In this document: in pieces, positions 1 to 64,000 of the stretch | Position numbering within the stretch: position 1 is the stretch's first letter | How the letters are laid out: each line of letters starts with the position of its first letter | Assembly: GCF_016908275.1 (NCBI RefSeq) | Contig: NZ_JAFBDN010000007.1 | Coordinates: forward strand, 1 to 64,000 | Origin: Periweissella beninensis | GTDB lineage: Bacteria > Bacillota > Bacilli > Lactobacillales > Lactobacillaceae | Reading direction: 5' to 3' | DNA length: 64,000 nt | Notes under the pieces: generated by a model | The model's input: the letters and a program-made list of their open reading frames with translations, nothing else | What the model was told of the DNA's origin: nothing | Database searches by the model: none | Position numbers and translations under genes: made by a program

Positions 1-60
1 CATACGGTTTTAGAAATTTTGAAAACTTCAGACAGCGTATTTTAATTAGCTTTAAAAATT

Positions 61-163
61 CATATTTTGCGATAAATTACAAAAAAACAACTAATTCAAA
101 TTATGAATTAGTTGCTTAATAAATTAATTTAATTGTTTAGTCTATCAGTACCATTTGACAAAG
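61..163 (-). repeat. Dispersed noncoding repeat, copy 1
   Basis: Read on the minus strand, this stretch starts with a 27-nt block at 137-163 that is exactly repeated in inverted orientation at 10263-10289. It continues through a hairpin and T-run into a tail resembling 50158-50260. No transposase or target duplication is visible. It could be an insertion-sequence end, a miniature element or a conserved terminator cassette. The match is direct observation; the nature is unknown. Confidence 0.6.
88..114 (-). terminator. Rho-independent terminator of folT
   Basis: The inverted repeat CAACTAATTC / GAATTAGTTG is followed on the minus strand by seven T residues, about 100 bp past the folT stop. 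A second smaller stem (AAAGAGC / GCTCTTT, 160-188) lies between it and the gene. Very similar hairpins recur at 30260-30288 and 50204-50234. Confidence 0.7.
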
Positions 164-213
164 AGCCTGTTTTACTCCAATGCTCTTTTTTATTTACAGT
201 AATTTATGAAAAT

Positions 214-759
214 TTAATAAGTTAAAATATTTAAGCGCAAGCGTTCTAAGGCTTGATTATTAAGGATTAAATAGGTCAGGATAATTTGTAAGGGAGCCAT
301 GATTAATTGCTTGATAGCTCTAAGCTCGATTAACTTAATGGCAGCCATTCCATGATAATTATATGTTATGATAACCCATGTTGTATTCATGAAAATATTA
401 ACGATAATGAGGACTAATGAGACAGCAATAATCACCCGCACTAAATTGATTTTTGGCCGATTATAAAAGAAAATTCCATAAATGAAGACCCCAGTAATAG
501 CTGATAAGGCAAAGCCAATAAAATAAGGATACCCACTCAGTAACGTGTTAATATAATCAGTAAAGACAGCCATGATACTTCCCCAAACTGGGCCAAACCA
601 TTTACCAATCAACACGACGACAATAAAGGTGACACTAAACTTCAAAAAGTCAGGTCCAAAAGAAAAACGGCTTAAAACTAATTGTAAAGCAGTTAATAGC
701 CCCAAAAGAGCCATGCTTTTAACGGATAATTTCGGATATCCCCACGATAATGTTTTCAT
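214..759 (-). CDS. folT: ECF transporter S component, folate type (FolT)
   Basis: Predicted 181-residue integral membrane protein with about six hydrophobic segments and a charged N-terminus, the size and layout of ECF-type substrate-binding S components. It would bind folate and work with a shared EcfA/A'/T module encoded elsewhere. The start at 759 is chosen because AAGGAGG lies 8 nt upstream; a longer reading to 819 would run through the riboswitch platform. The folate assignment rests mainly on the tetrahydrofolate riboswitch immediately upstream and on similarity to the TIGR04518-type S components. It is transcribed alone and ends at a hairpin terminator near 88-114. Expression is probably controlled at translation initiation by the leader RNA. 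Confidence 0.85.
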   Translation of the reverse strand: MKTLSWGYPKLSVKSMALLGLLTALQLVLSRFSFGPDFLKFSVTFIVVVLIGKWFGPVWGSIMAVFTDYINTLLSGYPYFIGFALSAITGVFIYGIFFYNRPKINLVRVIIAVSLVLIIVNIFMNTTWVIITYNYHGMAAIKLIELRAIKQLIMAPLQIILTYLILNNQALERLRLNILTY

Positions 760-763
760 TAAG

Positions 764-789
764 AAAACCTCCTTATATTTGGAGGGTTT
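764..789 (-). promoter_or_regulatory. Shine-Dalgarno-sequestering hairpin of folT leader
   Basis: On the minus strand AAACCCTCC (781-789) can pair with GGAGGTTTT (764-772), burying the folT ribosome binding site (AAGGAGG, 768-774). This looks like the expression platform of the THF riboswitch just upstream. Its 5' arm contains ACCC (784-787), which could alternatively pair with GGGT at 933-936 at the other end of the aptamer. Confidence 0.6.
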
Positions 790-938
790 CACTGTAACAG
801 TGAATGCGATTACTAGCACCGCAAATAATTACTAACAGACTACTGAATATGGAAAATAGTAGAGGCTTATAATAATTATTTTTCGTTTATGGCTCACATC
901 CCGTTTCCATAACACTTAACGCACTAGAATCTACCCTG
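783..938 (-). promoter_or_regulatory. Tetrahydrofolate (THF) riboswitch
   Basis: The minus-strand leader of folT carries conserved THF-I aptamer blocks: GTAGATTC, then GTGCGTTAAGTG (complement of 913-924), a P2 arm ATGG/CCAT enclosing GGGATGTGAG, then ACGAA. A long P3 arm follows, with AATAATTA pairing to TAATTATT and an inner CTACT/AGTAG hairpin. The aptamer closes with GCGGTGCTAG and GCATTC (804-822). GATTCTAG and CTAGTAATC can form P1. Location directly before a folate-type ECF gene supports the call. A covariance-model search was not possible here. Confidence 0.85.
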
Positions 939-1052
939 TAAAACTTGTTGTGGTTAACAACTATTTAATAATATGCTATTTTTTGCTAAAAAGAAAGCTC
1001 TTAATTTTGTAAGTGAATTTTAGCAAATTTCTAAATTGTGTAAATACTCTGT

Positions 1053-1058
1053 TATAAT
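1053..1058 (+). promoter_or_regulatory. Putative -10 element before the yunD-like gene
   Basis: A perfect TATAAT lies 31 nt upstream of the ATG at 1090. No convincing -35 hexamer is present at 16-18 nt spacing. The interval 939-1089 separates this gene from the divergent folT leader and must hold both promoters. Confidence 0.4.
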
Positions 1059-1089
1059 GAAGACTAAAGTACGAGTGAGGGAGGCCAAA

Positions 1090-2469
1090 ATGGCAAAAGA
1101 AAGCATTATTACATTGATCCATACCAATGATTTGCATTCACATTTAGAAAATTGGCCGAAGATAAGACGTTATTTAAATGCGCAACAACAAAATTTAAAA
1201 ACGGCAAATAATGATGTATTCACTTTTGATATTGGTGATGCACTAGATCGAGTAAATCCGTTGACCGAAGCAACCTTGGGGACAGCTAATATTGCTTTGT
1301 TAAATCAAGCACATTATGATGGGGTTACAATCGGAAATAATGAAGGATTAAGCCTGCCCCAAACTGCGTTAAATAAACTATATGATACTGCTGAGTTTCC
1401 CGTTATATGCGCTAATATTTTTGATAAAAAAACTGGTGTCCGACCTAGTTGGGCGACACCGATTAGTTATCAAACAGCGCAAGATGGGACTAAAATCGCT
1501 GTTATAGGTTTGACCGCTCCTTTTCCTGATTCGTATCCGTTAAGGAATTGGACGGTCACCGATATTTGGTCGCTATTAACCGATTTGATTAAAACAGCTA
1601 CCAAACAGGCGGATATTATTATTTTATTATCACATTTAGGAATTGATACAGATCGACAAATTGCGAAAGCTTATCCAGCAGTTGATGTCATTTTAGGAGC
1701 CCATACCCACCATCTATTAGAACATGGTGAAGTAATTAATAACACATTATTAGCCGCTGCTGGTAAGTGGGGACGGTGGATTGGCAAAATTAATTTATTT
1801 ATCGAAAACCATAAGATAGTAAAAAAAATAGCGCGAGTAACTATAACCGATGAATTGCCCAAAATTGCTGCTGATGATGTTGAAATTGCCGGTTATTTTA
1901 CTGTAGGTGAGCAACAATTAACTGCTAGTAAAATTGCTAAATTAAAAGAACCATTACGTCGAAATGATGGGACGTTAATGCAAGAAACCTTAAATATGCT
2001 TAAGGCGCGAACCAATACTCCAGCGGCTTTTTTATCAACTGGTCTCTTTCTAACTGATTTACCGGTGGGGTATATTAATAAAAATGATCTATTAAAGCTC
2101 TTACCACATCATATGTATCCGATGGTGACCGAGTTAGATGGGCAAAATTTAATCAGGTTATTAAAGGAAATGCACAAAAACCAGATGTTTATGCGTGGAT
2201 TCAAAATGGTGGGGTTAGGCTTCCGTGGTAAGGCATTAGGTGATATTGTGTTCGATGGTATTCATTATGATCTTAAATTAAAACAATGGTATTATGACAA
2301 TGAGCTAATTGATGAACAAAAACGATATCAAATAGCTAGTTTAGACTATTATAAATTTTTACCTTTTTTACCAAGCATTGAAATTGCTGGTAAGAATCGG
2401 ATAATTATGGAAAAAATTTTACGTGAGGAATTGGCGGATTATTTAATGCAAACTTATCCGCTTAATTAA
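1090..2469 (+). CDS. YunD-like metallophosphatase / 5'-nucleotidase family protein
   Basis: A 459-residue protein of the UshA/5'-nucleotidase superfamily, similar to Bacillus YunD. The N-terminal calcineurin-like domain shows the metal-binding motifs HTNDLHSH (about residues 10-17), DIGDALD, GNNEG, SHLGID and GAHTHH. The C-terminal 5'-nucleotidase domain follows from about residue 280. GNNEG in place of GNHE is usual for YunD-type members. No signal peptide is seen, so the protein is probably cytosolic and acts on nucleotides or related phosphoesters; the substrate is not established. The start at 1090 is preferred over an upstream ATG at 1036 because GAGGGAGG precedes it. It is followed after 11 nt by yutD, as in other Firmicutes where yunD/yutD/yutF lie near one another. 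Confidence 0.8.
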   Translation: MAKESIITLIHTNDLHSHLENWPKIRRYLNAQQQNLKTANNDVFTFDIGDALDRVNPLTEATLGTANIALLNQAHYDGVTIGNNEGLSLPQTALNKLYDTAEFPVICANIFDKKTGVRPSWATPISYQTAQDGTKIAVIGLTAPFPDSYPLRNWTVTDIWSLLTDLIKTATKQADIIILLSHLGIDTDRQIAKAYPAVDVILGAHTHHLLEHGEVINNTLLAAAGKWGRWIGKINLFIENHKIVKKIARVTITDELPKIAADDVEIAGYFTVGEQQLTASKIAKLKEPLRRNDGTLMQETLNMLKARTNTPAAFLSTGLFLTDLPVGYINKNDLLKLLPHHMYPMVTELDGQNLIRLLKEMHKNQMFMRGFKMVGLGFRGKALGDIVFDGIHYDLKLKQWYYDNELIDEQKRYQIASLDYYKFLPFLPSIEIAGKNRIIMEKILREELADYLMQTYPLN

Positions 2470-2480
2470 AAGGAATAAGC

Positions 2481-3209
2481 ATGGATCGTGAGACAATGAA
2501 AAATAAGACCGACGCGCAAATTATTGAGCGTGCGGCAGAAACTAAATTGGTGCATTTACCAGAAAGTCAATTAATGATAAATGATCACCCATATAAATTA
2601 CTTGATAATTATCGGGATGCATTTGATGATTTAAAGTTGAAGGCCCGTTTTAGTGATATTTTAATAAAATACGATTATATTGTAGGGGATATTGCTGCTG
2701 ATCAACTCCGATTAAAGGGCTTTTATACAGTTGATCGCCCCAATGTTAATGCTAACCAAACGATTGCAACGTTAGAAGATTATTTGTTTGAATATGTTAA
2801 CTTTGGGGCACCCTATTTTGTTTTACAAAATTTAAATCCTAAAATGGTGAGTGCTAATCGCAGAGAGCCAGTTACAAATCGGACGAAAAAAAGAAATCGG
2901 CGGCCAAGTAGTACTAGCACTAAGTACGCCGAAAAAAATAATAAAGCAACTGATAAGCAGCAAACAGGAAATAGCAGAAAAAATAAAGCAGCTAATAAAG
3001 TACCTGAAAAAGGTAGTACACCAACGGCTAAACGAACCAACAATTATAGCCGTAATAAGCGGCAGCGACAAGCACAAGCAAATATTAAAGAAGTTCGTAC
3101 TGAAGTTAATGATATGAAACAAACGGTAAGTAATAATAGTGTTGCGATAACTCAAAAAAGGCATAATCATCATAAGCGCCATTTTACTATTAAACAAAAA
3201 GAAGATTGA
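2481..3209 (+). CDS. yutD: YutD-like protein (DUF1027) with basic tail
   Basis: The 242-residue product has an N-terminal globular part (about 15-120) with the pattern of DUF1027/YutD, including YDYIVGDIAADQLRLKGFY. The remaining half (about 125-242) is low-complexity and very rich in Lys, Arg, Asn, Gln and Ser/Thr, suggesting a disordered, possibly nucleic-acid-binding tail. Bacillus YutD lacks such a long tail, while lactobacillus relatives often have one. Function is unknown. It lies 11 nt after the nucleotidase and 14 nt before yutF, so the three are probably one transcript. ATG at 2481 has AAAGGAA upstream. Confidence 0.75.
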   Translation: MDRETMKNKTDAQIIERAAETKLVHLPESQLMINDHPYKLLDNYRDAFDDLKLKARFSDILIKYDYIVGDIAADQLRLKGFYTVDRPNVNANQTIATLEDYLFEYVNFGAPYFVLQNLNPKMVSANRREPVTNRTKKRNRRPSSTSTKYAEKNNKATDKQQTGNSRKNKAANKVPEKGSTPTAKRTNNYSRNKRQRQAQANIKEVRTEVNDMKQTVSNNSVAITQKRHNHHKRHFTIKQKED

Positions 3210-3223
3210 GATAGGAACTACGA

Positions 3224-4000
3224 ATGACAAGTTATCAAGGATATTTAATTGATTTAGATGGTACAATTTATCAAGGTAAAAATAAAATGGCGAGTGGCAA
3301 ACGGTTTATTGAACGCTTACAAAAGGCAAATATCCCATATTTATTTTTAACAAATAATTCAACGAAGACACCACAACAGGTTGCCCAAAATTTAACAGTC
3401 AATCATGATATTAAAGCAACCGCTGAGCAAGTTTATTCATCAGCATTAGCAACCGTTGATTATCTAGAGAGTATTAGTACGGATAGTACAGTTAAAAAGG
3501 CATATGCGATTGGAGAAGCTGGTTTAAAGACAGCCTTGCAAGCCGCTGGCTACACATTAACGGCCAAACAACCAACCTATGTGATTGTGGGCATGGACAT
3601 GCAAGCAACGTATGCAATGTTTGAAACGGCAACGCTAGCAATTCAAAATGGGGCGCAGTACATCGCAACAAACTTAGATACTAATATTCCAAATGAACGT
3701 GGTAATGTTCCAGGGGCTGGCTCATTAAATGCATTAGTGACTTATGCAACAGGAGTTAAACCACTTGAAATTGGGAAACCAAGCACAATTATTATGGATT
3801 ATGCGCTTAAAAAAATGGGCTTAAAGCACAATGAAGTTGTGATGGTAGGCGATAATTATCATACCGATATTTTAGCAGGAATAAGAGCCGGCATACCAAC
3901 CTTACTAACATATACTGGTATTTCAACGATTAGTGATGTTGCAAAACAAGTGCAGCAACCGACGCATGAGGTTAAGAATCTTGATGAATGGCAAATTTAA
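3224..4000 (+). CDS. yutF: HAD-superfamily IIA phosphatase (YutF/NagD family)
   Basis: A 258-residue HAD hydrolase of the NagD/p-nitrophenyl phosphatase subgroup. Motif I DLDGT is at about residues 9-13, motif II FLTNNST near 40, the conserved Lys in EIGKPS near 185, and motif III VGDNYHTD near 210. The C2-type cap lies between motifs II and III. It would dephosphorylate small sugar or nucleotide phosphates in the cytosol; the natural substrate is unknown. Its end overlaps the start of the downstream membrane gene (3984), which supports translational coupling. Confidence 0.85.
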   Translation: MTSYQGYLIDLDGTIYQGKNKMASGKRFIERLQKANIPYLFLTNNSTKTPQQVAQNLTVNHDIKATAEQVYSSALATVDYLESISTDSTVKKAYAIGEAGLKTALQAAGYTLTAKQPTYVIVGMDMQATYAMFETATLAIQNGAQYIATNLDTNIPNERGNVPGAGSLNALVTYATGVKPLEIGKPSTIIMDYALKKMGLKHNEVVMVGDNYHTDILAGIRAGIPTLLTYTGISTISDVAKQVQQPTHEVKNLDEWQI

Positions 4001-4619
4001 ACGAACTATGGTATGGCTGATGCTATTAATTTTTTTATTAACCTTAAGTATTACCATTACGATAAATAGTACGTGGTTATATGCATTAAATGTTTACTAT
4101 GGTGACTTCTTACCATTAGTTAATTTATCCGCAAAGGCCATGTTGCAAAACTATCATGCTTTGCTTGCCTATTTAAATTATCCATGGGTGACAACATTAA
4201 AAATGCCAGACTTTACTGACTCACCAAGTGCCTTAGTGCATTTTAGCAATGTTAAACAATTATTTATGATTAACTATATTATGTTGATTGGGACTAGTTA
4301 TCCAGCTATAAAGTGGTTAAATTGGTTGAAAAAGCATGAACAGCAATGGCGATTAATTAGCATCATGCAAGGAACACTAACAGTGTTGGGGTTTATCTTA
4401 ATAATGATGTTTTTGAATTTTAATCAATTCTTTATTGTGTTTCACAAAGTTCTTTTTCGCAACAATGATTGGGAGTTTTATCCTCAACAGGATCCAATTA
4501 TTAATGCATTGCCCGAAAGTTTTTTTGCGCAAGCCTTTTTATTATGGTTAGGCTGTTTTAGTGTTTTTTGTTTAGGATTACTAATTTATGGTAAACTATA
4601 TTTCAAAAGTAAAAAGTAA
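3984..4619 (+). CDS. TIGR01906-family integral membrane protein (DUF1461)
   Basis: A 211-residue protein with four to five hydrophobic segments: one near the N-terminus, one around residues 100-115, one near 135-155 and one at the C-terminus. Length and layout match the TIGR01906/DUF1461 family found next to yutF in lactobacilli. Function is unknown. The start at 3984 is preferred over 3933 because the longer form adds a basic stretch wholly inside yutF, and GAGGTTAAG precedes 3984. It overlaps yutF by 17 nt and is the last gene before a bidirectional terminator. Confidence 0.65.
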   Translation: MNGKFKRTMVWLMLLIFLLTLSITITINSTWLYALNVYYGDFLPLVNLSAKAMLQNYHALLAYLNYPWVTTLKMPDFTDSPSALVHFSNVKQLFMINYIMLIGTSYPAIKWLNWLKKHEQQWRLISIMQGTLTVLGFILIMMFLNFNQFFIVFHKVLFRNNDWEFYPQQDPIINALPESFFAQAFLLWLGCFSVFCLGLLIYGKLYFKSKK

Positions 4620-4667
4620 AAACAGGTTTTAGTTGAGCAAGGCGTAATTACCCAAATAATATTAAAA

Positions 4668-4703
4668 AGCACCAGTGTGAAGGAATTAGCCTACACTGGT
4701 GCT
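4668..4703. terminator. Bidirectional terminator
   Basis: AGCACCAGTGT (4668-4678) pairs with ACACTGGTGCT (4693-4703), with T-rich flanks on both sides. It lies between the plus-strand yut cluster and the convergent minus-strand spxH. Confidence 0.85.
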
Positions 4704-4839
4704 TTTATTAATTAGCATTTAAGCTAACTATGGAATTACAAAATTTATTTGATCCGCTTTCAAAAATTGGAAGATCCGCTATAATCTTCGTCAACTTTAA
4801 TATTAATGGATCATCAATAAAAAATAAGTGTGGCTTTAA

Positions 4840-5442
4840 TCAGCCATCAATTGCATGTAAGGTTCTTTGCAAAGAGTAAGGTAAATGATGATGATGGGCT
4901 TCCACAAACGATAATAAAGCATCCCTATTAAAGTGTTCCATGACATAGGCATATTCCTTTTTGGTATCCAAAACAACAACACAAGGAGTATTAGTGATCG
5001 CAAACTCCAAAGCTAATCGTTGATTTTGAGTCAAGCGTTGTTTTGTCTTAGCAAGTTGCCGTTCATGTAAAAAATTATTAACATCGACACCGAGTGTGTT
5101 AGCAATTTCAGTAATTAAACTTTCTGAATACACACAATGCTGCGTAATAACGGCACTTTGGAGTGTACGTAGAAAAATGCGCGCCACTTTACGACCTTGA
5201 ATAGCGATTGCTTCATGATCAATACTCATTTGAAACGCTAGCTGCATTAGATAATTTGGATCAGAAAATTGAGAAGTTGTAGTAAGTTTATCAGCAATTT
5301 TGGCATAGGTTTTTAGATTAAGCAACGGAATATATTTATAACAAACTTTAGTGTCAAATTTTGAAAGTATTTTTATCATCTTTTGTTCAGCTTCTAAACT
5401 CTCTAATTGCAAAGGATTGATAAATTGAAAGACTTCTAGCAC
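4840..5442 (-). CDS. spxH: SpxH/YjbH-like ClpXP adaptor, DsbA-fold
   Basis: The 200-residue product matches the YjbH/SpxH group of DsbA-like thioredoxin-fold proteins, which present Spx to ClpXP for degradation. The N-terminus VFQFINPLQLESLEAE aligns with the position of the Bacillus CxxC motif, but both cysteines are absent (QLES), so redox activity at that site is unlikely. The start is GTG at 5442 with GGAGG about 10 nt upstream. Its putative client spx is at 45618, and relQ lies divergently at 5718, recalling the yjbH-yjbM neighbourhood of other Firmicutes. The role as a Spx adaptor is inferred from family membership. Confidence 0.7.
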   Translation of the reverse strand: MLEVFQFINPLQLESLEAEQKMIKILSKFDTKVCYKYIPLLNLKTYAKIADKLTTTSQFSDPNYLMQLAFQMSIDHEAIAIQGRKVARIFLRTLQSAVITQHCVYSESLITEIANTLGVDVNNFLHERQLAKTKQRLTQNQRLALEFAITNTPCVVVLDTKKEYAYVMEHFNRDALLSFVEAHHHHLPYSLQRTLHAIDG

Positions 5443-5717
5443 AGCCTTAATGCCTCCTTCTGTTAGTTTGTAATCCCAATGTTACATTGGTAGACAACAG
5501 ATTAATTAAATCTGTTTAAGTCGGTAATCCAAAATATAGTTTAGCATTGAACTAGTAAATCGGCTAGTATTTTGTCTTATCAAAAATAAAAAAGTTGCAT
5601 GTTATAAGAACTTATAAAATTGATAGTTTCTAAATCGCTTCTTGCTAATTTTACACTGACAAAGTGGTATAATTTAGAAATGAGCTTATTTATAGATAAA
5701 GCTTAAGGAGGAATGTG

Positions 5718-6335
5718 ATGATTGAAGATTGGGAAAATTTTTTATTACCATATGAGCAAGCAGTTGCTGAATTAAAAGTTAAATTGCGCGGTATGCGCCC
5801 ACAATTTGATCAAGAAAATCAGCAAACCCCCATTGAATTTGTGACTGGCCGGGTTAAACCAGCTGAAAGTATTCAAGAAAAATTAATTCGGCGGCATATT
5901 TCTGAAAGTCGCATTGAGCAAGACCTACAAGATATTGCTGGAATTAGAATTATGACACAATTTGTTGATGATATATATCAGATTGTCGATATATTACGAA
6001 AAAGAACTGATATGAAAATTTTAGAAGAACGTGACTATGTCATTAATGCGAAGCCTTCGGGCTATCGATCGTATCATATTGTGATTGAATATCCAGTACA
6101 ATTAGTGACTGGTGAAAAGAAAATTTTAGCCGAAATTCAAATCAGAACAATGGCTATGAATTTTTGGGCGACAATTGAACATTCGTTAAATTATAAACAT
6201 AGTGGTGTTTTTCCTGCTGATGTAAGTGCAAGATTAAAGCAAGCTGCAGACACAGCATACTCAATTGATCAGGAAATGTCTGCAATTCGCTCCGAAATTA
6301 ATGAAGTACAGTTAACTGATGAAACTGCCAAATAG
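5718..6335 (+). CDS. relQ: Small alarmone synthetase RelQ/YjbM (GTP pyrophosphokinase)
   Basis: A 205-residue single-domain RelA/SpoT synthetase, which transfers pyrophosphate from ATP to GDP/GTP to make (p)ppGpp. Key motifs are the RI.QDLQDIAGIR stretch near residue 70, the nucleotide-binding KPSGYRSYH at about 112-120, and EIQIRT with FWATIEH near 138-155. There is no hydrolase or TGS/ACT domain, as expected for RelQ. The start at 5718 is preferred over GTG 5715 because AAGGAGG is 6 nt away. First gene of an operon with nadK, rluD and mgtE, the conserved Firmicutes order. A TATAAT (5668-5673) lies upstream. Confidence 0.95.
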   Translation: MIEDWENFLLPYEQAVAELKVKLRGMRPQFDQENQQTPIEFVTGRVKPAESIQEKLIRRHISESRIEQDLQDIAGIRIMTQFVDDIYQIVDILRKRTDMKILEERDYVINAKPSGYRSYHIVIEYPVQLVTGEKKILAEIQIRTMAMNFWATIEHSLNYKHSGVFPADVSARLKQAADTAYSIDQEMSAIRSEINEVQLTDETAK

Positions 6336-6346
6336 GAAGAGATAAG

Positions 6347-7147
6347 ATGAAAGTCGGATTATATGCAAATGCAAGTGAACATTCTCAACGCGTTAAACAT
6401 CATTTATTAGAAGAACTAGGTAAACAAGCAATTGATATTGACCATGAAGAGCCTGATATCTTAATTAGTATCGGAGGTGATGGGACCTTACTTGGGGCGT
6501 TTCAAAAGTATCGTAATCAATTAAGTAAAATTAGATTTGTCGGTCTTCACACCGGTCACCTAGGCTTTTATACTGATTGGCGCGAGTATGAAATTAAAGA
6601 GCTAATAGCCTCGATTCTGCAGGATACAGGCCAATATGTTACCTATCCCTTGCTAGAAGCAGTCGTAAAATTTGTTGATGGGTCTGTGATGCGGACGTTA
6701 TCATTAAATGAAGCAACGATTAAAAAAATGTCTGGGACAATGGTGGCTGATGTGTATTTAAGTGGCGATTGGTTTGAACGTTTTAGAGGAGATGGGCTAG
6801 CAATTAGTACCCCGACTGGATCGACAGCATACAATAAAGCGATTGGGGGAGCAGTCATTCATCCCAATTTAGAAGCAATTCAATTAGCAGAATTAGCCTC
6901 AATTAATAATCGGGTATTCAGAACGTTGGGGTCACCATTAATCATTGATCCTGATGATACTATCAGAATTGTTCCCGCTGATTCAGTTAATCTAGTGTTA
7001 ACATATGATCAATGTGTTATCGCTGGGCGGCCAATTAGTGAAATTATTTATCATGTGGCACCAGAAAAAATTGCTTTTGCCAAATATCGGCATATGCATT
7101 TTTGGCACCGCGTTAATGAATCATTTATTGGCAAATTACAAGAATAA
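6347..7147 (+). CDS. nadK: NAD kinase
   Basis: A 266-residue NAD kinase that phosphorylates NAD to NADP with ATP or polyphosphate. The hallmark GGDGT is at about residues 43-47. The NEATI stretch and the TPTGSTAYN motif at about 160-168 bind the nucleotide. Length is typical for Gram-positive PpnK. It starts 11 nt after relQ and is followed 24 nt later by rluD, so it is cotranscribed with the alarmone synthetase. Confidence 0.95.
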   Translation: MKVGLYANASEHSQRVKHHLLEELGKQAIDIDHEEPDILISIGGDGTLLGAFQKYRNQLSKIRFVGLHTGHLGFYTDWREYEIKELIASILQDTGQYVTYPLLEAVVKFVDGSVMRTLSLNEATIKKMSGTMVADVYLSGDWFERFRGDGLAISTPTGSTAYNKAIGGAVIHPNLEAIQLAELASINNRVFRTLGSPLIIDPDDTIRIVPADSVNLVLTYDQCVIAGRPISEIIYHVAPEKIAFAKYRHMHFWHRVNESFIGKLQE

Positions 7148-7171
7148 AAAAGTTGAATAGGATAAAGTTAT

Positions 7172-8062
7172 ATGGAATTTACATGGCTAAAAGAGACACC
7201 CCAAGAACAAAGGGTTAAGGCCTTTTTAATTGGACATGGGGTCTCACATCGAATGTTTACTTTAATTAAGCACAATGGTGGCGATATATTGGTTAATGGC
7301 GTTCATGGTCGTACAGTTGATCACATTAAAATGGGTGATACGGTGACTGTATTGATGCCACCAGAAGTAGATAACGATGTAGTTGCTACTAGTTATGGTG
7401 AATTAGAAATTGTTTATGAAGATACTAATTTTTTAATTGTTAATAAACCAGCAGGCCTAACTACAGTGCCCGGTAAAGCAGACCGCGAAGACACATTAGT
7501 TAATCGGGTAAAAGGCCATTTAAAGCGGCAAGGGGCGACTGATTTAGTACCCCATATTGTAACACGGCTTGATCGCTTTACTTCGGGGTTAGTATTGATA
7601 GCAAAGCACCGTTTTGCTCATGCAATGATGGATAAGTTATTGCAAGCACATGCCTTAGAAAAGCGCTATTATGCCCTTGTTGCTGGTCAATTAACCAGTG
7701 AACATGCCCTAATTGATGCGCCAATTGGACGAGTTGATGATGATTTTATCCGGCGTGAGGTTCGTAGTGATGGACGGCCATCACAAACCGAGTACTGGCT
7801 TAAGAAAAGAAAAGATAATTTTACGTGGGTAAAAGTACAACTACATACTGGGCGGACCCATCAAATTAGAGTGCATTTTAAATATATTGGACATGCATTA
7901 TTGGGAGATGAAATCTATGATGGGCCGATGGATCAAGGGATTACACGGCAAGCTTTACATGCTTATTATTTGAAATTTGTGGATCCTTTTACTAATAAGA
8001 TCCTCGAATTAAAATTGCCCCTACCAATGGATATGCAAAAAATAATTAAAAATGGGGATTAA
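7172..8062 (+). CDS. RluD-type 23S/large-subunit pseudouridine synthase
   Basis: A 296-residue pseudouridine synthase of the RluA/RluD family. The N-terminal about 60 residues resemble an S4-like RNA-binding region (LIGHGVSHRMFTLIK, GGDILVNG). The catalytic motif RLDRFTSGL is at about 132-140 with the catalytic Asp in RLD, and the TGRTHQIRVHF motif is near 227. It isomerises uridine in rRNA or tRNA; which site cannot be told from sequence. It is part of the relQ-nadK-rluD-mgtE operon. Confidence 0.9.
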   Translation: MEFTWLKETPQEQRVKAFLIGHGVSHRMFTLIKHNGGDILVNGVHGRTVDHIKMGDTVTVLMPPEVDNDVVATSYGELEIVYEDTNFLIVNKPAGLTTVPGKADREDTLVNRVKGHLKRQGATDLVPHIVTRLDRFTSGLVLIAKHRFAHAMMDKLLQAHALEKRYYALVAGQLTSEHALIDAPIGRVDDDFIRREVRSDGRPSQTEYWLKKRKDNFTWVKVQLHTGRTHQIRVHFKYIGHALLGDEIYDGPMDQGITRQALHAYYLKFVDPFTNKILELKLPLPMDMQKIIKNGD

Positions 8063-8068
8063 TGGGTA

Positions 8069-9436
8069 ATGGATGACATTCGGGATGAAGTACTTGATCA
8101 ATTAAAACACATGCAGTTTTTAATTGATGAAAACCAATTAGATGACGCTAAAAAGATTTTCTTAACGTTGCATGATTTTGAACAAGCAACTATATTTGTC
8201 AATTTAAATGCAACGCATCGCCATGCTTTAATTAAAATTTTATCCGATCAGGAATTGGCAGATGTCTTCGATGATATTGATGAAGAACCTAAAAAAATTA
8301 TTGGACTGTTAGAAGAGTTGTCACCTAAACGGGCTTCACATATTTTAAATTTAATGTATACAGATAATGTTGCTGATATTTTAAGTGTGATGGAAATTGA
8401 AGAATTAGCGACTTATTTAAGCTTAATGCCCAAAGATGATGCTGAAGAGCTACGACAGTTAATTAACTATGAAGATCAAACAGCAGGAGCGTTATTAGCG
8501 ACAGAATATTTAGCAATTGAACCTGATTGTACTATCGGTGAAGCACTACAACGAGTTAAACAAGAAGCTAATAATGCCGAAACAATTTATTATGTTTATG
8601 TGGTTGATGATACTGAAAAACTAGTAGGGGTTGTTTCGTTAAGAGATTTATTAACTAACCCGGATGATTATCTTTTGAAGACCATTACGAATACACGAAT
8701 TATAAGTGTGCATCCAGCTGATGATCAAGAAGATGTTGCTAAAATGATGCGGGACTATGATTTCCTAGCTTTACCCGTAACTGATGTATTTAATCATATG
8801 ATTGGGATTATTACTATTGATGATATTGTGGATGTAATGGACGAGGAAGCTATCAGCGATTACTCAGGTTTGGCGGGGGTTAACGTTGATCAAGGGACAA
8901 TTAATCCTTTCTTAGCAGCAGCAAAGCGGCTCCCATGGTTAATCACCCTTTTATTTTTAGGAATGTCCACTGCATCGTTAATTTCGCACTATGAAACTTT
9001 GGTGGCAAAAGCATCCGTTTTAGCAGTTTTTATATCATTAATTACAGGGACTGCCGGAAATGCTGGTACTCAATCATTAGCCGTGGCAGTACGAGGCATT
9101 GCATTAGATGAAGAAAAATCAATGTTAAAAATGATTTTTACTGAAATTTTAATTGGTCTTTTAATAGGGACAATTACCGGTTTGACAATTTTTATAATTG
9201 TTGGTATTTGGCAAGCTAATTGGCTATTAGGCTTTATTATTGGAATATCAATGATGGCAGCCATTACTGTGGCTAATGTGGCTGGGGCCTTGATTCCACT
9301 TGGAATGAATAAAATTGGGGTTGATCCAGCCGTAGCATCGGGACCATTTATTTCAACGCTATCCGATTTAACATCAGTATTAATTTATTTTTCGATTGCG
9401 CAAATATTTCTTTCAAATTTTATGAATCACCATTAG
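8069..9436 (+). CDS. mgtE: Magnesium transporter MgtE
   Basis: A 455-residue MgtE channel. The N-terminal helical repeat domain (about 15-130, acidic, containing DIDEEPKK) is followed by two CBS domains (about 135-255), which form the intracellular Mg2+ sensor, then a connecting helix and five membrane helices (about 285-450) with the pore motif near TGTAGNAGTQS. It imports Mg2+ and possibly Co2+. It starts 6 nt after rluD and closes the relQ operon. No M-box riboswitch is visible, in keeping with its internal operon position; gating by Mg2+ binding to the N/CBS domains is known for the family. Confidence 0.95.
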   Translation: MDDIRDEVLDQLKHMQFLIDENQLDDAKKIFLTLHDFEQATIFVNLNATHRHALIKILSDQELADVFDDIDEEPKKIIGLLEELSPKRASHILNLMYTDNVADILSVMEIEELATYLSLMPKDDAEELRQLINYEDQTAGALLATEYLAIEPDCTIGEALQRVKQEANNAETIYYVYVVDDTEKLVGVVSLRDLLTNPDDYLLKTITNTRIISVHPADDQEDVAKMMRDYDFLALPVTDVFNHMIGIITIDDIVDVMDEEAISDYSGLAGVNVDQGTINPFLAAAKRLPWLITLLFLGMSTASLISHYETLVAKASVLAVFISLITGTAGNAGTQSLAVAVRGIALDEEKSMLKMIFTEILIGLLIGTITGLTIFIIVGIWQANWLLGFIIGISMMAAITVANVAGALIPLGMNKIGVDPAVASGPFISTLSDLTSVLIYFSIAQIFLSNFMNHH

Positions 9437-9472
9437 AATAGAGGGATAGGCTAAAAAAGGAGAACGAAGCAA

Positions 9473-10048
9473 GTGGTCGTAACGCGTGAAAAATACAAGG
9501 TTAGACTATACTTATCAGAACTATATGGCGAAGAGCTAGAAGTTACTGGTGTTTATCGGGTAATCGATAAGCAAAAAAGAATTTTAATTGAAGATGTACA
9601 TGATTTAGAAGGGAGGTTTATTGCAAACCATTTATGGTTAAAAACTAATCCAGAATTTTATCATTATTTAGTTGGTATGAAATTACAACGCGGATCAAAA
9701 ATTAGATTAAAAGGTTATGTTGGTACCTACAAGCGACGATATAAAGATGAAGGTGGCCGCGTACGGGTGACAAGTTCCGATGAATATACCTTAAAAAAAA
9801 TAACCTTAGTTTCAAGTACTATTTTTGAAAATAGTGAAAAATTTGTTAGACCTGCTGAATTATATTTTTATTCAATCATTGCTATTAATAATGGTGATGA
9901 ATTTGAATTAGGAAAATTACAAAAATATGCAGATGCGTTAGGGTATGCCAAACAAGCTAGCAAAAAAGGTAAAGTTAAAGTACGACCAGCAAATGGTGAA
10001 TCGCGTTTAAAAGCTTGGGTTGGGCGGCTAACAAAACAACATGGTTAA
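9473..10048 (+). CDS. Unrecognised basic protein, possible OB-like fold
   Basis: The 191-residue product is not recognised. It starts at GTG 9473 with AAAGGAG 9 nt upstream. The first 115 residues are rich in alternating beta-type segments and include IRLKGYVGTYKRRY and a following YTLKKITLV strand, a pattern reminiscent of an OB-fold nucleic-acid-binding domain (inference). The C-terminal 50 residues are Lys/Arg-rich. It follows mgtE by 36 nt and may be cotranscribed with it. There are no membrane segments or signal peptide. It is probably a cytosolic nucleic-acid-associated protein, with low certainty. Confidence 0.5.
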   Translation: MVVTREKYKVRLYLSELYGEELEVTGVYRVIDKQKRILIEDVHDLEGRFIANHLWLKTNPEFYHYLVGMKLQRGSKIRLKGYVGTYKRRYKDEGGRVRVTSSDEYTLKKITLVSSTIFENSEKFVRPAELYFYSIIAINNGDEFELGKLQKYADALGYAKQASKKGKVKVRPANGESRLKAWVGRLTKQHG

Positions 10049-10220
10049 CAGCAATTATTAAAATGTTGATCGTTTTATTAAAAACATAGAAATCAATCGG
10101 TTTAGTGGATCGTTGATAAAATTATTTTTTAAATAAATGGATGCCAATGTAAAACTACATAATAACATTATCACCATTAACGTTTTAAAAGACGTCAGCA
10201 ATTAAATTATAAATGATAAG

Positions 10221-10255
10221 AAGGTTAGCGCTAGCGATACAGTAGTGCTAACCTT
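10221..10255 (+). terminator. Rho-independent terminator
   Basis: AAGGTTAGCGCTA and TAGTGCTAACCTT form a stem followed by a T-run. It is the first strong terminator downstream of the relQ-mgtE operon and the unknown gene ending at 10048. Confidence 0.8.
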
Positions 10256-10262
10256 TTTGGCG

Positions 10263-10289
10263 CTTTGTCAAATGGTACTGATAGACTAA
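10263..10289 (+). repeat. Dispersed noncoding repeat, copy 2 (exact 27-nt core)
   Basis: The 27 nt here are the exact reverse complement of 137-163. A diverged version is at 50159-50187. Homology beyond the core is poor in this copy. It lies immediately after a terminator. Confidence 0.65.
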
Positions 10290-10958
10290 TTAATTTTTTT
10301 ACCATTAGTTGTAATATGTTGTTAACGTAAAAAATAAGTGTCTGCTAACTTTACCAAGCATATCTTTAATTTTAATCGGCTTAATTTTTCCGGCAACAAT
10401 TAAAGTAATTGTTTTGACAGCTAGCAATAATGTAATTAGTTTTAGTGTTCAACCCAGACTTCATGATAGTAACCAACATAATATTTATTCTTCGCTAGAG
10501 GATAATTGTGTAACAGATGAACAATAGGAGGATGTTACTAGCATAGTTAACTTTTTTAAGGGGGCTAAATGCTGAGAGAAACATTTAAAAGATCTATTAG
10601 TACCACCATAAAAATGATATTAGCCTACTCAACAACCGGTACTTTTTATTTACTTAAAAATACGATGCACTTTATTAAGAATATATTTCCATCATTATTT
10701 ATACTCGCTATGATTGAAAATCATTAGTTATTACAGCATAAAGTAAATACCAATGATAATATACGGTGTTAAGAATGAAAATTAATTAGGCGTGGTACTA
10801 CTTAGGTAAAGGTTAATAATAGGAAAATTTAATAGCTAAAATTTTAATTATCAATTAGATATTAGCAATCAAAATTACTATAATGAAAGCGATGAAATGA
10901 TTTGTGAATATTTTATCAAATTAAAAAACGTAGTATTGAAAGGATTTGGTAATTAATT

Positions 10959-11837
10959 ATGAGTAACGAATTAGATGGAAGAACTCGTTTATTGACTTTA
11001 TTTGGCTCACCAATTGGCCACACCAACTCACCAAAAATGTATAACTATTGTTTTGATAAAATGGGCATTAATTACATTTATATGGCGTTTGATGTTAAAA
11101 AAGATGGTATCGCCAAGGCACTTGAATCAATGCGAACGTTAAACGTACGTGGTGGGAATGTAACAATGCCTAATAAAAAAGCGGCCGTTGAGTTAGTCGA
11201 TAAACTAACACCAGCAGCCCGGTTAGTTGGGGCGATTAATACGGTCATTACTGGCTACAATACTGATGGTGAAGGATTCGTTAAAAATTTAGCTAATAAT
11301 GATGTTTCAGTTGTCGATAAAACAATTACTTTATTAGGTTCAGGTGGTGCAGGTTCAGCGATCACAGCACAACTAGCATTAGATGGCGTTAAATAGTTAA
11401 TGATTTTTAACCGTCAAGATGATTTTTATGCACCGGCAGAAGCATTAGCTAAACGGGTAATGTAAGAAGTCCCTACGTGCCATATAACAGTTACAGATTT
11501 AGCAGATCAAGCAGCTTTAAGCGCAGCAATTGCAAAATCACAAGTTTTAATTAATAGTACGGGTGTCGGCATGGCACCAGATATTGATGGTATCAATATC
11601 AAAGACCCAACAATGTTTAGACCGGATCTAGTGGTCGCTGACACTGTTTATAATCCTGGTCAAGCACGAATGCTCCGGGAGGCAAAAGCAGCGGGCGTTA
11701 CTAAGACGATTAATGGTGATGGCATGATGCTATGGCAAGGCGTTGCCAACTTTAAGCTTTATACAGGTCAAGCCATGCCAGTCGCTGAGGTTGATAGGTT
11801 ATTTAATATTAAATTAAGTACTAAAGTAAGTAATTAG
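10959..11837 (+). pseudogene. aroE: Broken shikimate/quinate dehydrogenase (aroE-like), two in-frame stops
   Basis: A single reading frame over 293 codons encodes an AroE/YdiB-type NAD(P)-dependent dehydrogenase: substrate motif GSPIGHTNSP near residue 16, RGGNVTMPNK near 65, GYNTDGEG near 100, the Rossmann GSGGAGSA near 128, and NSTGVGM near 200. It is interrupted by TAG at 11394-11396 and TAA at 11463-11465. Both stops are in the same frame and each is one C-to-T change from a Gln codon. The N-terminal substrate domain (145 residues) could still be made, but the NAD(P) domain is cut, so the gene is very likely dead. The RGGNVTMPNK variant is typical of paralogues used in shikimate/quinate utilisation rather than of the biosynthetic enzyme. 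Confidence 0.85.
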
Positions 11838-11896
11838 GATCAAAAATTTTTAGCGTATACTTAGCTAATAAACGGGGCAAAGTAGCTAGGTGGACG

Positions 11897-11958
11897 ATCA
11901 ATAACTATGCAAAAAGAGCCGAAGGTAAAAATTCGGCTCTTTTTGCATAGTTATTGAT
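11897..11958. terminator. 27-bp perfect inverted repeat, bidirectional terminator
   Basis: Arms 11897-11923 and 11932-11958 are perfect reverse complements around an 8-nt loop. The inner AAAAAGAGCCGAA / TTCGGCTCTTTTT part is a classic bidirectional terminator between the plus-strand aroE remnant and the minus-strand flavodoxin. The arms extend a further 14 bp beyond what termination needs. Confidence 0.9.
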
Positions 11959-11996
11959 AATAATTAGCAGACTGATTTTATTAATTATGGCCAATG

Positions 11997-12431
11997 CTAT
12001 TTAAGGATGTCAGCAACAAATTGATCGATGAGCGGTAGGTCCGTTGCTTCAGGCCACAAATTTATTTTTAAGTTAGCCGTTGCTTTAGTTGCATTTGTTG
12101 CTTGAAAGGCGAGATCAAAAATATCGACGGCTTTACAAAAATCACTGCCATAAAAGTCATCACCTGATCCAGCAACAGCATATTTAATACCGGTTAGATC
12201 TAACGTTGCCAAGTCATCATAAAAATCAAGACCTTCATCCGGTAAAGCTCCTAAATCATAGGTGTAAGGAACAAGGATGATTAAATCAAAATTTAGTAAT
12301 GTTTCAGGATCACTTAATGATATTTCTTCTTTAACGGTGGCTATATGGTTACGGCTTAAACGTTCAATAATTAAATCAGCTAATTTTTCATTATTACCGG
12401 TAATTGTAGCATAAATAACTTTGGCATTCAT
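11997..12431 (-). CDS. Flavodoxin-like protein
   Basis: A 144-residue short-chain flavodoxin. The FMN phosphate-binding loop ATITGNNEKLA is at residues 8-18, and later loops VPYTYDLGALPDEG and GSGDDFYG correspond to the isoalloxazine-contacting loops. It would carry electrons in the cytosol as a low-potential FMN protein. It sits between the aroE remnant and a LysR regulator with flavoprotein remnants, so it may have been the electron donor of that module. Apparently intact. The start at 12431 is followed on the minus strand by MNAKVIYAT, and an AAGAGG-like site precedes it. Confidence 0.85.
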   Translation of the reverse strand: MNAKVIYATITGNNEKLADLIIERLSRNHIATVKEEISLSDPETLLNFDLIILVPYTYDLGALPDEGLDFYDDLATLDLTGIKYAVAGSGDDFYGSDFCKAVDIFDLAFQATNATKATANLKINLWPEATDLPLIDQFVADILK

Positions 12432-12498
12432 CTTAAAACCTCTTATCTTAAAGTATATACATACCTATCCTACTTAATCTACAGCGTAAAAACAAACA

Positions 12499-13395
12499 TT
12501 ATTGTAAAATTGCAATTTCTTTTTCACTAATGAACTGAATAAAGGCGTTGGCTGCTGTATTTAGGGTATGCCGTTTTGAGGTACAAAGGTAAATGAGGCG
12601 TCTAGGGCCATTAGTGACTAAAGGAACAATACATAACTTTTGGGTGGCTAGAGCAAGTCGTTTAGGCACAATTGCCACACCTAAATTGTTAGCTACTAAG
12701 CCAGCAACTGCTAAATCATCATCAACCTGATATTTACTTTTTGGTTGCCAGCCGTATTCTTGATAGAGACTTGCAATAATAGGAGCAAGGCCGCTACGTT
12801 TGGAATAACTTACTTGGTCGTATGGTAATAAATCTTCAATTGTTAAACTCGTTGCTGTGCTTAAAGGATGCCCTAGTGGGGTAATAACAACTAATTCTTC
12901 TTGCGCAATTGGTGTAAAGTTGATATCAGGATAACCGTTAATTTTGGAAGCAAAGCAAATATCATATTGATTATCACGGAGATTGTTTAATAAGTTTAGC
13001 GATAAGGTCGTATCACTGATGAAGGAAAAAGCCACATTTTTACCAGCTGAAGTATTTTTGAACTCACTGATCATCTTAGGCAGCCAAACGGCATTTAAAG
13101 CTGGAATCGTTACCAATGTAATTTGGTCCTGATGCGTATTATTAGGATATAAACTAGCAATGCCGGCATCTAAAATTGTCAGTGATTGAGTTACTTTTTG
13201 GGCGAATAACTCCCCATTTAAGGTTAATTTGACATTACGACCAGTTTTATAAAAAAATTGAGTATTTAATTCTTTTTCTAGCGTGTGGATTGCACTGGTT
13301 AACGTTGGTTGCGTAATATGCAATGATTTGGCGGCTTGTGTATAATTTTGCAAAGCGGCTAGGCGAACAAAGTAGCGTAGATGATTAACATTCAT
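12499..13395 (-). CDS. LysR-family transcriptional regulator
   Basis: A 298-residue LysR-type regulator. The N-terminal winged helix-turn-helix (about residues 1-60) contains NYTQAAKSLHITQPTLTSAI, followed by the linker helix and a periplasmic-binding-protein-like effector domain (about 90-295). It is divergent from the flavoprotein remnant at 13563 with a 150-bp AT-rich interval, the usual LysR arrangement, and probably regulated that gene and the aroE/flavodoxin group. The ligand is unknown; a hydroaromatic acid would fit the neighbourhood (inference). The reading frame is intact although its probable targets are broken. Confidence 0.9.
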   Translation of the reverse strand: MNVNHLRYFVRLAALQNYTQAAKSLHITQPTLTSAIHTLEKELNTQFFYKTGRNVKLTLNGELFAQKVTQSLTILDAGIASLYPNNTHQDQITLVTIPALNAVWLPKMISEFKNTSAGKNVAFSFISDTTLSLNLLNNLRDNQYDICFASKINGYPDINFTPIAQEELVVITPLGHPLSTATSLTIEDLLPYDQVSYSKRSGLAPIIASLYQEYGWQPKSKYQVDDDLAVAGLVANNLGVAIVPKRLALATQKLCIVPLVTNGPRRLIYLCTSKRHTLNTAANAFIQFISEKEIAILQ

Positions 13396-13562
13396 AAGCG
13401 AACTCCTAATTGTTGTTAAATATATAGAAACTATCTATGAATAGAATATAAATATTCAATTAGATATATTAGCATAATTTCCATATAATATAAATGTAAA
13501 ATGATTGTGAAATTATTATCAATAATTTTATATGTGAAATATTAGTTAAATTATTAATTAAA

Positions 13563-14567
13563 AGCGGAGCTACCATTTTAAATGGTTCCAATGTTGTCGC
13601 AACTGGGTCAAAAGTAGCGGATAATATTTTTGGTGCTAATACCGATACAGCCGCGCAGCTTGCAGCTGATGTAACTCGCGAAAGTAAAGGGACGAATTAT
13701 CCTGAATTAACCCAATTAATGACGGCAAATATTGGCTCAGCAATTGATTTTATTAGTGATTTTGCTGATTTACACTATCAAAAAGCACAAACCCAAACCC
13801 CAGAACATAGTATTGCTCGGCAAGTCGAATTGCCAAGTGCAAGTAGTTATGAATTTATTGAAAAAGTTAGTCAGGCCTTTACCGCTAAAGGTGGTGAGAT
13901 TCGTCTTGGAGCGCGGGTTGAAAAAATTAAACGCGATGAACAAGGGACAATTATTGGCCTAATTGCAGAGACAAAAACGGCAACTTTAGATATTAACTGT
14001 CGTTCAATTGTGTTAGTAACTGGGGGCCATGGGGCCAATGCTAAAATGCGTGGTAGTGAAAGTGAAGGGATTGATTACTACGATCCGATGACTTCAACTG
14101 GGGATGCGTATAGCTTTACTGAAGAACTTAATTTATCAACTCATGATTTAGGTTGGTATAAAATTTATCCGCACGGTGTTGAAGTTGAGCCCGGAATTGC
14201 TAAATTAACAACATATGCATCTAAGAAGGCAACTGACTTGGGTGGAATTTATGTTAATGTTGAAGGTAAACGGATCATTAATGAATTAGATGTTTATACA
14301 ACTTTTAGAGATGTAATTTTACAACAAACTGGTAAGGTTGCTTATCTAGTAATGGATAAACGAACATGGCAAGAATTCTATGCATTGTTGGTGCAACATA
14401 ATTTTTCTGAAGTGGAAGTCGCAGCTTTCTTTGAAGAGCCAGCTAAACGGCCGGTGTTTGCTAAAGGTTCACTTAAGGAAGTAGCTGCAATTGCTGGGAT
14501 TAATGATAAACAATTAGCACAAACCATTAAAGACTACCAAGGCTATGCCCAAAGTGGAAGTTATTGA
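13563..14567 (+). pseudogene. Truncated fumarate-reductase-like FAD flavoprotein
   Basis: The frame from 13563 encodes the middle of a FAD-binding flavocytochrome-c/fumarate reductase-type protein, from the GSNVVATGSK stretch through TGGHGAN (about 14020) to the DYQGYAQSG region. The N-terminal FAD Rossmann motif is missing; a stop lies upstream at 13497 and no start with a ribosome site is visible before 13719. The C-terminus is also missing: the frame ends at 14567 just inside an FMN reductase segment. Two deletions, one at each end, best explain this. A 282-residue piece starting at ATG 13719 could be translated but would lack the FAD site. Intact relatives sit in LysR-controlled reductase clusters of lactobacilli. 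Confidence 0.8.
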
Positions 14568-15018
14568 AATTAAAGATATTCCATTGTTTAATGAAGACGA
14601 TATGCAAAATTCACCAAAATGTGTACACGTTTTAGCAGAGAAAATTATGCAAGCTGATGGGGTAATCTTTGGGGTCCCAGAATATGATCATGCGGTTCCA
14701 GCTAGTCTAAAGAGTGTTTTGGAATGGTTATCAAGTGTTGAACATCCTTTTGAAAATAAACCAATTATGATTGTTGGTGCATCATATGGTGTTCAAGGTT
14801 CAGTACGGGTACAAATTAATTTGCGGCAAATTTTAGATGCCCCCGGTGTTAATGCTCAAATTATGCCAGGTCATGAGTGTATGCTATCTAATGTACGTGA
14901 AAAATTCGATGAAAATGATAATTTGATTGATAGTTCAAGTGTTGCTTTCCTTGCAGAATGCTTTGGCTCATTCCTTTCATTTATTAAAATTGTTAATTTA
15001 GATTTAGTTGAAAATTAG
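14545..15018 (+). pseudogene. N-terminally truncated NAD(P)H-dependent FMN reductase
   Basis: The 157-codon frame encodes most of an NADPH-dependent FMN reductase-like flavodoxin-fold protein: DIPLFNEDD, GVIFGVPEYDHAVPASLK (about residues 39-56), and GASYGVQGSVR near 92. The first about 35 residues, including the GS..S.N FMN-phosphate loop, are absent. The frame begins inside the preceding flavoprotein remnant in a different phase, so this is a deletion junction near 14550-14560. It is a probable pseudogene, though the ATG at 14545 could start a short protein. A terminator follows at 15041. Confidence 0.75.
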
Positions 15019-15040
15019 TATTCAAAAATTAGTTTAAGCG

Positions 15041-15072
15041 AAGAGAGGCTAGGATTTTTATCCTAGTCTTTT
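15041..15072 (+). terminator. Rho-independent terminator
   Basis: CTAGGAT (15049-15055) pairs with ATCCTAG (15060-15066) and AAGA with TCTT, followed by six T residues. It ends the truncated FMN reductase transcript. Confidence 0.8.
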
Positions 15073-15167
15073 TTGTACATTTGCATCAGCCATTAATTAA
15101 TATAATCAGGTACTTTGCAAGAAATACAAGGGTAAATAGCCATTGTAGGTGGTTGTCAACTTTGGAA

Positions 15168-15207
15168 AAACCCCCGATATTGGATTTTAATCCAATACCG
15201 GGGGTTT
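15168..15207 (-). terminator. Terminator of the mevalonate operon
   Basis: A 19-bp stem with one mismatch (AAACCCCCGATATTGGATT against AATCCAATACCGGGGGTTT) and, on the minus strand, a T-run immediately after the G-rich arm. It lies about 40 bp past the fni stop. Confidence 0.85.
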
Positions 15208-15244
15208 ACGTCAACTTTAGCTTTTTAGTATTTTGTTGCTAAAT

Positions 15245-16294
15245 TCATTTAAAATTTTGTGTCTGTCGTTGTTGATAATAATTAAGTAGTGTGGGGCTTA
15301 AAATATAATCAACAGTAGTTAATGCATGTTGATCTTTAGCACCAACCAATGCAAAAAGTTGCTGTAATTGATATTGCCAGTTTAAGATTTCTTGATGGAG
15401 CCCCGCTTGTTTTTCGGTTAAGAGGGTATGCAAGAAATGACCAGCAATCCCAACGGCTTTGGCCCCCATCACTTGTGCTTTTAAGATATCAAGTGGTGAA
15501 TTAATGCCACCAGTTGCTAATACCTCAATTTTTTGCGAATTAGCAATTTGAGTTTCGATTAAGGACTCTAAGGTGGTTTGGCCCCAATCAGCTAAAAAAG
15601 CATAATCGATGGCATGATTACGGCGATCCTCAATGGTGGCAAAATTAGTGCCGCCGCGACCACCAACGTTGATGTGTTTAACACCGATATTTTGGAGCTG
15701 CTGAATCGTTTTTTTGCTGATACCGAAGCCAACTTCTTTGACAATTACGGGAACAGACAGATGGTTAACAATGGCCTCAATGTTTTTAAGCCAGTGAAAG
15801 TCACGATCACCTTCAGGCATAACTATTTCCTGGGCTGAATTAATATGAATTTCCAGAGCATTTGCGTTAATTAAGTCAACAACTCGTTGAGCATTTTCAA
15901 CGGAATGACTAGCGCCTAGGTTAGCCATAATAAAGCCATGTGGATTACTTTTACGAACGATTGTAAAGGATTTTTGGCTAGTGGGATCTTTTAAGACAAT
16001 TGATTCAGAGCCCACGGCCATTGCTAAATTCGTTGCTTGCGCGATTTCAGCTAACTGCTGATTAATGGCGGTTGTTTTATTAGAACCACCAGTCATTGCT
16101 TCAATATAAAAGGGATGTTGCCACTCCGTATCTAAGACATGGGTTTTAAGGGAAACATCCGTAATTGCTAATTCTGGTAAACCGTGATGAACTAAGCGCA
16201 TTGCTTGAAAAGCATCATTAGCTAGCCGTTGTCGATATTGGCTCTCAGCAATTGCTAGATGTTCATCCTTACGGTGAGCATGTGCTGACTCCAT
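15245..16294 (-). CDS. fni: Isopentenyl-diphosphate delta-isomerase, type 2
   Basis: A 349-residue FMN- and NADPH-dependent type 2 isomerase interconverting IPP and DMAPP. The N-terminal RKDEHL motif is at about 8-13, and FMN-contacting motifs EAMTGG (about residue 63) and GRGGTNF (about 212) are present, with the ATGGINS loop near 266. The start at 16294 (MESAHAHRKDEH) is chosen because GAGGAA precedes it and it abuts the mvaK2 stop; a longer form from 16324 would overlap mvaK2. It is the last gene of the mevalonate operon. Confidence 0.93.
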   Translation of the reverse strand: MESAHAHRKDEHLAIAESQYRQRLANDAFQAMRLVHHGLPELAITDVSLKTHVLDTEWQHPFYIEAMTGGSNKTTAINQQLAEIAQATNLAMAVGSESIVLKDPTSQKSFTIVRKSNPHGFIMANLGASHSVENAQRVVDLINANALEIHINSAQEIVMPEGDRDFHWLKNIEAIVNHLSVPVIVKEVGFGISKKTIQQLQNIGVKHINVGGRGGTNFATIEDRRNHAIDYAFLADWGQTTLESLIETQIANSQKIEVLATGGINSPLDILKAQVMGAKAVGIAGHFLHTLLTEKQAGLHQEILNWQYQLQQLFALVGAKDQHALTTVDYILSPTLLNYYQQRQTQNFK

Positions 16295-16295
16295 A

Positions 16296-17378
16296 CTATT
16301 CCTCACTTTCTGCCAAAATGGCAATTGATTCGTGATAAGGTTTAACGGATAGAGGGATAATACCAGCGGCTTGCCAGCTAATTAAAATTTGATCAACGTT
16401 GGTATGTTCATCAACTAAAGCAATCCCACTATCACCAAAACCAGCGCCAGACGTTTTGGCGGCCCCACCCAGATTATTTGCAATTTCAATGAGGGTACGT
16501 AATAAGGGTGTTTCTATTTGAAGGTTTGCTGCTTGACTTAATGATAGTAAAAATTCGCGGTTTAAGGCAATTCCTCGTACAACATCATCGTAGTTGTTGG
16601 TTAATAAACCATTAATAATCATTGAAACGGCAGCATTAGAGGCAATTAAGAAATCTTGGTAGATGGCCGGATGTTTTTGGCGATCAATTTTTTTTAAAAT
16701 ATCTCCTGTTTTTGCAGGTGAACCAGTCCAACCAACAAGTAAACTAAGCGCGTTAGGTGCTGGAATCGATTGAATATTTAAATCAGGCCAACTCTGATCA
16801 ACCAAAGTAGCATCAAGGAGATCAGCCGTTTGTGCAGATAACCAAGTCCGATTAGGTGAATTGTATGAAATCCAACCAGTATAAACACTAGCAGCCACAT
16901 CGCCAAGTGAGCCGTTTTTTTGGATGGTAAAGTGAGCGAGACTAGCTAATTTATAAATCGTTTGAGTCGGTAGGTGGCGAAAATGAAAAGCTAAAATTGC
17001 TTTCACAACACTTACGCAAACCGCTGCGGAACTACCTAAACCATATTTAGTACCATCATCAGCATCAAGTTGACTATCAATCAATAGTTTAAAAGGTTGG
17101 AAGGGCCAATTATGTAGTCTAAAATAATTGTAAGTAACTTTTAAAGCGGCATTAATGAGCGTTAAGGACGGTGTTTCTTGCAGGATAATTTCATTATCAC
17201 TTAAGGTCCAGGTAGTAATTTCAGTTGGTGCTTGTGTTGAGTGAATTTCACCAACTAGGTTGGCGGTAATGTCAGCGAACACAAAACGGTCAATAGCTAC
17301 TAAAATAGCAGATTGACCATTTTCAACAACGGCATATTCACCGCTGATATATAATTTTCCAGGTACTTTGATTTGCAT
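16296..17378 (-). CDS. mvaK2: Phosphomevalonate kinase
   Basis: A 360-residue GHMP kinase converting mevalonate-5-phosphate to the diphosphate. The N-terminal PGKLYISGEYAVVENG is typical of MvaK2, the ATP-binding motif YGLGSSAAVCVS is at about residue 112-123, and the C-terminal KTSGAGFGDSGIA motif is near 310. Third gene of the operon, starting 10 nt after mvaD and abutting fni. Confidence 0.93.
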   Translation of the reverse strand: MQIKVPGKLYISGEYAVVENGQSAILVAIDRFVFADITANLVGEIHSTQAPTEITTWTLSDNEIILQETPSLTLINAALKVTYNYFRLHNWPFQPFKLLIDSQLDADDGTKYGLGSSAAVCVSVVKAILAFHFRHLPTQTIYKLASLAHFTIQKNGSLGDVAASVYTGWISYNSPNRTWLSAQTADLLDATLVDQSWPDLNIQSIPAPNALSLLVGWTGSPAKTGDILKKIDRQKHPAIYQDFLIASNAAVSMIINGLLTNNYDDVVRGIALNREFLLSLSQAANLQIETPLLRTLIEIANNLGGAAKTSGAGFGDSGIALVDEHTNVDQILISWQAAGIIPLSVKPYHESIAILAESEE

Positions 17379-17388
17379 AAATAATTCC

Positions 17389-18366
17389 TTAATCTAAATA
17401 AATAAGACCATGACCAGGTTTAGCAATCTCCACTTGAACATGTGGAAAAGCTTGTTTGAGTATATCAATAATGGTGGCAGTATCTTTTGATTGAGCGATA
17501 ATTTTAACATTAGGCCCCGCATCCATTGTTGCAAAGGCTAAAATTTGCTGTTTACGTAAATTCTGAACAAGATCTAAGATTTCAAGGGTACTACCATTAA
17601 AATACGTAAAACCCGGTTTGGCTGACAAATTAAGACTATGCATTTGCAAAGCATTATTTTCAGCCAAGGTACCAAGTGCTTTAAAGTCATTAGAAACAAT
17701 TGCGGCCTTCATGGCCACTAAATCTTTGGCCGCTTCATTAACCCAGGTTTGATAGAAGGGTGAGGTTAAAAGAGCGTGTTGCATCCCCATCCGACTTGTA
17801 ATCTTTTTTTCGTGCGCATCAACGACGACAGTAATCATCTGAATATCCATTGTAACATTTTCTTGAATTGGATGGGCGAAAGAATTTAAGTCGTTATCGC
17901 CGGCGTGCCATTCACTAAAACCGCCAAAAATCGAGCGTGCAGCCGAACCAGAACCACGACGGGCTAATCTTGATAGTGCTTGTTTAGTAAGTGTTAGGCC
18001 AGCTGCCTTACTACCAGCCCCAGCTAAAGCCGCAAAAGCACTCGCTGATGAAGCTAAGCCTGCGGCAGTTGGGACGTGGTTAATACTTTCAATTGTTGCA
18101 AAAGTATCAATTTGGGCTTGTTGGCGAATTAGCTTTAAAAAAGCAAAGGTTTTATCGGCAATCGGGCCAACCATTTGCTGGTGGTTTAGGTAAAAAGTAT
18201 CTGCGGTGAGCTTATCATCAAAAGTAACTTTTGTATCAGTATAAAATCTATCTAAAGTTAATGATAAACTACTGGTGGTAGGAATGATAAGTTCTTGATT
18301 TTTTTTACCCCAATATTTAATTAAGGCAATATTAGTATGTGCGCGTGCAGAGCTAGTACTTTGCAT
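17389..18366 (-). CDS. mvaD: Diphosphomevalonate decarboxylase
   Basis: A 325-residue GHMP-family enzyme that phosphorylates and decarboxylates mevalonate diphosphate to IPP. The N-terminal AHTNIALIKYWGK is diagnostic for MvaD, followed by VPTAAGLASSASAFAAL (about 105-121) and RRGSGSAARSIFGGF (about 139-153). The C-terminal MDAGPNVK loop is conserved. Second gene of the operon, 20 nt after mvaK1. Confidence 0.95.
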   Translation of the reverse strand: MQSTSSARAHTNIALIKYWGKKNQELIIPTTSSLSLTLDRFYTDTKVTFDDKLTADTFYLNHQQMVGPIADKTFAFLKLIRQQAQIDTFATIESINHVPTAAGLASSASAFAALAGAGSKAAGLTLTKQALSRLARRGSGSAARSIFGGFSEWHAGDNDLNSFAHPIQENVTMDIQMITVVVDAHEKKITSRMGMQHALLTSPFYQTWVNEAAKDLVAMKAAIVSNDFKALGTLAENNALQMHSLNLSAKPGFTYFNGSTLEILDLVQNLRKQQILAFATMDAGPNVKIIAQSKDTATIIDILKQAFPHVQVEIAKPGHGLIYLD

Positions 18367-18386
18367 GTTGATTACTCCATTCTATG

Positions 18387-19325
18387 TTAATTAGCTTCAA
18401 GTGGGCTAATCCAGTATTCCGTTGCCCCGGCTTTACTAAGGGCTTGGGCAATTGTGTTAGCATCATGTAAATTTCCAGCCAAAGCAATAATACTACCACC
18501 GATACCAGAGCCAGTTAACTTAGCACCGAGGGCATGATTTAAGAGGGCAGTTTTAACTAGTTTTTCTAAGTGTGGATGTGATACTCCAAGGGAGCGTAAA
18601 TGATCATGTGCAGTGTTCATTAGGTGCCCAAGCATGTTTAAATCACCATGTTCTAGCGCTTGCTTAGCTTCAATGGCGGCTTGTCCAAGATCCGAAATAT
18701 GGCGTCTAGTGCGTGAGGGCTCTTCAGCAAATAAACGTTTAACCGCGCTGACAGCTAACCCAGTTTGCCCCATAATACCAGTATCAGAGATCACTAAGAA
18801 GCCAGGCATATGAATTTTAAAAGGGGTAATTTCTTTGTTTTTAATGAAAAAGATTGGATCTTTTGAACTAGCAGTAGCCGTATCAATACCGCTAGGCGAA
18901 CCGTGCGTTATTGATTCTTCAATCGCTGCTAATCTTTGTAAATTATTTGAGGTTAGCGACTTTTCGAATAAATTATAAAATGCTCTAATAATGGCAATTG
19001 ATGTGGCCGCTGAAGAGCCCATGCCCCGTTCTTGGGGAATTTTACTATTAAAGGTTAAAGTGAAACCTAAATTGGGCGTTGCAAATTTGGCCAACAGACT
19101 AATGATTAATTGGCGAATACCTTCATAGTTGCCGGCGAGATCATTCATTGCCCCATGATAATAGCGACTATTGATGATTTGTTGGTGATCATTGCGTGTT
19201 TCGATTGTAACTTGCATATCAATGTTTGTGAGGGGGATAGCGATGGCTGGTTCACCATAAACGACCGAATGTTCCCCCATTAAAATTGCTTTAGCGTGAC
19301 TGTGACCAATTCCTTGTGTAAGCAT
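18387..19325 (-). CDS. mvaK1: Mevalonate kinase
   Basis: A 312-residue GHMP kinase phosphorylating mevalonate. The N-terminal GHSHAKAILMGEHSVVYGEP contains the expected HAK and GEHSVVYG motifs, ERGMGSSAATS (about residues 98-108) is the ATP loop, SGIDTATA near 145 holds a catalytic Asp, and LTGSGIGGS is near 280. It is the first gene of the minus-strand mevalonate operon mvaK1-mvaD-mvaK2-fni. The 210-bp interval to the divergent dinG must carry its promoter; no consensus promoter was clear. Confidence 0.95.
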   Translation of the reverse strand: MLTQGIGHSHAKAILMGEHSVVYGEPAIAIPLTNIDMQVTIETRNDHQQIINSRYYHGAMNDLAGNYEGIRQLIISLLAKFATPNLGFTLTFNSKIPQERGMGSSAATSIAIIRAFYNLFEKSLTSNNLQRLAAIEESITHGSPSGIDTATASSKDPIFFIKNKEITPFKIHMPGFLVISDTGIMGQTGLAVSAVKRLFAEEPSRTRRHISDLGQAAIEAKQALEHGDLNMLGHLMNTAHDHLRSLGVSHPHLEKLVKTALLNHALGAKLTGSGIGGSIIALAGNLHDANTIAQALSKAGATEYWISPLEAN

Positions 19326-19535
19326 ATCTCTCTTCTTTCATTTATTTTAAAGCCAAATAAAAATTAAGGTGTAAGTATTAAGCTAAAAAATTAATCCTAA
19401 ATAATCATACCGCAATCAATAAAACTTGACTACTTATAGGCGACGTTTAACTGAAGTTTTAACTTTTTTTTGATAAAATAGACTATGAACCATTTTACGG
19501 TTAGAAGATTAAATGAAGATTTGTGAGGGTAAACT

Positions 19536-22379
19536 GTGTTTGCAAAAAATCAAAAATTTGCTGTTGTCGATATTGAAACAACAGGTACAAGTAGTAAAGA
19601 TGGCGACCGAATCATGCAAATTGGAGCGGTCTTTATTCAAAATAATCAAATCATCCATACTTTTGCGACCAATATAAATCCCCAACATGCTATCCCCGAT
19701 GCGGTCCAACGGTTAACTAAATTAACACCAAAGAAACTAAAAGATGCCCCCACTTTTGATGCAGTGGCGGCAACACTCAAAAACAAATTAACAGATTGTG
19801 TGTTTGTAGCCCATAACATTAACTTTGACTTGCCATTTTTAAATAGTGAATTTGAACGCGTCGGTCTAGCGCCAATTGATGTTTTAGGTGTCGATACGGT
19901 GCCATTAGCGCAAATTTTATTACCAACAGCACTCGGCTATCGTTTAGTGGATTTGACTAAGTTATTAAAAATCAAACATTTAGCACCTCACCGGGCTGAC
20001 TCAGATGCGCGAGCCACTGCTGAGTTATTTTTGGCATTGATGCAAAAAGCGCAACAGTTACCGCAAATGACCTTAGATATGTTAGATAAAATTCCTTTGC
20101 AATTACCGCGTGAGACGCAACAAATTTTTGTAACTGCTTCGGCAATAGTTAAAGAACAGCGACCAACGTTACCGGGGAATTTACGCATTGTAAACGGACT
20201 CGCTTTACAACGGCTACCAGAAGATGCTAGTCGACGACTAAAAAATGCTAAATACCCAATAACACAAACGCAAAAAGAAAAATTATTTGGTTCGGTGTTG
20301 GCTTATCGTGGCGAACAAGCTAAATTAATGAATTTGATTTACAACAACTATACGCATGAAAAGGCGAAATCGTTGGTAATTGAAGCGCCGACTGGTTTGG
20401 GCAAAACGCTGGGCTATTTAATACCATTTAGTTACTTACGGCAAAAACAAGTTGTCGTTGCTGTCCCAACTAAGATTTTACAGCAACAGGTTCAACAAAC
20501 GATTGATCAACAGTTAAATAAAATTATCCCAGGCACTGTCACAACCACGATCTTAAAGGGAAAACAGCATTATTTAGACTTAACCCGATTTAAGCAAAGC
20601 TTGCTAATAAAAGAACATAATTACGCTGTGCAATTTTTAAAGATGCGTATTTTAGTGTGGTTAACGATAACAACGACAGGTGACTTAGATGAATTGAAAA
20701 TTGGTAATCAAGATACAGAATATCGCCAAGAAATTACGCAAGTAAGTAATAGTGACTTAAATCAGTTTGGCACTTATGATTTTCATTTACGGTTAACCGA
20801 AAAAGCTCAAAAAGCGAATATCTTAATTGTTAATCATGCATATTTATTAGCACATGCCGCTGAATTTACGAATAATCCGTATTTGATTGTTGATGAGGCC
20901 CAAAAACTAGCGCCCCAGGTTTTGAATTCATCAAGACATATTTTTAATTTTGAACAGTTATTCAAAACCATGCGCGTAGTAAAAAATATTCTAAAAAATC
21001 AAACGAATAGTGATTTAGCAACTGTTTTTGCTAATCAAGGTGAGTTATGGCAACTTACTAATAATCTACATCAATTACTAGCTAAATTTGAAGTGGACTT
21101 AACTAAATTACAAGGCTTATTATATCGTGAATTTGTTTTGAAAATGGGGGGGACTAAGCAACTTCAACGGCAAGCTGAGGTTTCGTTAAGTTCGCAAGAC
21201 TTATCAATTTTCTTTACGAAAAATGTAACGACAATCACTAAGCTAAATACAAATGTCACTAAAATTGACCAATTAGAGGAGCAATTACAAAGTAAATTTA
21301 CGCAACAAAGTAGCAATGATCGCTGGGTTATTTCGAATTATAATCGTATGCTTGAGTTTAAGCATAATTGGCAACAGTTTAAAGCAATCTTTTGTGAGTT
21401 GGTGAAAATTCAACAACAGGTCGGTGAGTTTTCTGATACGAGTTTATTTTGGCTAGGAATGCAAAATAAGCTTGGTCAATTAACGCTGAGTTGTTCGTTA
21501 ATTAATACAGATGATTATTTTAGTAATCAACTTTATCCTTTTTTTCAACCGCCATTATTTATTGGAGCAACCTTATTTAGTTCTAGCCGCTCACAGTATT
21601 TATTTGACCAATTGAACTTAATTAAAAATAATGTCAAAGTAAAAAAATTCCCAACAACACTCCAATATGCTAAACAAGCCCAATTATTGATTGCTAGCGA
21701 TGCTCCTCATCCCCAAAATGCTGGGCGGTTCCTCTATGTGGATTACTTAGCTCGGCAAATTGCCAATCTGGTTTTAACAACTAATAAAAAAACATTAGTG
21801 CTATTTAATTCCAATCAAGAATTAGAGCAAGTAACACATTTATTGCAAGGGGATGAACAATTAGATGAGTACGCAATATTAGCACATAATATTTCCGGGT
21901 CCGATGCGAAAATTTTGCGCAAATTTAAAGATGAACCAAAAGCAATTTTATTGGGAGCGGGTAGCTTTTGGGAAGGGATTGATTTACCATTAACCCAATT
22001 AGAATTGTTAATTATGACCAGACTACCATTTGAAGCCCCAGATTCGTTAGTTGTAAAGGCGCAAAATGATTGGTTAATTGCGCATCAACGTAATCCGTTT
22101 TTTAATTTAAGTTTACCAAAGGCCATTTTAAAATTAAGGCAAGGATTTGGGCGCTTAATTAGAAGTGCAGCTGACCAAGGCGTCGCCGTAATTTTAGATA
22201 CACGCATCCTTGATAAACAATATGGGAAAACAATGCTAAAAGCGTTGCCCGTCGATTTGCCAGTGAAAGCCGTTGTGAGTCACGATTTAGCAACGAGTGC
22301 CCAAAATTTTTTTGAAAAAAACAAAGTGATAGATCATCAGGAGGAAAATGATGGCAACCCAACAACTATTATTAATTGA
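19536..22379 (+). CDS. dinG: Bifunctional DnaQ-type exonuclease / DinG-type helicase
   Basis: A 947-residue fusion. An N-terminal DEDD 3'-5' exonuclease domain (1-170) has VVDIETTGTSS, HNINFDLPFLN and HRADSDARATAEL. An XPD/DinG-like superfamily 2 helicase follows: Walker A EAPTGLGKT near 283-291, VDEAQ at about 452, and C-terminal GSFWEGIDLP and QGFGRLIRS motifs. No four-Cys iron-sulfur cluster is evident, as in other Gram-positive DinG proteins. It acts in DNA repair or recombination intermediates. Start is GTG 19536 with GTGAGGGT upstream; length is typical. It overlaps polA by 29 nt, implying translational coupling. Confidence 0.92.
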   Translation: MFAKNQKFAVVDIETTGTSSKDGDRIMQIGAVFIQNNQIIHTFATNINPQHAIPDAVQRLTKLTPKKLKDAPTFDAVAATLKNKLTDCVFVAHNINFDLPFLNSEFERVGLAPIDVLGVDTVPLAQILLPTALGYRLVDLTKLLKIKHLAPHRADSDARATAELFLALMQKAQQLPQMTLDMLDKIPLQLPRETQQIFVTASAIVKEQRPTLPGNLRIVNGLALQRLPEDASRRLKNAKYPITQTQKEKLFGSVLAYRGEQAKLMNLIYNNYTHEKAKSLVIEAPTGLGKTLGYLIPFSYLRQKQVVVAVPTKILQQQVQQTIDQQLNKIIPGTVTTTILKGKQHYLDLTRFKQSLLIKEHNYAVQFLKMRILVWLTITTTGDLDELKIGNQDTEYRQEITQVSNSDLNQFGTYDFHLRLTEKAQKANILIVNHAYLLAHAAEFTNNPYLIVDEAQKLAPQVLNSSRHIFNFEQLFKTMRVVKNILKNQTNSDLATVFANQGELWQLTNNLHQLLAKFEVDLTKLQGLLYREFVLKMGGTKQLQRQAEVSLSSQDLSIFFTKNVTTITKLNTNVTKIDQLEEQLQSKFTQQSSNDRWVISNYNRMLEFKHNWQQFKAIFCELVKIQQQVGEFSDTSLFWLGMQNKLGQLTLSCSLINTDDYFSNQLYPFFQPPLFIGATLFSSSRSQYLFDQLNLIKNNVKVKKFPTTLQYAKQAQLLIASDAPHPQNAGRFLYVDYLARQIANLVLTTNKKTLVLFNSNQELEQVTHLLQGDEQLDEYAILAHNISGSDAKILRKFKDEPKAILLGAGSFWEGIDLPLTQLELLIMTRLPFEAPDSLVVKAQNDWLIAHQRNPFFNLSLPKAILKLRQGFGRLIRSAADQGVAVILDTRILDKQYGKTMLKALPVDLPVKAVVSHDLATSAQNFFEKNKVIDHQEENDGNPTTIIN

Positions 22380-25035
22380 TGGTAACAGTTTAGCTTTTAG
22401 AGCCTTTTACGCGATGCACAGCCAATTAGAGCGAATGAAAAACCAAGCGGGGCTACATACTAATGCTTTAGTAGCGTTCAATAATTTTCTAGATTCGCTA
22501 ATTGATCCAATGCAACCAGACCTTGCACTTGTAGCTTGGGATGCTGGGAAGACGACTTTTAGAACAGAAAAATATGACAATTATAAAGAAAGTCGTCAAA
22601 GTACGCCACCCGAATTAAGTGAACAATTTCCATATTTACGCCAAATGGTCGAACTTCACGGAATAAAGTCATATGAGCTAGTTGATTATGAAGCCGATGA
22701 TATTATCGGGACCATTGCTAAGTTGGCCACGACAACAAGTGAAGATATTAAAGTCACAATTATTACGGGTGATAAAGATTATGTCCAATTAGTTAGTGAT
22801 CGAGTAACGGTACTCGTTACTAAAAAGGGCGTGACGGAGTTAGAAACGTATACACCAACCAGTGTTATTGAAAAATATGATGGTCTCGCAGCAACGCAAA
22901 TTGTTGATATGAAGGCATTGACTGGTGATACTGCTGATAATTACCCTGGTGTAACGAAAATTGGACCAGTAACGGCTATTAAATTATTAAATGAATGGCA
23001 GACCCTTGAAAATCTGTATGAACATATTGATGAGTTAAAAAAATCAAAAATGAAAGAGAACCTAATCAACGATCGGGAGCAAGCATTTATGTCGCAAGAC
23101 TTAGCGCGGATTAGAGCTAATGCCCCAGTCGATATTACGTTAGCTGATTTGACTTATCAAGGTCCTAATTATGCAAAAATTGTCCCTTTTTATCAGGAGC
23201 TAAATTTCAAACAACAATTAGCTAAATTAAAGGCCCAGGGCCATATGGACGCAATCAACTCTAATAGTGAACAGCAAGCGGTAACTTTTACGGAATTAAC
23301 GGTTGATAATTTAAATGAAGTTAGCAAATTAACGAATGACATTGCCTTATACATTGAAGCCCCTAGTGCTAATTATCATCTAAGTGAAATGGTCGGATTT
23401 GTTTTAGGTAATGCCAAGCAAGGTTATTTTGTCAGTCGTAATATTGAATTATTACTAACGGAGCAAATACAAACGTTACTAGCTAAAGCAGCCAATCAGT
23501 TAAATGTTTTTAACGTTAAAGCCTTATATGTTTTATTGCAGCGATTAGGGCTTACGTTACCTCGTGTTAAGTTTGACTTATTATTAGCATCATATTTATT
23601 GAACACAAATGAAAATAGTAATGACTTGGGTTTATTAGCCCAACAGCATGAATATTATGATGTTAGTAGTGATGAGACGGTTTATGGACGTGGCGCTAAA
23701 TTTAAAATACCAACTGATGATCACGTGTTTTTTAACCACTTGGTGCAAAAAGCTCACGCCTTAAATCAATTGGCGCACCCTTTATGTGCTAAATTGGTTG
23801 AACAAGAACAAATGGCCCTTTATCAATCAATTGAATTACCATTGGCCTATGTATTAGCTAAGATGGAAATCGCGGGAATTTGCATTGATACCGATGTTTT
23901 AAGTGCCCAGGGGAGTAAGCTGAAAGAACGACTTAGTGAGTATGAACAAGCGATTTATCAGCAAGCCGGTCAAGAATTTAATATCCAGTCACCTAAACAA
24001 TTAGGCGTTATTTTGTTTGAAAAACTAGGGTTACCCGTAATTAAAAAAACCAAAACTGGCTATTCAACAGCAGTAGATGTTTTAGAACAATTAGCGGGGC
24101 AAGCACCAATTGTCGAAAATGTGCTACAGTATCGACAAGTAGCCAAACTACAGCAAACGTACGTTGATGGTTTATTGAAAGTCGTACATAGTACGGATAG
24201 CAAAGTGCATACTCGCTTCCAGCAAACTTTGACACAAACCGGGCGGTTATCATCAGTCGATCCTAACTTACAAAATATTCCTATTCGCTTGGCTGAAGGA
24301 CGACAAATTCGCCAAGCATTTGTGCCTAGTCATCCCGATTGGATCATCTTTGGGGCAGATTATTCCCAAATTGAATTGCGGGTCTTAGCACATATTACCG
24401 GTGATCAACATTTACAAGCAGCCTTTTTAGCTAATGAAGATATTCATGCGGCCACGGCCAAACGCATCTTTAGTTTAAGGAGTGATCAAGTGGTGGATGC
24501 CAATATGCGCCGTAAAGCAAAAGCGGTTAATTTTGGAATTGTTTATGGTATTTCGGACTACGGTTTAAGTCAAAGTATTGGGGTTTCTAGAAAAGAAGCT
24601 CAACAGATGATTGAAACCTACTTTATGGAATATCCAGGGGTTAAAGCATGGATTCAAAATATTGTGGAGGAAGCCAAAAAGGCTGGCTTTGTCGAAACAC
24701 TTGCCAAACGGCGCCGGTATTTACCAGAAATTAATGCTAAAAACTTTAATTTGCGAAGCTTTGCTGAAAGAACAGCAATGAACACGCCAATTCAAGGGTC
24801 TGCTGCCGATATCATCAAAATTGCTATGATTAATATGCAAAATGAACTAACGAAGCGTGGCCTACAGGCCAAAATGTTATTACAAGTACATGATGAACTG
24901 ATTTTTGAAGCGCCTAAGAGTGAATTAGCAATTTTAACAGAGTTAGTACCTAAAATCATGGACTCAGCTGTGCAGTTAGATGTACCGTTAAAAGTAGAAA
25001 GCCATGCTGGAGCCACTTGGTTTGATGCAAAGTAA
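22351..25035 (+). CDS. polA: DNA polymerase I
   Basis: An 894-residue family A polymerase. The N-terminal 5'-3' exonuclease (1-290) has LLIDGNSLAFRAFYA, YEADDIIGT and TGDKDYVQLV. A middle exonuclease fold (about 300-480) lacks the catalytic acidic pattern (DIALYIEAPS in place of a DTE motif), so proofreading is probably absent, as in Bacillus. The polymerase domain has motif A DYSQIELR near 670, motif B RRKAKAVNFGIVYG near 720 and motif C QVHDE near 845. The start at 22351 is chosen over 22348 because AGGAGG is then 6 nt away. It is followed 11 nt later by mutM. Confidence 0.96.
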   Translation: MATQQLLLIDGNSLAFRAFYAMHSQLERMKNQAGLHTNALVAFNNFLDSLIDPMQPDLALVAWDAGKTTFRTEKYDNYKESRQSTPPELSEQFPYLRQMVELHGIKSYELVDYEADDIIGTIAKLATTTSEDIKVTIITGDKDYVQLVSDRVTVLVTKKGVTELETYTPTSVIEKYDGLAATQIVDMKALTGDTADNYPGVTKIGPVTAIKLLNEWQTLENLYEHIDELKKSKMKENLINDREQAFMSQDLARIRANAPVDITLADLTYQGPNYAKIVPFYQELNFKQQLAKLKAQGHMDAINSNSEQQAVTFTELTVDNLNEVSKLTNDIALYIEAPSANYHLSEMVGFVLGNAKQGYFVSRNIELLLTEQIQTLLAKAANQLNVFNVKALYVLLQRLGLTLPRVKFDLLLASYLLNTNENSNDLGLLAQQHEYYDVSSDETVYGRGAKFKIPTDDHVFFNHLVQKAHALNQLAHPLCAKLVEQEQMALYQSIELPLAYVLAKMEIAGICIDTDVLSAQGSKLKERLSEYEQAIYQQAGQEFNIQSPKQLGVILFEKLGLPVIKKTKTGYSTAVDVLEQLAGQAPIVENVLQYRQVAKLQQTYVDGLLKVVHSTDSKVHTRFQQTLTQTGRLSSVDPNLQNIPIRLAEGRQIRQAFVPSHPDWIIFGADYSQIELRVLAHITGDQHLQAAFLANEDIHAATAKRIFSLRSDQVVDANMRRKAKAVNFGIVYGISDYGLSQSIGVSRKEAQQMIETYFMEYPGVKAWIQNIVEEAKKAGFVETLAKRRRYLPEINAKNFNLRSFAERTAMNTPIQGSAADIIKIAMINMQNELTKRGLQAKMLLQVHDELIFEAPKSELAILTELVPKIMDSAVQLDVPLKVESHAGATWFDAK

Positions 25036-25046
25036 GGAGAAAAAGG

Positions 25047-25877
25047 ATGCCAGAATTACCTGAAGTTGAGACAGTGCACCGGGGTTTACTCCGTTTAGTG
25101 AAAAATATGACCATTGAAAGTGTTGAAACAATATGGCCCAAAACGTTAATAGCTGATTCGCCCGCATTGCGAGCTAAATTAGCTGGTAAAAAAATTGAAA
25201 CAATTGAACGACGCGGTAAATTTTTATTATTTCGCTTAAGTGATAATCTAACCTTAGTTAGTCATTTACGAATGGAAGGTAAATATTATACTGTGCCAGC
25301 AACAACACCCCTAGAAAAACATGTGTGTGTCGTCTTTCATTTGAACCACGCAACTGATTTATGGTATATAGATACGCGAAAATTTGGTCGAATGCAAGTC
25401 ATTGAGACTGGCTTAGAAAATGAATTAGTGCCCGGAATTAAAAAAATGGGGCCGGAACCAACTACAACGACATTAACATTTGAATATATGCAAAAAATAA
25501 TGAGCAAAAGTCATAAAATAATTAAACCGTTTTTATTAGATCAAGCCAATATTGCGGGCTTAGGTAATATTTATACAGATGAAGTGTTGTGGCAAACTAA
25601 AATTCATCCAGAACAACCAGTTAACACGCTTAGTGATTTAGAAATTAAGCAATTACGAGAAAATATTATTAATGAACTAGCAATCGCAACTGAACAACAT
25701 GGAACAACGGTACATTCATACACGAATGCGTTTGGTGAGGCCGGCTCTTTTCAAGATCAATTAGATGTTTATGGCCGTAAAGGGCAGCCATGTAAACGAT
25801 GCCAAACACCGTTATTAAAAATGAAAGTTGCCCAACGTGGGACAACCTATTGTCCGGTGTGCCAAGTGTTACATTAG
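25047..25877 (+). CDS. mutM: Formamidopyrimidine-DNA glycosylase
   Basis: A 276-residue Fpg/MutM base excision glycosylase removing 8-oxoguanine and FapyG. After Met, the mature N-terminus PELPEVETV supplies the catalytic Pro and Glu; the conserved beta-loop Lys lies in RRGKFLLF near 53-60. A helix-two-turns-helix region ends in IAGLGNIY near 170, and the C-terminal zinc finger has CKRC at about 249-252 and CPVC near 271-274. All catalytic parts are intact. It lies between polA and coaE, the conserved Firmicutes order. Confidence 0.96.
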   Translation: MPELPEVETVHRGLLRLVKNMTIESVETIWPKTLIADSPALRAKLAGKKIETIERRGKFLLFRLSDNLTLVSHLRMEGKYYTVPATTPLEKHVCVVFHLNHATDLWYIDTRKFGRMQVIETGLENELVPGIKKMGPEPTTTTLTFEYMQKIMSKSHKIIKPFLLDQANIAGLGNIYTDEVLWQTKIHPEQPVNTLSDLEIKQLRENIINELAIATEQHGTTVHSYTNAFGEAGSFQDQLDVYGRKGQPCKRCQTPLLKMKVAQRGTTYCPVCQVLH

Positions 25878-25886
25878 GAGATTAGC

Positions 25887-26480
25887 ATGAAGATTTTAGG
25901 TTTAACAGGTGGGATTGCGACAGGAAAATCAACTGTCAGTAATTATTTAAAGACTAAAAAAATTCCCGTTGTGGACGCAGATGTGCTAGTGCATGAGCTA
26001 ATCACTAATAATCAGGAACTATTAGCACAGCTTAGCGCAACCTTTGGAACGGCCGTTTTTAACGAGCAGGGTGTTTTAGAGCGGAAGAGATTAGGTGAAA
26101 TTGTATTTGCAGATCCTAAATGTTTGGTTAAACTGAATAAAATCATGGCCCCGTATATTGCGCAGACTATTAAGACTAATTTGGCACATTGGCGTCAACA
26201 AAATGTACCACTTGTCGTGCTAGATGCGCCAACTTTATTCGAAGCAGGTTACGCTAAAACGGTTGATTGGGTGGTGGTGGTGGCAATTTCAAAGTCACTA
26301 CAAATCCAACGACTCATGCAACGTAATCACTTAGCCAAACCGGCGGCCCTAGCCCGGATTGCTACGCAAATGCCATTAACACAAAAAATAAAATTGGCTG
26401 ACTTTGTAATAGATAATAGTGGCGATATAGCCGCAACCTATCGCCAAATTGATGAAATTTTAGCTACCTTAAAAGTTTGA
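25887..26480 (+). CDS. coaE: Dephospho-CoA kinase
   Basis: A 197-residue P-loop kinase performing the last step of CoA synthesis, phosphorylation of the 3'-hydroxyl of dephospho-CoA. The Walker A motif GLTGGIATGKST is at residues 5-16, VDADVLVHEL follows at about 29-38, and DAPTLFEAGY near 113 is the lid/substrate segment. Starts 9 nt after mutM. Its stop overlaps the -35 box of the gmk promoter. Confidence 0.95.
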   Translation: MKILGLTGGIATGKSTVSNYLKTKKIPVVDADVLVHELITNNQELLAQLSATFGTAVFNEQGVLERKRLGEIVFADPKCLVKLNKIMAPYIAQTIKTNLAHWRQQNVPLVVLDAPTLFEAGYAKTVDWVVVVAISKSLQIQRLMQRNHLAKPAALARIATQMPLTQKIKLADFVIDNSGDIAATYRQIDEILATLKV

Positions 26481-26506
26481 CATAGCAAATTGATGAAATG
26501 TATGCT
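26477..26506 (+). promoter_or_regulatory. Sigma-A-type promoter of gmk-rpoZ
   Basis: A perfect TTGACA (26477-26482) and TATGCT (26501-26506) with 18-nt spacing lie 45 nt before the gmk start. The -35 box overlaps the end of coaE. It is the clearest promoter in this block and marks gmk as a new transcription unit. Confidence 0.7.
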
Positions 26507-26527
26507 ATGATATTTTAATATATTTAG

Positions 26528-27405
<878 letters not shown>

Positions 27406-27738
27406 TTTAATAATGAGTTGAGCCGTAATTAAGGTCATTATCTTTAAATGCAAATAAAAGTGCTTTATGGCATAACATCCCACCTAGGGACGCCAAATAG
27501 TAATACGCAAAGGCATGTTAATTAGTAAATTAGCATGCTTTTTTGTTACGTGGCATTATTAAATTACTAATGAGGTGCTCTTATTAAGATAAAAAAGATA
27601 TTTTGGATTAAATCGGTAAAAAAATGACCTGAAAGGTTATTTTAATTAAAATTTGCGGTATGATTAATATATGAATTAATTGAGATAAAATATTCAATTA
27701 ATCAATGAAGTTATTAAAAAAATGGGGCGTGATGTTTA
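27406..27738. other. 333-bp noncoding gap between rpoZ and unknown operon
   Basis: No gene is supported. It contains the gmk-rpoZ terminator and, nearer the downstream gene, an AT-rich stretch with TATGAT at about 27659-27664 that may serve as the -10 of the next operon. GGGGCGTGATG (27723-27733) lies just before the ATG at 27739 and supplies its ribosome site. Confidence 0.5.
27513..27544 (+). terminator. Rho-independent terminator of gmk-rpoZ
   Basis: GCATGTTAATT (27513-27523) pairs with AATTAGCATGC (27528-27538) through one G-T pair, followed by six T residues. Confidence 0.85.
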
Positions 27739-28617
27739 ATGACAACTAATGAATATTTAGCAACGCAAGGACCAATTGTCCATCCAATATTACTTGAAAA
27801 ATTGGATGACAAACTAAACTATTTAACAGCAGTTAAAACAGCCATTCAAGAGCACGATGATCGCTTACTGTATAGTTTGCTTGATCAAAAACGTTATCAA
27901 GAAGTTGTCGAAAATCGAATTGATAACCCTGATGATAATCAATTATCTGCAATGGTAATCAATTTAAGAGCTGAATTAAGTCATTTTTTAGCCCAAGAAT
28001 TAATTACCTATTTGGCGAAGGCTTTTCCGTTCTTTTATTATAAAGAAATTGTTAATGGGGAGTACGAAATCTACTTTGGTAATTGGTGGGATCGACGGCG
28101 GTTTGGGACGTTAAATGTGCTTGAATTAGCTTTTGAATTTGATGATGTTGAGTATAGTAAATTAGAAAAATCAGTCGAATTGTCAAAAAATGGTATCCGC
28201 TTTAACAGTGATAATATTGCGATTTTAACTGATGAAAATGAAAAGTTACAAAAATTAATTGATACACAAGCCCAACGTGAATCAGCTAAAGAACAGCTCC
28301 GAGTTGAGTTAGATGAAACCAATAATATGCGGACGGGTTTATTTAACGGTACAAAAGCGCGCGAGCAACGTGAAGAGCTTGTTGAACAGTTGGCACAGCT
28401 TCAAGCTGATGACGAAAAAGCAGGGCAAGCACATCAAAAAATTCAAGTTAATAATGATAAAATTTTAGCATTATCAAAAGAAGATACGATTTTGATGTAT
28501 GAACAAAAGAGTATTGAACAGCAGTTTCAAACGTTTACGGTATTTGAACAGCAAGCGCAAGCATTGTATCAAAGTTATATAACATTTTTAATAAATAATA
28601 CTGGGGAGGAAGCATAA
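27739..28617 (+). CDS. Unrecognised protein with C-terminal coiled coil (operon gene 1)
   Basis: The 292-residue product is not recognised. Residues 1-150 look globular, with an aromatic-rich patch FPFFYYKEI and GNWWDRRRFG (about 98-125). Residues 160-270 are strongly charged with heptad-like spacing, consistent with a coiled coil; generic similarity to SMC/SbcC coils would be misleading. There is no signal peptide or membrane segment. It is separated by 1 nt from the next gene, so it is the first gene of a tight three-gene unit. A scaffold or oligomerising protein is plausible but unproven. Confidence 0.6.
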   Translation: MTTNEYLATQGPIVHPILLEKLDDKLNYLTAVKTAIQEHDDRLLYSLLDQKRYQEVVENRIDNPDDNQLSAMVINLRAELSHFLAQELITYLAKAFPFFYYKEIVNGEYEIYFGNWWDRRRFGTLNVLELAFEFDDVEYSKLEKSVELSKNGIRFNSDNIAILTDENEKLQKLIDTQAQRESAKEQLRVELDETNNMRTGLFNGTKAREQREELVEQLAQLQADDEKAGQAHQKIQVNNDKILALSKEDTILMYEQKSIEQQFQTFTVFEQQAQALYQSYITFLINNTGEEA

Positions 28618-28618
28618 T

Positions 28619-29632
28619 ATGACAGTTTCAGACTTACCAGTAGGTGTTTTACCAAGTAAAAGTTTAATTGGTTATAATGATGAACTCAAAGCTGGCCTTG
28701 CAAATGGCTATCAGTTTACGGAATTAGTTGATCAATTACTATTAACTAATGATGCTAATCAATTATTAACGGCAGTGCTTCAATTAATTAATTTTGATTT
28801 GAATACCAAGCAAGTTCAGTTTCCTAACCAATATCAAAAAAACGATTGGTATCTTTTGTTTATGACTCGGTTACTAGAATTACACCAAAATAGTAATTTT
28901 AGTTTAGCTAGCGCCACTGATCATCAAGAATTAGGTTTGTTTTTAGCTGGGAGTGGGGTGCGGGCCCGTTTTCAATTTGAATTAGACACATCATATAACG
29001 GTGGGGCTTTCTTTACGGAAATTGAAACTAAACGGCGCTTGTTTTATCTTAACCTTGCAAAAAAAGAATTATTTTTTAATAGCCATGATTTAGTAGAGTT
29101 ATTTGGGACCGAGTTGAGAGCAATTATTAGTGCTGATGCACGAATGACAGCGATTCATGTGATGATGGATTTTGCGGCAGCATTAAGTAGTGATTTTGCG
29201 TTCACAGTTGATTATAATATCTTAACAGTTGCAAATACCTATCAGTTTGAATTTAAAGAGGCTAATTTGGCGCCAGAACTATTAGATAAACTATTTGTGT
29301 TATCGGCTAAAGATGAAATTATCATGCAAAATGCGACTGATGGGTATGGAGCTAAATTAGCTTTACCAGGCAATATCATCGTTAACTTGCTTCAAAATAT
29401 TGGTAATGATAATCAGCCATTTTGGTATTTAACGGTAATTGATGCGAATGAGCGCCAATCATGGTTTGATGTGTTGATGAATTATGATTTCATCTATCAA
29501 TGGTATCAAACCGATTTAGCTAGCTTAGAAATTCAAGCAAATCAACGTGTGTTTGGTGCTAAGCCTAATCACGTAGAGGCAAATCGCGTCCAGGTTGAAG
29601 TTTTACAGCCACATTATAGTGAGGAAGGTTAG
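28619..29632 (+). CDS. Unrecognised protein (operon gene 2)
   Basis: The 337-residue product is not recognised. It is acidic and apparently cytosolic, with mixed helix and strand segments, a hydrophobic patch near 195-215 (MDFAAALSSDFAFTVDYN), and no nucleotide-binding or metal motif visible. It starts 1 nt after the coiled-coil gene; GGGGAGGAAGC precedes the ATG at 28619. The downstream gene starts 4 nt after its stop. Tight packing implies coordinated synthesis of the three proteins, possibly as a complex (inference). Confidence 0.55.
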   Translation: MTVSDLPVGVLPSKSLIGYNDELKAGLANGYQFTELVDQLLLTNDANQLLTAVLQLINFDLNTKQVQFPNQYQKNDWYLLFMTRLLELHQNSNFSLASATDHQELGLFLAGSGVRARFQFELDTSYNGGAFFTEIETKRRLFYLNLAKKELFFNSHDLVELFGTELRAIISADARMTAIHVMMDFAAALSSDFAFTVDYNILTVANTYQFEFKEANLAPELLDKLFVLSAKDEIIMQNATDGYGAKLALPGNIIVNLLQNIGNDNQPFWYLTVIDANERQSWFDVLMNYDFIYQWYQTDLASLEIQANQRVFGAKPNHVEANRVQVEVLQPHYSEEG

Positions 29633-29636
29633 GGTT

Positions 29637-30146
29637 ATGCTTGACACTGCTAAATTATTGCGCCTTTCTCGGGAAGCAAAACAGACAATATCTCTTAACC
29701 GCAATTTTCGGCAAAAACCAGCTGATTGGCGTAAAACGGTGTATGTTAATTTAGATGTACAATTAGGATTATTGGCTGATCAACTAGGTTGGTTTAAGGG
29801 GTGGCAAAATATGCCGGCAATGGCTATTAATGCAACAACTATTAACAACTATGTCCAAACCTTGAATTTGTTTTTATGGATTGCGCAAGTTGAGCAATGG
29901 ACGCATTTAGTTGTTTTAGAAGAGAGCGAATTAACAAAGTTGGCCAAGATGCCTAAACGAGACTTAAATGCTCATTATTTAGGAATTAAAAGTATGTTGT
30001 GGAATTGTTATTTACAGGGTGATCAAGCTAGTTTTAAACATGCTTGGCATTCGATTATTAAATTTGGCTTAGTTGAATTAGCTTTAAAGCAAGATTTTCT
30101 ACAACAAGCTTTTGAAGAACAAATTAACGCGCTCGTAACCGATTAG
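29637..30146 (+). CDS. Degenerate dUTPase-2/MazG-like all-alpha protein (operon gene 3)
   Basis: The 169-residue product resembles dimeric dUTPases of the all-alpha NTP pyrophosphatase superfamily. MLDTAKLL at the start, VQLGLLADQLGWFKGWQ (about 43-59) and NNYVQTLNLFLWIAQ (about 75-89) align with the family's VELGELANE..FKFW and EEFVDGLHF segments. However the four metal-binding acids of the E..E / E..D motifs are replaced (Q, L, N, Q), so catalysis is very unlikely. The start at 29637 has GAGGAAGG 8 nt upstream; an upstream reading to 29595 would overlap the previous gene. The homology is inferred by pattern and needs a profile search. Confidence 0.5.
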   Translation: MLDTAKLLRLSREAKQTISLNRNFRQKPADWRKTVYVNLDVQLGLLADQLGWFKGWQNMPAMAINATTINNYVQTLNLFLWIAQVEQWTHLVVLEESELTKLAKMPKRDLNAHYLGIKSMLWNCYLQGDQASFKHAWHSIIKFGLVELALKQDFLQQAFEEQINALVTD

Positions 30147-30259
30147 GGTACGTTTAGATGCAATTACATGAGCTAGTAAAAAGTTTTCCAAACTTAAAAT
30201 TGAAATGAACACCCACCGGTTAAGAGGGACGGGGGTAAATCACTAAGGTTAATCGACAA

Positions 30260-30294
30260 GCAACTAACTCGGCATACGAGTTAGTTGCTTTTTA
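30260..30294 (+). terminator. Terminator of the unknown operon
   Basis: GCAACTAACTC (30260-30270) pairs perfectly with GAGTTAGTTGC (30278-30288), followed by TTTTT. The stem is nearly the same as those at 88-114 and 50204-50234. Confidence 0.85.
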
Positions 30295-30340
30295 GTGTTT
30301 TAATCAAAGAGGTCCAAGCTACCATGTTAACTACAAGGCA

Positions 30341-30374
30341 ATAGATTACCTATAGCGTGTTATAGGTAATCTAT
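30341..30374. promoter_or_regulatory. 14-bp perfect inverted repeat upstream of rbsK (putative operator)
   Basis: ATAGATTACCTATA (30341-30354) and TATAGGTAATCTAT (30361-30374) are perfect reverse complements around a 6-nt spacer. There is no T-run after it, so it is not a terminator. It sits 70-100 nt before rbsK, close to a possible -10 (TATGCT, 30377-30382). A dimeric repressor or activator site is likely; the regulator is not in this window. Confidence 0.55.
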
Positions 30375-30443
30375 GGTATGCTAGAGAGCGAAATTAACTA
30401 CATGATTATATATTTAAAATGCAAAATTGGGAGGTCAAATTAA

Positions 30444-31376
30444 ATGACACGTAAAATTACAGTACTAGGGAGTTTAAATGCAGATACAATTTTACATATT
30501 TCACGTTTACCTAAGCAAGGGGAAACGATGGCTATGAACAATGCTAGTACTGCCCCAGGTGGTAAGGGTGCTAATCAAGCTGTAGCGGCTGCCCGCATGG
30601 GTGCCCAAACTAAATTTGTTGGGGCCGTTGGTCAAGATCAAAATGGTGAAATGATGTTAGCTGCGTTACAAGCCAATGTAGTGGATAGTAATCATGTGCA
30701 GAAATTAGCAAATATTGGGACCGGTTCAGCGTACATTTTGCTTGAAGAAGATGGTAATAATACTATTTTGATTCATGGAGGAGCTAATCAGGCCCTAACT
30801 GTTAGTGATGCTCAGAATGCTAGTGAAGCAATTGCAGCTGCCGACGTGTTAGTTGCGCAATTTGAAACACCTTTAGAAGTTACGTTAAAGGCTTTTGAGA
30901 TTGCTAAGCAAAATGGTGTTTTTACGATTTTAAATCCCGCACCAGCTAAACAAGGGATTCCAACCGAATTATTAGAATTAACCGATTTAATTATTCCAAA
31001 TGAAACGGAAGCAGAAATTATTACGGGGATAGCAGTAAGTGATGATGCTTCAATGGAAGAAAATGCCCGTAAATTCCGTGAACTAGGGGTGCAAAACTTA
31101 ATTATTACCGTGGGGGCACGTGGAGCATATTATAGTACGATTAATGGTGCCGGTTTTGTCCCAGCGTTTAAAGTAGATGCAGTCGATACGACAGCTGCAG
31201 GTGATACCTTTATTGGCACATTGGCATCACAATTAGAATTAGATTTAAGCAATGTCATTGAAGCCATTCGTTTTTCAAATCGGGCATCTTCAATCACCGT
31301 GCAAGGGCCCGGGGCATTACCTTCAATTCCTAATTTAGAACAGGTTAAACAAGCTTTGGCTAGTAAAGAAAGCTAA
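30444..31376 (+). CDS. rbsK: Ribokinase-family sugar kinase
   Basis: A 310-residue PfkB-family kinase most like ribokinase (ribose to ribose-5-phosphate). N-terminal VLGSLNADTI, the substrate motif APGGKGANQAVAAARMG (about 37-53) and the C-terminal anion-hole/catalytic motif DTTAAGDTFIG near 248-258 are all present. No ribose transporter, rbsD or regulator is adjacent, so it is a stand-alone gene here. GGGAGG precedes the ATG. Regulation is probably through the inverted repeat at 30341-30374. Another nucleoside or sugar substrate cannot be excluded. Confidence 0.88.
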   Translation: MTRKITVLGSLNADTILHISRLPKQGETMAMNNASTAPGGKGANQAVAAARMGAQTKFVGAVGQDQNGEMMLAALQANVVDSNHVQKLANIGTGSAYILLEEDGNNTILIHGGANQALTVSDAQNASEAIAAADVLVAQFETPLEVTLKAFEIAKQNGVFTILNPAPAKQGIPTELLELTDLIIPNETEAEIITGIAVSDDASMEENARKFRELGVQNLIITVGARGAYYSTINGAGFVPAFKVDAVDTTAAGDTFIGTLASQLELDLSNVIEAIRFSNRASSITVQGPGALPSIPNLEQVKQALASKES

Positions 31377-31403
31377 GCGTTAAGCAAAAACAAATAAAAT
31401 AGT

Positions 31404-31443
31404 AAAAAAGCATGGTTATTTTTTAGGAATTACCATGCTTTTT
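31404..31443. terminator. Bidirectional terminator
   Basis: AAAAGCATGGT pairs with ACCATGCTTTT; A- and T-runs flank the stem on both sides. It lies between convergent rbsK and the M20 peptidase. Confidence 0.85.
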
Positions 31444-31448
31444 AGTTA

Positions 31449-32579
31449 TTATTGTAAATAAGTAGTTACTAAATCGTCATAGGTTTTGATCATCGTAATA
31501 ACTTGATCAGTTTCAACATATTCATCAACCATATGGGCTTTTTCCCAAGGCCCCGGTCCCATAACAATTGTTTCAAACTGATGAAGGCCTTTAACAAATT
31601 CAGAAGCATCAGTGGCACCATGAATAACTCCTAGGGTTGGTTCTTGCTTGAAGTTATTTTGGTACGCAAGTTTGGCAGCTGCAACGAGTGAACCGTTGGG
31701 ATCACTTTCTACGGGCCAAAAGCTATTATCGATGGTTAAGGTGAGCTGAGCATTGGTTTGTTGATTTAAATTGGCAAGTAAAGTTTGTAATTTGAGGGTA
31801 ACGGCATCATTATAAAAATTAGGAATGGGGCGTATGTTACCACGTAAGAACCCTTCACCAGGGATTGAATTAACCTGATGGCCACTAGCAATCACCGTAA
31901 TTGAGTGTACAACTGGTCCTAGGGTCGAATGAACCGGTGCTTGATCGAAGAGTGTTTTTTCTTCATTATAAAAAGCAACTAAACCATCAATAGCATTGAT
32001 ACCGGCTGCTGGCATTGATGAATGGACTTGTTTACCTTCAGCGGTCACTGTATAATTTAATGAGCCATTATGGGCATAAATAATATGAGCATCAGTCGGT
32101 TCAGCGACGATTAGTGCTGTTAGATCATCAGCGTAATGTAGTTGAGTGAGTTGGTGAGCGCCTTGCGCACCATTTTCTTCACCAACGGTTAACATTAGGC
32201 GCACACGGCCATTTAATGTATCCGCTGATTTGGCTAAATTAATAAACGCAAATACAAGGGCAGCGATTCCTGATTTCATGTCAGCAGCGCCACGCCCATA
32301 CAAGCGATTATCAACAATAGTTGCTTTGTAAGGAAGGTATTGCCATTTTGCTGGATCACCAGGTAAAACGGTATCTAAATGACCAGTTAGCCCGACAACG
32401 GTTTCTCCTTGGCCAATCTCAGCAATTAAGCTACTACGATTTTTGGAGTAACTAACAAGTTTACTCGAAATATTATGATGTGTTAGCTGATCAGCGATTA
32501 ATTGCGCTAATTCATTTTCATTATCATTGGCAGTATTAATATCAATAAGGTTACTAAGAAATTTAATCGCTGGGTGCAT
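31449..32579 (-). CDS. M20-family metallopeptidase (ArgE/DapE-like)
   Basis: A 376-residue M20 zinc peptidase/deacylase of the ArgE/DapE/succinyl-DAP desuccinylase group. GHLDTVLPGD near residue 66 holds the first metal ligand and Asp, YGRGAADMKSG near 93-104 the bridging Asp, VGEENGAQG near 132 the general base Glu and a metal Glu, and GATDASEF near 325 belongs to the C-terminal part. The dimerisation domain lies at about 180-290. Its substrate cannot be fixed: no lysine or arginine synthesis genes are adjacent. Monocistronic on the minus strand. Confidence 0.85.
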   Translation of the reverse strand: MHPAIKFLSNLIDINTANDNENELAQLIADQLTHHNISSKLVSYSKNRSSLIAEIGQGETVVGLTGHLDTVLPGDPAKWQYLPYKATIVDNRLYGRGAADMKSGIAALVFAFINLAKSADTLNGRVRLMLTVGEENGAQGAHQLTQLHYADDLTALIVAEPTDAHIIYAHNGSLNYTVTAEGKQVHSSMPAAGINAIDGLVAFYNEEKTLFDQAPVHSTLGPVVHSITVIASGHQVNSIPGEGFLRGNIRPIPNFYNDAVTLKLQTLLANLNQQTNAQLTLTIDNSFWPVESDPNGSLVAAAKLAYQNNFKQEPTLGVIHGATDASEFVKGLHQFETIVMGPGPWEKAHMVDEYVETDQVITMIKTYDDLVTTYLQ

Positions 32580-32793
32580 ATTGAGCCCTCTTTCATTAAA
32601 AAAATTTAATTAGTTTTAATCATACGCCAATTTATTGCGCTTGTATATCAAGTTTTTTAAAATATAACATAAATTAATTGTTAGCGAAATAAGCTGTAGA
32701 AGCTGTTTAACGCTAAAATGGGCTAATTAATGAATATTTATAAAATAGTATTGGATATCTTTATATCAATAAAAATTAGGAGCAGAAGTTAAA

Positions 32794-34149
32794 ATGGATT
32801 TACCAAAAGATTTTGTTAGTAAGTATCAAAAGTTATTAGGAACACAAGCGGCTGCTTTTTTTGCGGCGTTTGATGAACCAATCAAAAAAGGCTATCGGAT
32901 TAATCCTCTTAAAATAAATCAGCAATTAGCGGATACTGACCGCACAGCCTCAATTGATTATGTACCATTTGGGTACTATGGCAAAGTAAAGGGGCATTCG
33001 ATTGATCACACAACGGGGCTAGTTTATTCCCAAGAGCCTAGTGCCATGTTAGTGGGTGAAGTTGCTCGACCTAAGCCAGGAGAAAAAGTCCTTGATTTAT
33101 CAGCAGCCCCAGGTGGCAAGACAACGCATTTAGCCAGTTATTTAGGCAATTCAGGCTTATTAGTATCAAATGAAATCTTTAAAAAGCGAGCAGTGATTCT
33201 TGCGGAAAATGTCGAACGGTTTGGTCTAAGAAATGTAGTCGTAACCAATGAAAGTCCCCAGAAATTGGCACCACTCTTTCCTAATTTCTTTGATCGCATT
33301 GTGGTTGATGCACCATGTTCAGGGGAGGGAATGTTTCGAAAGGATCCTGATGCCATGCAGTATTGGCATCAAGATTATCCAAAAGAGTGCGCGCGGTTAC
33401 AACGGGAAATTTTAGCTGCAGCAGTTAAAATGTTAGCGCCAGAAGCGGAATTAATTTACTCGACATGTACTTTTGCGCCCGAAGAAAATGAACAAATTAT
33501 CGCGTGGCTGCTAAAAACTTATCCGGCATTAGAATTACTACCAATTGATAAACCAGCTAATGTTGATGATGGCCAACCAGCGTGGGCGGACAATAATCCT
33601 GAATTAAGTAAAACAGCGCGCCTATTCCCCCATCATTTTGCGGGTGAAGGCCATTTTATTGCTAAGTTAAAATGGCACAAACCAGTTATGCAAACTACGC
33701 CTAAGTTAGTGACAAGCAATTTGACATGTGAGCAACAAAAACTGTGGCAAATATTTGCCACTGACAATATATTAACCGATTTACCAGGTGTTTTGGTCAC
33801 ATTCGGGGATCAGTTATATTGTGTACCTAAAATGATGATTGATTTGAAAAGATTAACTATTATGCGTGCTGGGGTACACATGGGCACCTTTAAAAAGAAT
33901 CGGTTTGAGCCAAGTTTTGCTTTAGGATTAGCGTTAACGCCCTTAGAGACTAAAAAACAAATTGAAATTACTGAAGAACAGTGGCGGCAGTATGTGCATG
34001 GTGAAACACTGACCCTAACATCAGCGCCTGTGACAGGTAATGGTTGGTACCAAGTTGTTGTTAATGGTAATGGTTTTGGTTTTGCGAAGGTGGTTGGCCA
34101 AACGCTTAAAAATTTTTATCCAAAGGGCCTACGCTTTTTGGTTAAATAA
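32794..34149 (+). CDS. RsmF/NOL1-NOP2-Sun family rRNA (cytosine-C5) methyltransferase
   Basis: A 451-residue SAM-dependent RNA m5C methyltransferase. The Rossmann SAM motif DLSAAPGGKTTHLA is near 102-115, motif IV DAPCSGEGMFRK is at about 172-183, and motif VI STCTFAPEENE near 223 carries the nucleophilic Cys. A C-terminal extension of about 150 residues (from about 300) matches the RsmF-type ferredoxin/PUA-like part rather than RsmB. It probably methylates 16S rRNA. Monocistronic, with AGGAGC before the start and a terminator after. Confidence 0.88.
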   Translation: MDLPKDFVSKYQKLLGTQAAAFFAAFDEPIKKGYRINPLKINQQLADTDRTASIDYVPFGYYGKVKGHSIDHTTGLVYSQEPSAMLVGEVARPKPGEKVLDLSAAPGGKTTHLASYLGNSGLLVSNEIFKKRAVILAENVERFGLRNVVVTNESPQKLAPLFPNFFDRIVVDAPCSGEGMFRKDPDAMQYWHQDYPKECARLQREILAAAVKMLAPEAELIYSTCTFAPEENEQIIAWLLKTYPALELLPIDKPANVDDGQPAWADNNPELSKTARLFPHHFAGEGHFIAKLKWHKPVMQTTPKLVTSNLTCEQQKLWQIFATDNILTDLPGVLVTFGDQLYCVPKMMIDLKRLTIMRAGVHMGTFKKNRFEPSFALGLALTPLETKKQIEITEEQWRQYVHGETLTLTSAPVTGNGWYQVVVNGNGFGFAKVVGQTLKNFYPKGLRFLVK

Positions 34150-34161
34150 AAGAATAATCAT

Positions 34162-34206
34162 AAAAAAACATGATCCTGAAGTTGTGAGCAAGGACCATGT
34201 TTTTGA
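34162..34206. terminator. Terminator after the rRNA methyltransferase gene
   Basis: AAAACATGATCCT pairs with AGGACCATGTTTT with one mismatch, with A- and T-runs on both flanks. It lies between convergent genes and can serve both. Confidence 0.75.
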
Positions 34207-34219
34207 CTTTTAGGATTTA

Positions 34220-34741
34220 TTATTTCCCCTTTGTATTTTTATGAACGGCGTGGGTTAAAAGACCTCCGTAAAATTTACGGGCGTTCTTATCAACTTTACT
34301 AGTTACAATTTGTTTTTGGGTAGGCGTTGGGTGTGCAGTTTGTTTGTGTTGCTGACGTAATTGGGCGCGAACAGTTTTCTTTTTAGCTTGCATAATTTCA
34401 AAATTTGCTTGATTAGTATCTGCTAAAATTAAAATTTCTTGTGCATGTGCTTGGAAAAAATCAAAGGCTTCTTTATTACTAGTTTGAACATAAAAACGGG
34501 CAATTCTAGTAGCTGCTGTTTGTGCTAATTGGCTATTTGACAACGGAGTATCATTAGAAATAGCAATTGTTTCAGCCTGATTATTATCATTAACTAGGAT
34601 GTAATAATAAGTATTGTTTTGCGTAAAAAAATCAGCATGCCAACTGATAATATTAGTAGTATTAGCTGGGATGGCAGCATCTTTTGGGGTTTTTAGATGA
34701 TTTGTTAAAAGCTTAGTTCCATAAATGACAAACATGTTCAT
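34220..34741 (-). CDS. Hypothetical protein, possibly DUF6933-like
   Basis: The 173-residue product has an N-terminal half (VIYGTKLLTNHL, IISWHADFFTQNNTYYYILVN) resembling the short DUF6933-type domain found in Firmicutes, and a Lys/Gln-rich C-terminal tail (about 125-173). Function is unknown. There are no membrane segments. The start could be 34741 or 34735; neither has a strong ribosome site. It is convergent with the methyltransferase gene and divergent from ytxG. Confidence 0.5.
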   Translation of the reverse strand: MNMFVIYGTKLLTNHLKTPKDAAIPANTTNIISWHADFFTQNNTYYYILVNDNNQAETIAISNDTPLSNSQLAQTAATRIARFYVQTSNKEAFDFFQAHAQEILILADTNQANFEIMQAKKKTVRAQLRQQHKQTAHPTPTQKQIVTSKVDKNARKFYGGLLTHAVHKNTKGK

Positions 34742-35009
34742 ACCTGTACTTTTCTAAAATTATTGCAGATAGCATATTTATTTGCAGATTATCGAGTGGT
34801 TGCTTGTACTAATTATAAAAAATAAAGTAAAATAGTACTAATGACGGAAAAACCTAGCTGAGGATAAACAAATTAAGTATGGCTATCAAAGCATATTATA
34901 GCTTGAATTTTAGATTAGATAAAGTTTGGGATAAACTTTATGATTTATATTTGAAACACTTAAAGTTCAATGTTAAACTTCTTATAATAAGATATTGGGA
35001 GGATCAGTG

Positions 35010-35417
35010 ATGAGTGGTGGACAGATTGCGGGTTTAATAGCAGCATTAGCTTTTGTAGCGTTAGTAGTGGTGATTAGTATTTTCTTAGTTAGATTAACGA
35101 AAAGCTTAGGGATTATTACTAATGATATTGATCAAATTTCACATGAAGTAGAAGAAGTGTTAGCCAATGCTAATGTGTTATTAGCCGATGTCGATGAGAA
35201 AGTAAAAACAGTTGATCCAGCTTTTCAAGCAGTTGCTGATTTAGGCCTTTCGGTATCCGAATTAAATGGTGCTGCCAAGAATTTAACAAATCATGTTGGG
35301 AAAACCACGCGAAATGTTAGGGGCTTTAGTCGGTTAGGGTTGGTAACGATGCTTGGTAAACCAGCTTGGAATTCGTTTAAGCGGCATCGTGCGAATAAAA
35401 AAAATAAAACTAAATAA
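35010..35417 (+). CDS. DUF948 (YtxG-like) membrane-anchored protein
   Basis: A 135-residue protein with a single N-terminal membrane helix (about residues 4-28, AALAFVALVVVISIFLV) followed by a helical segment with repeated ADVDEKV/VADLG spacing, the DUF948 layout. The C-terminus is basic. In Bacillus ytxG and ytxH are adjacent general-stress genes, matching the order here. The start at 35010 has GGGAGGATC before it; the TTG at 34995 overlaps that site and is unlikely. Confidence 0.8.
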   Translation: MSGGQIAGLIAALAFVALVVVISIFLVRLTKSLGIITNDIDQISHEVEEVLANANVLLADVDEKVKTVDPAFQAVADLGLSVSELNGAAKNLTNHVGKTTRNVRGFSRLGLVTMLGKPAWNSFKRHRANKKNKTK

Positions 35418-35444
35418 ATTAAGATAACCTTGGAGGTAAAAAAG

Positions 35445-35972
35445 ATGGCAAAAGCAATGAGTTTTCTAGCAGGAATAGCTGTAAGTGGTGTGGCTGCAAT
35501 GGCGGCCTATAAAGCATTATCACCGGAAAAAAAGGCAGCTTTAAAAAAGCAATTGGCAGAAAAACAAGCAAGTTTACGTGATTTAGCAGTGGATTATGCC
35601 TTCTTTGCAGCTGACGCAGTTGAAGATCGCCATGGTGAATTAAAGGAAAATAACCAACATTATGCTGATTTAACTGATAAGGCCCAAACGGTGGCAAATA
35701 AAGCCCAGGCTTTTGCAAGCAAGGCTCAAACTAAAGTTGAGGATGTCAAAGAAAAGTTAAGTAAAAAAACAAGTGAAGTGACGGAACAGACTAACCAAGT
35801 AGGCAGCACTGAAGTAAACGATATTGCCTTAGATATTAGTGAAACTGCACTTCAGAAGCAGGATTCAAAAGACCAAGTTGTTGATGAAGCACCAGCGGCA
35901 ACTAATGAATTTTGGGATAAGTTAGAAACTTTAAACCATAATCAAGATGATTCAGAAAAAACAGACAAATAA
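35445..35972 (+). CDS. YtxH-like membrane-anchored protein
   Basis: A 175-residue protein with a short N-terminal hydrophobic segment (MSFLAGIAVSGVAAMAAYKA) ending in a SPEKKAALKKQLAE helix, typical of YtxH. The remainder is a long, highly charged, Ala/Lys-rich amphipathic helix and an acidic tail. Function is unknown; likely an envelope stress protein. The start at 35445 has TTGGAGG 8 nt upstream. It follows the DUF948 gene by 27 nt and ends at a terminator. Confidence 0.75.
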   Translation: MAKAMSFLAGIAVSGVAAMAAYKALSPEKKAALKKQLAEKQASLRDLAVDYAFFAADAVEDRHGELKENNQHYADLTDKAQTVANKAQAFASKAQTKVEDVKEKLSKKTSEVTEQTNQVGSTEVNDIALDISETALQKQDSKDQVVDEAPAATNEFWDKLETLNHNQDDSEKTDK

Positions 35973-36026
35973 ATAGCGGTGTTATGTACCTAAAGCTAGG
36001 TGCATGCTAAGCAGATAGCATATGAA

Positions 36027-36060
36027 GAAGGACTGAATTTCGCTAATTCAGCCCTTTTTT
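36027..36060 (+). terminator. Terminator of the ytxG-ytxH-like pair
   Basis: AAGGACTGAATT pairs with AATTCAGCCCTT with one mismatch, followed by a T-run. Confidence 0.8.
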
Positions 36061-36404
36061 CGTAGTGAGGCTAAGCAAAGTGTCTATATAGAGGAGCAAC
36101 AGTATCAACTAGTAGTGAATAGCACAGCACCGATGTTTAAATCGTGTGGTCATAAGTATTATAGATTACGTATATAATAGATGAGCGATTAATTCATTCG
36201 TAATAATAAGTGTTGAAACCAACGCGATCATATGTAATTATATAAATGTAAAAATTAAAAAAATAATTGTCGTTTTAATCTGCAATTAATCTTTTAACAG
36301 CGAATATTAGTTAGTCTGGCTTTTTATGAAAAATAATTATTAAATAATAGCGAAAATCAGAATTTCACTTAGATTGGAAACTGATTAAATTTTTCTTAGG
36401 TAAT

Positions 36405-36433
36405 TTTACCAAACGATGCTTTTTAGGTATAAT
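36405..36433 (+). promoter_or_regulatory. Putative promoter of stp-prkC
   Basis: TTTACC (36405-36410) and TATAAT (36428-36433) are separated by 17 nt, 35 nt before the phosphatase start. Confidence 0.55.
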
Positions 36434-36468
36434 TGGCTAATGGCGTAGTTTCTAAGGAGTTAATATCA

Positions 36469-37221
36469 ATGAAAGTAGCATTTCAAACGGATATAGGGTT
36501 AAGACGGCAATCTAATCAAGATTACGTAGGGACTTTTAAAAATAAAAAGGGATACACATTTGCGATGGTTGCAGATGGAGTTGGTGGCCAAGCAGCGGGG
36601 GATGTCGCATCAACAATGGCGGTTTTACATCTTGGTAATCAATGGGAACTAGATGACATTAGTACTCCAAAAAGAGCGAAGGAGTGGTTACTTGGGCAAG
36701 TGAAGAATGAAAATGCAGCGATTTTAGCAGCTTCACAACGCTTTAGGGACTTGCAAGGCATGGCCACAACGTTAGTAGCAACCATGATCTTTGATGATCA
36801 GCTACTAATGGCTAACATTGGTGACTCGCGGGGCTATGTTCTACATAAACAAGAATTAACACAAATAACGACAGATCATTCTTTAGTTAATGAATTAGTT
36901 AAAAATGGTAAAATTAAACCGGAAGATGCACAACTACATCCGGATAAAAATATTATTACTCGTTGGTTGGGGGTTAACGACGAAGCACTATTGGACACAT
37001 ATACATACATGATAAAACCGGGGGACATCATTATGTTATCAACGGATGGACTAACAAATTTTGTTACAGATTCAGAAATAAAAGATATCTTATCGGCAGA
37101 ACTAACGTTAGATAAGAAAGTAAAAAACTTAGTAAAAAAAGCAAATAAAGCAGGTGGCCGTGATAATATTACGGTTCTTTTATTAGAACGTGAACTCGAG
37201 GTAAAGAACTATGATGCCTAA
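36469..37221 (+). CDS. stp: PP2C-type Ser/Thr protein phosphatase (Stp/PrpC)
   Basis: A 250-residue PP2C phosphatase that reverses phosphorylation by the adjacent PASTA kinase. Conserved metal and active-site motifs include DIGLRRQSNQD (6-16), VADGVGGQAAGD (about 36-47), IGDSRGY (about 110-116), STDGLTNF and RDNITVLLLE near the C-terminus. The start at 36469 is chosen since AAGGAG is 9 nt upstream, giving the usual length. Its end overlaps the start of prkC by 11 nt, the conserved phosphatase-kinase pairing. Confidence 0.94.
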   Translation: MKVAFQTDIGLRRQSNQDYVGTFKNKKGYTFAMVADGVGGQAAGDVASTMAVLHLGNQWELDDISTPKRAKEWLLGQVKNENAAILAASQRFRDLQGMATTLVATMIFDDQLLMANIGDSRGYVLHKQELTQITTDHSLVNELVKNGKIKPEDAQLHPDKNIITRWLGVNDEALLDTYTYMIKPGDIIMLSTDGLTNFVTDSEIKDILSAELTLDKKVKNLVKKANKAGGRDNITVLLLERELEVKNYDA

Positions 37222-39223
37222 TCAAATTATTGGTGGTCGGTATCAAATAAAGCGACCATTAGGTGAAGGTGGCATGGCTAATGTTTATTTAGCCCATGAT
37301 CTAATTTTAGATCGGGATGTATCGCTAAAAATTTTACGCATTGATATGGCTAGTGATGTGCGCACATCACAGCGTTTTTATCGGGAAGCGGTGGCTGCTA
37401 CTGAATTAGTGCATCCAAATATTGTTTCTTTATATGATTATGGTGAAGATCAGGGCATGCAATACCTTGTCATGGAATATATTGATGGTATGGATTTAAA
37501 GAGTTACATTAAAGAGACTTTCCCAATTCCATACGAAAAAGTAATAAAGATTATGGAACAAATTCTCTCAGCGGTTGCTACGGCACATCAGGCAGGGATT
37601 ATTCATCGGGATTTAAAGCCACAAAATATTTTAATTGATAAGCATGAAGTTGCTAAAATTTCAGATTTTGGAATAGCATTAACTAATGATGCCGTATCAA
37701 TGACACAAACTAATACTATTTTAGGCTCAGTTCATTATTTATCACCTGAACAAACGCGTGGAGGGATGGCAACCGATCGTTCTGATGTGTATTCGTTAGG
37801 TATTATTTTGTTTGAAATGCTGGTGGGGCATGTCCCTTTTGAAGGGGATAATGCTGTCGCAATTGCGTTGCAACATTCACAATCAGAAATTCCAGATTTA
37901 AAAGAATTAGATTCAAAAATTCCACAACCAATGGAAAACGTTGTATTACGAGCAACCGCTAAAGATCCAACATTAAGATATACTTCAGTGGCTGAAATGG
38001 CGACTGACCTTAGTAGTGTCTTAGCACCACAACGAGCAAGTGAACCACGCTTTATACCAGGGCGAATTGATGATGAAGCCACGAAAATTATTCCATTAGC
38101 TGACTTACAGTCAGAGTATGATGAAGATTTTGTAGATAATGCGAATGACCCGGTTGAAGAGGTTATGCAAAAACCAATCAAGAAAAAGCATCGCAAGCTG
38201 TGGTTGATGTTGGGTAGTCTAATGATGGCATTATTAGTTGGCGTAGGTATATTTGCATTTGAAAATAAGACCGTTGAGGTACCAAATTTAGTAAATAAAA
38301 GTCAAGCTAATGCGGTTAAGCTAATTCAAGATAATGACTTAAAGGTAGGCACAATTACTAAAACATCCTCCCAAAAAATAAATAGTGGCAATGTTATTTC
38401 GGCAACTCCAGGCTACAATAAGCAGGTTAAAAAAGGGACAACGGTTGATTTAGTAATTTCTAGTGGCCGTAAACTAATTCGGCTTGGTGACTATACTGGT
38501 GAAGAATATACTGAAGTAGCCACAACGCTCAAAACAAAGGGTTTTACTACCAAAGCGAAACGTGTTACCTCAAATGAAATTCCGGTTGGCGAAATTATTA
38601 GTCAAAATATCAATGCGGAGACTAAAGTAGATCCCACAACGACGACGGTGACGTTTAATGTGAGTGCGGGGCCAAATAAAATAACGGTACCAGATTTTAC
38701 AAATGCAAGTCCTGCAAAATTTTATAATTGGGCAAATAACAATAATATTAAAATTTTGCAGCCTAATAGTACTTATTCAACTAAAGTCGCTAAAGGTAAA
38801 ATTGTTGAACAAAGTGTTGTGAGTGGGCAAACGGTCGAGGAAGGTGATACTATGCGGGTAACTTTATCTAAAGGACCTAAAAAGATAACGATTCCGAACT
38901 TTATTGGTGCAACGCGGGCGAAGGTTAAAGCCTGGGCAAGTAGTAATTCCATCAATTTAAAAATTGAAAATGACAACAGTGATGATAATAATGAGGTTGT
39001 TAAACAAAGCCCTAGCAAAAATACGCAAATCAGTCTAGGTAGTACTTTAACGATTACATTAGCGGATACAACTACAAGTTCAAGTAGTGCTACGAATTCT
39101 CAAAAGCAAGAGAGTAGTGAAGACTCTAAAAATGCTTCCAGTACCGATAGTAGTCAAAGTAGTTCAAGTGGCTCAAGTGGCTCAAGTAGTCAAGCAACTA
39201 GTACTAGTGATGATGATGATTGA
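37211..39223 (+). CDS. prkC: PASTA-domain Ser/Thr protein kinase (PrkC/StkP)
   Basis: A 670-residue eukaryotic-like kinase. The kinase domain (about 10-275) has the glycine loop GEGGMANVYLAHD, catalytic HRDLKPQN near 132 and DFGIA near 152. One membrane helix (about 329-349) separates it from an outer part with four PASTA repeats (about 355-610) that bind muropeptides or lipid II, then a Ser/Thr-rich tail of about 50 residues ending in Asp residues. It senses cell-wall state and phosphorylates division and wall enzymes. The usual downstream rsgA-rpe genes are absent; a terminator follows. Confidence 0.94.
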   Translation: MMPNQIIGGRYQIKRPLGEGGMANVYLAHDLILDRDVSLKILRIDMASDVRTSQRFYREAVAATELVHPNIVSLYDYGEDQGMQYLVMEYIDGMDLKSYIKETFPIPYEKVIKIMEQILSAVATAHQAGIIHRDLKPQNILIDKHEVAKISDFGIALTNDAVSMTQTNTILGSVHYLSPEQTRGGMATDRSDVYSLGIILFEMLVGHVPFEGDNAVAIALQHSQSEIPDLKELDSKIPQPMENVVLRATAKDPTLRYTSVAEMATDLSSVLAPQRASEPRFIPGRIDDEATKIIPLADLQSEYDEDFVDNANDPVEEVMQKPIKKKHRKLWLMLGSLMMALLVGVGIFAFENKTVEVPNLVNKSQANAVKLIQDNDLKVGTITKTSSQKINSGNVISATPGYNKQVKKGTTVDLVISSGRKLIRLGDYTGEEYTEVATTLKTKGFTTKAKRVTSNEIPVGEIISQNINAETKVDPTTTTVTFNVSAGPNKITVPDFTNASPAKFYNWANNNNIKILQPNSTYSTKVAKGKIVEQSVVSGQTVEEGDTMRVTLSKGPKKITIPNFIGATRAKVKAWASSNSINLKIENDNSDDNNEVVKQSPSKNTQISLGSTLTITLADTTTSSSSATNSQKQESSEDSKNASSTDSSQSSSSGSSGSSSQATSTSDDDD

Positions 39224-39251
39224 TTAAAAAATGTTTTAGGTTATATGTGAG

Positions 39252-39286
39252 AAGGCCAATGCTAGTTTTAGCGGCCTTTTTTTTAT
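39252..39286 (+). terminator. Terminator of stp-prkC
   Basis: AAGGCC...GCTA pairs with TAGC...GGCCTT and is followed by a run of T residues. Confidence 0.85.
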
Positions 39287-39371
39287 AAAAAGTTTAGTTT
39301 ATTTATCATAGGTATGCTTAATTATAGTAGGTATGGTAAAATTTAAGATTGAGTAACAATGGAGGTGAACC

Positions 39372-40145
39372 GTGTTTGGATTTAAAGGAAAAAAACAACC
39401 CACGATAGATAGCAATGAAACATTAGACTTGCAACGTATACCAAAGCATGTGGCAATAATTATGGATGGTAATGGGCGTTGGGCTCAACAAAGACATTTA
39501 CCACGCATCGCTGGTCATAAAGAAGGAATGAACACTGTTAAAAAAATAACGATGGTTGCTAATGATTTAGGTATTCAAGTTTTAACACTGTATGCTTTTT
39601 CAACTGAGAATTGGAAACGGCCAGATCAGGAAGTTAATTATTTAATGGGTTTACCTGTAACTTTTTTTGATACATTTGTACCAGAGCTCATTGCTAATAA
39701 TATTCAAGTTCAGGTGATTGGCTATACGGATCAATTACCAGCAAAAACACAAAAAGCCGTGAATAATGCAATTGAGCAGACTAAAAATAATACGGGCATG
39801 GTTTTAAATTTTGCTTTAAATTATGGTAGCCGAGCAGAAATCGTGAGTGCAGTACAAGCGATTAGTCAAGAAGTGGTTACTAACAATTTAACAATTGAGG
39901 CGATTGATGAAACATTAATCAGTGAGCACTTGATGACAAAACAGCTTAATGAGCTTGCTGATCCAGATGTAATTATTCGAACCAGTGGCGAGCAACGTAT
40001 TAGTAATTTTTTACTTTGGCAAATCGCCTATAGTGAGTTTGTGTTTATTGATGAGCATTGGCCAGCAGTTGATGCTACTATTTTTAAACATGCGTTGTTC
40101 CTTTATCAAAAACGGGATCGTCGTTTTGGCGGTTTAAATAAGTAG
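39372..40145 (+). CDS. uppS: Undecaprenyl diphosphate synthase (isoprenyl transferase)
   Basis: A 257-residue cis-prenyltransferase that condenses IPP onto FPP to give undecaprenyl-PP, the wall carrier lipid. Motifs: IIMDGNGRWA (about 31-40), HKEG near 52, AFSTENWKRP near 78-87, and RTSGEQRISNFLLWQ near 206-220. It consumes IPP made by the mevalonate operon in this window. The start is GTG 39372 with GGAGGTGAA upstream. First gene of uppS-cdsA-rseP-proS, a conserved Firmicutes order. Confidence 0.95.
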   Translation: MFGFKGKKQPTIDSNETLDLQRIPKHVAIIMDGNGRWAQQRHLPRIAGHKEGMNTVKKITMVANDLGIQVLTLYAFSTENWKRPDQEVNYLMGLPVTFFDTFVPELIANNIQVQVIGYTDQLPAKTQKAVNNAIEQTKNNTGMVLNFALNYGSRAEIVSAVQAISQEVVTNNLTIEAIDETLISEHLMTKQLNELADPDVIIRTSGEQRISNFLLWQIAYSEFVFIDEHWPAVDATIFKHALFLYQKRDRRFGGLNK

Positions 40146-40166
40146 AAGTGGAGAAAATAAAAAACA

Positions 40167-40964
40167 ATGAAAACTAGAGTGTTAACGGCGATTGTTGCCT
40201 TAGCTGTTTTTATCCCATTATTAATATTAGGTGGTTTACCATTACAAATTTTGATTGCCTTTATGGCGATTGTAGCGGTTGATGAAATTTTAATCATGCG
40301 AAAAAAACTATTAATTTCATTTGAAGCGATTATTAGTAATATTGCAGTGATAATCGCAGTTCTACCAACTAGTTGGTGGCAAAATAATACGATTAAAATT
40401 TTAAGCCAAAATAATTTGATGTATCTCTTCATTATTTTGATGCTTTTACACACGGTAATTAGTAAAAATCATTTTACGTTTGATGATGCGGCGATTATGG
40501 TACTGACGGTCTTTTACGTCGGCTTTGGGTTCCATTTCTTTATGAGCGCGAGAAATATGAATAACGGTTTAGCAACCCTTTTTTATGCGTTATTAATTGT
40601 CTGGATAACGGACTCAGGTGCCTATTTAGTCGGCCGACAAATTGGTAAGCATAAGTTGGCCCCACGCATTAGTCCCAATAAAACTTGGGAAGGGTCAATT
40701 GGCGGAACAGTTGTTTCAGTAATTGTTTCGGCAATTTATCTTTTATTTTTTCCACAGACGTATAGTTGGTCAATTATGATTGTTATTTCATTGATTGCAT
40801 CGTGCGCGGGACAATTTGGTGACTTGATTGAATCAGCGTTAAAACGCTATTATAATGTAAAGGATTCAGGTAAAATTTTACCAGGGCATGGTGGTATATT
40901 GGACCGGTTTGATAGTCTCTTATTAGTACTACCAGTTTTATATTTACTGGGCGTAATAAATTAG
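40167..40964 (+). CDS. cdsA: Phosphatidate cytidylyltransferase
   Basis: A 265-residue membrane enzyme forming CDP-diacylglycerol from phosphatidic acid and CTP. It has about seven to eight hydrophobic segments and the CDP-diglyceride synthetase signature near the C-terminus (SALKRYYNVKDSG, LPGHGGILDRFDS). The ISPNKTWEGSIGG motif near 170 is conserved. It lies between uppS and rseP. Confidence 0.95.
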   Translation: MKTRVLTAIVALAVFIPLLILGGLPLQILIAFMAIVAVDEILIMRKKLLISFEAIISNIAVIIAVLPTSWWQNNTIKILSQNNLMYLFIILMLLHTVISKNHFTFDDAAIMVLTVFYVGFGFHFFMSARNMNNGLATLFYALLIVWITDSGAYLVGRQIGKHKLAPRISPNKTWEGSIGGTVVSVIVSAIYLLFFPQTYSWSIMIVISLIASCAGQFGDLIESALKRYYNVKDSGKILPGHGGILDRFDSLLLVLPVLYLLGVIN

Positions 40965-40982
40965 AAAAGTGAGGATAAATAT

Positions 40983-42263
40983 TTGCACAATTTGTTAATA
41001 ACAATTGCAACCTTTATTATTGTATTTGGGATATTGGTTATTGTTCATGAATTTGGTCATTTTTATTTTGCAAAAAAATCAGGAATTCTAGTTCGTGAAT
41101 TTTCAATCGGAATGGGGCCTAAAATCTTAGCTTTTCGTAAAAATAATACTAGTTATACATTACGGTTGCTACCAGTTGGTGGTTATGTCCGGATGGCTGG
41201 TGCGCAAGAAGATGTTGACGATTTACAACCAGGAAAGATGGTTAGTTTACAATTAAATGATGATAGCCAAGTTGTTCGGATAAACGCATCAGATAAACAA
41301 ATGCTTTTTCAAGGTATTCCAGTTCAAGTTAGTAAATTTGATCTAGTTGATGAACTGTGGATTGAAGGTTATGAAAATGCTGATGAAAATCAATTTAAAC
41401 GGTTTTACGTTAACCATGATGCAACCATTATTGAACAAGATGGGATTGAAGTGCAGATTGCACCACGGGATGTCCATTTTGAATCAGCTAAATTGTGGCA
41501 ACGAGCGTTGGTTAGTTTTGCAGGTCCGTTAAATAACTTTATTTTAGCGGTCGTTGTCTTTGCACTGGTCGGTCTTTTACAAGGTGGTGTGCCCGCACAA
41601 AATAATAAGTTAGGGGTTGTCTCAGATAACTCAGTTGCGCAAAAAGCTGGCTTAAAAGCGGGGGATCAAATTTTAGCACTTGATCATAAAAAAGTAACCG
41701 ATTGGACATCAATGGCTACTAAAATTCAAAGTTCGGCAGGACAAAAAGTAGCTGTTACTTATAAACGTGGGGCTAGCGTCAAAACCATTACGGTCGTTCC
41801 TAAAAAAGTAACAGTTAGTGGTCAAACAATTGGCTTAATTGGGGTTTCATATCAAATTAAATACGACTTGGCCAGTCGGATTATGTATGGCTTTACGGGT
41901 ACTTGGGCGATGATTGAACGCATTTGGCATGCCTTAGCTAATTTATTTACGGGTGGTTTTACACTGAATAAATTGGGAGGACCAGTGGCCATTTTTGCTA
42001 ATACTGAACAGGCTGCGCAAAATGGTGTTGTTTCCGTATTAACGTTTATGGCTTTCTTAAGTGTTAACTTAGGAATTGTTAATCTTTTGCCAATTCCGGC
42101 ACTAGATGGTGGTAAATTATTATTAAATCTAGTTGAAGCAGTACGGCGAAAGAAGTTATCTGAAAAAAGTGAAAATGCGGTGCAAATTGCTGGGTTTGTA
42201 TTTTTAATGCTTTTAATGCTTGCGGTAACATTTAATGATATTTATCGTTATTTTATAAAATAA
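40983..42263 (+). CDS. rseP: Site-2 RIP metalloprotease RseP
   Basis: A 426-residue intramembrane zinc protease. The HEFGH motif lies in the first membrane helix (about 22-26) and the second conserved motif NLLPIPALDGGK near 365 completes the active site; a PDZ domain (about 200-280) lies between. A segment of about 60 residues ahead of the PDZ (about 85-150) is longer than in Bacillus RasP. It cleaves anti-sigma factors or signal peptide remnants in the membrane. Start is TTG 40983 with GTGAGGAT 8 nt upstream. Confidence 0.93.
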   Translation: MHNLLITIATFIIVFGILVIVHEFGHFYFAKKSGILVREFSIGMGPKILAFRKNNTSYTLRLLPVGGYVRMAGAQEDVDDLQPGKMVSLQLNDDSQVVRINASDKQMLFQGIPVQVSKFDLVDELWIEGYENADENQFKRFYVNHDATIIEQDGIEVQIAPRDVHFESAKLWQRALVSFAGPLNNFILAVVVFALVGLLQGGVPAQNNKLGVVSDNSVAQKAGLKAGDQILALDHKKVTDWTSMATKIQSSAGQKVAVTYKRGASVKTITVVPKKVTVSGQTIGLIGVSYQIKYDLASRIMYGFTGTWAMIERIWHALANLFTGGFTLNKLGGPVAIFANTEQAAQNGVVSVLTFMAFLSVNLGIVNLLPIPALDGGKLLLNLVEAVRRKKLSEKSENAVQIAGFVFLMLLMLAVTFNDIYRYFIK

Positions 42264-43994
<1,731 letters not shown>

Positions 43995-44012
43995 GTACAG
44001 AATAATTAAGTA

Positions 44013-44062
44013 AAAAAAGCTAGGCTAAACAATTGTGATTAAATTGTTCAGTCTAGCTTTTT
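44013..44062. terminator. Terminator of the uppS-proS operon
   Basis: A long imperfect stem (AAAAAGCTAG...AACAATT with AATTGTT...CTAGCTTTTT) flanked by A- and T-runs. It lies between proS and a convergent minus-strand gene and can serve both. Confidence 0.85.
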
Positions 44063-44155
44063 AATAATTAAGCTACCAATTTGGTAATATTAAGCATACA
44101 AGTTTCATAATTTAAGTGGTATCTTTTTAAAATCATTTAAACTAATTTGGTATAC

Positions 44156-44665
44156 TTACTTGGAGCTAGCAAAGTGTTGGCGAAATTCAAAATTAGCTTC
44201 ATGAAGATTATTATAGGCATTTTGTTCATAATCTTTGAAAAAATAATTATCAGATTTTTTCCAACGTTGCCAAGTGAGGGCATCGGACCAAACTGTTAAA
44301 ATGGTTAAATTATTATCACCAGTTGCGTGTTTACGCATAACGATAATTGCTGTTAAGCCAGTAACTAAGGGTTGGTTAAACCAACGATTTAAACGGGCTT
44401 CAAATAATTCTAAATTTTCAGGATAAACAGTTAAAAAGGAATAATTAAAAAAGCCATGCCAATTAGGTTTACCATGATAATTAATAACGTTATACGTTAC
44501 GCCAGATTTAAAAATATTTTCTTGTTCGGATAAATCAAGCATTTGTAAACTGTCATTGGTCGAAGAACTAGGCGATAAAACGATAAACTCACGTTCCGGA
44601 TATGCCGAGCGTAGGTCAGCTAAAATTTGTTTTGAACCATAAGTTAAGTTAAGTTTTCGTAACAT
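44156..44665 (-). CDS. Antibiotic-biosynthesis-monooxygenase-like protein (dimeric alpha/beta barrel)
   Basis: The 169-residue product has a C-terminal half (about 65-150) with the strand-helix pattern of ABM/heme-degrading monooxygenase-like barrels: FLTVYPENLELFEARL, IIVMRKHATGDNNLTILTVW and SDALTWQRWKKSD. No catalytic residue can be assigned, and heme use is unproven. The start at 44665 (MLRKLNLTYG) is chosen because GGAGGTAG lies 7 nt before it, rather than 44698. Monocistronic. Confidence 0.55.
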   Translation of the reverse strand: MLRKLNLTYGSKQILADLRSAYPEREFIVLSPSSSTNDSLQMLDLSEQENIFKSGVTYNVINYHGKPNWHGFFNYSFLTVYPENLELFEARLNRWFNQPLVTGLTAIIVMRKHATGDNNLTILTVWSDALTWQRWKKSDNYFFKDYEQNAYNNLHEANFEFRQHFASSK

Positions 44666-44745
44666 AATGCTACCTCCAGTGTAATTTGTGTTCAACATAA
44701 GTATAGACTAAAATAAAGTAAAAAGTATTCAAGAGGGGAATTTTT

Positions 44746-45489
44746 ATGAAATTAACAGTTTTAGGTTATTACGGTGGCTATCCAGCCAAAGGGATTGGGA
44801 CAAGCAGTTTTTTATTAACTGCTACTAATGGTTATCAATTATTAATTGATTGTGGTAGTGGGGCTTTAATGGCCCTAGAACGAATTTTAGATCCGTTAAA
44901 ATTAAATGCGGTTATTTTATCACACTATCACGCTGATCATATTGCGGATATTGGAGTACTTCAACACTATTGGCAACTAGCACCAGGAAATAAGGCGCAA
45001 CCAATGCTACCAATTTATGGGTCACCATTAGATGAGCCCCATTTTAACCAATTGGATTGGCCAAACGCGACAGAGAAACATCCTTATCAAGTTGAAAAAA
45101 AACTGAAAATTGGGCCGTTTACGATTTCGTTTTTTCAAACTAACCATCCTGTAGCTACATCTGCGATGCGCTTTAAAGAGGATGACAGTGATAAGGAATT
45201 TGTCTATACGGCTGATACTACTGTTTGTGCCGATTTACCGGAATTTATTCAAGGGGCAGAGGTCCTCCTAGCTGATACCAATTTTTATGCGGATAAAACT
45301 GGGCAAAGATGGCATCTAACAGCACCTGAGGCTGGCGAATTAGCTAAAATGGCGAAAGTTCCAAATCTTTGGTTAACGCATTTGCCACAAACTGGGTTAT
45401 TAACAACGTTGGTAACGCAAGCCCAACAAGCGGCTGGCCAGAAGGTTAATGTGCAACGCGTCCATCAAGGTCAAATAATAAAAATATAA
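44746..45489 (+). CDS. Metallo-beta-lactamase-fold hydrolase (RNase Z-like)
   Basis: A 247-residue MBL-fold protein with metal-binding motif SHYHADH at about 64-70, TNHPVAT with a conserved His near 132, YTADT near 151 and LTHLPQTG near 211. It resembles the YhfI/RNase Z-like group that hydrolyses phosphodiesters or cyclic nucleotides; substrate unknown. Start ATG 44746 with GAGGGGAA upstream. Divergent from the ABM-like gene and followed by spx. Confidence 0.8.
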   Translation: MKLTVLGYYGGYPAKGIGTSSFLLTATNGYQLLIDCGSGALMALERILDPLKLNAVILSHYHADHIADIGVLQHYWQLAPGNKAQPMLPIYGSPLDEPHFNQLDWPNATEKHPYQVEKKLKIGPFTISFFQTNHPVATSAMRFKEDDSDKEFVYTADTTVCADLPEFIQGAEVLLADTNFYADKTGQRWHLTAPEAGELAKMAKVPNLWLTHLPQTGLLTTLVTQAQQAAGQKVNVQRVHQGQIIKI

Positions 45490-45528
45490 TAAAAACTTAC
45501 TTTTTTTCAGTTAATTTTGTAAAAAGGG

Positions 45529-45557
45529 TTACATTTTATAATCAACTTGTATATAAT
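45529..45557 (+). promoter_or_regulatory. Putative spx promoter
   Basis: TTACAT (45529-45534) and TATAAT (45552-45557) are 17 nt apart and about 60 nt before spx. Confidence 0.5.
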
Positions 45558-45617
45558 GAGAATAGTTAGATAAAATTAATAGCAAACAAGACCGTTAAAG
45601 AATTGGAGGCAACCACT

Positions 45618-46022
45618 ATGAAGGTAACGTTATACAGTTCGTCAAGTTGCACATCATGTCGGAAAGCACGCAAATGGCTTGAAGAGAATAACATTCCATT
45701 TACGGAACGCAATATTTTCAAACAACCTTTAACCGAGGATGAGATTAAAGATATCTTACGCTTAACCGAAGATGGAACCGAAGAGATTATTTCTACCCGT
45801 TCAAAAGTATTCACTGATATGCATATTCGTTTAGATGATTTAAAACTAGGTCAATTAGTTGCGTTAATTCAAGAGAAGCCCGCAATTTTAAAACGCCCAA
45901 TCATGATGGACGATCGTCGTTTACAAGTTGGATACAATGAGGACGAAATTAGATTATTCCTGCCACGTCAGGTTCGAAAAGCCGAACTAAAGCGCGCGCA
46001 GTTAATGGATAATCTAGCATAA
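45618..46022 (+). CDS. spx: Transcriptional regulator Spx
   Basis: A 134-residue ArsC-fold regulator that binds the RNA polymerase alpha C-terminal domain under thiol/oxidative stress. The redox switch is C11-x2-C14 ([13 protein letters not shown]), and the RPI.MD segment ([14 protein letters not shown] near 100-113) is typical of the family. The start at 45618 has TTGGAGG 8 nt upstream; the TTG at 45603 overlaps that site. Its likely degradation adaptor spxH is at 4840-5442, far from here. Confidence 0.92.
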
Positions 46023-46181
46023 GAGAGATTGAAAAGATTACTGTGAGGGTGTTATGTAAATGACAGCCTTTTTTTATTGTGTTTTCGTTGAAAAATTTTA
46101 AAAAATTAGTAAAATATAGTAGATAGGGGTGTTGTAACAAAATGTTGGAATAGCTCTAAAGTAGAAAGGATGTGGCTGGTC

Positions 46182-46985
46182 ATGAAGAGTTTACGAGTAA
46201 ATGATAATGTCATTCGTGTGAGCCTAGCCGAAGATGATTTTAAAAAATTAGGTTTTACTTTAGGGGATGTCATTCATGGTGATGTTGATGTACAAGATAT
46301 ATTTGACGAAGTGATTGATGAACTTGATGTAAATGATGAGTTTGAAGTTGTGGGGCAATGTGCAATGCAATTAGCACCAGCTTATGGAGGACTCGAATTA
46401 TATATTAGTAATAGTGAAGATGCTGATGCTTTTAAAAAATTTATGTCAGATGCTGAGTACTTTAAGGATGTTTTTGGTTATCCAATTAAAGACATGGCTG
46501 ATGGCACGCATTATGATATTAAATTAATGCCAGAAGATTTTTTAGCTAGTCTTAAAGATTTGATTGAAGATCCTGAACTTTTAGATCGGTTTGCTAAAGA
46601 ACATTTGGCCAAAACTGATAATAGTTCAGCTTTTGAGGAAAGTTTAAAAGAAGTCTCAAAAGTAATCGCTAAGCAAGAAACGCATGAATTACATGACTAT
46701 TTGCCAGTTTTTAAATTTGCAAGCTTTGAAAATTTTGTCCAATTAGCACAAGATTTAGTCTTTATCAATGGGTTAAGTCATTTATATACCTATGAGGATG
46801 AATACTACTTAGTATTAGAATTTAAAGATATTACAGTAATTGATGATGCAATTTCACATGTTGTTGAACATACATTGGAATATAGTCAATTAGTTAAAAT
46901 GGCATCTGCTAATATTTTACATGAGCATGGGCAATTGGTCATGAAAGATGTTGCAATTGAGTTAGCACGATACTATTTTAAATAA
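46182..46985 (+). CDS. mecA: Adaptor protein MecA
   Basis: A 267-residue MecA adaptor, which delivers substrates such as ComK/ComX or ComS-like factors to ClpC/ClpP. The N-terminal substrate-binding domain starts SLRVNDNVIRVSLAEDDF; an acidic linker (about 95-155) leads to a C-terminal ClpC-binding domain (about 165-260). The start at 46182 fits homologues better than 46170, although the ribosome site AAAGGA is about 11 nt away. Lies between spx and coiA, the known Firmicutes order, and ends at a terminator. Confidence 0.9.
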   Translation: MKSLRVNDNVIRVSLAEDDFKKLGFTLGDVIHGDVDVQDIFDEVIDELDVNDEFEVVGQCAMQLAPAYGGLELYISNSEDADAFKKFMSDAEYFKDVFGYPIKDMADGTHYDIKLMPEDFLASLKDLIEDPELLDRFAKEHLAKTDNSSAFEESLKEVSKVIAKQETHELHDYLPVFKFASFENFVQLAQDLVFINGLSHLYTYEDEYYLVLEFKDITVIDDAISHVVEHTLEYSQLVKMASANILHEHGQLVMKDVAIELARYYFK

Positions 46986-47015
46986 AGCATATTACTAGTT
47001 TATAAGTGCAAACCG

Positions 47016-47049
47016 GCAGCCACCATATTTATAAGGTGGCTGCTTTTTT
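47016..47049 (+). terminator. Terminator of mecA
   Basis: GCAGCCACC (47016-47024) pairs with GGTGGCTGC (47035-47043), followed by six T residues. Confidence 0.9.
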
Positions 47050-47112
47050 GATGCCGTAATATCCGCTTAATGCGTATTTTAAAAGTATAGATTAGAAGGG
47101 GGTATCACTAAT

Positions 47113-48216
47113 TTGTTAATGGCTTATGATCAATTGAATACCTTAATAGCTGCTAGTCAAATATTGACCACGGGCCCTTATTTTTGTCCAATTTGTCAAC
47201 AACCAGTGATAAAGCGGGTTGGTCTTTATAAAGTTGCTCATTTTGCACATTATCAAAAAGCCTGTCTAGAAGCTAATGTTAGCGAAGGCGAAACAGTTGA
47301 ACATTTAAAAGGTAAATTACAATTAGTTGAATTTTTTAAAGATCATTATCAAACTAGTTTAGAAGTTTACTTTCCACAAATTAAACAACGTGCTGATTTG
47401 CTATTACAAAATAAAGAACGCAAAATTGCGATTGAATTTCAATGTAGTCCAATCAGCTTGACTAAATTAATGGAGCGTACGAGTGGCTATCAACAACTAG
47501 GGATATCAGTTATTTGGATTTTAGGGCAACGCTACTTTAATCAGTTAAATAAAGAAAGTGTCTTAACTAAATTTGGTACATTAGTGAATCATAAAGTGAT
47601 TGTTTTAGCGTGGGATATTAGGCTAAAGTATTTAAAAATTATCGCTGGTTTAGCAAAATGTGATTTTCAAAAAATATTGCTTATTACACGGCAAGTGCAA
47701 ACATACGAACAATATTATCAAGCATTAATGGCTATCAAACAGTTAAAGGTTAATTTACAAATCAATGCAACCTTACGAGCTAGACATGCTTTGAAATGGG
47801 CACAGTATATTTATCGCGGATCACAACAAAAGACAGTTAAAAGGTGGGCTTATCGTGACGGTTGTCAATTAGTTGGTGCGCCGTGGCTTGTTCATGCGAC
47901 AGTCAAAATGCCATTGGGACTGAAGTGTTTACAAGCTGAATGGCGTTGTCAAAATATTTTAAATTTACAGCAGTATCAAATTGGAGAAGTTATTTCCCTG
48001 ATGGAGTTAAAAAAAAGATGGCTACGGCCTGTTGATTGGTGGCCAATGCGCCCTGACCTACTTGTAGCTAGTCAAATGAGGTTAATGGATCAGATGATAA
48101 CTGATTTAGTGGTAGTTGGCGTTTTAAGACCGGTTAACACGACGCATGTTGAATATATAGCTAAACCGCAATGGTTTAAAAATTTAGATAAGAAATATCA
48201 ATCATATAAAAATTAA
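47113..48216 (+). CDS. coiA: Competence protein CoiA
   Basis: A 367-residue CoiA-like protein, a nuclease-fold factor needed for recombination during transformation in streptococci. An N-terminal zinc-type motif FCPICQQP (24-31) with a later HFAHY is followed by a PD-(D/E)xK nuclease-like core with EHLKGKLQL, RADLLLQN and IAIEFQCSPI (about 115-124). The start is TTG 47113 because homologues begin ML.A and AAGGGGG is 10 nt upstream; ATG 47119 is the alternative. Its presence with mecA and spx suggests at least a partial competence apparatus. Confidence 0.85.
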   Translation: MLMAYDQLNTLIAASQILTTGPYFCPICQQPVIKRVGLYKVAHFAHYQKACLEANVSEGETVEHLKGKLQLVEFFKDHYQTSLEVYFPQIKQRADLLLQNKERKIAIEFQCSPISLTKLMERTSGYQQLGISVIWILGQRYFNQLNKESVLTKFGTLVNHKVIVLAWDIRLKYLKIIAGLAKCDFQKILLITRQVQTYEQYYQALMAIKQLKVNLQINATLRARHALKWAQYIYRGSQQKTVKRWAYRDGCQLVGAPWLVHATVKMPLGLKCLQAEWRCQNILNLQQYQIGEVISLMELKKRWLRPVDWWPMRPDLLVASQMRLMDQMITDLVVVGVLRPVNTTHVEYIAKPQWFKNLDKKYQSYKN

Positions 48217-48275
48217 ATCTTGATGAGAGTGTTTTTGTGGTAAGATAGATATTATCAATATTTTGGAGGAATAAT

Positions 48276-50090
48276 ATGTCAGAAGTTAAGCAACTACCTA
48301 CACGTGATGAAGTGCCAACCGCGCAAACATGGGATTTAGCAAAAATTTTTGTTGATGATAATGCTTGGGAAGAAGCTGTTAAAAAAATTAAAGCTGAATT
48401 AGTTACTACCGAACCATTTATCGGCCATTTAGCTGATGATGCCAAAACTTTATTAGCAGCTACTAAGGTTATTTTAGAAATAACACGAGAAATTGAAAAA
48501 ATCTATGTGTATGCCTCGATGAAATCAGATCAAGACACCGCCAATGCTAAATACTTAGGTTATAGTACTAAAGCTGGTGCGCTATGGGCTCAAGCGAGTG
48601 CGGCAATTGCCTTTTTTGAACCAGAAGTAATTGCAATTGATGAAAAACAATTAGCAAGTTTTTTAGCCAGTGATCAAGAATTAGCGGAATATACGATGTT
48701 CTTTGCTAATATTACCAAAGCACGCGGGCATGTTTTATCGCCAAATGAAGAAAAACTACTTGCTGGAGCCAGCGATATTTTTTCCGCATCTGAAAATACA
48801 TTTGGAGTCTTAGATAATGCTGATTTAAAATTTGGTGTCGTTCAAGATGAAGATGGGAATGATATTCAACTATCAAATGGAGTATATGCTCGGCACTTAG
48901 AGTCAACAAATCGGGCAGTTCGTAAGCAAGCATTTGAAACTTTATATGCTAGTTATGAACAATTCCAACATACCTTTGCTTCGACATTATCACAACATGT
49001 GCATGGTCATAATTATTTAGCGCGCGTACACAATTACAACTCAGCCCGAGAATCTGCTTTAGCCGGTAATAACATTCCAGAAGCAGTTTATGACACATTA
49101 GTAGCACAAGTTAATCAACATTTACCATTGCTCCATCGCTATGTAACGTTGCGGAAAAAATTATTAGGGGTTGAAGAATTACATAGTTATGACTTATATA
49201 CACCAATTACTGGTGAAGCATCATTAACTTTTGACTATCAAGCGGCGCAAGCAGAAGCCTTAAAGGCATTAAAACCACTAGGTGATGATTATTTAGCAAT
49301 TGTGCAAGAAGCCTTTGATAATCGATGGATTGATGTAACTGAAAATAAAGGAAAACGTTCGGGGGCCTATTCAGGTGGGGCTTATGATACCAATCCGTAT
49401 ATTTTACTTAATTGGCAAGATAATTTAGATAATTTGTTTACGTTAGTTCATGAAATGGGCCACTCAGTACATTCATACTTAACTAGACATAATCAACCAT
49501 ATCAGTATGGTGATTATACGATCTTTTTAGCTGAGATTGCATCAACCAGTAATGAAAACATTTTAACGGATTATTTATTAAAAACACAAACTGATCCTAA
49601 AGTGCGGGCTTATATTTTAAATCATTATTTAGATGGGTTTAAAGGTACTGTTTTCCGCCAAACTCAGTTTGCAGAATTTGAACATTGGATTCATGAACAA
49701 GATGCTAATGGAGAAGCACTAACAGCTGATGCTATGAGTGATTTTTATGCTGATTTAAATCAAAGATATTATGGTACGACATTAGTGGCTGATCCTGAGA
49801 TTGCGTTAGAATGGTCGCGCATTCCGCATTTTTACTACAATTACTATGTTTACCAATATGCCACGGGAATGTCAGCTGCAACGACATTAGCTCATAATAT
49901 TACAACTGGTGTACCAGGAGCTGTTGATGCTTATAAGACATATTTAAAAGCGGGTAATTCAGATTTTCCAATTAATGTGATGAAACAAGCAGGTGTTGAT
50001 ATGACGGCACCGGATTATTTAGACGAAGCATTTGCAGTATTTGAACAACGCTTAAATGAATTGGAAGCTTTGCTAGCTGAAAATAATTAA
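48276..50090 (+). CDS. pepF: Oligoendopeptidase F
   Basis: A 604-residue M3B zinc peptidase that cuts oligopeptides of roughly 7-17 residues in the cytosol. The zinc motif HEMGHSVHS is at about 392-400 with the third ligand Glu in LAEIASTSNE about 25 residues later. Length is normal. Start ATG 48276 with TTGGAGG upstream. It follows coiA by 59 nt, as in other Firmicutes. Confidence 0.95.
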   Translation: MSEVKQLPTRDEVPTAQTWDLAKIFVDDNAWEEAVKKIKAELVTTEPFIGHLADDAKTLLAATKVILEITREIEKIYVYASMKSDQDTANAKYLGYSTKAGALWAQASAAIAFFEPEVIAIDEKQLASFLASDQELAEYTMFFANITKARGHVLSPNEEKLLAGASDIFSASENTFGVLDNADLKFGVVQDEDGNDIQLSNGVYARHLESTNRAVRKQAFETLYASYEQFQHTFASTLSQHVHGHNYLARVHNYNSARESALAGNNIPEAVYDTLVAQVNQHLPLLHRYVTLRKKLLGVEELHSYDLYTPITGEASLTFDYQAAQAEALKALKPLGDDYLAIVQEAFDNRWIDVTENKGKRSGAYSGGAYDTNPYILLNWQDNLDNLFTLVHEMGHSVHSYLTRHNQPYQYGDYTIFLAEIASTSNENILTDYLLKTQTDPKVRAYILNHYLDGFKGTVFRQTQFAEFEHWIHEQDANGEALTADAMSDFYADLNQRYYGTTLVADPEIALEWSRIPHFYYNYYVYQYATGMSAATTLAHNITTGVPGAVDAYKTYLKAGNSDFPINVMKQAGVDMTAPDYLDEAFAVFEQRLNELEALLAENN

Positions 50091-50157
50091 GGTACTCCTA
50101 TAAAGCAAGTAACATAGCTTATTTAGTTGTACTTTTAGTTTCGCTTAAAAGAAAAGA

Positions 50158-50260
50158 CGCTTTGTTACATGATACTGATAGTCTAAAAAGTAAATAAGTG
50201 ATAAGCAATTAATTCAAAATATGGGTTAGTTGCTTTTTGTAATTTACGACAAAAAATGTT
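50158..50260 (+). repeat. Dispersed noncoding repeat, copy 3 (diverged, about 100 bp)
   Basis: This stretch aligns along its whole length with the minus strand of 61-163: a diverged 27-nt core (50160-50187), a spacer, a hairpin GCAATTAATTC / GGGTTAGTTGC (50204-50234) with T-run, then GTAATTTACGACAAAAAATG against GTAATTTATCGCAAAATATG. It probably also acts as the pepF terminator. Confidence 0.55.
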
Positions 50261-50363
50261 TTTTTGAATAATTAGTTACAATATTTTTTCATGTTTTATC
50301 TTGTTAAGGAGATTAAGTTAGGCTTACAATAAAAAAGCATTATGAAAAGAGTTAGGGGAATTT

Positions 50364-51167
50364 ATGGCACATTTTATACAACAAGTTATTATCCTTATTC
50401 CCGTGGGGATATTGGCCGGCATTTTGAGTACAGTTACTGGCCTAGCTTCACTAGTTTCATATCCAGCATTATTAGCATTAGGTTTGCCACCAATTGTAGC
50501 GAATGTAACGAATACTACAGCGTTAGTGATGACTGGTATTGGCTCAGGGCTTGCATCAAAAAAAGAATTACGGGGGCATGGTGACGAATTATTAAAAATT
50601 TTAGTAATTGCTGTCATGGGAAGTTTACTCGGGTGTGTCTTATTATTAGTCGCACCAGCTAGTGTCTTTGAACATGTAGTACCGTTTTTAATTTTTGTAG
50701 CTGGGATTTTACTGCTTTTGAAAGCCCGACAGAAAATTGTACCACCAGTTAAGATTAACGGTGTTGTGCATAATGCCCAAAACGCAATACCGATGACTAA
50801 AAGGACCCAAATACTGTTTAATGTGGGGATTTTTTGTATCGGTGCGTATGGGGGGTATTTTGGTGCAGCAGCTGGTGTACTTATGCTAGCATTGTTAGCG
50901 TTTGAGGCTAAGAATGAATTTCCAGTGTATAATGCCATTAAAAATGTTGTACTTGGTGCTTGTAATATTGTATCAACGACAATCTATACCTTTACGGCGC
51001 ATATCAATTGGCAAGTTGCGGTTGCAATGGGGATCGGGTTATTGATTGGTGGCTATATTGGACCATATATTGTGAGATTAGTTCCTGCACGTTTATTACA
51101 AATTGTAATTGCATTTGGTGCATTTGGTTTGGCAATCGATTTATTTGTGAAAGCTTTTTTTAATTAA
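50364..51167 (+). CDS. TSUP-family permease (TauE/SafE)
   Basis: A 267-residue integral membrane protein with eight predicted helices and the TSUP pattern: an N-terminal GILAGILSTVTGLASLVSYP repeat echoed by the second-half GAYGGYFGAAAGVLMLALL. The family exports or imports sulfite, sulfonates or organic acids; the substrate is not predictable here. Start ATG 50364 with AGGGGAA upstream. Single gene between a repeat and a giant palindrome. Confidence 0.85.
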   Translation: MAHFIQQVIILIPVGILAGILSTVTGLASLVSYPALLALGLPPIVANVTNTTALVMTGIGSGLASKKELRGHGDELLKILVIAVMGSLLGCVLLLVAPASVFEHVVPFLIFVAGILLLLKARQKIVPPVKINGVVHNAQNAIPMTKRTQILFNVGIFCIGAYGGYFGAAAGVLMLALLAFEAKNEFPVYNAIKNVVLGACNIVSTTIYTFTAHINWQVAVAMGIGLLIGGYIGPYIVRLVPARLLQIVIAFGAFGLAIDLFVKAFFN

Positions 51168-51290
51168 CGTAGAATGAATTCGATTATTAGAATTGGTGTC
51201 TCATCAAAATCAGCGTTAATAGGAAGTACCTTTAAAAGGATAAGATATATTTACCCATTTAGCGATTATGTGCCGTTTAAAAAAATTTAC

Positions 51291-51351
51291 AACAAAGGTA
51301 GCAGTGCTAAAATAACTTAAATTAAGTTATTTTAGCACTGCTACCTTTGTT
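51291..51351. terminator. 61-bp perfect palindrome between convergent genes
   Basis: Arms 51291-51320 and 51322-51351 are perfect 30-bp reverse complements around one central base. It lies between the TSUP gene and a convergent minus-strand gene, where a bidirectional terminator is expected, but there is no long T-run and the stem is far longer than needed. It may be a terminator or a mobile palindromic element. Confidence 0.7.
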
Positions 51352-51386
51352 ATATCATTTGAAGTGAATTATCGATATGGTAAAAT

Positions 51387-51866
51387 TTATTTTTTGAAAA
51401 AACCAGTTGCTTTACTAATGGTATTTAATAAGTCGTTAGTATTATCAATTTCGTCATTTTCAAAAGCAGCCGCAATTGAAAGCCCCATTAGCTCGGTAAA
51501 AGCAACGGCAACAGAGGCATTCATGGTTGCCCCTAAGACGGTGCCAACCCCGGGAATAATTTTAATAATATTACCGGCGACTGACCGGGCAACTGAAGTA
51601 GTGGCAATTGCGGTTAAGACCCCTTTAATTGCACCATCGGAGATTCGATTACCATAAGCCCGATAAATAGCCGCGATCATGGCACTCTGAATTGGTACTA
51701 ATAAAGTAGCATCGGTAAAGGGAATTGGACTAGCTGCCACCCCCGCAGCAGCAATAGCCGCGGTATGCACTGCTTTTAAGGCGCTGGTGTTAGTAATACC
51801 GGTTAAATTGGCCTTTTTAAGTAATTTATTATCAAGTTTAGCTAATTTTTTTGCGTTTAAGTTCAT
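51387..51866 (-). CDS. DUF697-like hypothetical membrane-associated protein
   Basis: A 159-residue Ala-rich protein. The segment AAIAAAGVAASPIPFTDATL with following QSAMIAAIYRAYG (about 36-70) recalls the DUF697/YcjF-type helical domain; a second hydrophobic stretch around 98-130 (IKIIPGVGTVLGATMNASVA) follows. Function unknown; it is likely membrane-associated. Start ATG 51866 with GGGGGA upstream on the minus strand. Convergent with the TSUP gene across the palindrome. Confidence 0.6.
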   Translation of the reverse strand: MNLNAKKLAKLDNKLLKKANLTGITNTSALKAVHTAAIAAAGVAASPIPFTDATLLVPIQSAMIAAIYRAYGNRISDGAIKGVLTAIATTSVARSVAGNIIKIIPGVGTVLGATMNASVAVAFTELMGLSIAAAFENDEIDNTNDLLNTISKATGFFKK

Positions 51867-52082
51867 TATCAGTCCCCCACTAATTTATAATTAGCATATC
51901 ATATAAACACTAAAAATATTAATTTAAAGTATCAATGTTACTAAAAATAAGGCTAGGATATCTTGAATACTTATCTAGTAACTTTAAAAAGTGCTAGTTA
52001 TTAAATAATAATAGTACCCATAGTTCCTAAAAGTGTGATAATGTTTTAATTAAATTTAAAAGGAGCAATTTAAATTAGTAAC

Positions 52083-52343
52083 ATGAAATTTAACGATTAT
52101 TGGAAAAAATCAGCTTTACAGCAATATTCAAAATTCTTTCGAGGGCTATACTTACTTTTTTGGCCAGTTCTTTTAGTTATTTTGATTACAGTTATGACGG
52201 GGCTTTTTAACCACGTAATTGCCTTAGTTGCCACCATTTATGTGGCAATATTTATGCTTACTTTTTTTATTGAAAGTATGCATAAATTTGTTAAAACCTC
52301 ATATGAGCATAAACAAAATAAGGCTAACCAACATAAATACTAA
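52083..52343 (+). CDS. Small membrane protein, unknown
   Basis: An 86-residue protein with two hydrophobic segments (about 24-43 and 46-66) and basic ends. It is not recognised. AAAGGAG lies about 18 nt before the ATG, further than usual, so the start may be a nearer non-ATG codon. It stands alone between the DUF697-like gene and a convergent DenV-like gene. Confidence 0.5.
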   Translation: MKFNDYWKKSALQQYSKFFRGLYLLFWPVLLVILITVMTGLFNHVIALVATIYVAIFMLTFFIESMHKFVKTSYEHKQNKANQHKY

Positions 52344-52385
52344 TTTTGGTAATTAAAAAAGCCGCCTAAAGGGAGCTAACGGAAA

Positions 52386-52748
52386 TTATAGATAGATATC
52401 CTTGTTAGCTAAGTTATCAAGACATACTTGTAAATAATTTTGATTATGTTCAGGATAAATAGGGGTAGTTAACGGTACTGCAGGTAAGGTGGTATATGGT
52501 AAACATGTTTTACCACGGTAAAGGGGATCATACCAATGCTGATCTGGTCGATAACCACGTTTTTGCATTTCCGCTAAAACAAGTAAATGAAATTGGAACA
52601 ATTTATATGGTGAATGCAAAAAGACATAATTTACCGTAGCGTGGTTTTTAGCCCAACCGTTGCCACGTAAAGCAGCTAGTTCACGATGTTGACCAAGTAA
52701 CTGTTGGCGCGGTAACTTTGTAATAAGTGCTTCATGCCATAATCTCAT
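52386..52748 (-). CDS. TIGR02328 / DenV-like (pyrimidine dimer DNA glycosylase family) protein
   Basis: A 120-residue protein with MRLWHEALITKLPRQQLLGQ at the N-terminus, then HRELAALRGNG and HSPYKLFQFHLLVLAEMQKR, a pattern matching the TIGR02328 family related to T4 endonuclease V (PF03013). In DenV the N-terminal residue and an early Glu do catalysis; here a Glu lies in HRELAAL. Whether it is an active glycosylase is unknown. The start at 52748 fits homologues; a TTG at 52757 has a closer AAAGGA site. Confidence 0.7.
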   Translation of the reverse strand: MRLWHEALITKLPRQQLLGQHRELAALRGNGWAKNHATVNYVFLHSPYKLFQFHLLVLAEMQKRGYRPDQHWYDPLYRGKTCLPYTTLPAVPLTTPIYPEHNQNYLQVCLDNLANKDIYL

Positions 52749-52891
52749 AAATATCAACTAGTCCTTTATAATTAGAATTTATTTACTAATTGTAATACAG
52801 AAAAGTACGGCAAATCAAATTATTAAACTAAATTATTAACATCCAATTTTTGCTCTAATAGTGTTAGAAAATAAAAAATTGAGGCTATTAT

Positions 52892-53946
52892 ATGACGAAA
52901 ATCTTATTGTTTATTGGAGCATTACTATTATTAAGCTTGCTATGGTGGGTAACCATTCAACTTTGGCAAAAACATAAATTGAATTTAGTTTTTGGCTTTT
53001 GTTTTTTTAGGATTGTTTGCTGGTAGTTTAGGATATTTATATTGGCTTATTCTTAATGTCAAAAATCCATTAATCACGAAATTTTTATGGATGCCATTGA
53101 TTTCGGTTTTAAGTTTTATTGTGATGTTGTTTTTTGCATACCAATTGCTATTATTATGGAATGCATAGGTTGTTTGGCGTAAAGAAAGCCATAACTTAGG
53201 GAATTCATTAACCTTATTAGCAATCTTTGTTATACTATTGCCCATTGTCAGAGTCGTAACCAATCGTTACTTTTTGGGGACGATGGTCACCTTTTTAACA
53301 ACGACTGTCATTATGTTATTGGGTTATGCAATGCTATTGTTTTTAAACTTTTTAGTTGTGCTGGCTTTATATCAAAAAAGTCGCATCAACCAACATGTTG
53401 ATTTTATTATTGTGTTGGGTAGTGGCTTAATTGGCGGCACAAAGGTGCCACCACTATTAAGACAACGCATTAACAAAGCTATTGATATTTATGATACGCA
53501 AAAGGAGCGTGGCGAAACAGCGCCTAAGATAATTTTATCAGGGGGGCAAGGAGGGGATGAAAAAATCCCAGAGGGGCAAGCGATGTTAAAGTATGCCGTG
53601 ACGCATGGTGTCGCGCAAACAGATGCAATTGCTGAGGATAAATCAAAAAACACCTACGAAAATATGCAATTTTCGAAAGTTATTATTGATGAAATGGCCC
53701 CCAAAACAGCTAATATAATCTTTGTTACTAGTAATTACCATACTTTTCGTGCTAGTCGCTTAGCCAAGCAAGTTGGTATCGACATTGAGGGAATCGGGGC
53801 CCCAGTATCATTTTTCTTCTTACCAAATGCGATTATTTGTGAATTTATTGCCATATATGCACCTAAAAAAGAACTCAAGTCGCGATGGGGTATTAGTCAT
53901 CTTACTTGCAGCAATTGTTACGGTCTTAAATATGGGAATTGGTTAA
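52892..53946 (+). pseudogene. Broken YdcF/SanA-type (DUF218) membrane protein
   Basis: Reading from ATG 52892 gives membrane segments, then a frame break in a T-run near 53002-53010, after which the correct frame continues (GLFAGSLGYLYW) to an in-frame TAG at 53166-53168 (one base from a Leu codon). The DUF218 domain follows intact: FIIVLGSGLIGG, ILSGGQGG, EDKSKNTYEN and TSNYHTFRA. A second break lies in an A-run near 53864-53870, after which another frame encodes the expected last helix (GVLVILLAAIVTVL) to the stop at 53946. Three lesions indicate a dead gene, although a 244-residue fragment from 53238 remains open. Confidence 0.8.
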
Positions 53947-53980
53947 ATGGTGTTTGTGCCAAGGAATTCTAACAAGAGAT

Positions 53981-54020
53981 AAATAACCGAATGTCATTTA
54001 AAAATGGCATTCGGCTATTT
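53981..54020. terminator. Bidirectional terminator
   Basis: CCGAATGTCATTT (53987-53999) pairs with AAATGGCATTCGG (54002-54014) with one mismatch, flanked by A/T-rich arms. It lies between the YdcF remnant and convergent gpx. Confidence 0.8.
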
Positions 54021-54049
54021 GCACTAGGACGTTTTAGTAAGATAAACCC

Positions 54050-54523
54050 TCAGGTTTCACTAAGCGCAGCGATAATTAGTTTCTCCATTTTAGCGGGTTT
54101 AGTAATTGGTGCATAGCGATGTAAGATGGTACCATCTCGGGCAATTAAAAATTTGGTGTAATTCCATTTGATGGGCCCTGTTTGCGACTGTGTTTTCAAG
54201 TATGTGAATAATGGATCAGCATTTTCACCGTTGACTAAAAGCGGTTTAGTAATTGGAAAGGTTACCCCAAAATGAAGTTGGCAATAATTTTTTATTTCGG
54301 CAGAATTAGTTAGTTCTTGATGAAACTGATTAGAAGCACAGCCAATTATGACTAACCCTTGCTCATGATAGGTTTGATACAACGCTTGTAAATCGGAGAG
54401 TTGTGGAGCAAGCCCACATTTACTAGCGGTATTAACAATTAATAAAACTTTATTTTTATAATCGAAGAGTGAAATTGGGGAGCCATCCATTTCAGTTAAG
54501 GTAAAATCATAAATTGTTGGCAT
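54050..54523 (-). CDS. Glutathione/thioredoxin peroxidase (GPx family)
   Basis: A 157-residue Cys-type peroxidase reducing hydroperoxides. The peroxidatic Cys is C36 in NTASKCGLAPQ; partner residues Gln (SNQFHQE) and Trp with Asn (KWNYTKF) are present. The Cys often found just before NQF is Ser here, so the resolving thiol must be elsewhere (C89 or an external thiol). The start at 54523 has GAGG about 7-8 nt upstream. Monocistronic, with a cre-like box about 75 bp upstream. Confidence 0.9.
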   Translation of the reverse strand: MPTIYDFTLTEMDGSPISLFDYKNKVLLIVNTASKCGLAPQLSDLQALYQTYHEQGLVIIGCASNQFHQELTNSAEIKNYCQLHFGVTFPITKPLLVNGENADPLFTYLKTQSQTGPIKWNYTKFLIARDGTILHRYAPITKPAKMEKLIIAALSET

Positions 54524-54595
54524 AAAAGACCTCGTTATTAGCAAGTTTAATTATTAACTTAAAATGATCATAAACCAAACAAAATGAAAATCCAA

Positions 54596-54609
54596 TGAAA
54601 ACGCTTACG
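54596..54609. promoter_or_regulatory. cre-like box between gpx and opuA
   Basis: TGAAAACGCTTACG agrees with the CcpA consensus TGWAANCGNTNWCA at all but the last position. It lies about 75 bp before gpx and 220 bp before the opuA operon. Confidence 0.4.
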
Positions 54610-54829
54610 ATTTAATAATTACTAAATTAATTAATAAAATGGTAAAATTAAATTAAGTATAAGCAGTTACTTAATTTGAAAAATCTGAAAAAATTTAAAT
54701 TAGCTATAATCGGCTATATCTAGCTAAGTAGACCGTGTTACTCAATGATAACTTATTTGACAAGGATTATAATTATATGTTTATCATAGATAGATAGGTA
54801 TGAGTAATTTTTCAACAAGGGGGGCTTTA

Positions 54830-56023
54830 ATGACAATTGAGGTAGAAGTAAAAAACGTGACTAAAATTTTTGGCAAACAGCTAGCAAAGGCCAAAAAATT
54901 GGTACGTGAAAATAAAAGTAAAGAAGATATTCTTGCTCAAACTGGGGCGACGGTAGGCGTTGATCGCGCAAGCTTTACGATTAAACAAGGTGAAATTTTT
55001 GTGATTATGGGGTTATCAGGGAGTGGTAAATCAACACTGATTAGAATGATTAATCAGTTAATACCAGCAACTGATGGTCAAATCTTGATTGACGGTCAAG
55101 ACTTAACCAAGTTAAATAAGCAAGAAATGATTGCTTTACGGCGTAAAAAAATGAGTATGGTTTTTCAAAACTTTGCGCTATTTCCAAATTATACGATTAT
55201 TCAAAATGTTGCCTTTGGCTTGGAAATTAAAGGTAAAGATAAGGCCCAAAGAGAAGCACGAGCGCATGAAGCATTAGAATTGGTGGGGCTAAAGGGATAT
55301 GATGACCAATATCCTAATCAATTATCTGGTGGTATGCAACAAAGAGTTGGCTTAGCGAGAGCGTTGGCTAGTGATACGGATATTTTGCTGATGGATGAAG
55401 CTTTTTCAGCACTAGACCCCTTGAATCGGAAAGAAATGCAAGATGAGCTATTACGCATTCAAAGTGAACTACATAAGACAATTATTTTTATTAGTCATGA
55501 TTTAAATGAAGCATTAAAATTAGGTGATCATATTATGATTATGCGTGATGGGCAAGTGATTCAAACTGGAACGCCTGAGGAGATTTTAACACAACCGGCT
55601 GATGATTATGTGGAGCGTTTTATTGAAGATGTTGATCGCTCACGGGTGTTAACAGCTGCTAATGTAATGATAAAGCCTGCCATGGTGAACATTGAAAAGT
55701 CAGGGCCACGGACGGCTTTAAGAGAAATGCGCGAAAATAATACCTCATCGATTTATGTCATTGACAATCAACAACGCTTTATTGGGATGGCCGATGCTCG
55801 GGATGTCATTGAATTGGTTAGAAAACAGCAAAAAGATTTAGGTCAGGTTTTGCAAAAAGATGTGCCAACAACGAATCCTGACACACCAATCAAAGAATTA
55901 ATGTCAGAGATTTCAACAACGCCAATTCCGTTTGCAGTTCTTGATGAGCGGGAACATTTGTTGGGGATTATTGTCAGAGGGGCTGTGTTAGGTGCTTTAG
56001 CTGGGGATGGGGTGACTGAATAA
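54830..56023 (+). CDS. opuAA: Glycine betaine/proline ABC transporter, ATP-binding subunit
   Basis: A 397-residue ATPase of the OpuA/ProV type. Walker A GLSGSGKST is near 61-69, the signature LSGGMQQRVGLARA near 165, Walker B ILLMDEAFSALDP near 186, and a pair of CBS domains (about 275-390) serves as ionic-strength sensor in OpuA. It powers uptake of compatible solutes under osmotic stress. The start at 54830 has AGGGGGG upstream; 54800 is a less likely in-frame ATG. First gene of opuAA-AB-AC, overlapping opuAB by one base. Confidence 0.94.
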   Translation: MTIEVEVKNVTKIFGKQLAKAKKLVRENKSKEDILAQTGATVGVDRASFTIKQGEIFVIMGLSGSGKSTLIRMINQLIPATDGQILIDGQDLTKLNKQEMIALRRKKMSMVFQNFALFPNYTIIQNVAFGLEIKGKDKAQREARAHEALELVGLKGYDDQYPNQLSGGMQQRVGLARALASDTDILLMDEAFSALDPLNRKEMQDELLRIQSELHKTIIFISHDLNEALKLGDHIMIMRDGQVIQTGTPEEILTQPADDYVERFIEDVDRSRVLTAANVMIKPAMVNIEKSGPRTALREMRENNTSSIYVIDNQQRFIGMADARDVIELVRKQQKDLGQVLQKDVPTTNPDTPIKELMSEISTTPIPFAVLDEREHLLGIIVRGAVLGALAGDGVTE

Positions 56024-56859
56024 TGGATATTTTAATCGCAAAACTACCGGTAGCCGATTGGATAAATGATTTTGTTAAATGGTTATCAGGCTTTACGGGC
56101 TTTTTTAATGGAGTGACCAATTTTATTGGTGCTATTGCCAATATGTTTCAATGGGTCTTTGACCTAATTCCAATTTGGTTATTCTTTGTTTTGATTTTAG
56201 GCTTAACATTTTATGTTAAACGTAATGATAAAAAATGGGGTCTTTTAATTTTTGAATTATTGGGATTACTTTTCATATGGAATATGGGATATTGGCGTGA
56301 TATGACACAAACGCTAACGCTAGTTTTGACCTCATGTCTAATTGTCTATGTCATTGGTATTCCACTGGGAATTTGGATGGCAAAGACCCAGTGGGTTAAT
56401 ATGGTTATGCAACCGGTCCTTGATTTTATGCAGACCATGCCAGCCTTTGTGTACTTGATTCCCGCGGTGGCGTTTTTTGGTATTGGGACCGTACCGGGAG
56501 TTATTGCGTCAGTAATTTTCGCCATGCCACCAACAGTAAGAATGACGAACCTAGGAATTAGGCAAGTCCCAGTCGATTTAATTGAAGCTGCTGATTCATA
56601 TGGTTCAACCAGTTGGCAAAAATTATTTAAGGTGCAATTACCATTAGCCCAGTCAACGATGATGGCCGGGATTAACCAATCTTTAATGTTAGCTTTATCA
56701 ATGGTTGTAATTGCCTCAATGATTGGTACATTGGGCTTAGGAACACAAGTTTACTTTGCGGTTGGTCGAAATGACGCCGGGGCTGGATTTACCGCGGGTC
56801 TTTCAATCGTTATTTTGGCAATTATTCTTGATCGGATAACGCAATCATTAAAGAAGTAG
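56023..56859 (+). CDS. opuAB: Glycine betaine/proline ABC transporter, permease
   Basis: A 278-residue permease with an N-terminal amphipathic segment and about six membrane helices; the inner-membrane transport motif with EAADSYGSTSWQKLFKVQLP (about 191-210) contacts the ATPase. Unlike lactococcal OpuABC, it is not fused to the binding protein, which is the next gene. The start ATG overlaps the opuAA stop (TAATGG). Confidence 0.94.
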   Translation: MDILIAKLPVADWINDFVKWLSGFTGFFNGVTNFIGAIANMFQWVFDLIPIWLFFVLILGLTFYVKRNDKKWGLLIFELLGLLFIWNMGYWRDMTQTLTLVLTSCLIVYVIGIPLGIWMAKTQWVNMVMQPVLDFMQTMPAFVYLIPAVAFFGIGTVPGVIASVIFAMPPTVRMTNLGIRQVPVDLIEAADSYGSTSWQKLFKVQLPLAQSTMMAGINQSLMLALSMVVIASMIGTLGLGTQVYFAVGRNDAGAGFTAGLSIVILAIILDRITQSLKK

Positions 56860-56876
56860 GTAAGGGGGAAGAAGCG

Positions 56877-57794
56877 ATGCAAAAAATAAGCAAACACTTA
56901 CGCTTAAGTTCCCTACTGGTACCGATACTTGGATTAGTGCTCCTTTTAAGTGGTTGTGCGAGCCAACTGAAGGCTTATGATGCGCAACAAAAGCTAGGGC
57001 CGCAACTTAATTATACAATTACCGGGATCGATGCTGGGGCAGGAATTATGGGAAATACCCAGACGGCATTACAGGTGTACGGCTTGAAAACGGCTAATTG
57101 GCAACTACAAACAAGTTCAACGGCGGCAATGACAAGTGCTTTAAATAAAGCAATTCAGTATAAGCAACCGATTGTTATTACTGGTTGGCAACCCCATTGG
57201 ATGTTTACTAAGTATAAACTTAAATTCTTAAAAGATCCTAAAAATGTGTACGGTAAAACGGAAAATATCGATACAATAACGCGCATTGGGTTTAAACAAA
57301 GTAATCCGGCGGTATATAAGTTTTTACAAAATTTTAATTGGACACCAACTGAAATGTCAGGCATTATGCTAAAAGTCAACAATGGGATTGATCCGGCTAA
57401 AGCAGCCCAAGCATATATTGATAAACATCCACAGCAAGTTAAGCAATGGCTAAAAGGCGTCGCTAAGGGACACGGCCAAAAGGTCACAATTGCTTATGTA
57501 GCTTGGGATTCTGAAATTGCTTCAACTAATTTGGTTAAACGTATTTTGGACAAACGAGGCTATCAGGTGACTATTCAAGCAATGGAAGCCCAACCAATGT
57601 GGGCAGCCGTTGCCACTAAGGCCGCTGATATCTCATTAAGTGCTTGGCTCCCAAATACACATGCGATTTACGCTAAACAATATAAAGGTAAATATGTAGA
57701 TGTGCGGGCCAATTTACATGGTGCTAGAACAGGCTTAGCGGTACCAACCTATATGAAAAATATTAATTCAATTGAAGACTTAAAAAATAAGTAG
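56877..57794 (+). CDS. opuAC: Glycine betaine-binding lipoprotein
   Basis: A 305-residue lipoprotein. The signal peptide ends at lipobox LLSGC with Cys27 as the lipidated residue. The mature part is an OpuAC-type binding domain (NYTITGIDAGAGIMG, TGWQPHWMF with aromatic cage Trp, AYVAWDSEIAST, QPMWAAVA, SAWLPNTH) that ends in NSIEDLKNK like its homologues, so it is full length. It delivers betaine to OpuAB. Lies 17 nt after opuAB; a terminator follows. Confidence 0.94.
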   Translation: MQKISKHLRLSSLLVPILGLVLLLSGCASQLKAYDAQQKLGPQLNYTITGIDAGAGIMGNTQTALQVYGLKTANWQLQTSSTAAMTSALNKAIQYKQPIVITGWQPHWMFTKYKLKFLKDPKNVYGKTENIDTITRIGFKQSNPAVYKFLQNFNWTPTEMSGIMLKVNNGIDPAKAAQAYIDKHPQQVKQWLKGVAKGHGQKVTIAYVAWDSEIASTNLVKRILDKRGYQVTIQAMEAQPMWAAVATKAADISLSAWLPNTHAIYAKQYKGKYVDVRANLHGARTGLAVPTYMKNINSIEDLKNK

Positions 57795-57810
57795 GCTTTT
57801 AAATCACAAT

Positions 57811-57848
57811 AAAGGTGTGGACTAAGGATAAGTCCGCACCTTTATTTG
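57811..57848. terminator. Terminator of opuA
   Basis: AAAGGTGTGGACT (57811-57823) pairs with AGTCCGCACCTTT (57831-57843) with one mismatch, followed by T-rich sequence. It lies between convergent genes. Confidence 0.85.
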
Positions 57849-57881
57849 TGCTTGAAAAATTACGAATTAGTTACGGCAGAT

Positions 57882-59099
57882 TTAATTTTCGGTAGTTAGA
57901 AGGTGAGCTAACTTTTCAATCCCTAATTGAATTTGCAAAATACTAACATTAGAGAAATTAAGGCGTGCCCCATTGGTAACATTTGAAACTGGGTATTGCC
58001 CATTACTAGGCACAAAGACAATGTGGGCTTGAGGGAGACAAATTTGCTGCATAAAGTCATTCATATCAAACGCATCTTGATGTTCTAGCCAGATGAAAAA
58101 ACCACCACTAGGTTTAGTAAATTTAAGATTACTGGGCATGTGAATTGTCAAAGCAGTGAGCATTGCCGCTAACTTTGCTTGGTAGCGTACTTTAAGTTGG
58201 TTAATATGAGCGTCTAAGTTAAAATGTTCCAAATAATAGCTTAAGGCTTCAAGGGTCAAGGTGGGTGATTGGACATCAACAGCTGCTTTTAAACCAGCTA
58301 ATTGAGTAATTAGCTTACTAGAACCGACAACATAACCAATTCTTAGCCCCGGTGATAGAATTTTAGAAAAGCTCGAAACAAATAATACACGATCATCAGT
58401 GTCAAAACTCTGGATAGTTGGTTGTGGTTCACCGTGGTAACGCAATTCACGATAAGGTGAGTCTTCGATGATATAAAAATTGTATTCCTTAGCTAGCTGG
58501 GCAAGACGTTGTCGCTTAGGGGTACTCATGGTAATCCCCGTGGGATTTTGAAAATCTGGAATTGTGTATAAAAGTTTAATTTTTTGGCTTGTAGCTTGGC
58601 TCTTTTTAAGTTCATTTTCAAATATCGTTAAGTTAAGACCATCTTCTTCCATGGGAATCTCGTAAAATGTTGGTTCATAAGCCTGAAAAGCGGCAATTGC
58701 TCCCATATAAGTTGGTGCTTCAAGAGCCAAACCCGTTTGAGTATTAAGGAATAGGCGGCTAATTAAATCAATTGCTTGTTGCCCACCTTGAGTAACTAGA
58801 ATGTTTGCAGGATCAAATTGGCCGTTATTGTTAAAGTTATGGCGCGTAATTAATTGTTCACGCAGTTTTAAAGGTCCCTTGGCATCAGTGTATTGAAAGA
58901 TTGCTTGATGTTGATTAGCGATGGCCTGACTAAAAGAAGTCGCCAAGTCAGTCTCAGGAAACAGACTAGTATCTGGATAACCACCAGCAAATGAGATGTT
59001 TTTAGGGTCTGAACTAGCCATAAAGAGGTCTGCCAAACCTGATGGATCACTATTAGCAATGCGATTAGCAAATTGGTTATTGATAGGTGAAGTATTCAT
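57882..59099 (-). CDS. PLP-dependent aminotransferase, class I/II
   Basis: A 405-residue fold-type I aminotransferase of the 2-aminoadipate/aromatic (MocR-like catalytic) group. VTQGGQQAIDLI near 108 is the cofactor phosphate region, PDFQNPTG near 193-200 the conserved Asn motif, and SSFSKILSPGLRIGY near 258 carries the PLP Lys. No helix-turn-helix domain is present, so it is an enzyme rather than a regulator. The start at 59099 is preferred over 59141, which lacks a ribosome site; GAGG is about 11 nt upstream. Substrate unassigned. Confidence 0.88.
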   Translation of the reverse strand: MNTSPINNQFANRIANSDPSGLADLFMASSDPKNISFAGGYPDTSLFPETDLATSFSQAIANQHQAIFQYTDAKGPLKLREQLITRHNFNNNGQFDPANILVTQGGQQAIDLISRLFLNTQTGLALEAPTYMGAIAAFQAYEPTFYEIPMEEDGLNLTIFENELKKSQATSQKIKLLYTIPDFQNPTGITMSTPKRQRLAQLAKEYNFYIIEDSPYRELRYHGEPQPTIQSFDTDDRVLFVSSFSKILSPGLRIGYVVGSSKLITQLAGLKAAVDVQSPTLTLEALSYYLEHFNLDAHINQLKVRYQAKLAAMLTALTIHMPSNLKFTKPSGGFFIWLEHQDAFDMNDFMQQICLPQAHIVFVPSNGQYPVSNVTNGARLNFSNVSILQIQLGIEKLAHLLTTEN

Positions 59100-59336
59100 A
59101 AGTGGACGGTCCTCGTTATCATCGATTTTAGTTATTGACATTAGCTTACTATTTTAATTTAGATGAATCAAGATACACAAATTCATTGTTTTGATGAATT
59201 TTTTTCAACAAATTGATATAACAATGCTCGCTAGGTGTTTATTAAAAATTAAATTATGACTTAGGAATGTATTCTTAATGATAATACAATATTAAATGTC
59301 GGATATAATGGATATACCATTTAGGGGGGGATCGAT

Positions 59337-61322
59337 ATGTTAGTTAAAGGTGGACGTTTACTAATTATGTTAGTGGGGCTTGGCATGCTAATAATTGGTT
59401 TAAAAACAAACCTAGCAGGCGCAACTAATTATGCATTGCAACCAATCATGGCAATCGTGCTAATGGGCATGCTAGCAGTACTACTAGTATTAGGGGGGTT
59501 ATTGTTAAATCGGGTTTTCAATCAAATGTCGCATAAAATGCTTTGGCTATTAATTATTACGGTGTATCTTAGCATAGTAGGGATTCAATTATTAATCATC
59601 AAAAATTTCACACCTTCATTTGTCCGGGATCCATTTCGAGTGATTAATACAGCAATTAGCCTTAGTCAGCACCAATTGCAATGGCCCATTTATTTTTCAA
59701 GGGCCACCAACAATGTCAATATAACGGTTATTTTGGCGCAACTTTTAAAAATAACGCATTTTTTACCAGTTAGCCCAATTTTACAGGTTCGTCTCTGGCA
59801 ATTAGCGTTAGTGCAACTAGTAATATTGGTGATGTTAGTAAACACGTATTTAATAACGAAAAAGTTAAGTACAGTATTAATGACCTTAATATGGACCTTA
59901 ATTATCCCGTTTTTTTATACCTATAATTTGCTAGTATTTTATTCAGACATTTGGATTATGCTAGGTTTTGGGATAGTAACTTTAAGTGCTTTATTACTTA
60001 ACAACACTAAAAAACCATTAATACAAGGGTTGGTGCTATTATTAGCGGGTAGTAGTGCGTTGATTACGCAACTAATTAAGCCTAATTTTATTGTTGTCAT
60101 TCCAGCTTTACTGATTTGGTTAGTGATGTGTCAAGCAAAGGATCAGGTGCCTAAAAAAAGTGGGCTACTCGTGGTGACCATTAGTGTTGCAGTCATTTGT
60201 GCATTTCCCGTTAATAAATTGATTGATCAAGCAGTTAATTTTGAACCAGTTGAGCGCTATGAGTTTCCAATTCAACACTGGATGATGATGGGACTTAATC
60301 TAAAAAGCGGTGGCACTTATTCTCAAGCAGATGTACAATTAACGGCTAGGCAGGCCACTTTAACAGCTAAAAAGCAACAAGATACGGCAATCATAAAAGC
60401 ACGTTTAGAAAAGATGTCATTAAAACAAATTAGTCAATTATTTGTAACTAAATTAACGAACTTACAAAATCAAGGAAAGTTAAATCATAATTATCTTGAT
60501 GGCTACGTCAAGGCGCCCAAGTGGTATTTGCAACGGCGTTTATTCGTTGATAATGGTATTACTAATTTGACCCGTCTTGGCATGGTTATTTTATATGGCC
60601 TGGCCTTGTATACTATTATGATGAGCCTTTTCTTTGGCCGACGAAATGCCCATACTTTGTTAGCGGTGCTACTAATATTGGGCTTAATTGTCTTTCATAC
60701 CCTAATGTGGGAAGCCAATAATCGGTATGGTGAAGCAATGCTAATTCCCTTACTTTGCATAGTAACCACTGGTTTTGAACAGGCAAGCGAGTTAACAAAG
60801 AAGTGGTCGCTAAAGGGCTGGTTGGCGGTAACCTTTTTAGCTAGTTGTCTCATGGCTTTCTTGGGGGATCAACAGTCAATAGCGACTTCCCAAAAACTTA
60901 AGCAACCCCTAGTTAAAATAACTGGTCAATATGCCAATTGTGGTGGTGGTTTCAATTATCAACCAGTTTCGCTCGCACCAAAGCAACGTTTAGTACAAAG
61001 CGTAACGTTACCAGTTAGTGCCAAAAAATTACAAATTTTAGCGTATGGTCATCAAAATATCCGCTTTAATTTGTATTATCACCATAAATTAATTTATCAA
61101 GTGGCAAATATTACAAGTAAACAACGGCACTTAAATATGAATCATGATTTCAATATTTATGTCTACCATACATTTAAGCCCGGTAAGTATAAGTTGGTTT
61201 TTACTAATTCTCAGCATACAATTGGTAAAGTTAGGGTGCAAAAAGCAGCTTACAAGTTGCAAGAAGGGCAAATAAAAGAATTATCCGGCAATGCTTCTTT
61301 TATTTTTGCCTTTTCTCGTTAA
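59337..61322 (+). CDS. Large polytopic membrane protein, GT-C glycosyltransferase-like
   Basis: The 661-residue product has about 12 hydrophobic segments over residues 1-530, then a soluble C-terminal domain of about 130 residues, likely outside. After the second or third helix, RDPFRVINTAI and YFSRATNNVNIT (about 100-132) recall the loop of PMT/GT39-type enzymes, whose catalytic Asp lies in such a motif. It may transfer sugar from a polyprenyl-phosphate donor to a wall polymer or protein, but this is an inference. AGGGGGGGATCG precedes the ATG. Monocistronic. Confidence 0.55.
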   Translation: MLVKGGRLLIMLVGLGMLIIGLKTNLAGATNYALQPIMAIVLMGMLAVLLVLGGLLLNRVFNQMSHKMLWLLIITVYLSIVGIQLLIIKNFTPSFVRDPFRVINTAISLSQHQLQWPIYFSRATNNVNITVILAQLLKITHFLPVSPILQVRLWQLALVQLVILVMLVNTYLITKKLSTVLMTLIWTLIIPFFYTYNLLVFYSDIWIMLGFGIVTLSALLLNNTKKPLIQGLVLLLAGSSALITQLIKPNFIVVIPALLIWLVMCQAKDQVPKKSGLLVVTISVAVICAFPVNKLIDQAVNFEPVERYEFPIQHWMMMGLNLKSGGTYSQADVQLTARQATLTAKKQQDTAIIKARLEKMSLKQISQLFVTKLTNLQNQGKLNHNYLDGYVKAPKWYLQRRLFVDNGITNLTRLGMVILYGLALYTIMMSLFFGRRNAHTLLAVLLILGLIVFHTLMWEANNRYGEAMLIPLLCIVTTGFEQASELTKKWSLKGWLAVTFLASCLMAFLGDQQSIATSQKLKQPLVKITGQYANCGGGFNYQPVSLAPKQRLVQSVTLPVSAKKLQILAYGHQNIRFNLYYHHKLIYQVANITSKQRHLNMNHDFNIYVYHTFKPGKYKLVFTNSQHTIGKVRVQKAAYKLQEGQIKELSGNASFIFAFSR

Positions 61323-61340
61323 GGTTGAAGCGAAAAAAAT

Positions 61341-61376
61341 AAACAGGACTGAAGTTATCAAAATTCAGTCCTGTTT
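61341..61376. terminator. Bidirectional terminator
   Basis: A perfect 13-bp stem, AAACAGGACTGAA (61341-61353) with TTCAGTCCTGTTT (61364-61376), with A- and T-runs on the flanks, between convergent genes. Confidence 0.9.
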
Positions 61377-61446
61377 ACTTTTTTAGCAAGAAAATCATTG
61401 CTTAATCACTTTAGTGACGAACATTTAAAACTAATTGGCTTTACTA

Positions 61447-62964
61447 CTAACCCAGAAAATGACGTAGCTGAGCTTGTTTATTAATCAATGCAGTGACGGC
61501 AACACTGGCGCCATCCTTAATATTCACAATTTGTTGGGCTAATTGATAATGTAATTCCTGCTCTTGAGTTTGGGGCTTAATTTCAAAGGCTAAGATATTT
61601 TGTAAGGTTTCAATATCTTTTTTTACATCATTCCAAGCCGGGTTATTAGCGGCTAAAATGGCTAATGAATCTAGATTTAGGTAGGCAGCTAGTTCAGTAA
61701 AATCTTTTTTCATGTTGGGATAATGACGGACAAAGACACCTAGTTCACGGGCATTAAGCGAAGCCAAGGCCCGCCCAAAGCCAATAAATTCTGGTGGGAC
61801 ACCAATCGCATAAAATGAGCCCGAAAAATTAATGGCTCGTGGTAGTGCTAGCCCATCAACTTCTCTGGAATAGCCTAATACGCCAACATGTTGGCGCCGA
61901 TCACGCCGCTTTGGAAAGGCCTTAAAGATGGGCTGCATATCAAGAATTAAGTTATCCAAGGTATGGCGATAAAATTCAGCAGATTTTTTGGCCACATTAA
62001 TTAAAATGGCTTGTTCGTTAGCACTAATTTCAAGTGGTTTCACATGAGGTAAGGTTGTCTTTAATTGCTGAATAGCTTGTTGAACGGTTGCTAGTGGATA
62101 ATCATATCTAAACGCCGATTGAACAGTGACTGTACGCACACCCGCAAATTCTTGCACAAAGCGTTCGATTCGGTTAGGGGCTAGGCCACCTCTAAAGATT
62201 GCTGAACCCATGCCAGTAATTGGGTAAATATCAATATTTTCAGCTTTAGCAAATTCATATAAGCGCGCAATAGCTAGTTTATTACCAGTGATTGCATTCA
62301 TAAAGCCAGAGGATAGTGCTGAATCAGATCCAGCTAAAAACACCCGCAGATATGGGGGCTTGAAGCCAAAATGTTTCTCATGTAGATCAAGATATTGTTT
62401 GAGAATTTCAGGAGCATGTAATTGAGTTTCAAACCCTTCAAATAAAGGAATCATTTCAATATAGGGTGTGTTTTGGCGTTGGGCGGTAAATACTTGTGTT
62501 TTAAAGGTTGCTAATTTTTCAAATAATTTTTGCATTTCAATAATTTGATCAGCGCGTTCGGCCATCGGTAAAATCGCTTCAAACAAAGGACGTTGAGCAA
62601 ATTGTAAGTCATGGGCAAAGTCTTCTGAGGAAAGAAAAGCAGTCATTGCTTGCATTAAACTATAGCCTTTTTCTTCCCAGATATTAGGGAATCGGAAGGT
62701 TATAAATTTGTCGCGCCCCAATTGATGCTCTTTAAAATAATCATATTTTGTTGAAAAAAGACGATCGATAACAGCAGCATCAGCGTGTTTACCTTCCCAA
62801 TCCCACATATATTCATCAACATCAAGAGTAGCAAAATTTTCAAACGCTTCAACTGTTTCGGTATAAGCTGAAATAAAGGGATTTTGGTTGACATCCCAAA
62901 ATGCTGCATGCGCATTATCTGGATGTTGTGTCCCCATTGTAACTGGAATGTTTCTTTTTGACAT
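61447..62964 (-). CDS. ppcA: Phosphoenolpyruvate carboxylase, archaeal type (PpcA)
   Basis: A 505-residue PEPC of the short archaeal class, converting PEP and bicarbonate to oxaloacetate. The N-terminus NIPVTMGTQHPDNAHA is diagnostic; VFLAGSDSALSSGFMN near 243, ITGMGSAIFRGGLAPNR near 279 and the HVGVLGYSR region near 394 are conserved. It is about half the length of the classical bacterial enzyme. Among bacteria this type is mainly known from Leuconostocaceae and some clostridia. The start at 62964 has AAAGGAG 7 nt upstream; a longer reading to 63066 covers the leader. It supplies oxaloacetate for aspartate and citrate-linked metabolism. Confidence 0.93.
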   Translation of the reverse strand: MSKRNIPVTMGTQHPDNAHAAFWDVNQNPFISAYTETVEAFENFATLDVDEYMWDWEGKHADAAVIDRLFSTKYDYFKEHQLGRDKFITFRFPNIWEEKGYSLMQAMTAFLSSEDFAHDLQFAQRPLFEAILPMAERADQIIEMQKLFEKLATFKTQVFTAQRQNTPYIEMIPLFEGFETQLHAPEILKQYLDLHEKHFGFKPPYLRVFLAGSDSALSSGFMNAITGNKLAIARLYEFAKAENIDIYPITGMGSAIFRGGLAPNRIERFVQEFAGVRTVTVQSAFRYDYPLATVQQAIQQLKTTLPHVKPLEISANEQAILINVAKKSAEFYRHTLDNLILDMQPIFKAFPKRRDRRQHVGVLGYSREVDGLALPRAINFSGSFYAIGVPPEFIGFGRALASLNARELGVFVRHYPNMKKDFTELAAYLNLDSLAILAANNPAWNDVKKDIETLQNILAFEIKPQTQEQELHYQLAQQIVNIKDGASVAVTALINKQAQLRHFLG

Positions 62965-63125
62965 GGCGAACTCCTTTTGGTTTGGGAAAGATTTATTATA
63001 GCTAATTATGCCATAAATAGCCTTAAGATTAACCCTAAAATCGTATTTTTTTAAAATCCTGAGCATAAAAATTTTTAATGATAGTCAACGTTCTGCGTAA
63101 AGGATTTCAATAGGTTTAAATTTTA

Positions 63126-63240
63126 GGCGTGTTTGCTAGGGAGCACTTGTCTGAGACGGACGGTTTGAAGGACCTACAATGCCTTGCCATGCATAAAATG
63201 GTTATAACTGAGAGATGCGTGTTTGCATAGTGATTAGGAA
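63126..63240. other. Locally G/C-richer noncoding block, possible structured RNA
   Basis: Within a 240-bp gap, this stretch is clearly less AT-rich than its flanks and holds several small hairpins: TGCT/AGCA (63130-63141), GTC/GAC around TGA, CCAT/ATGG (63187-63201) and ATGC/GCAT (63216-63229). GCGTGTTTGC occurs twice as a direct repeat. No open frame or known tRNA is seen. Orientation is unknown; it may be a small RNA or a leader of the gene at 63306. Confidence 0.35.
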
Positions 63241-63245
63241 AAACT

Positions 63246-63276
63246 TTGCAACAGACTAAATTTAGTCTGTTATAAT
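63246..63276 (+). promoter_or_regulatory. Promoter with 22-bp palindrome filling a 19-bp spacer
   Basis: TTGCAA (63246-63251) and TATAAT (63271-63276) are separated by 19 nt. The perfect palindrome AACAGACTAAA/TTTAGTCTGTT occupies 63250-63271, exactly between them. A 19-bp spacer with a centred palindrome is the hallmark of MerR-activated promoters, though a TetR-like repressor site is also possible. Confidence 0.6.
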
Positions 63277-63305
63277 TAAAAAGAAAAGGAAGCGAGAGGA
63301 CGTTT

Positions 63306-64000
63306 ATGGACTTACAAGAATTTAGTCAGAAATTTGGCATCGATACGACAACTAGTTTTCAATATAATAACGAAAATTTTAACTTATTATTTTCACGCTA
63401 TGAAAATGGCAACTGGTGTCTTAACCTAATTTCTGATCAAAATCCAATTGGGGAGATTAATGCGGATATAGTACCAGCTAATGAGTTAACAGTAGCAACA
63501 AAAGCGCTGTTAGCGGATGATTTTATTGTCATTAGTTCACAGCAACAAGCATATTTAAAGTTGTTAAGTAATGCTAACGTAATTATTAATCATCCCTTTT
63601 TCATGGAAAAAGTGGAAAATTATAGTAAAGGCCGGCTAGTTACGAAAGATGCATATCAGTTACATCCCGACTTTATAACGTATATTAAAAAACAAGTAAA
63701 GGTTAATCTAAAAGGGGCTCGAAATTTAGCTACGGTAGGCTTTATTATTAATAAACCGAGTGACGGTTTTGATCGAATTATCTTTGATCGTGATCGGCAA
63801 CTACGCGATAATCCTGAGCTAGCGCTGAACAATGGTGGTATAGCTGATAACGCCAAATCAGGCCGGCCAGAGATTGCCCCTGCACTGAAAGTTCAAGCAA
63901 CGAATGTTTTAGAAGATTTGGCATATGTTGACAGTGAGGGTAATCCAATTGAAGTTGGCTTACGGGTTAAAAAATATGCTGTTGATGGTGCTTTTTATCT
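63306..64000 (+). CDS. Unrecognised protein, partial (runs off window)
   Basis: An open frame of at least 231 codons starts at ATG 63306, with GAGG 6 nt upstream, and continues past the window edge. The product begins MDLQEFSQKFGIDTT; it is soluble, has no signal peptide, and contains a segment rich in charged residues and Gly/Asn (about 155-205, e.g. IIFDRDRQLRDNPE). No family was recognised. Its promoter carries the 22-bp palindrome described above, so it is probably tightly regulated. Confidence 0.65.
   Translation, partial: MDLQEFSQKFGIDTTTSFQYNNENFNLLFSRYENGNWCLNLISDQNPIGEINADIVPANELTVATKALLADDFIVISSQQQAYLKLLSNANVIINHPFFMEKVENYSKGRLVTKDAYQLHPDFITYIKKQVKVNLKGARNLATVGFIINKPSDGFDRIIFDRDRQLRDNPELALNNGGIADNAKSGRPEIAPALKVQATNVLEDLAYVDSEGNPIEVGLRVKKYAVDGAFY

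Follow-up and report, generated by a model that had tools for sequence, protein, structure and literature searches.

In a 64,000-nucleotide stretch of the Periweissella beninensis genome (hereafter, the window), three small genes are packed one after the other downstream of rpoZ, and the last of them resembles a dUTPase deprived of its catalytic residues. What does such an operon do, and why would a dUTPase without an active site be kept in it? The answer proposed here, to which we give about an even chance, is that a phage-type dUTPase was captured into a chromosomal operon of the Lactobacillaceae and was repeatedly made into a binding-only subunit or regulator.

Layout and chromosomal setting of the operon

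The features of the locus are collected in Table 1. A tightly packed three-gene operon had been reported in a first-pass annotation of this DNA, and the open reading frames confirm both its coordinates and its spacing, with 1 nt between genes 1 and 2 and 4 nt between genes 2 and 3. For gene 3 the ATG of Table 1 aligns with the starts of its relatives; the list of open reading frames has a TTG at 29595 instead. Because the two flanking hairpins fold far better than shuffled sequence, genes 1 to 3 probably form a transcription unit of their own, bounded by two terminators. The upstream hairpin is absent from the list given by the consensus terminator scan. A promoter scan at the operon gave no match above shuffles, and the Rfam scan gave nothing at the gathering threshold.

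Table 1. Features of the operon and of its borders in the window
Feature	Position	Strand	Basis or remark
Gene 1	27739..28617	+	open reading frame; 292 aa
Gene 2	28619..29632	+	open reading frame; 337 aa
Gene 3	29637..30146	+	169 aa; ATG start at 29637
Terminator hairpin and T run, between rpoZ and gene 1	27509..27545	+	fold -20.2 kcal/mol, z -5.9
Terminator hairpin 3' of gene 3	30258..30290	+	consensus scan and fold -21.9 kcal/mol, z -5.4
Degenerate motif II of gene 3	29760..29771	+	alignment: QLGL versus ELAE in intact copies
Degenerate motif IV of gene 3	29847..29858	+	alignment: N..Q versus E..D in intact copies
VEVLQP motif in the C-terminal tail of gene 2, predicted to be disordered	29594..29611	+	member of the E[VIT][FL]xP type

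The three genes were searched for in a sample of 151 Lactobacillaceae genomes. Gene 1 is present in 89 of them, gene 2 in 78 (single-sequence queries; profiles add further distant copies) and gene 3 in 77. All three are found together in 67 genomes, and in every one of these they are adjacent and in the order 1-2-3. About 100 loci read with their flanks agree with this arrangement, and the conserved packing far exceeds chance. The first-pass annotation had allowed that related genomes might not keep the three genes together; the neighbourhood search found that genomes possessing all three do.

In most genera the operon lies within the order miaA-glnR-glnA-[1-2-3]-rplU-ysxB-rpmA, which is also that of a public L. 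fermentum record. The position after rpoZ, presented at first as that of the operon, is correct for Periweissella, the genus of the window and the only one in the 151-genome sample where all three genes were seen after gmk-rpoZ; elsewhere they mostly lie between glnA and rplU. The operon had also been described as replacing the priA-def-fmt genes that usually follow gmk-rpoZ. As far as priA is concerned this is a difference in gene order and not a loss, since a different contig of this genome has an open priA frame (821 aa). The three-gene synteny largely reflects one ancestral locus and one relocation.

Incomplete sets were found as well. In 22 of the 89 genomes, genes 1 and 2 are not accompanied by gene 3; with profiles that include distant members, the two were also found, overlapping and again lacking gene 3, in four genera belonging to a second family of the order. 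Conversely, ten genomes from two small-genome genera have gene 3 alone. In these the remaining gene 3 is degenerate and genes 1 and 2 have been lost; the five loci read (L078-L082) are all the ancestral one.

Some individual records deserve mention. Weissella confusa FS54 has a second gene 1-2 pair (L148:16067-17938), which shares 44% identity with the chromosomal pair of the strain, lacks gene 3 and adjoins an apparent IS element or transposase; judging from this second copy, the pair could be mobile. In genome G007 (genus g8) gene 3 is missing and gene 1 is broken into two frames (L071:6757-7625), possibly through decay of the operon. Two IMG/VR contigs classed as viral carry gene 1, one of them together with genes 2 and 3 (L226:7926-10298; the other is L227:7926-8807). 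These are probably the host flanks of prophages, whose integration sites seem to lie a short way upstream of the operon. The sole plasmid record with operon genes, CP033372.1 (L228), a 760-kb "plasmid" of L. fermentum DR9, also has glnA, rplU and the L27 gene; it looks to be chromosomal sequence that was deposited as a plasmid.

Descent and active site of gene 3

The window copy of gene 3 has no match above threshold in Pfam or NCBIfam. It is, however, 52% identical to the copy of another genome of the same genus (G087), whose active site is intact (full motif ELAE...EWFKTWKTHKGK...EEYVDAMD) and which matches PF08761, dUTPase_2, at 5.5e-20. This family is matched by 12 of 30 aligned gene 3 relatives (best 3e-23), and its 36 matches across the 151 genomes all fall at the gene 3 position. 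Gene 3 thus belongs to the dimeric dUTPases of PF08761 by descent, with homology over the domain. The nearest homologues found outside the Lactobacillaceae are in phages and prophages of other Bacilli.

Read from these alignments, gene 3 is a true dimeric-dUTPase homologue, and its window copy no longer has the active site, which bears out the initial description of a dUTPase-like protein without catalytic residues. The metal ligands of ExxE and ExxD are gone, their four places being taken by Q42, L45, N71 and Q74; in motif V, Leu and Asp replace Asn and Arg, and the C-terminal Tyr is missing. Over 102 loci, all four metal ligands are kept in 46 and not in 56. Intact copies share 26 invariant residues (26 of 26 kept); lost copies keep between 3 and 14 of these, 13 in the case of the window, and no intermediates were seen. 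The block that is lost jointly comprises motif II, part of the latch, motif IV and the Asn and Arg of motif V. Residues W88, H135, W137, K142 and G144 (numbering of the window copy) are kept in intact and lost copies alike.

Gene 3 might conceivably still work as a nucleotide pyrophosphohydrolase, its active site having been rebuilt or its substrate having changed. Indeed the intact copies are already non-canonical: 44 of the 46 (L097, L159 and others) have an Asp in motif IV where the canonical residue is His and staphylococcal phage enzymes have Ala, a position that shapes the sugar/uracil pocket. To judge by this residue, the true substrate of the intact copies may not be dUTP. Persisting hydrolysis is nevertheless very unlikely to explain the lost-site copies, as these share no replacement acids, and that of the window is without all four metal ligands as well as the Asn and Arg of motif V.

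How often the active site changed was counted on a tree of genes 1 and 2. The fewest changes that account for the present distribution are eight, and the starred, well-supported branches force at least six. We read these changes as losses, about eight in all with at least six on well-supported branches, because it is implausible that four acids and the remainder of the site were regained. Constraint on gene 3 is relaxed after these losses and yet clear: dN/dS is 0.04-0.11 for pairs of lost-site species, compared to about 0.01-0.05 for intact pairs, pairs with saturated dS having been excluded.

This selection bears on the idea that gene 3 is a functionless ex-enzyme in decay, heading for loss. 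In its favour, the active site was lost repeatedly, a housekeeping dUTPase exists elsewhere in each genome, and in several genera the gene is wholly lost. But the dN/dS after loss is that of a gene under purifying selection and not of a decaying one; reading frames are intact in nearly all genomes, C-terminal residues are conserved, and the gene was kept where genes 1 and 2 were lost. Decay is therefore highly improbable. The housekeeping enzyme in question is a separate trimeric dUTPase found in 151 of 151 genomes, and the copy in the window genome has recognisable motifs. Given this second enzyme, that of the operon is dispensable as an enzyme.

The history of gene 3, descent from a phage-type dUTPase, and its pseudoenzyme state can be held with high confidence. 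Since the active site was lost and the gene remained under purifying selection, we infer that gene 3 probably acts by binding rather than by catalysis.

Genes 1 and 2 and the candidate partner of gene 3

Gene 1 had been announced as a globular plus coiled-coil protein. Its AlphaFold2 model (54 input sequences, pLDDT 91) agrees, with a helical N-terminus, a four-stranded sheet around a conserved FGNWWDRRxFG and a long C-terminal coiled coil. For gene 2 (64 input sequences, pLDDT 87) the model is an alpha/beta protein, apparently two-lobed, with a disordered C-terminal tail. Neither gene has a credible family in Pfam, NCBIfam, PHROGs or PADLOC scans. With PDB sequence profiles, gene 1 drew only coiled-coil noise and gene 2 no match at all, and Foldseek gave nothing at E<=0.001, either with both models against the PDB or with gene 2 against the viral library BFVD. 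Foldseek matches to MHC and F-BAR proteins, with TM-scores near 0.1-0.2, were discarded as noise. No homology was detected between gene 1 and gene 2. We consider them uncharacterised families that Pfam does not hold; gene 2 is still the unrecognised 337-residue protein of the first-pass annotation, and gene 3 alone is placed by profile searches in a well-described family.

Genes 1 and 2 form an ancient obligate protein pair. Their evolutionary rates covary with a partial r of 0.75, beyond that of two neighbouring control genes. The covariation of gene 3 with genes 1 and 2 (partial r 0.39-0.48) is no higher than that of neighbouring controls. The fixed-ratio complex that the packing had initially suggested is not supported in that form, as strong covariation is limited to genes 1 and 2, which do without gene 3 both in the second family and in 22 genomes of the 89, and gene 3 is alone in ten.

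If gene 3 acts by binding, the gene 1-2 pair is its likeliest partner, because all three genes stay and move together; their joint relocation to rpoZ in Periweissella counts in favour of this partnership. Against it count the persistence of gene 3 in the ten genomes that have no pair, its rate covariation with the pair at no more than control level, and a synteny that largely comes down to a single ancestral locus and a single relocation; we rate its chance as slightly below even. Some of the lone copies keep the same conserved patch, so that gene 3 may have a different partner, or the patch may be structural. The same lone copies, the pairs that do without gene 3 (in the second family as well) and the covariation restricted to genes 1 and 2 would all fit a gene 3 that is an independent protein merely sharing the operon, the functional system consisting of genes 1 and 2. 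Strict adjacency in 67 of 67 genomes and the move made in common in Periweissella speak against such independence, which we regard as possible but rather unlikely.

A motif of the E[VIT][FL]xP type is found in 22 gene 2 tails, compared to 0.5 expected from shuffles. In Periweissella, Weissella and some Limosilactobacillus the motif is C-terminal, whereas two other genera have it at the N-terminus. It looks like a docking motif. Although 21 of the 22 tails belong to lineages with a lost site, an association of the tail motif with this loss was set aside as evidence, as it is not independent of the tree (five pairs, p about 1).

The proposed course of events is then as follows. A phage-type dimeric (all-alpha) dUTPase gene would have been captured and fixed beside the older gene 1-2 pair. 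In several lineages, independently, gene 3 lost its metal- and nucleotide-binding residues, the gene being retained, and it would thereafter act through protein binding, as a non-catalytic subunit or as a regulator, most likely on genes 1 and 2. In intact-site lineages, nucleotide that is bound or hydrolysed may modulate the binding of gene 3, as dUTP does in the Dut-Stl case; in lost-site lineages, that of the window included, the subunit would be locked in a nucleotide-free, binding-competent state. A bolder version, which we consider improbable at present, would make genes 1 and 2 the cellular target of the captured phage dUTPase and the operon a nucleotide-responsive switch, the sensor of which was hard-wired nucleotide-blind several times in parallel. 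In that event both genes would represent new protein families, each with a new fold, and would serve a conserved process of lactic acid bacteria that has yet to be described.

A search of open-access papers turned up none that describes the operon; a proteomics table names a "Dimeric dUTPase" of L. plantarum (PMC5654829). With its synteny in 67 of 67 genomes and two genes without family, the locus is thus an undescribed conserved operon, as had been suspected, and gene 3 is new as a non-catalytic variant of a known dUTPase family. It offers a natural series in which an enzyme became a pseudoenzyme about eight times, in one operon and on a known tree, and active and dead copies can be compared within a single genus in Periweissella, Secundilactobacillus and Limosilactobacillus. 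Repeated pseudoenzyme formation is noteworthy to specialists, and the open question of non-enzymatic dUTPase functions becomes directly testable in harmless food bacteria. Annotation is also concerned, intact gene 3 copies being labelled dUTPase despite their changed specificity residue, and gene 1 being labelled SbcC in one public genome.

Comparison with known systems

The SbcC label comes from L. fermentum DR9, where gene 1 is annotated "exonuclease SbcC". Both proteins have a long coiled coil, but gene 1 is only 292 aa long and is not adjoined by SbcD, and not one among 102 sequences of gene 1 has the Walker A motif (GxxxxGK[ST]) expected of the SbcC ATPase. The label is thus probably an artefact of the coiled coil.

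Gene 1 also has a weak coiled-coil similarity to LmuB of the Lamassu system (E 0.002). This match, the phage-type ancestry of gene 3 and the second gene 1-2 pair beside an apparent transposase in one Weissella genome could be taken to mean that the operon serves anti-phage defence or belongs to a phage satellite, with a dUTPase mimic that would sense phage functions or act as a decoy for them. The similarity is however confined to the coiled coil, and gene 1 has no ATPase motif, other partners than LmuB and another genomic setting. No PADLOC model matched genes 2 or 3, so that the Lamassu combination of an LmuB head with Lmu partners was not found. Moreover, the operon occupies a fixed chromosomal site amid housekeeping genes across genera, genes 1 and 2 have no match in 50,697 phage records, and the single plasmid record itself has glnA and rplU. 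A role in defence or in a phage satellite is consequently very unlikely.

The gene 3 family aligns over its full length with the PF08761 dimeric (all-alpha) dUTPases, for example Dut of staphylococcal phage phiDI (PDB 5MYD/5MYF), for which the roles of the motifs have been described, the Asn and Arg of motif V binding sugar and phosphates (PMC5608427). Like these enzymes, intact gene 3 copies keep ExxE, the latch motif, ExxD and the K-x3-N-x2-R of motif V; unlike them, they have Asp in place of the canonical His (or phage Ala), and the window copy is without metal ligands and motif V. A further difference is that the operon copies are chromosomal and have two other genes linked to them.

Staphylococcal phage Dut binds the Stl repressor, and dUTP interferes with this binding (PMC5608427). 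There is no Stl repressor at the operon, and genes 1 and 2 match no DNA-binding family. What the two cases would have in common is a dUTPase whose function is carried by partner binding and not by catalysis, as proposed here for gene 3, and in this respect Dut-Stl would be, by analogy, the closest precedent for its mechanism.
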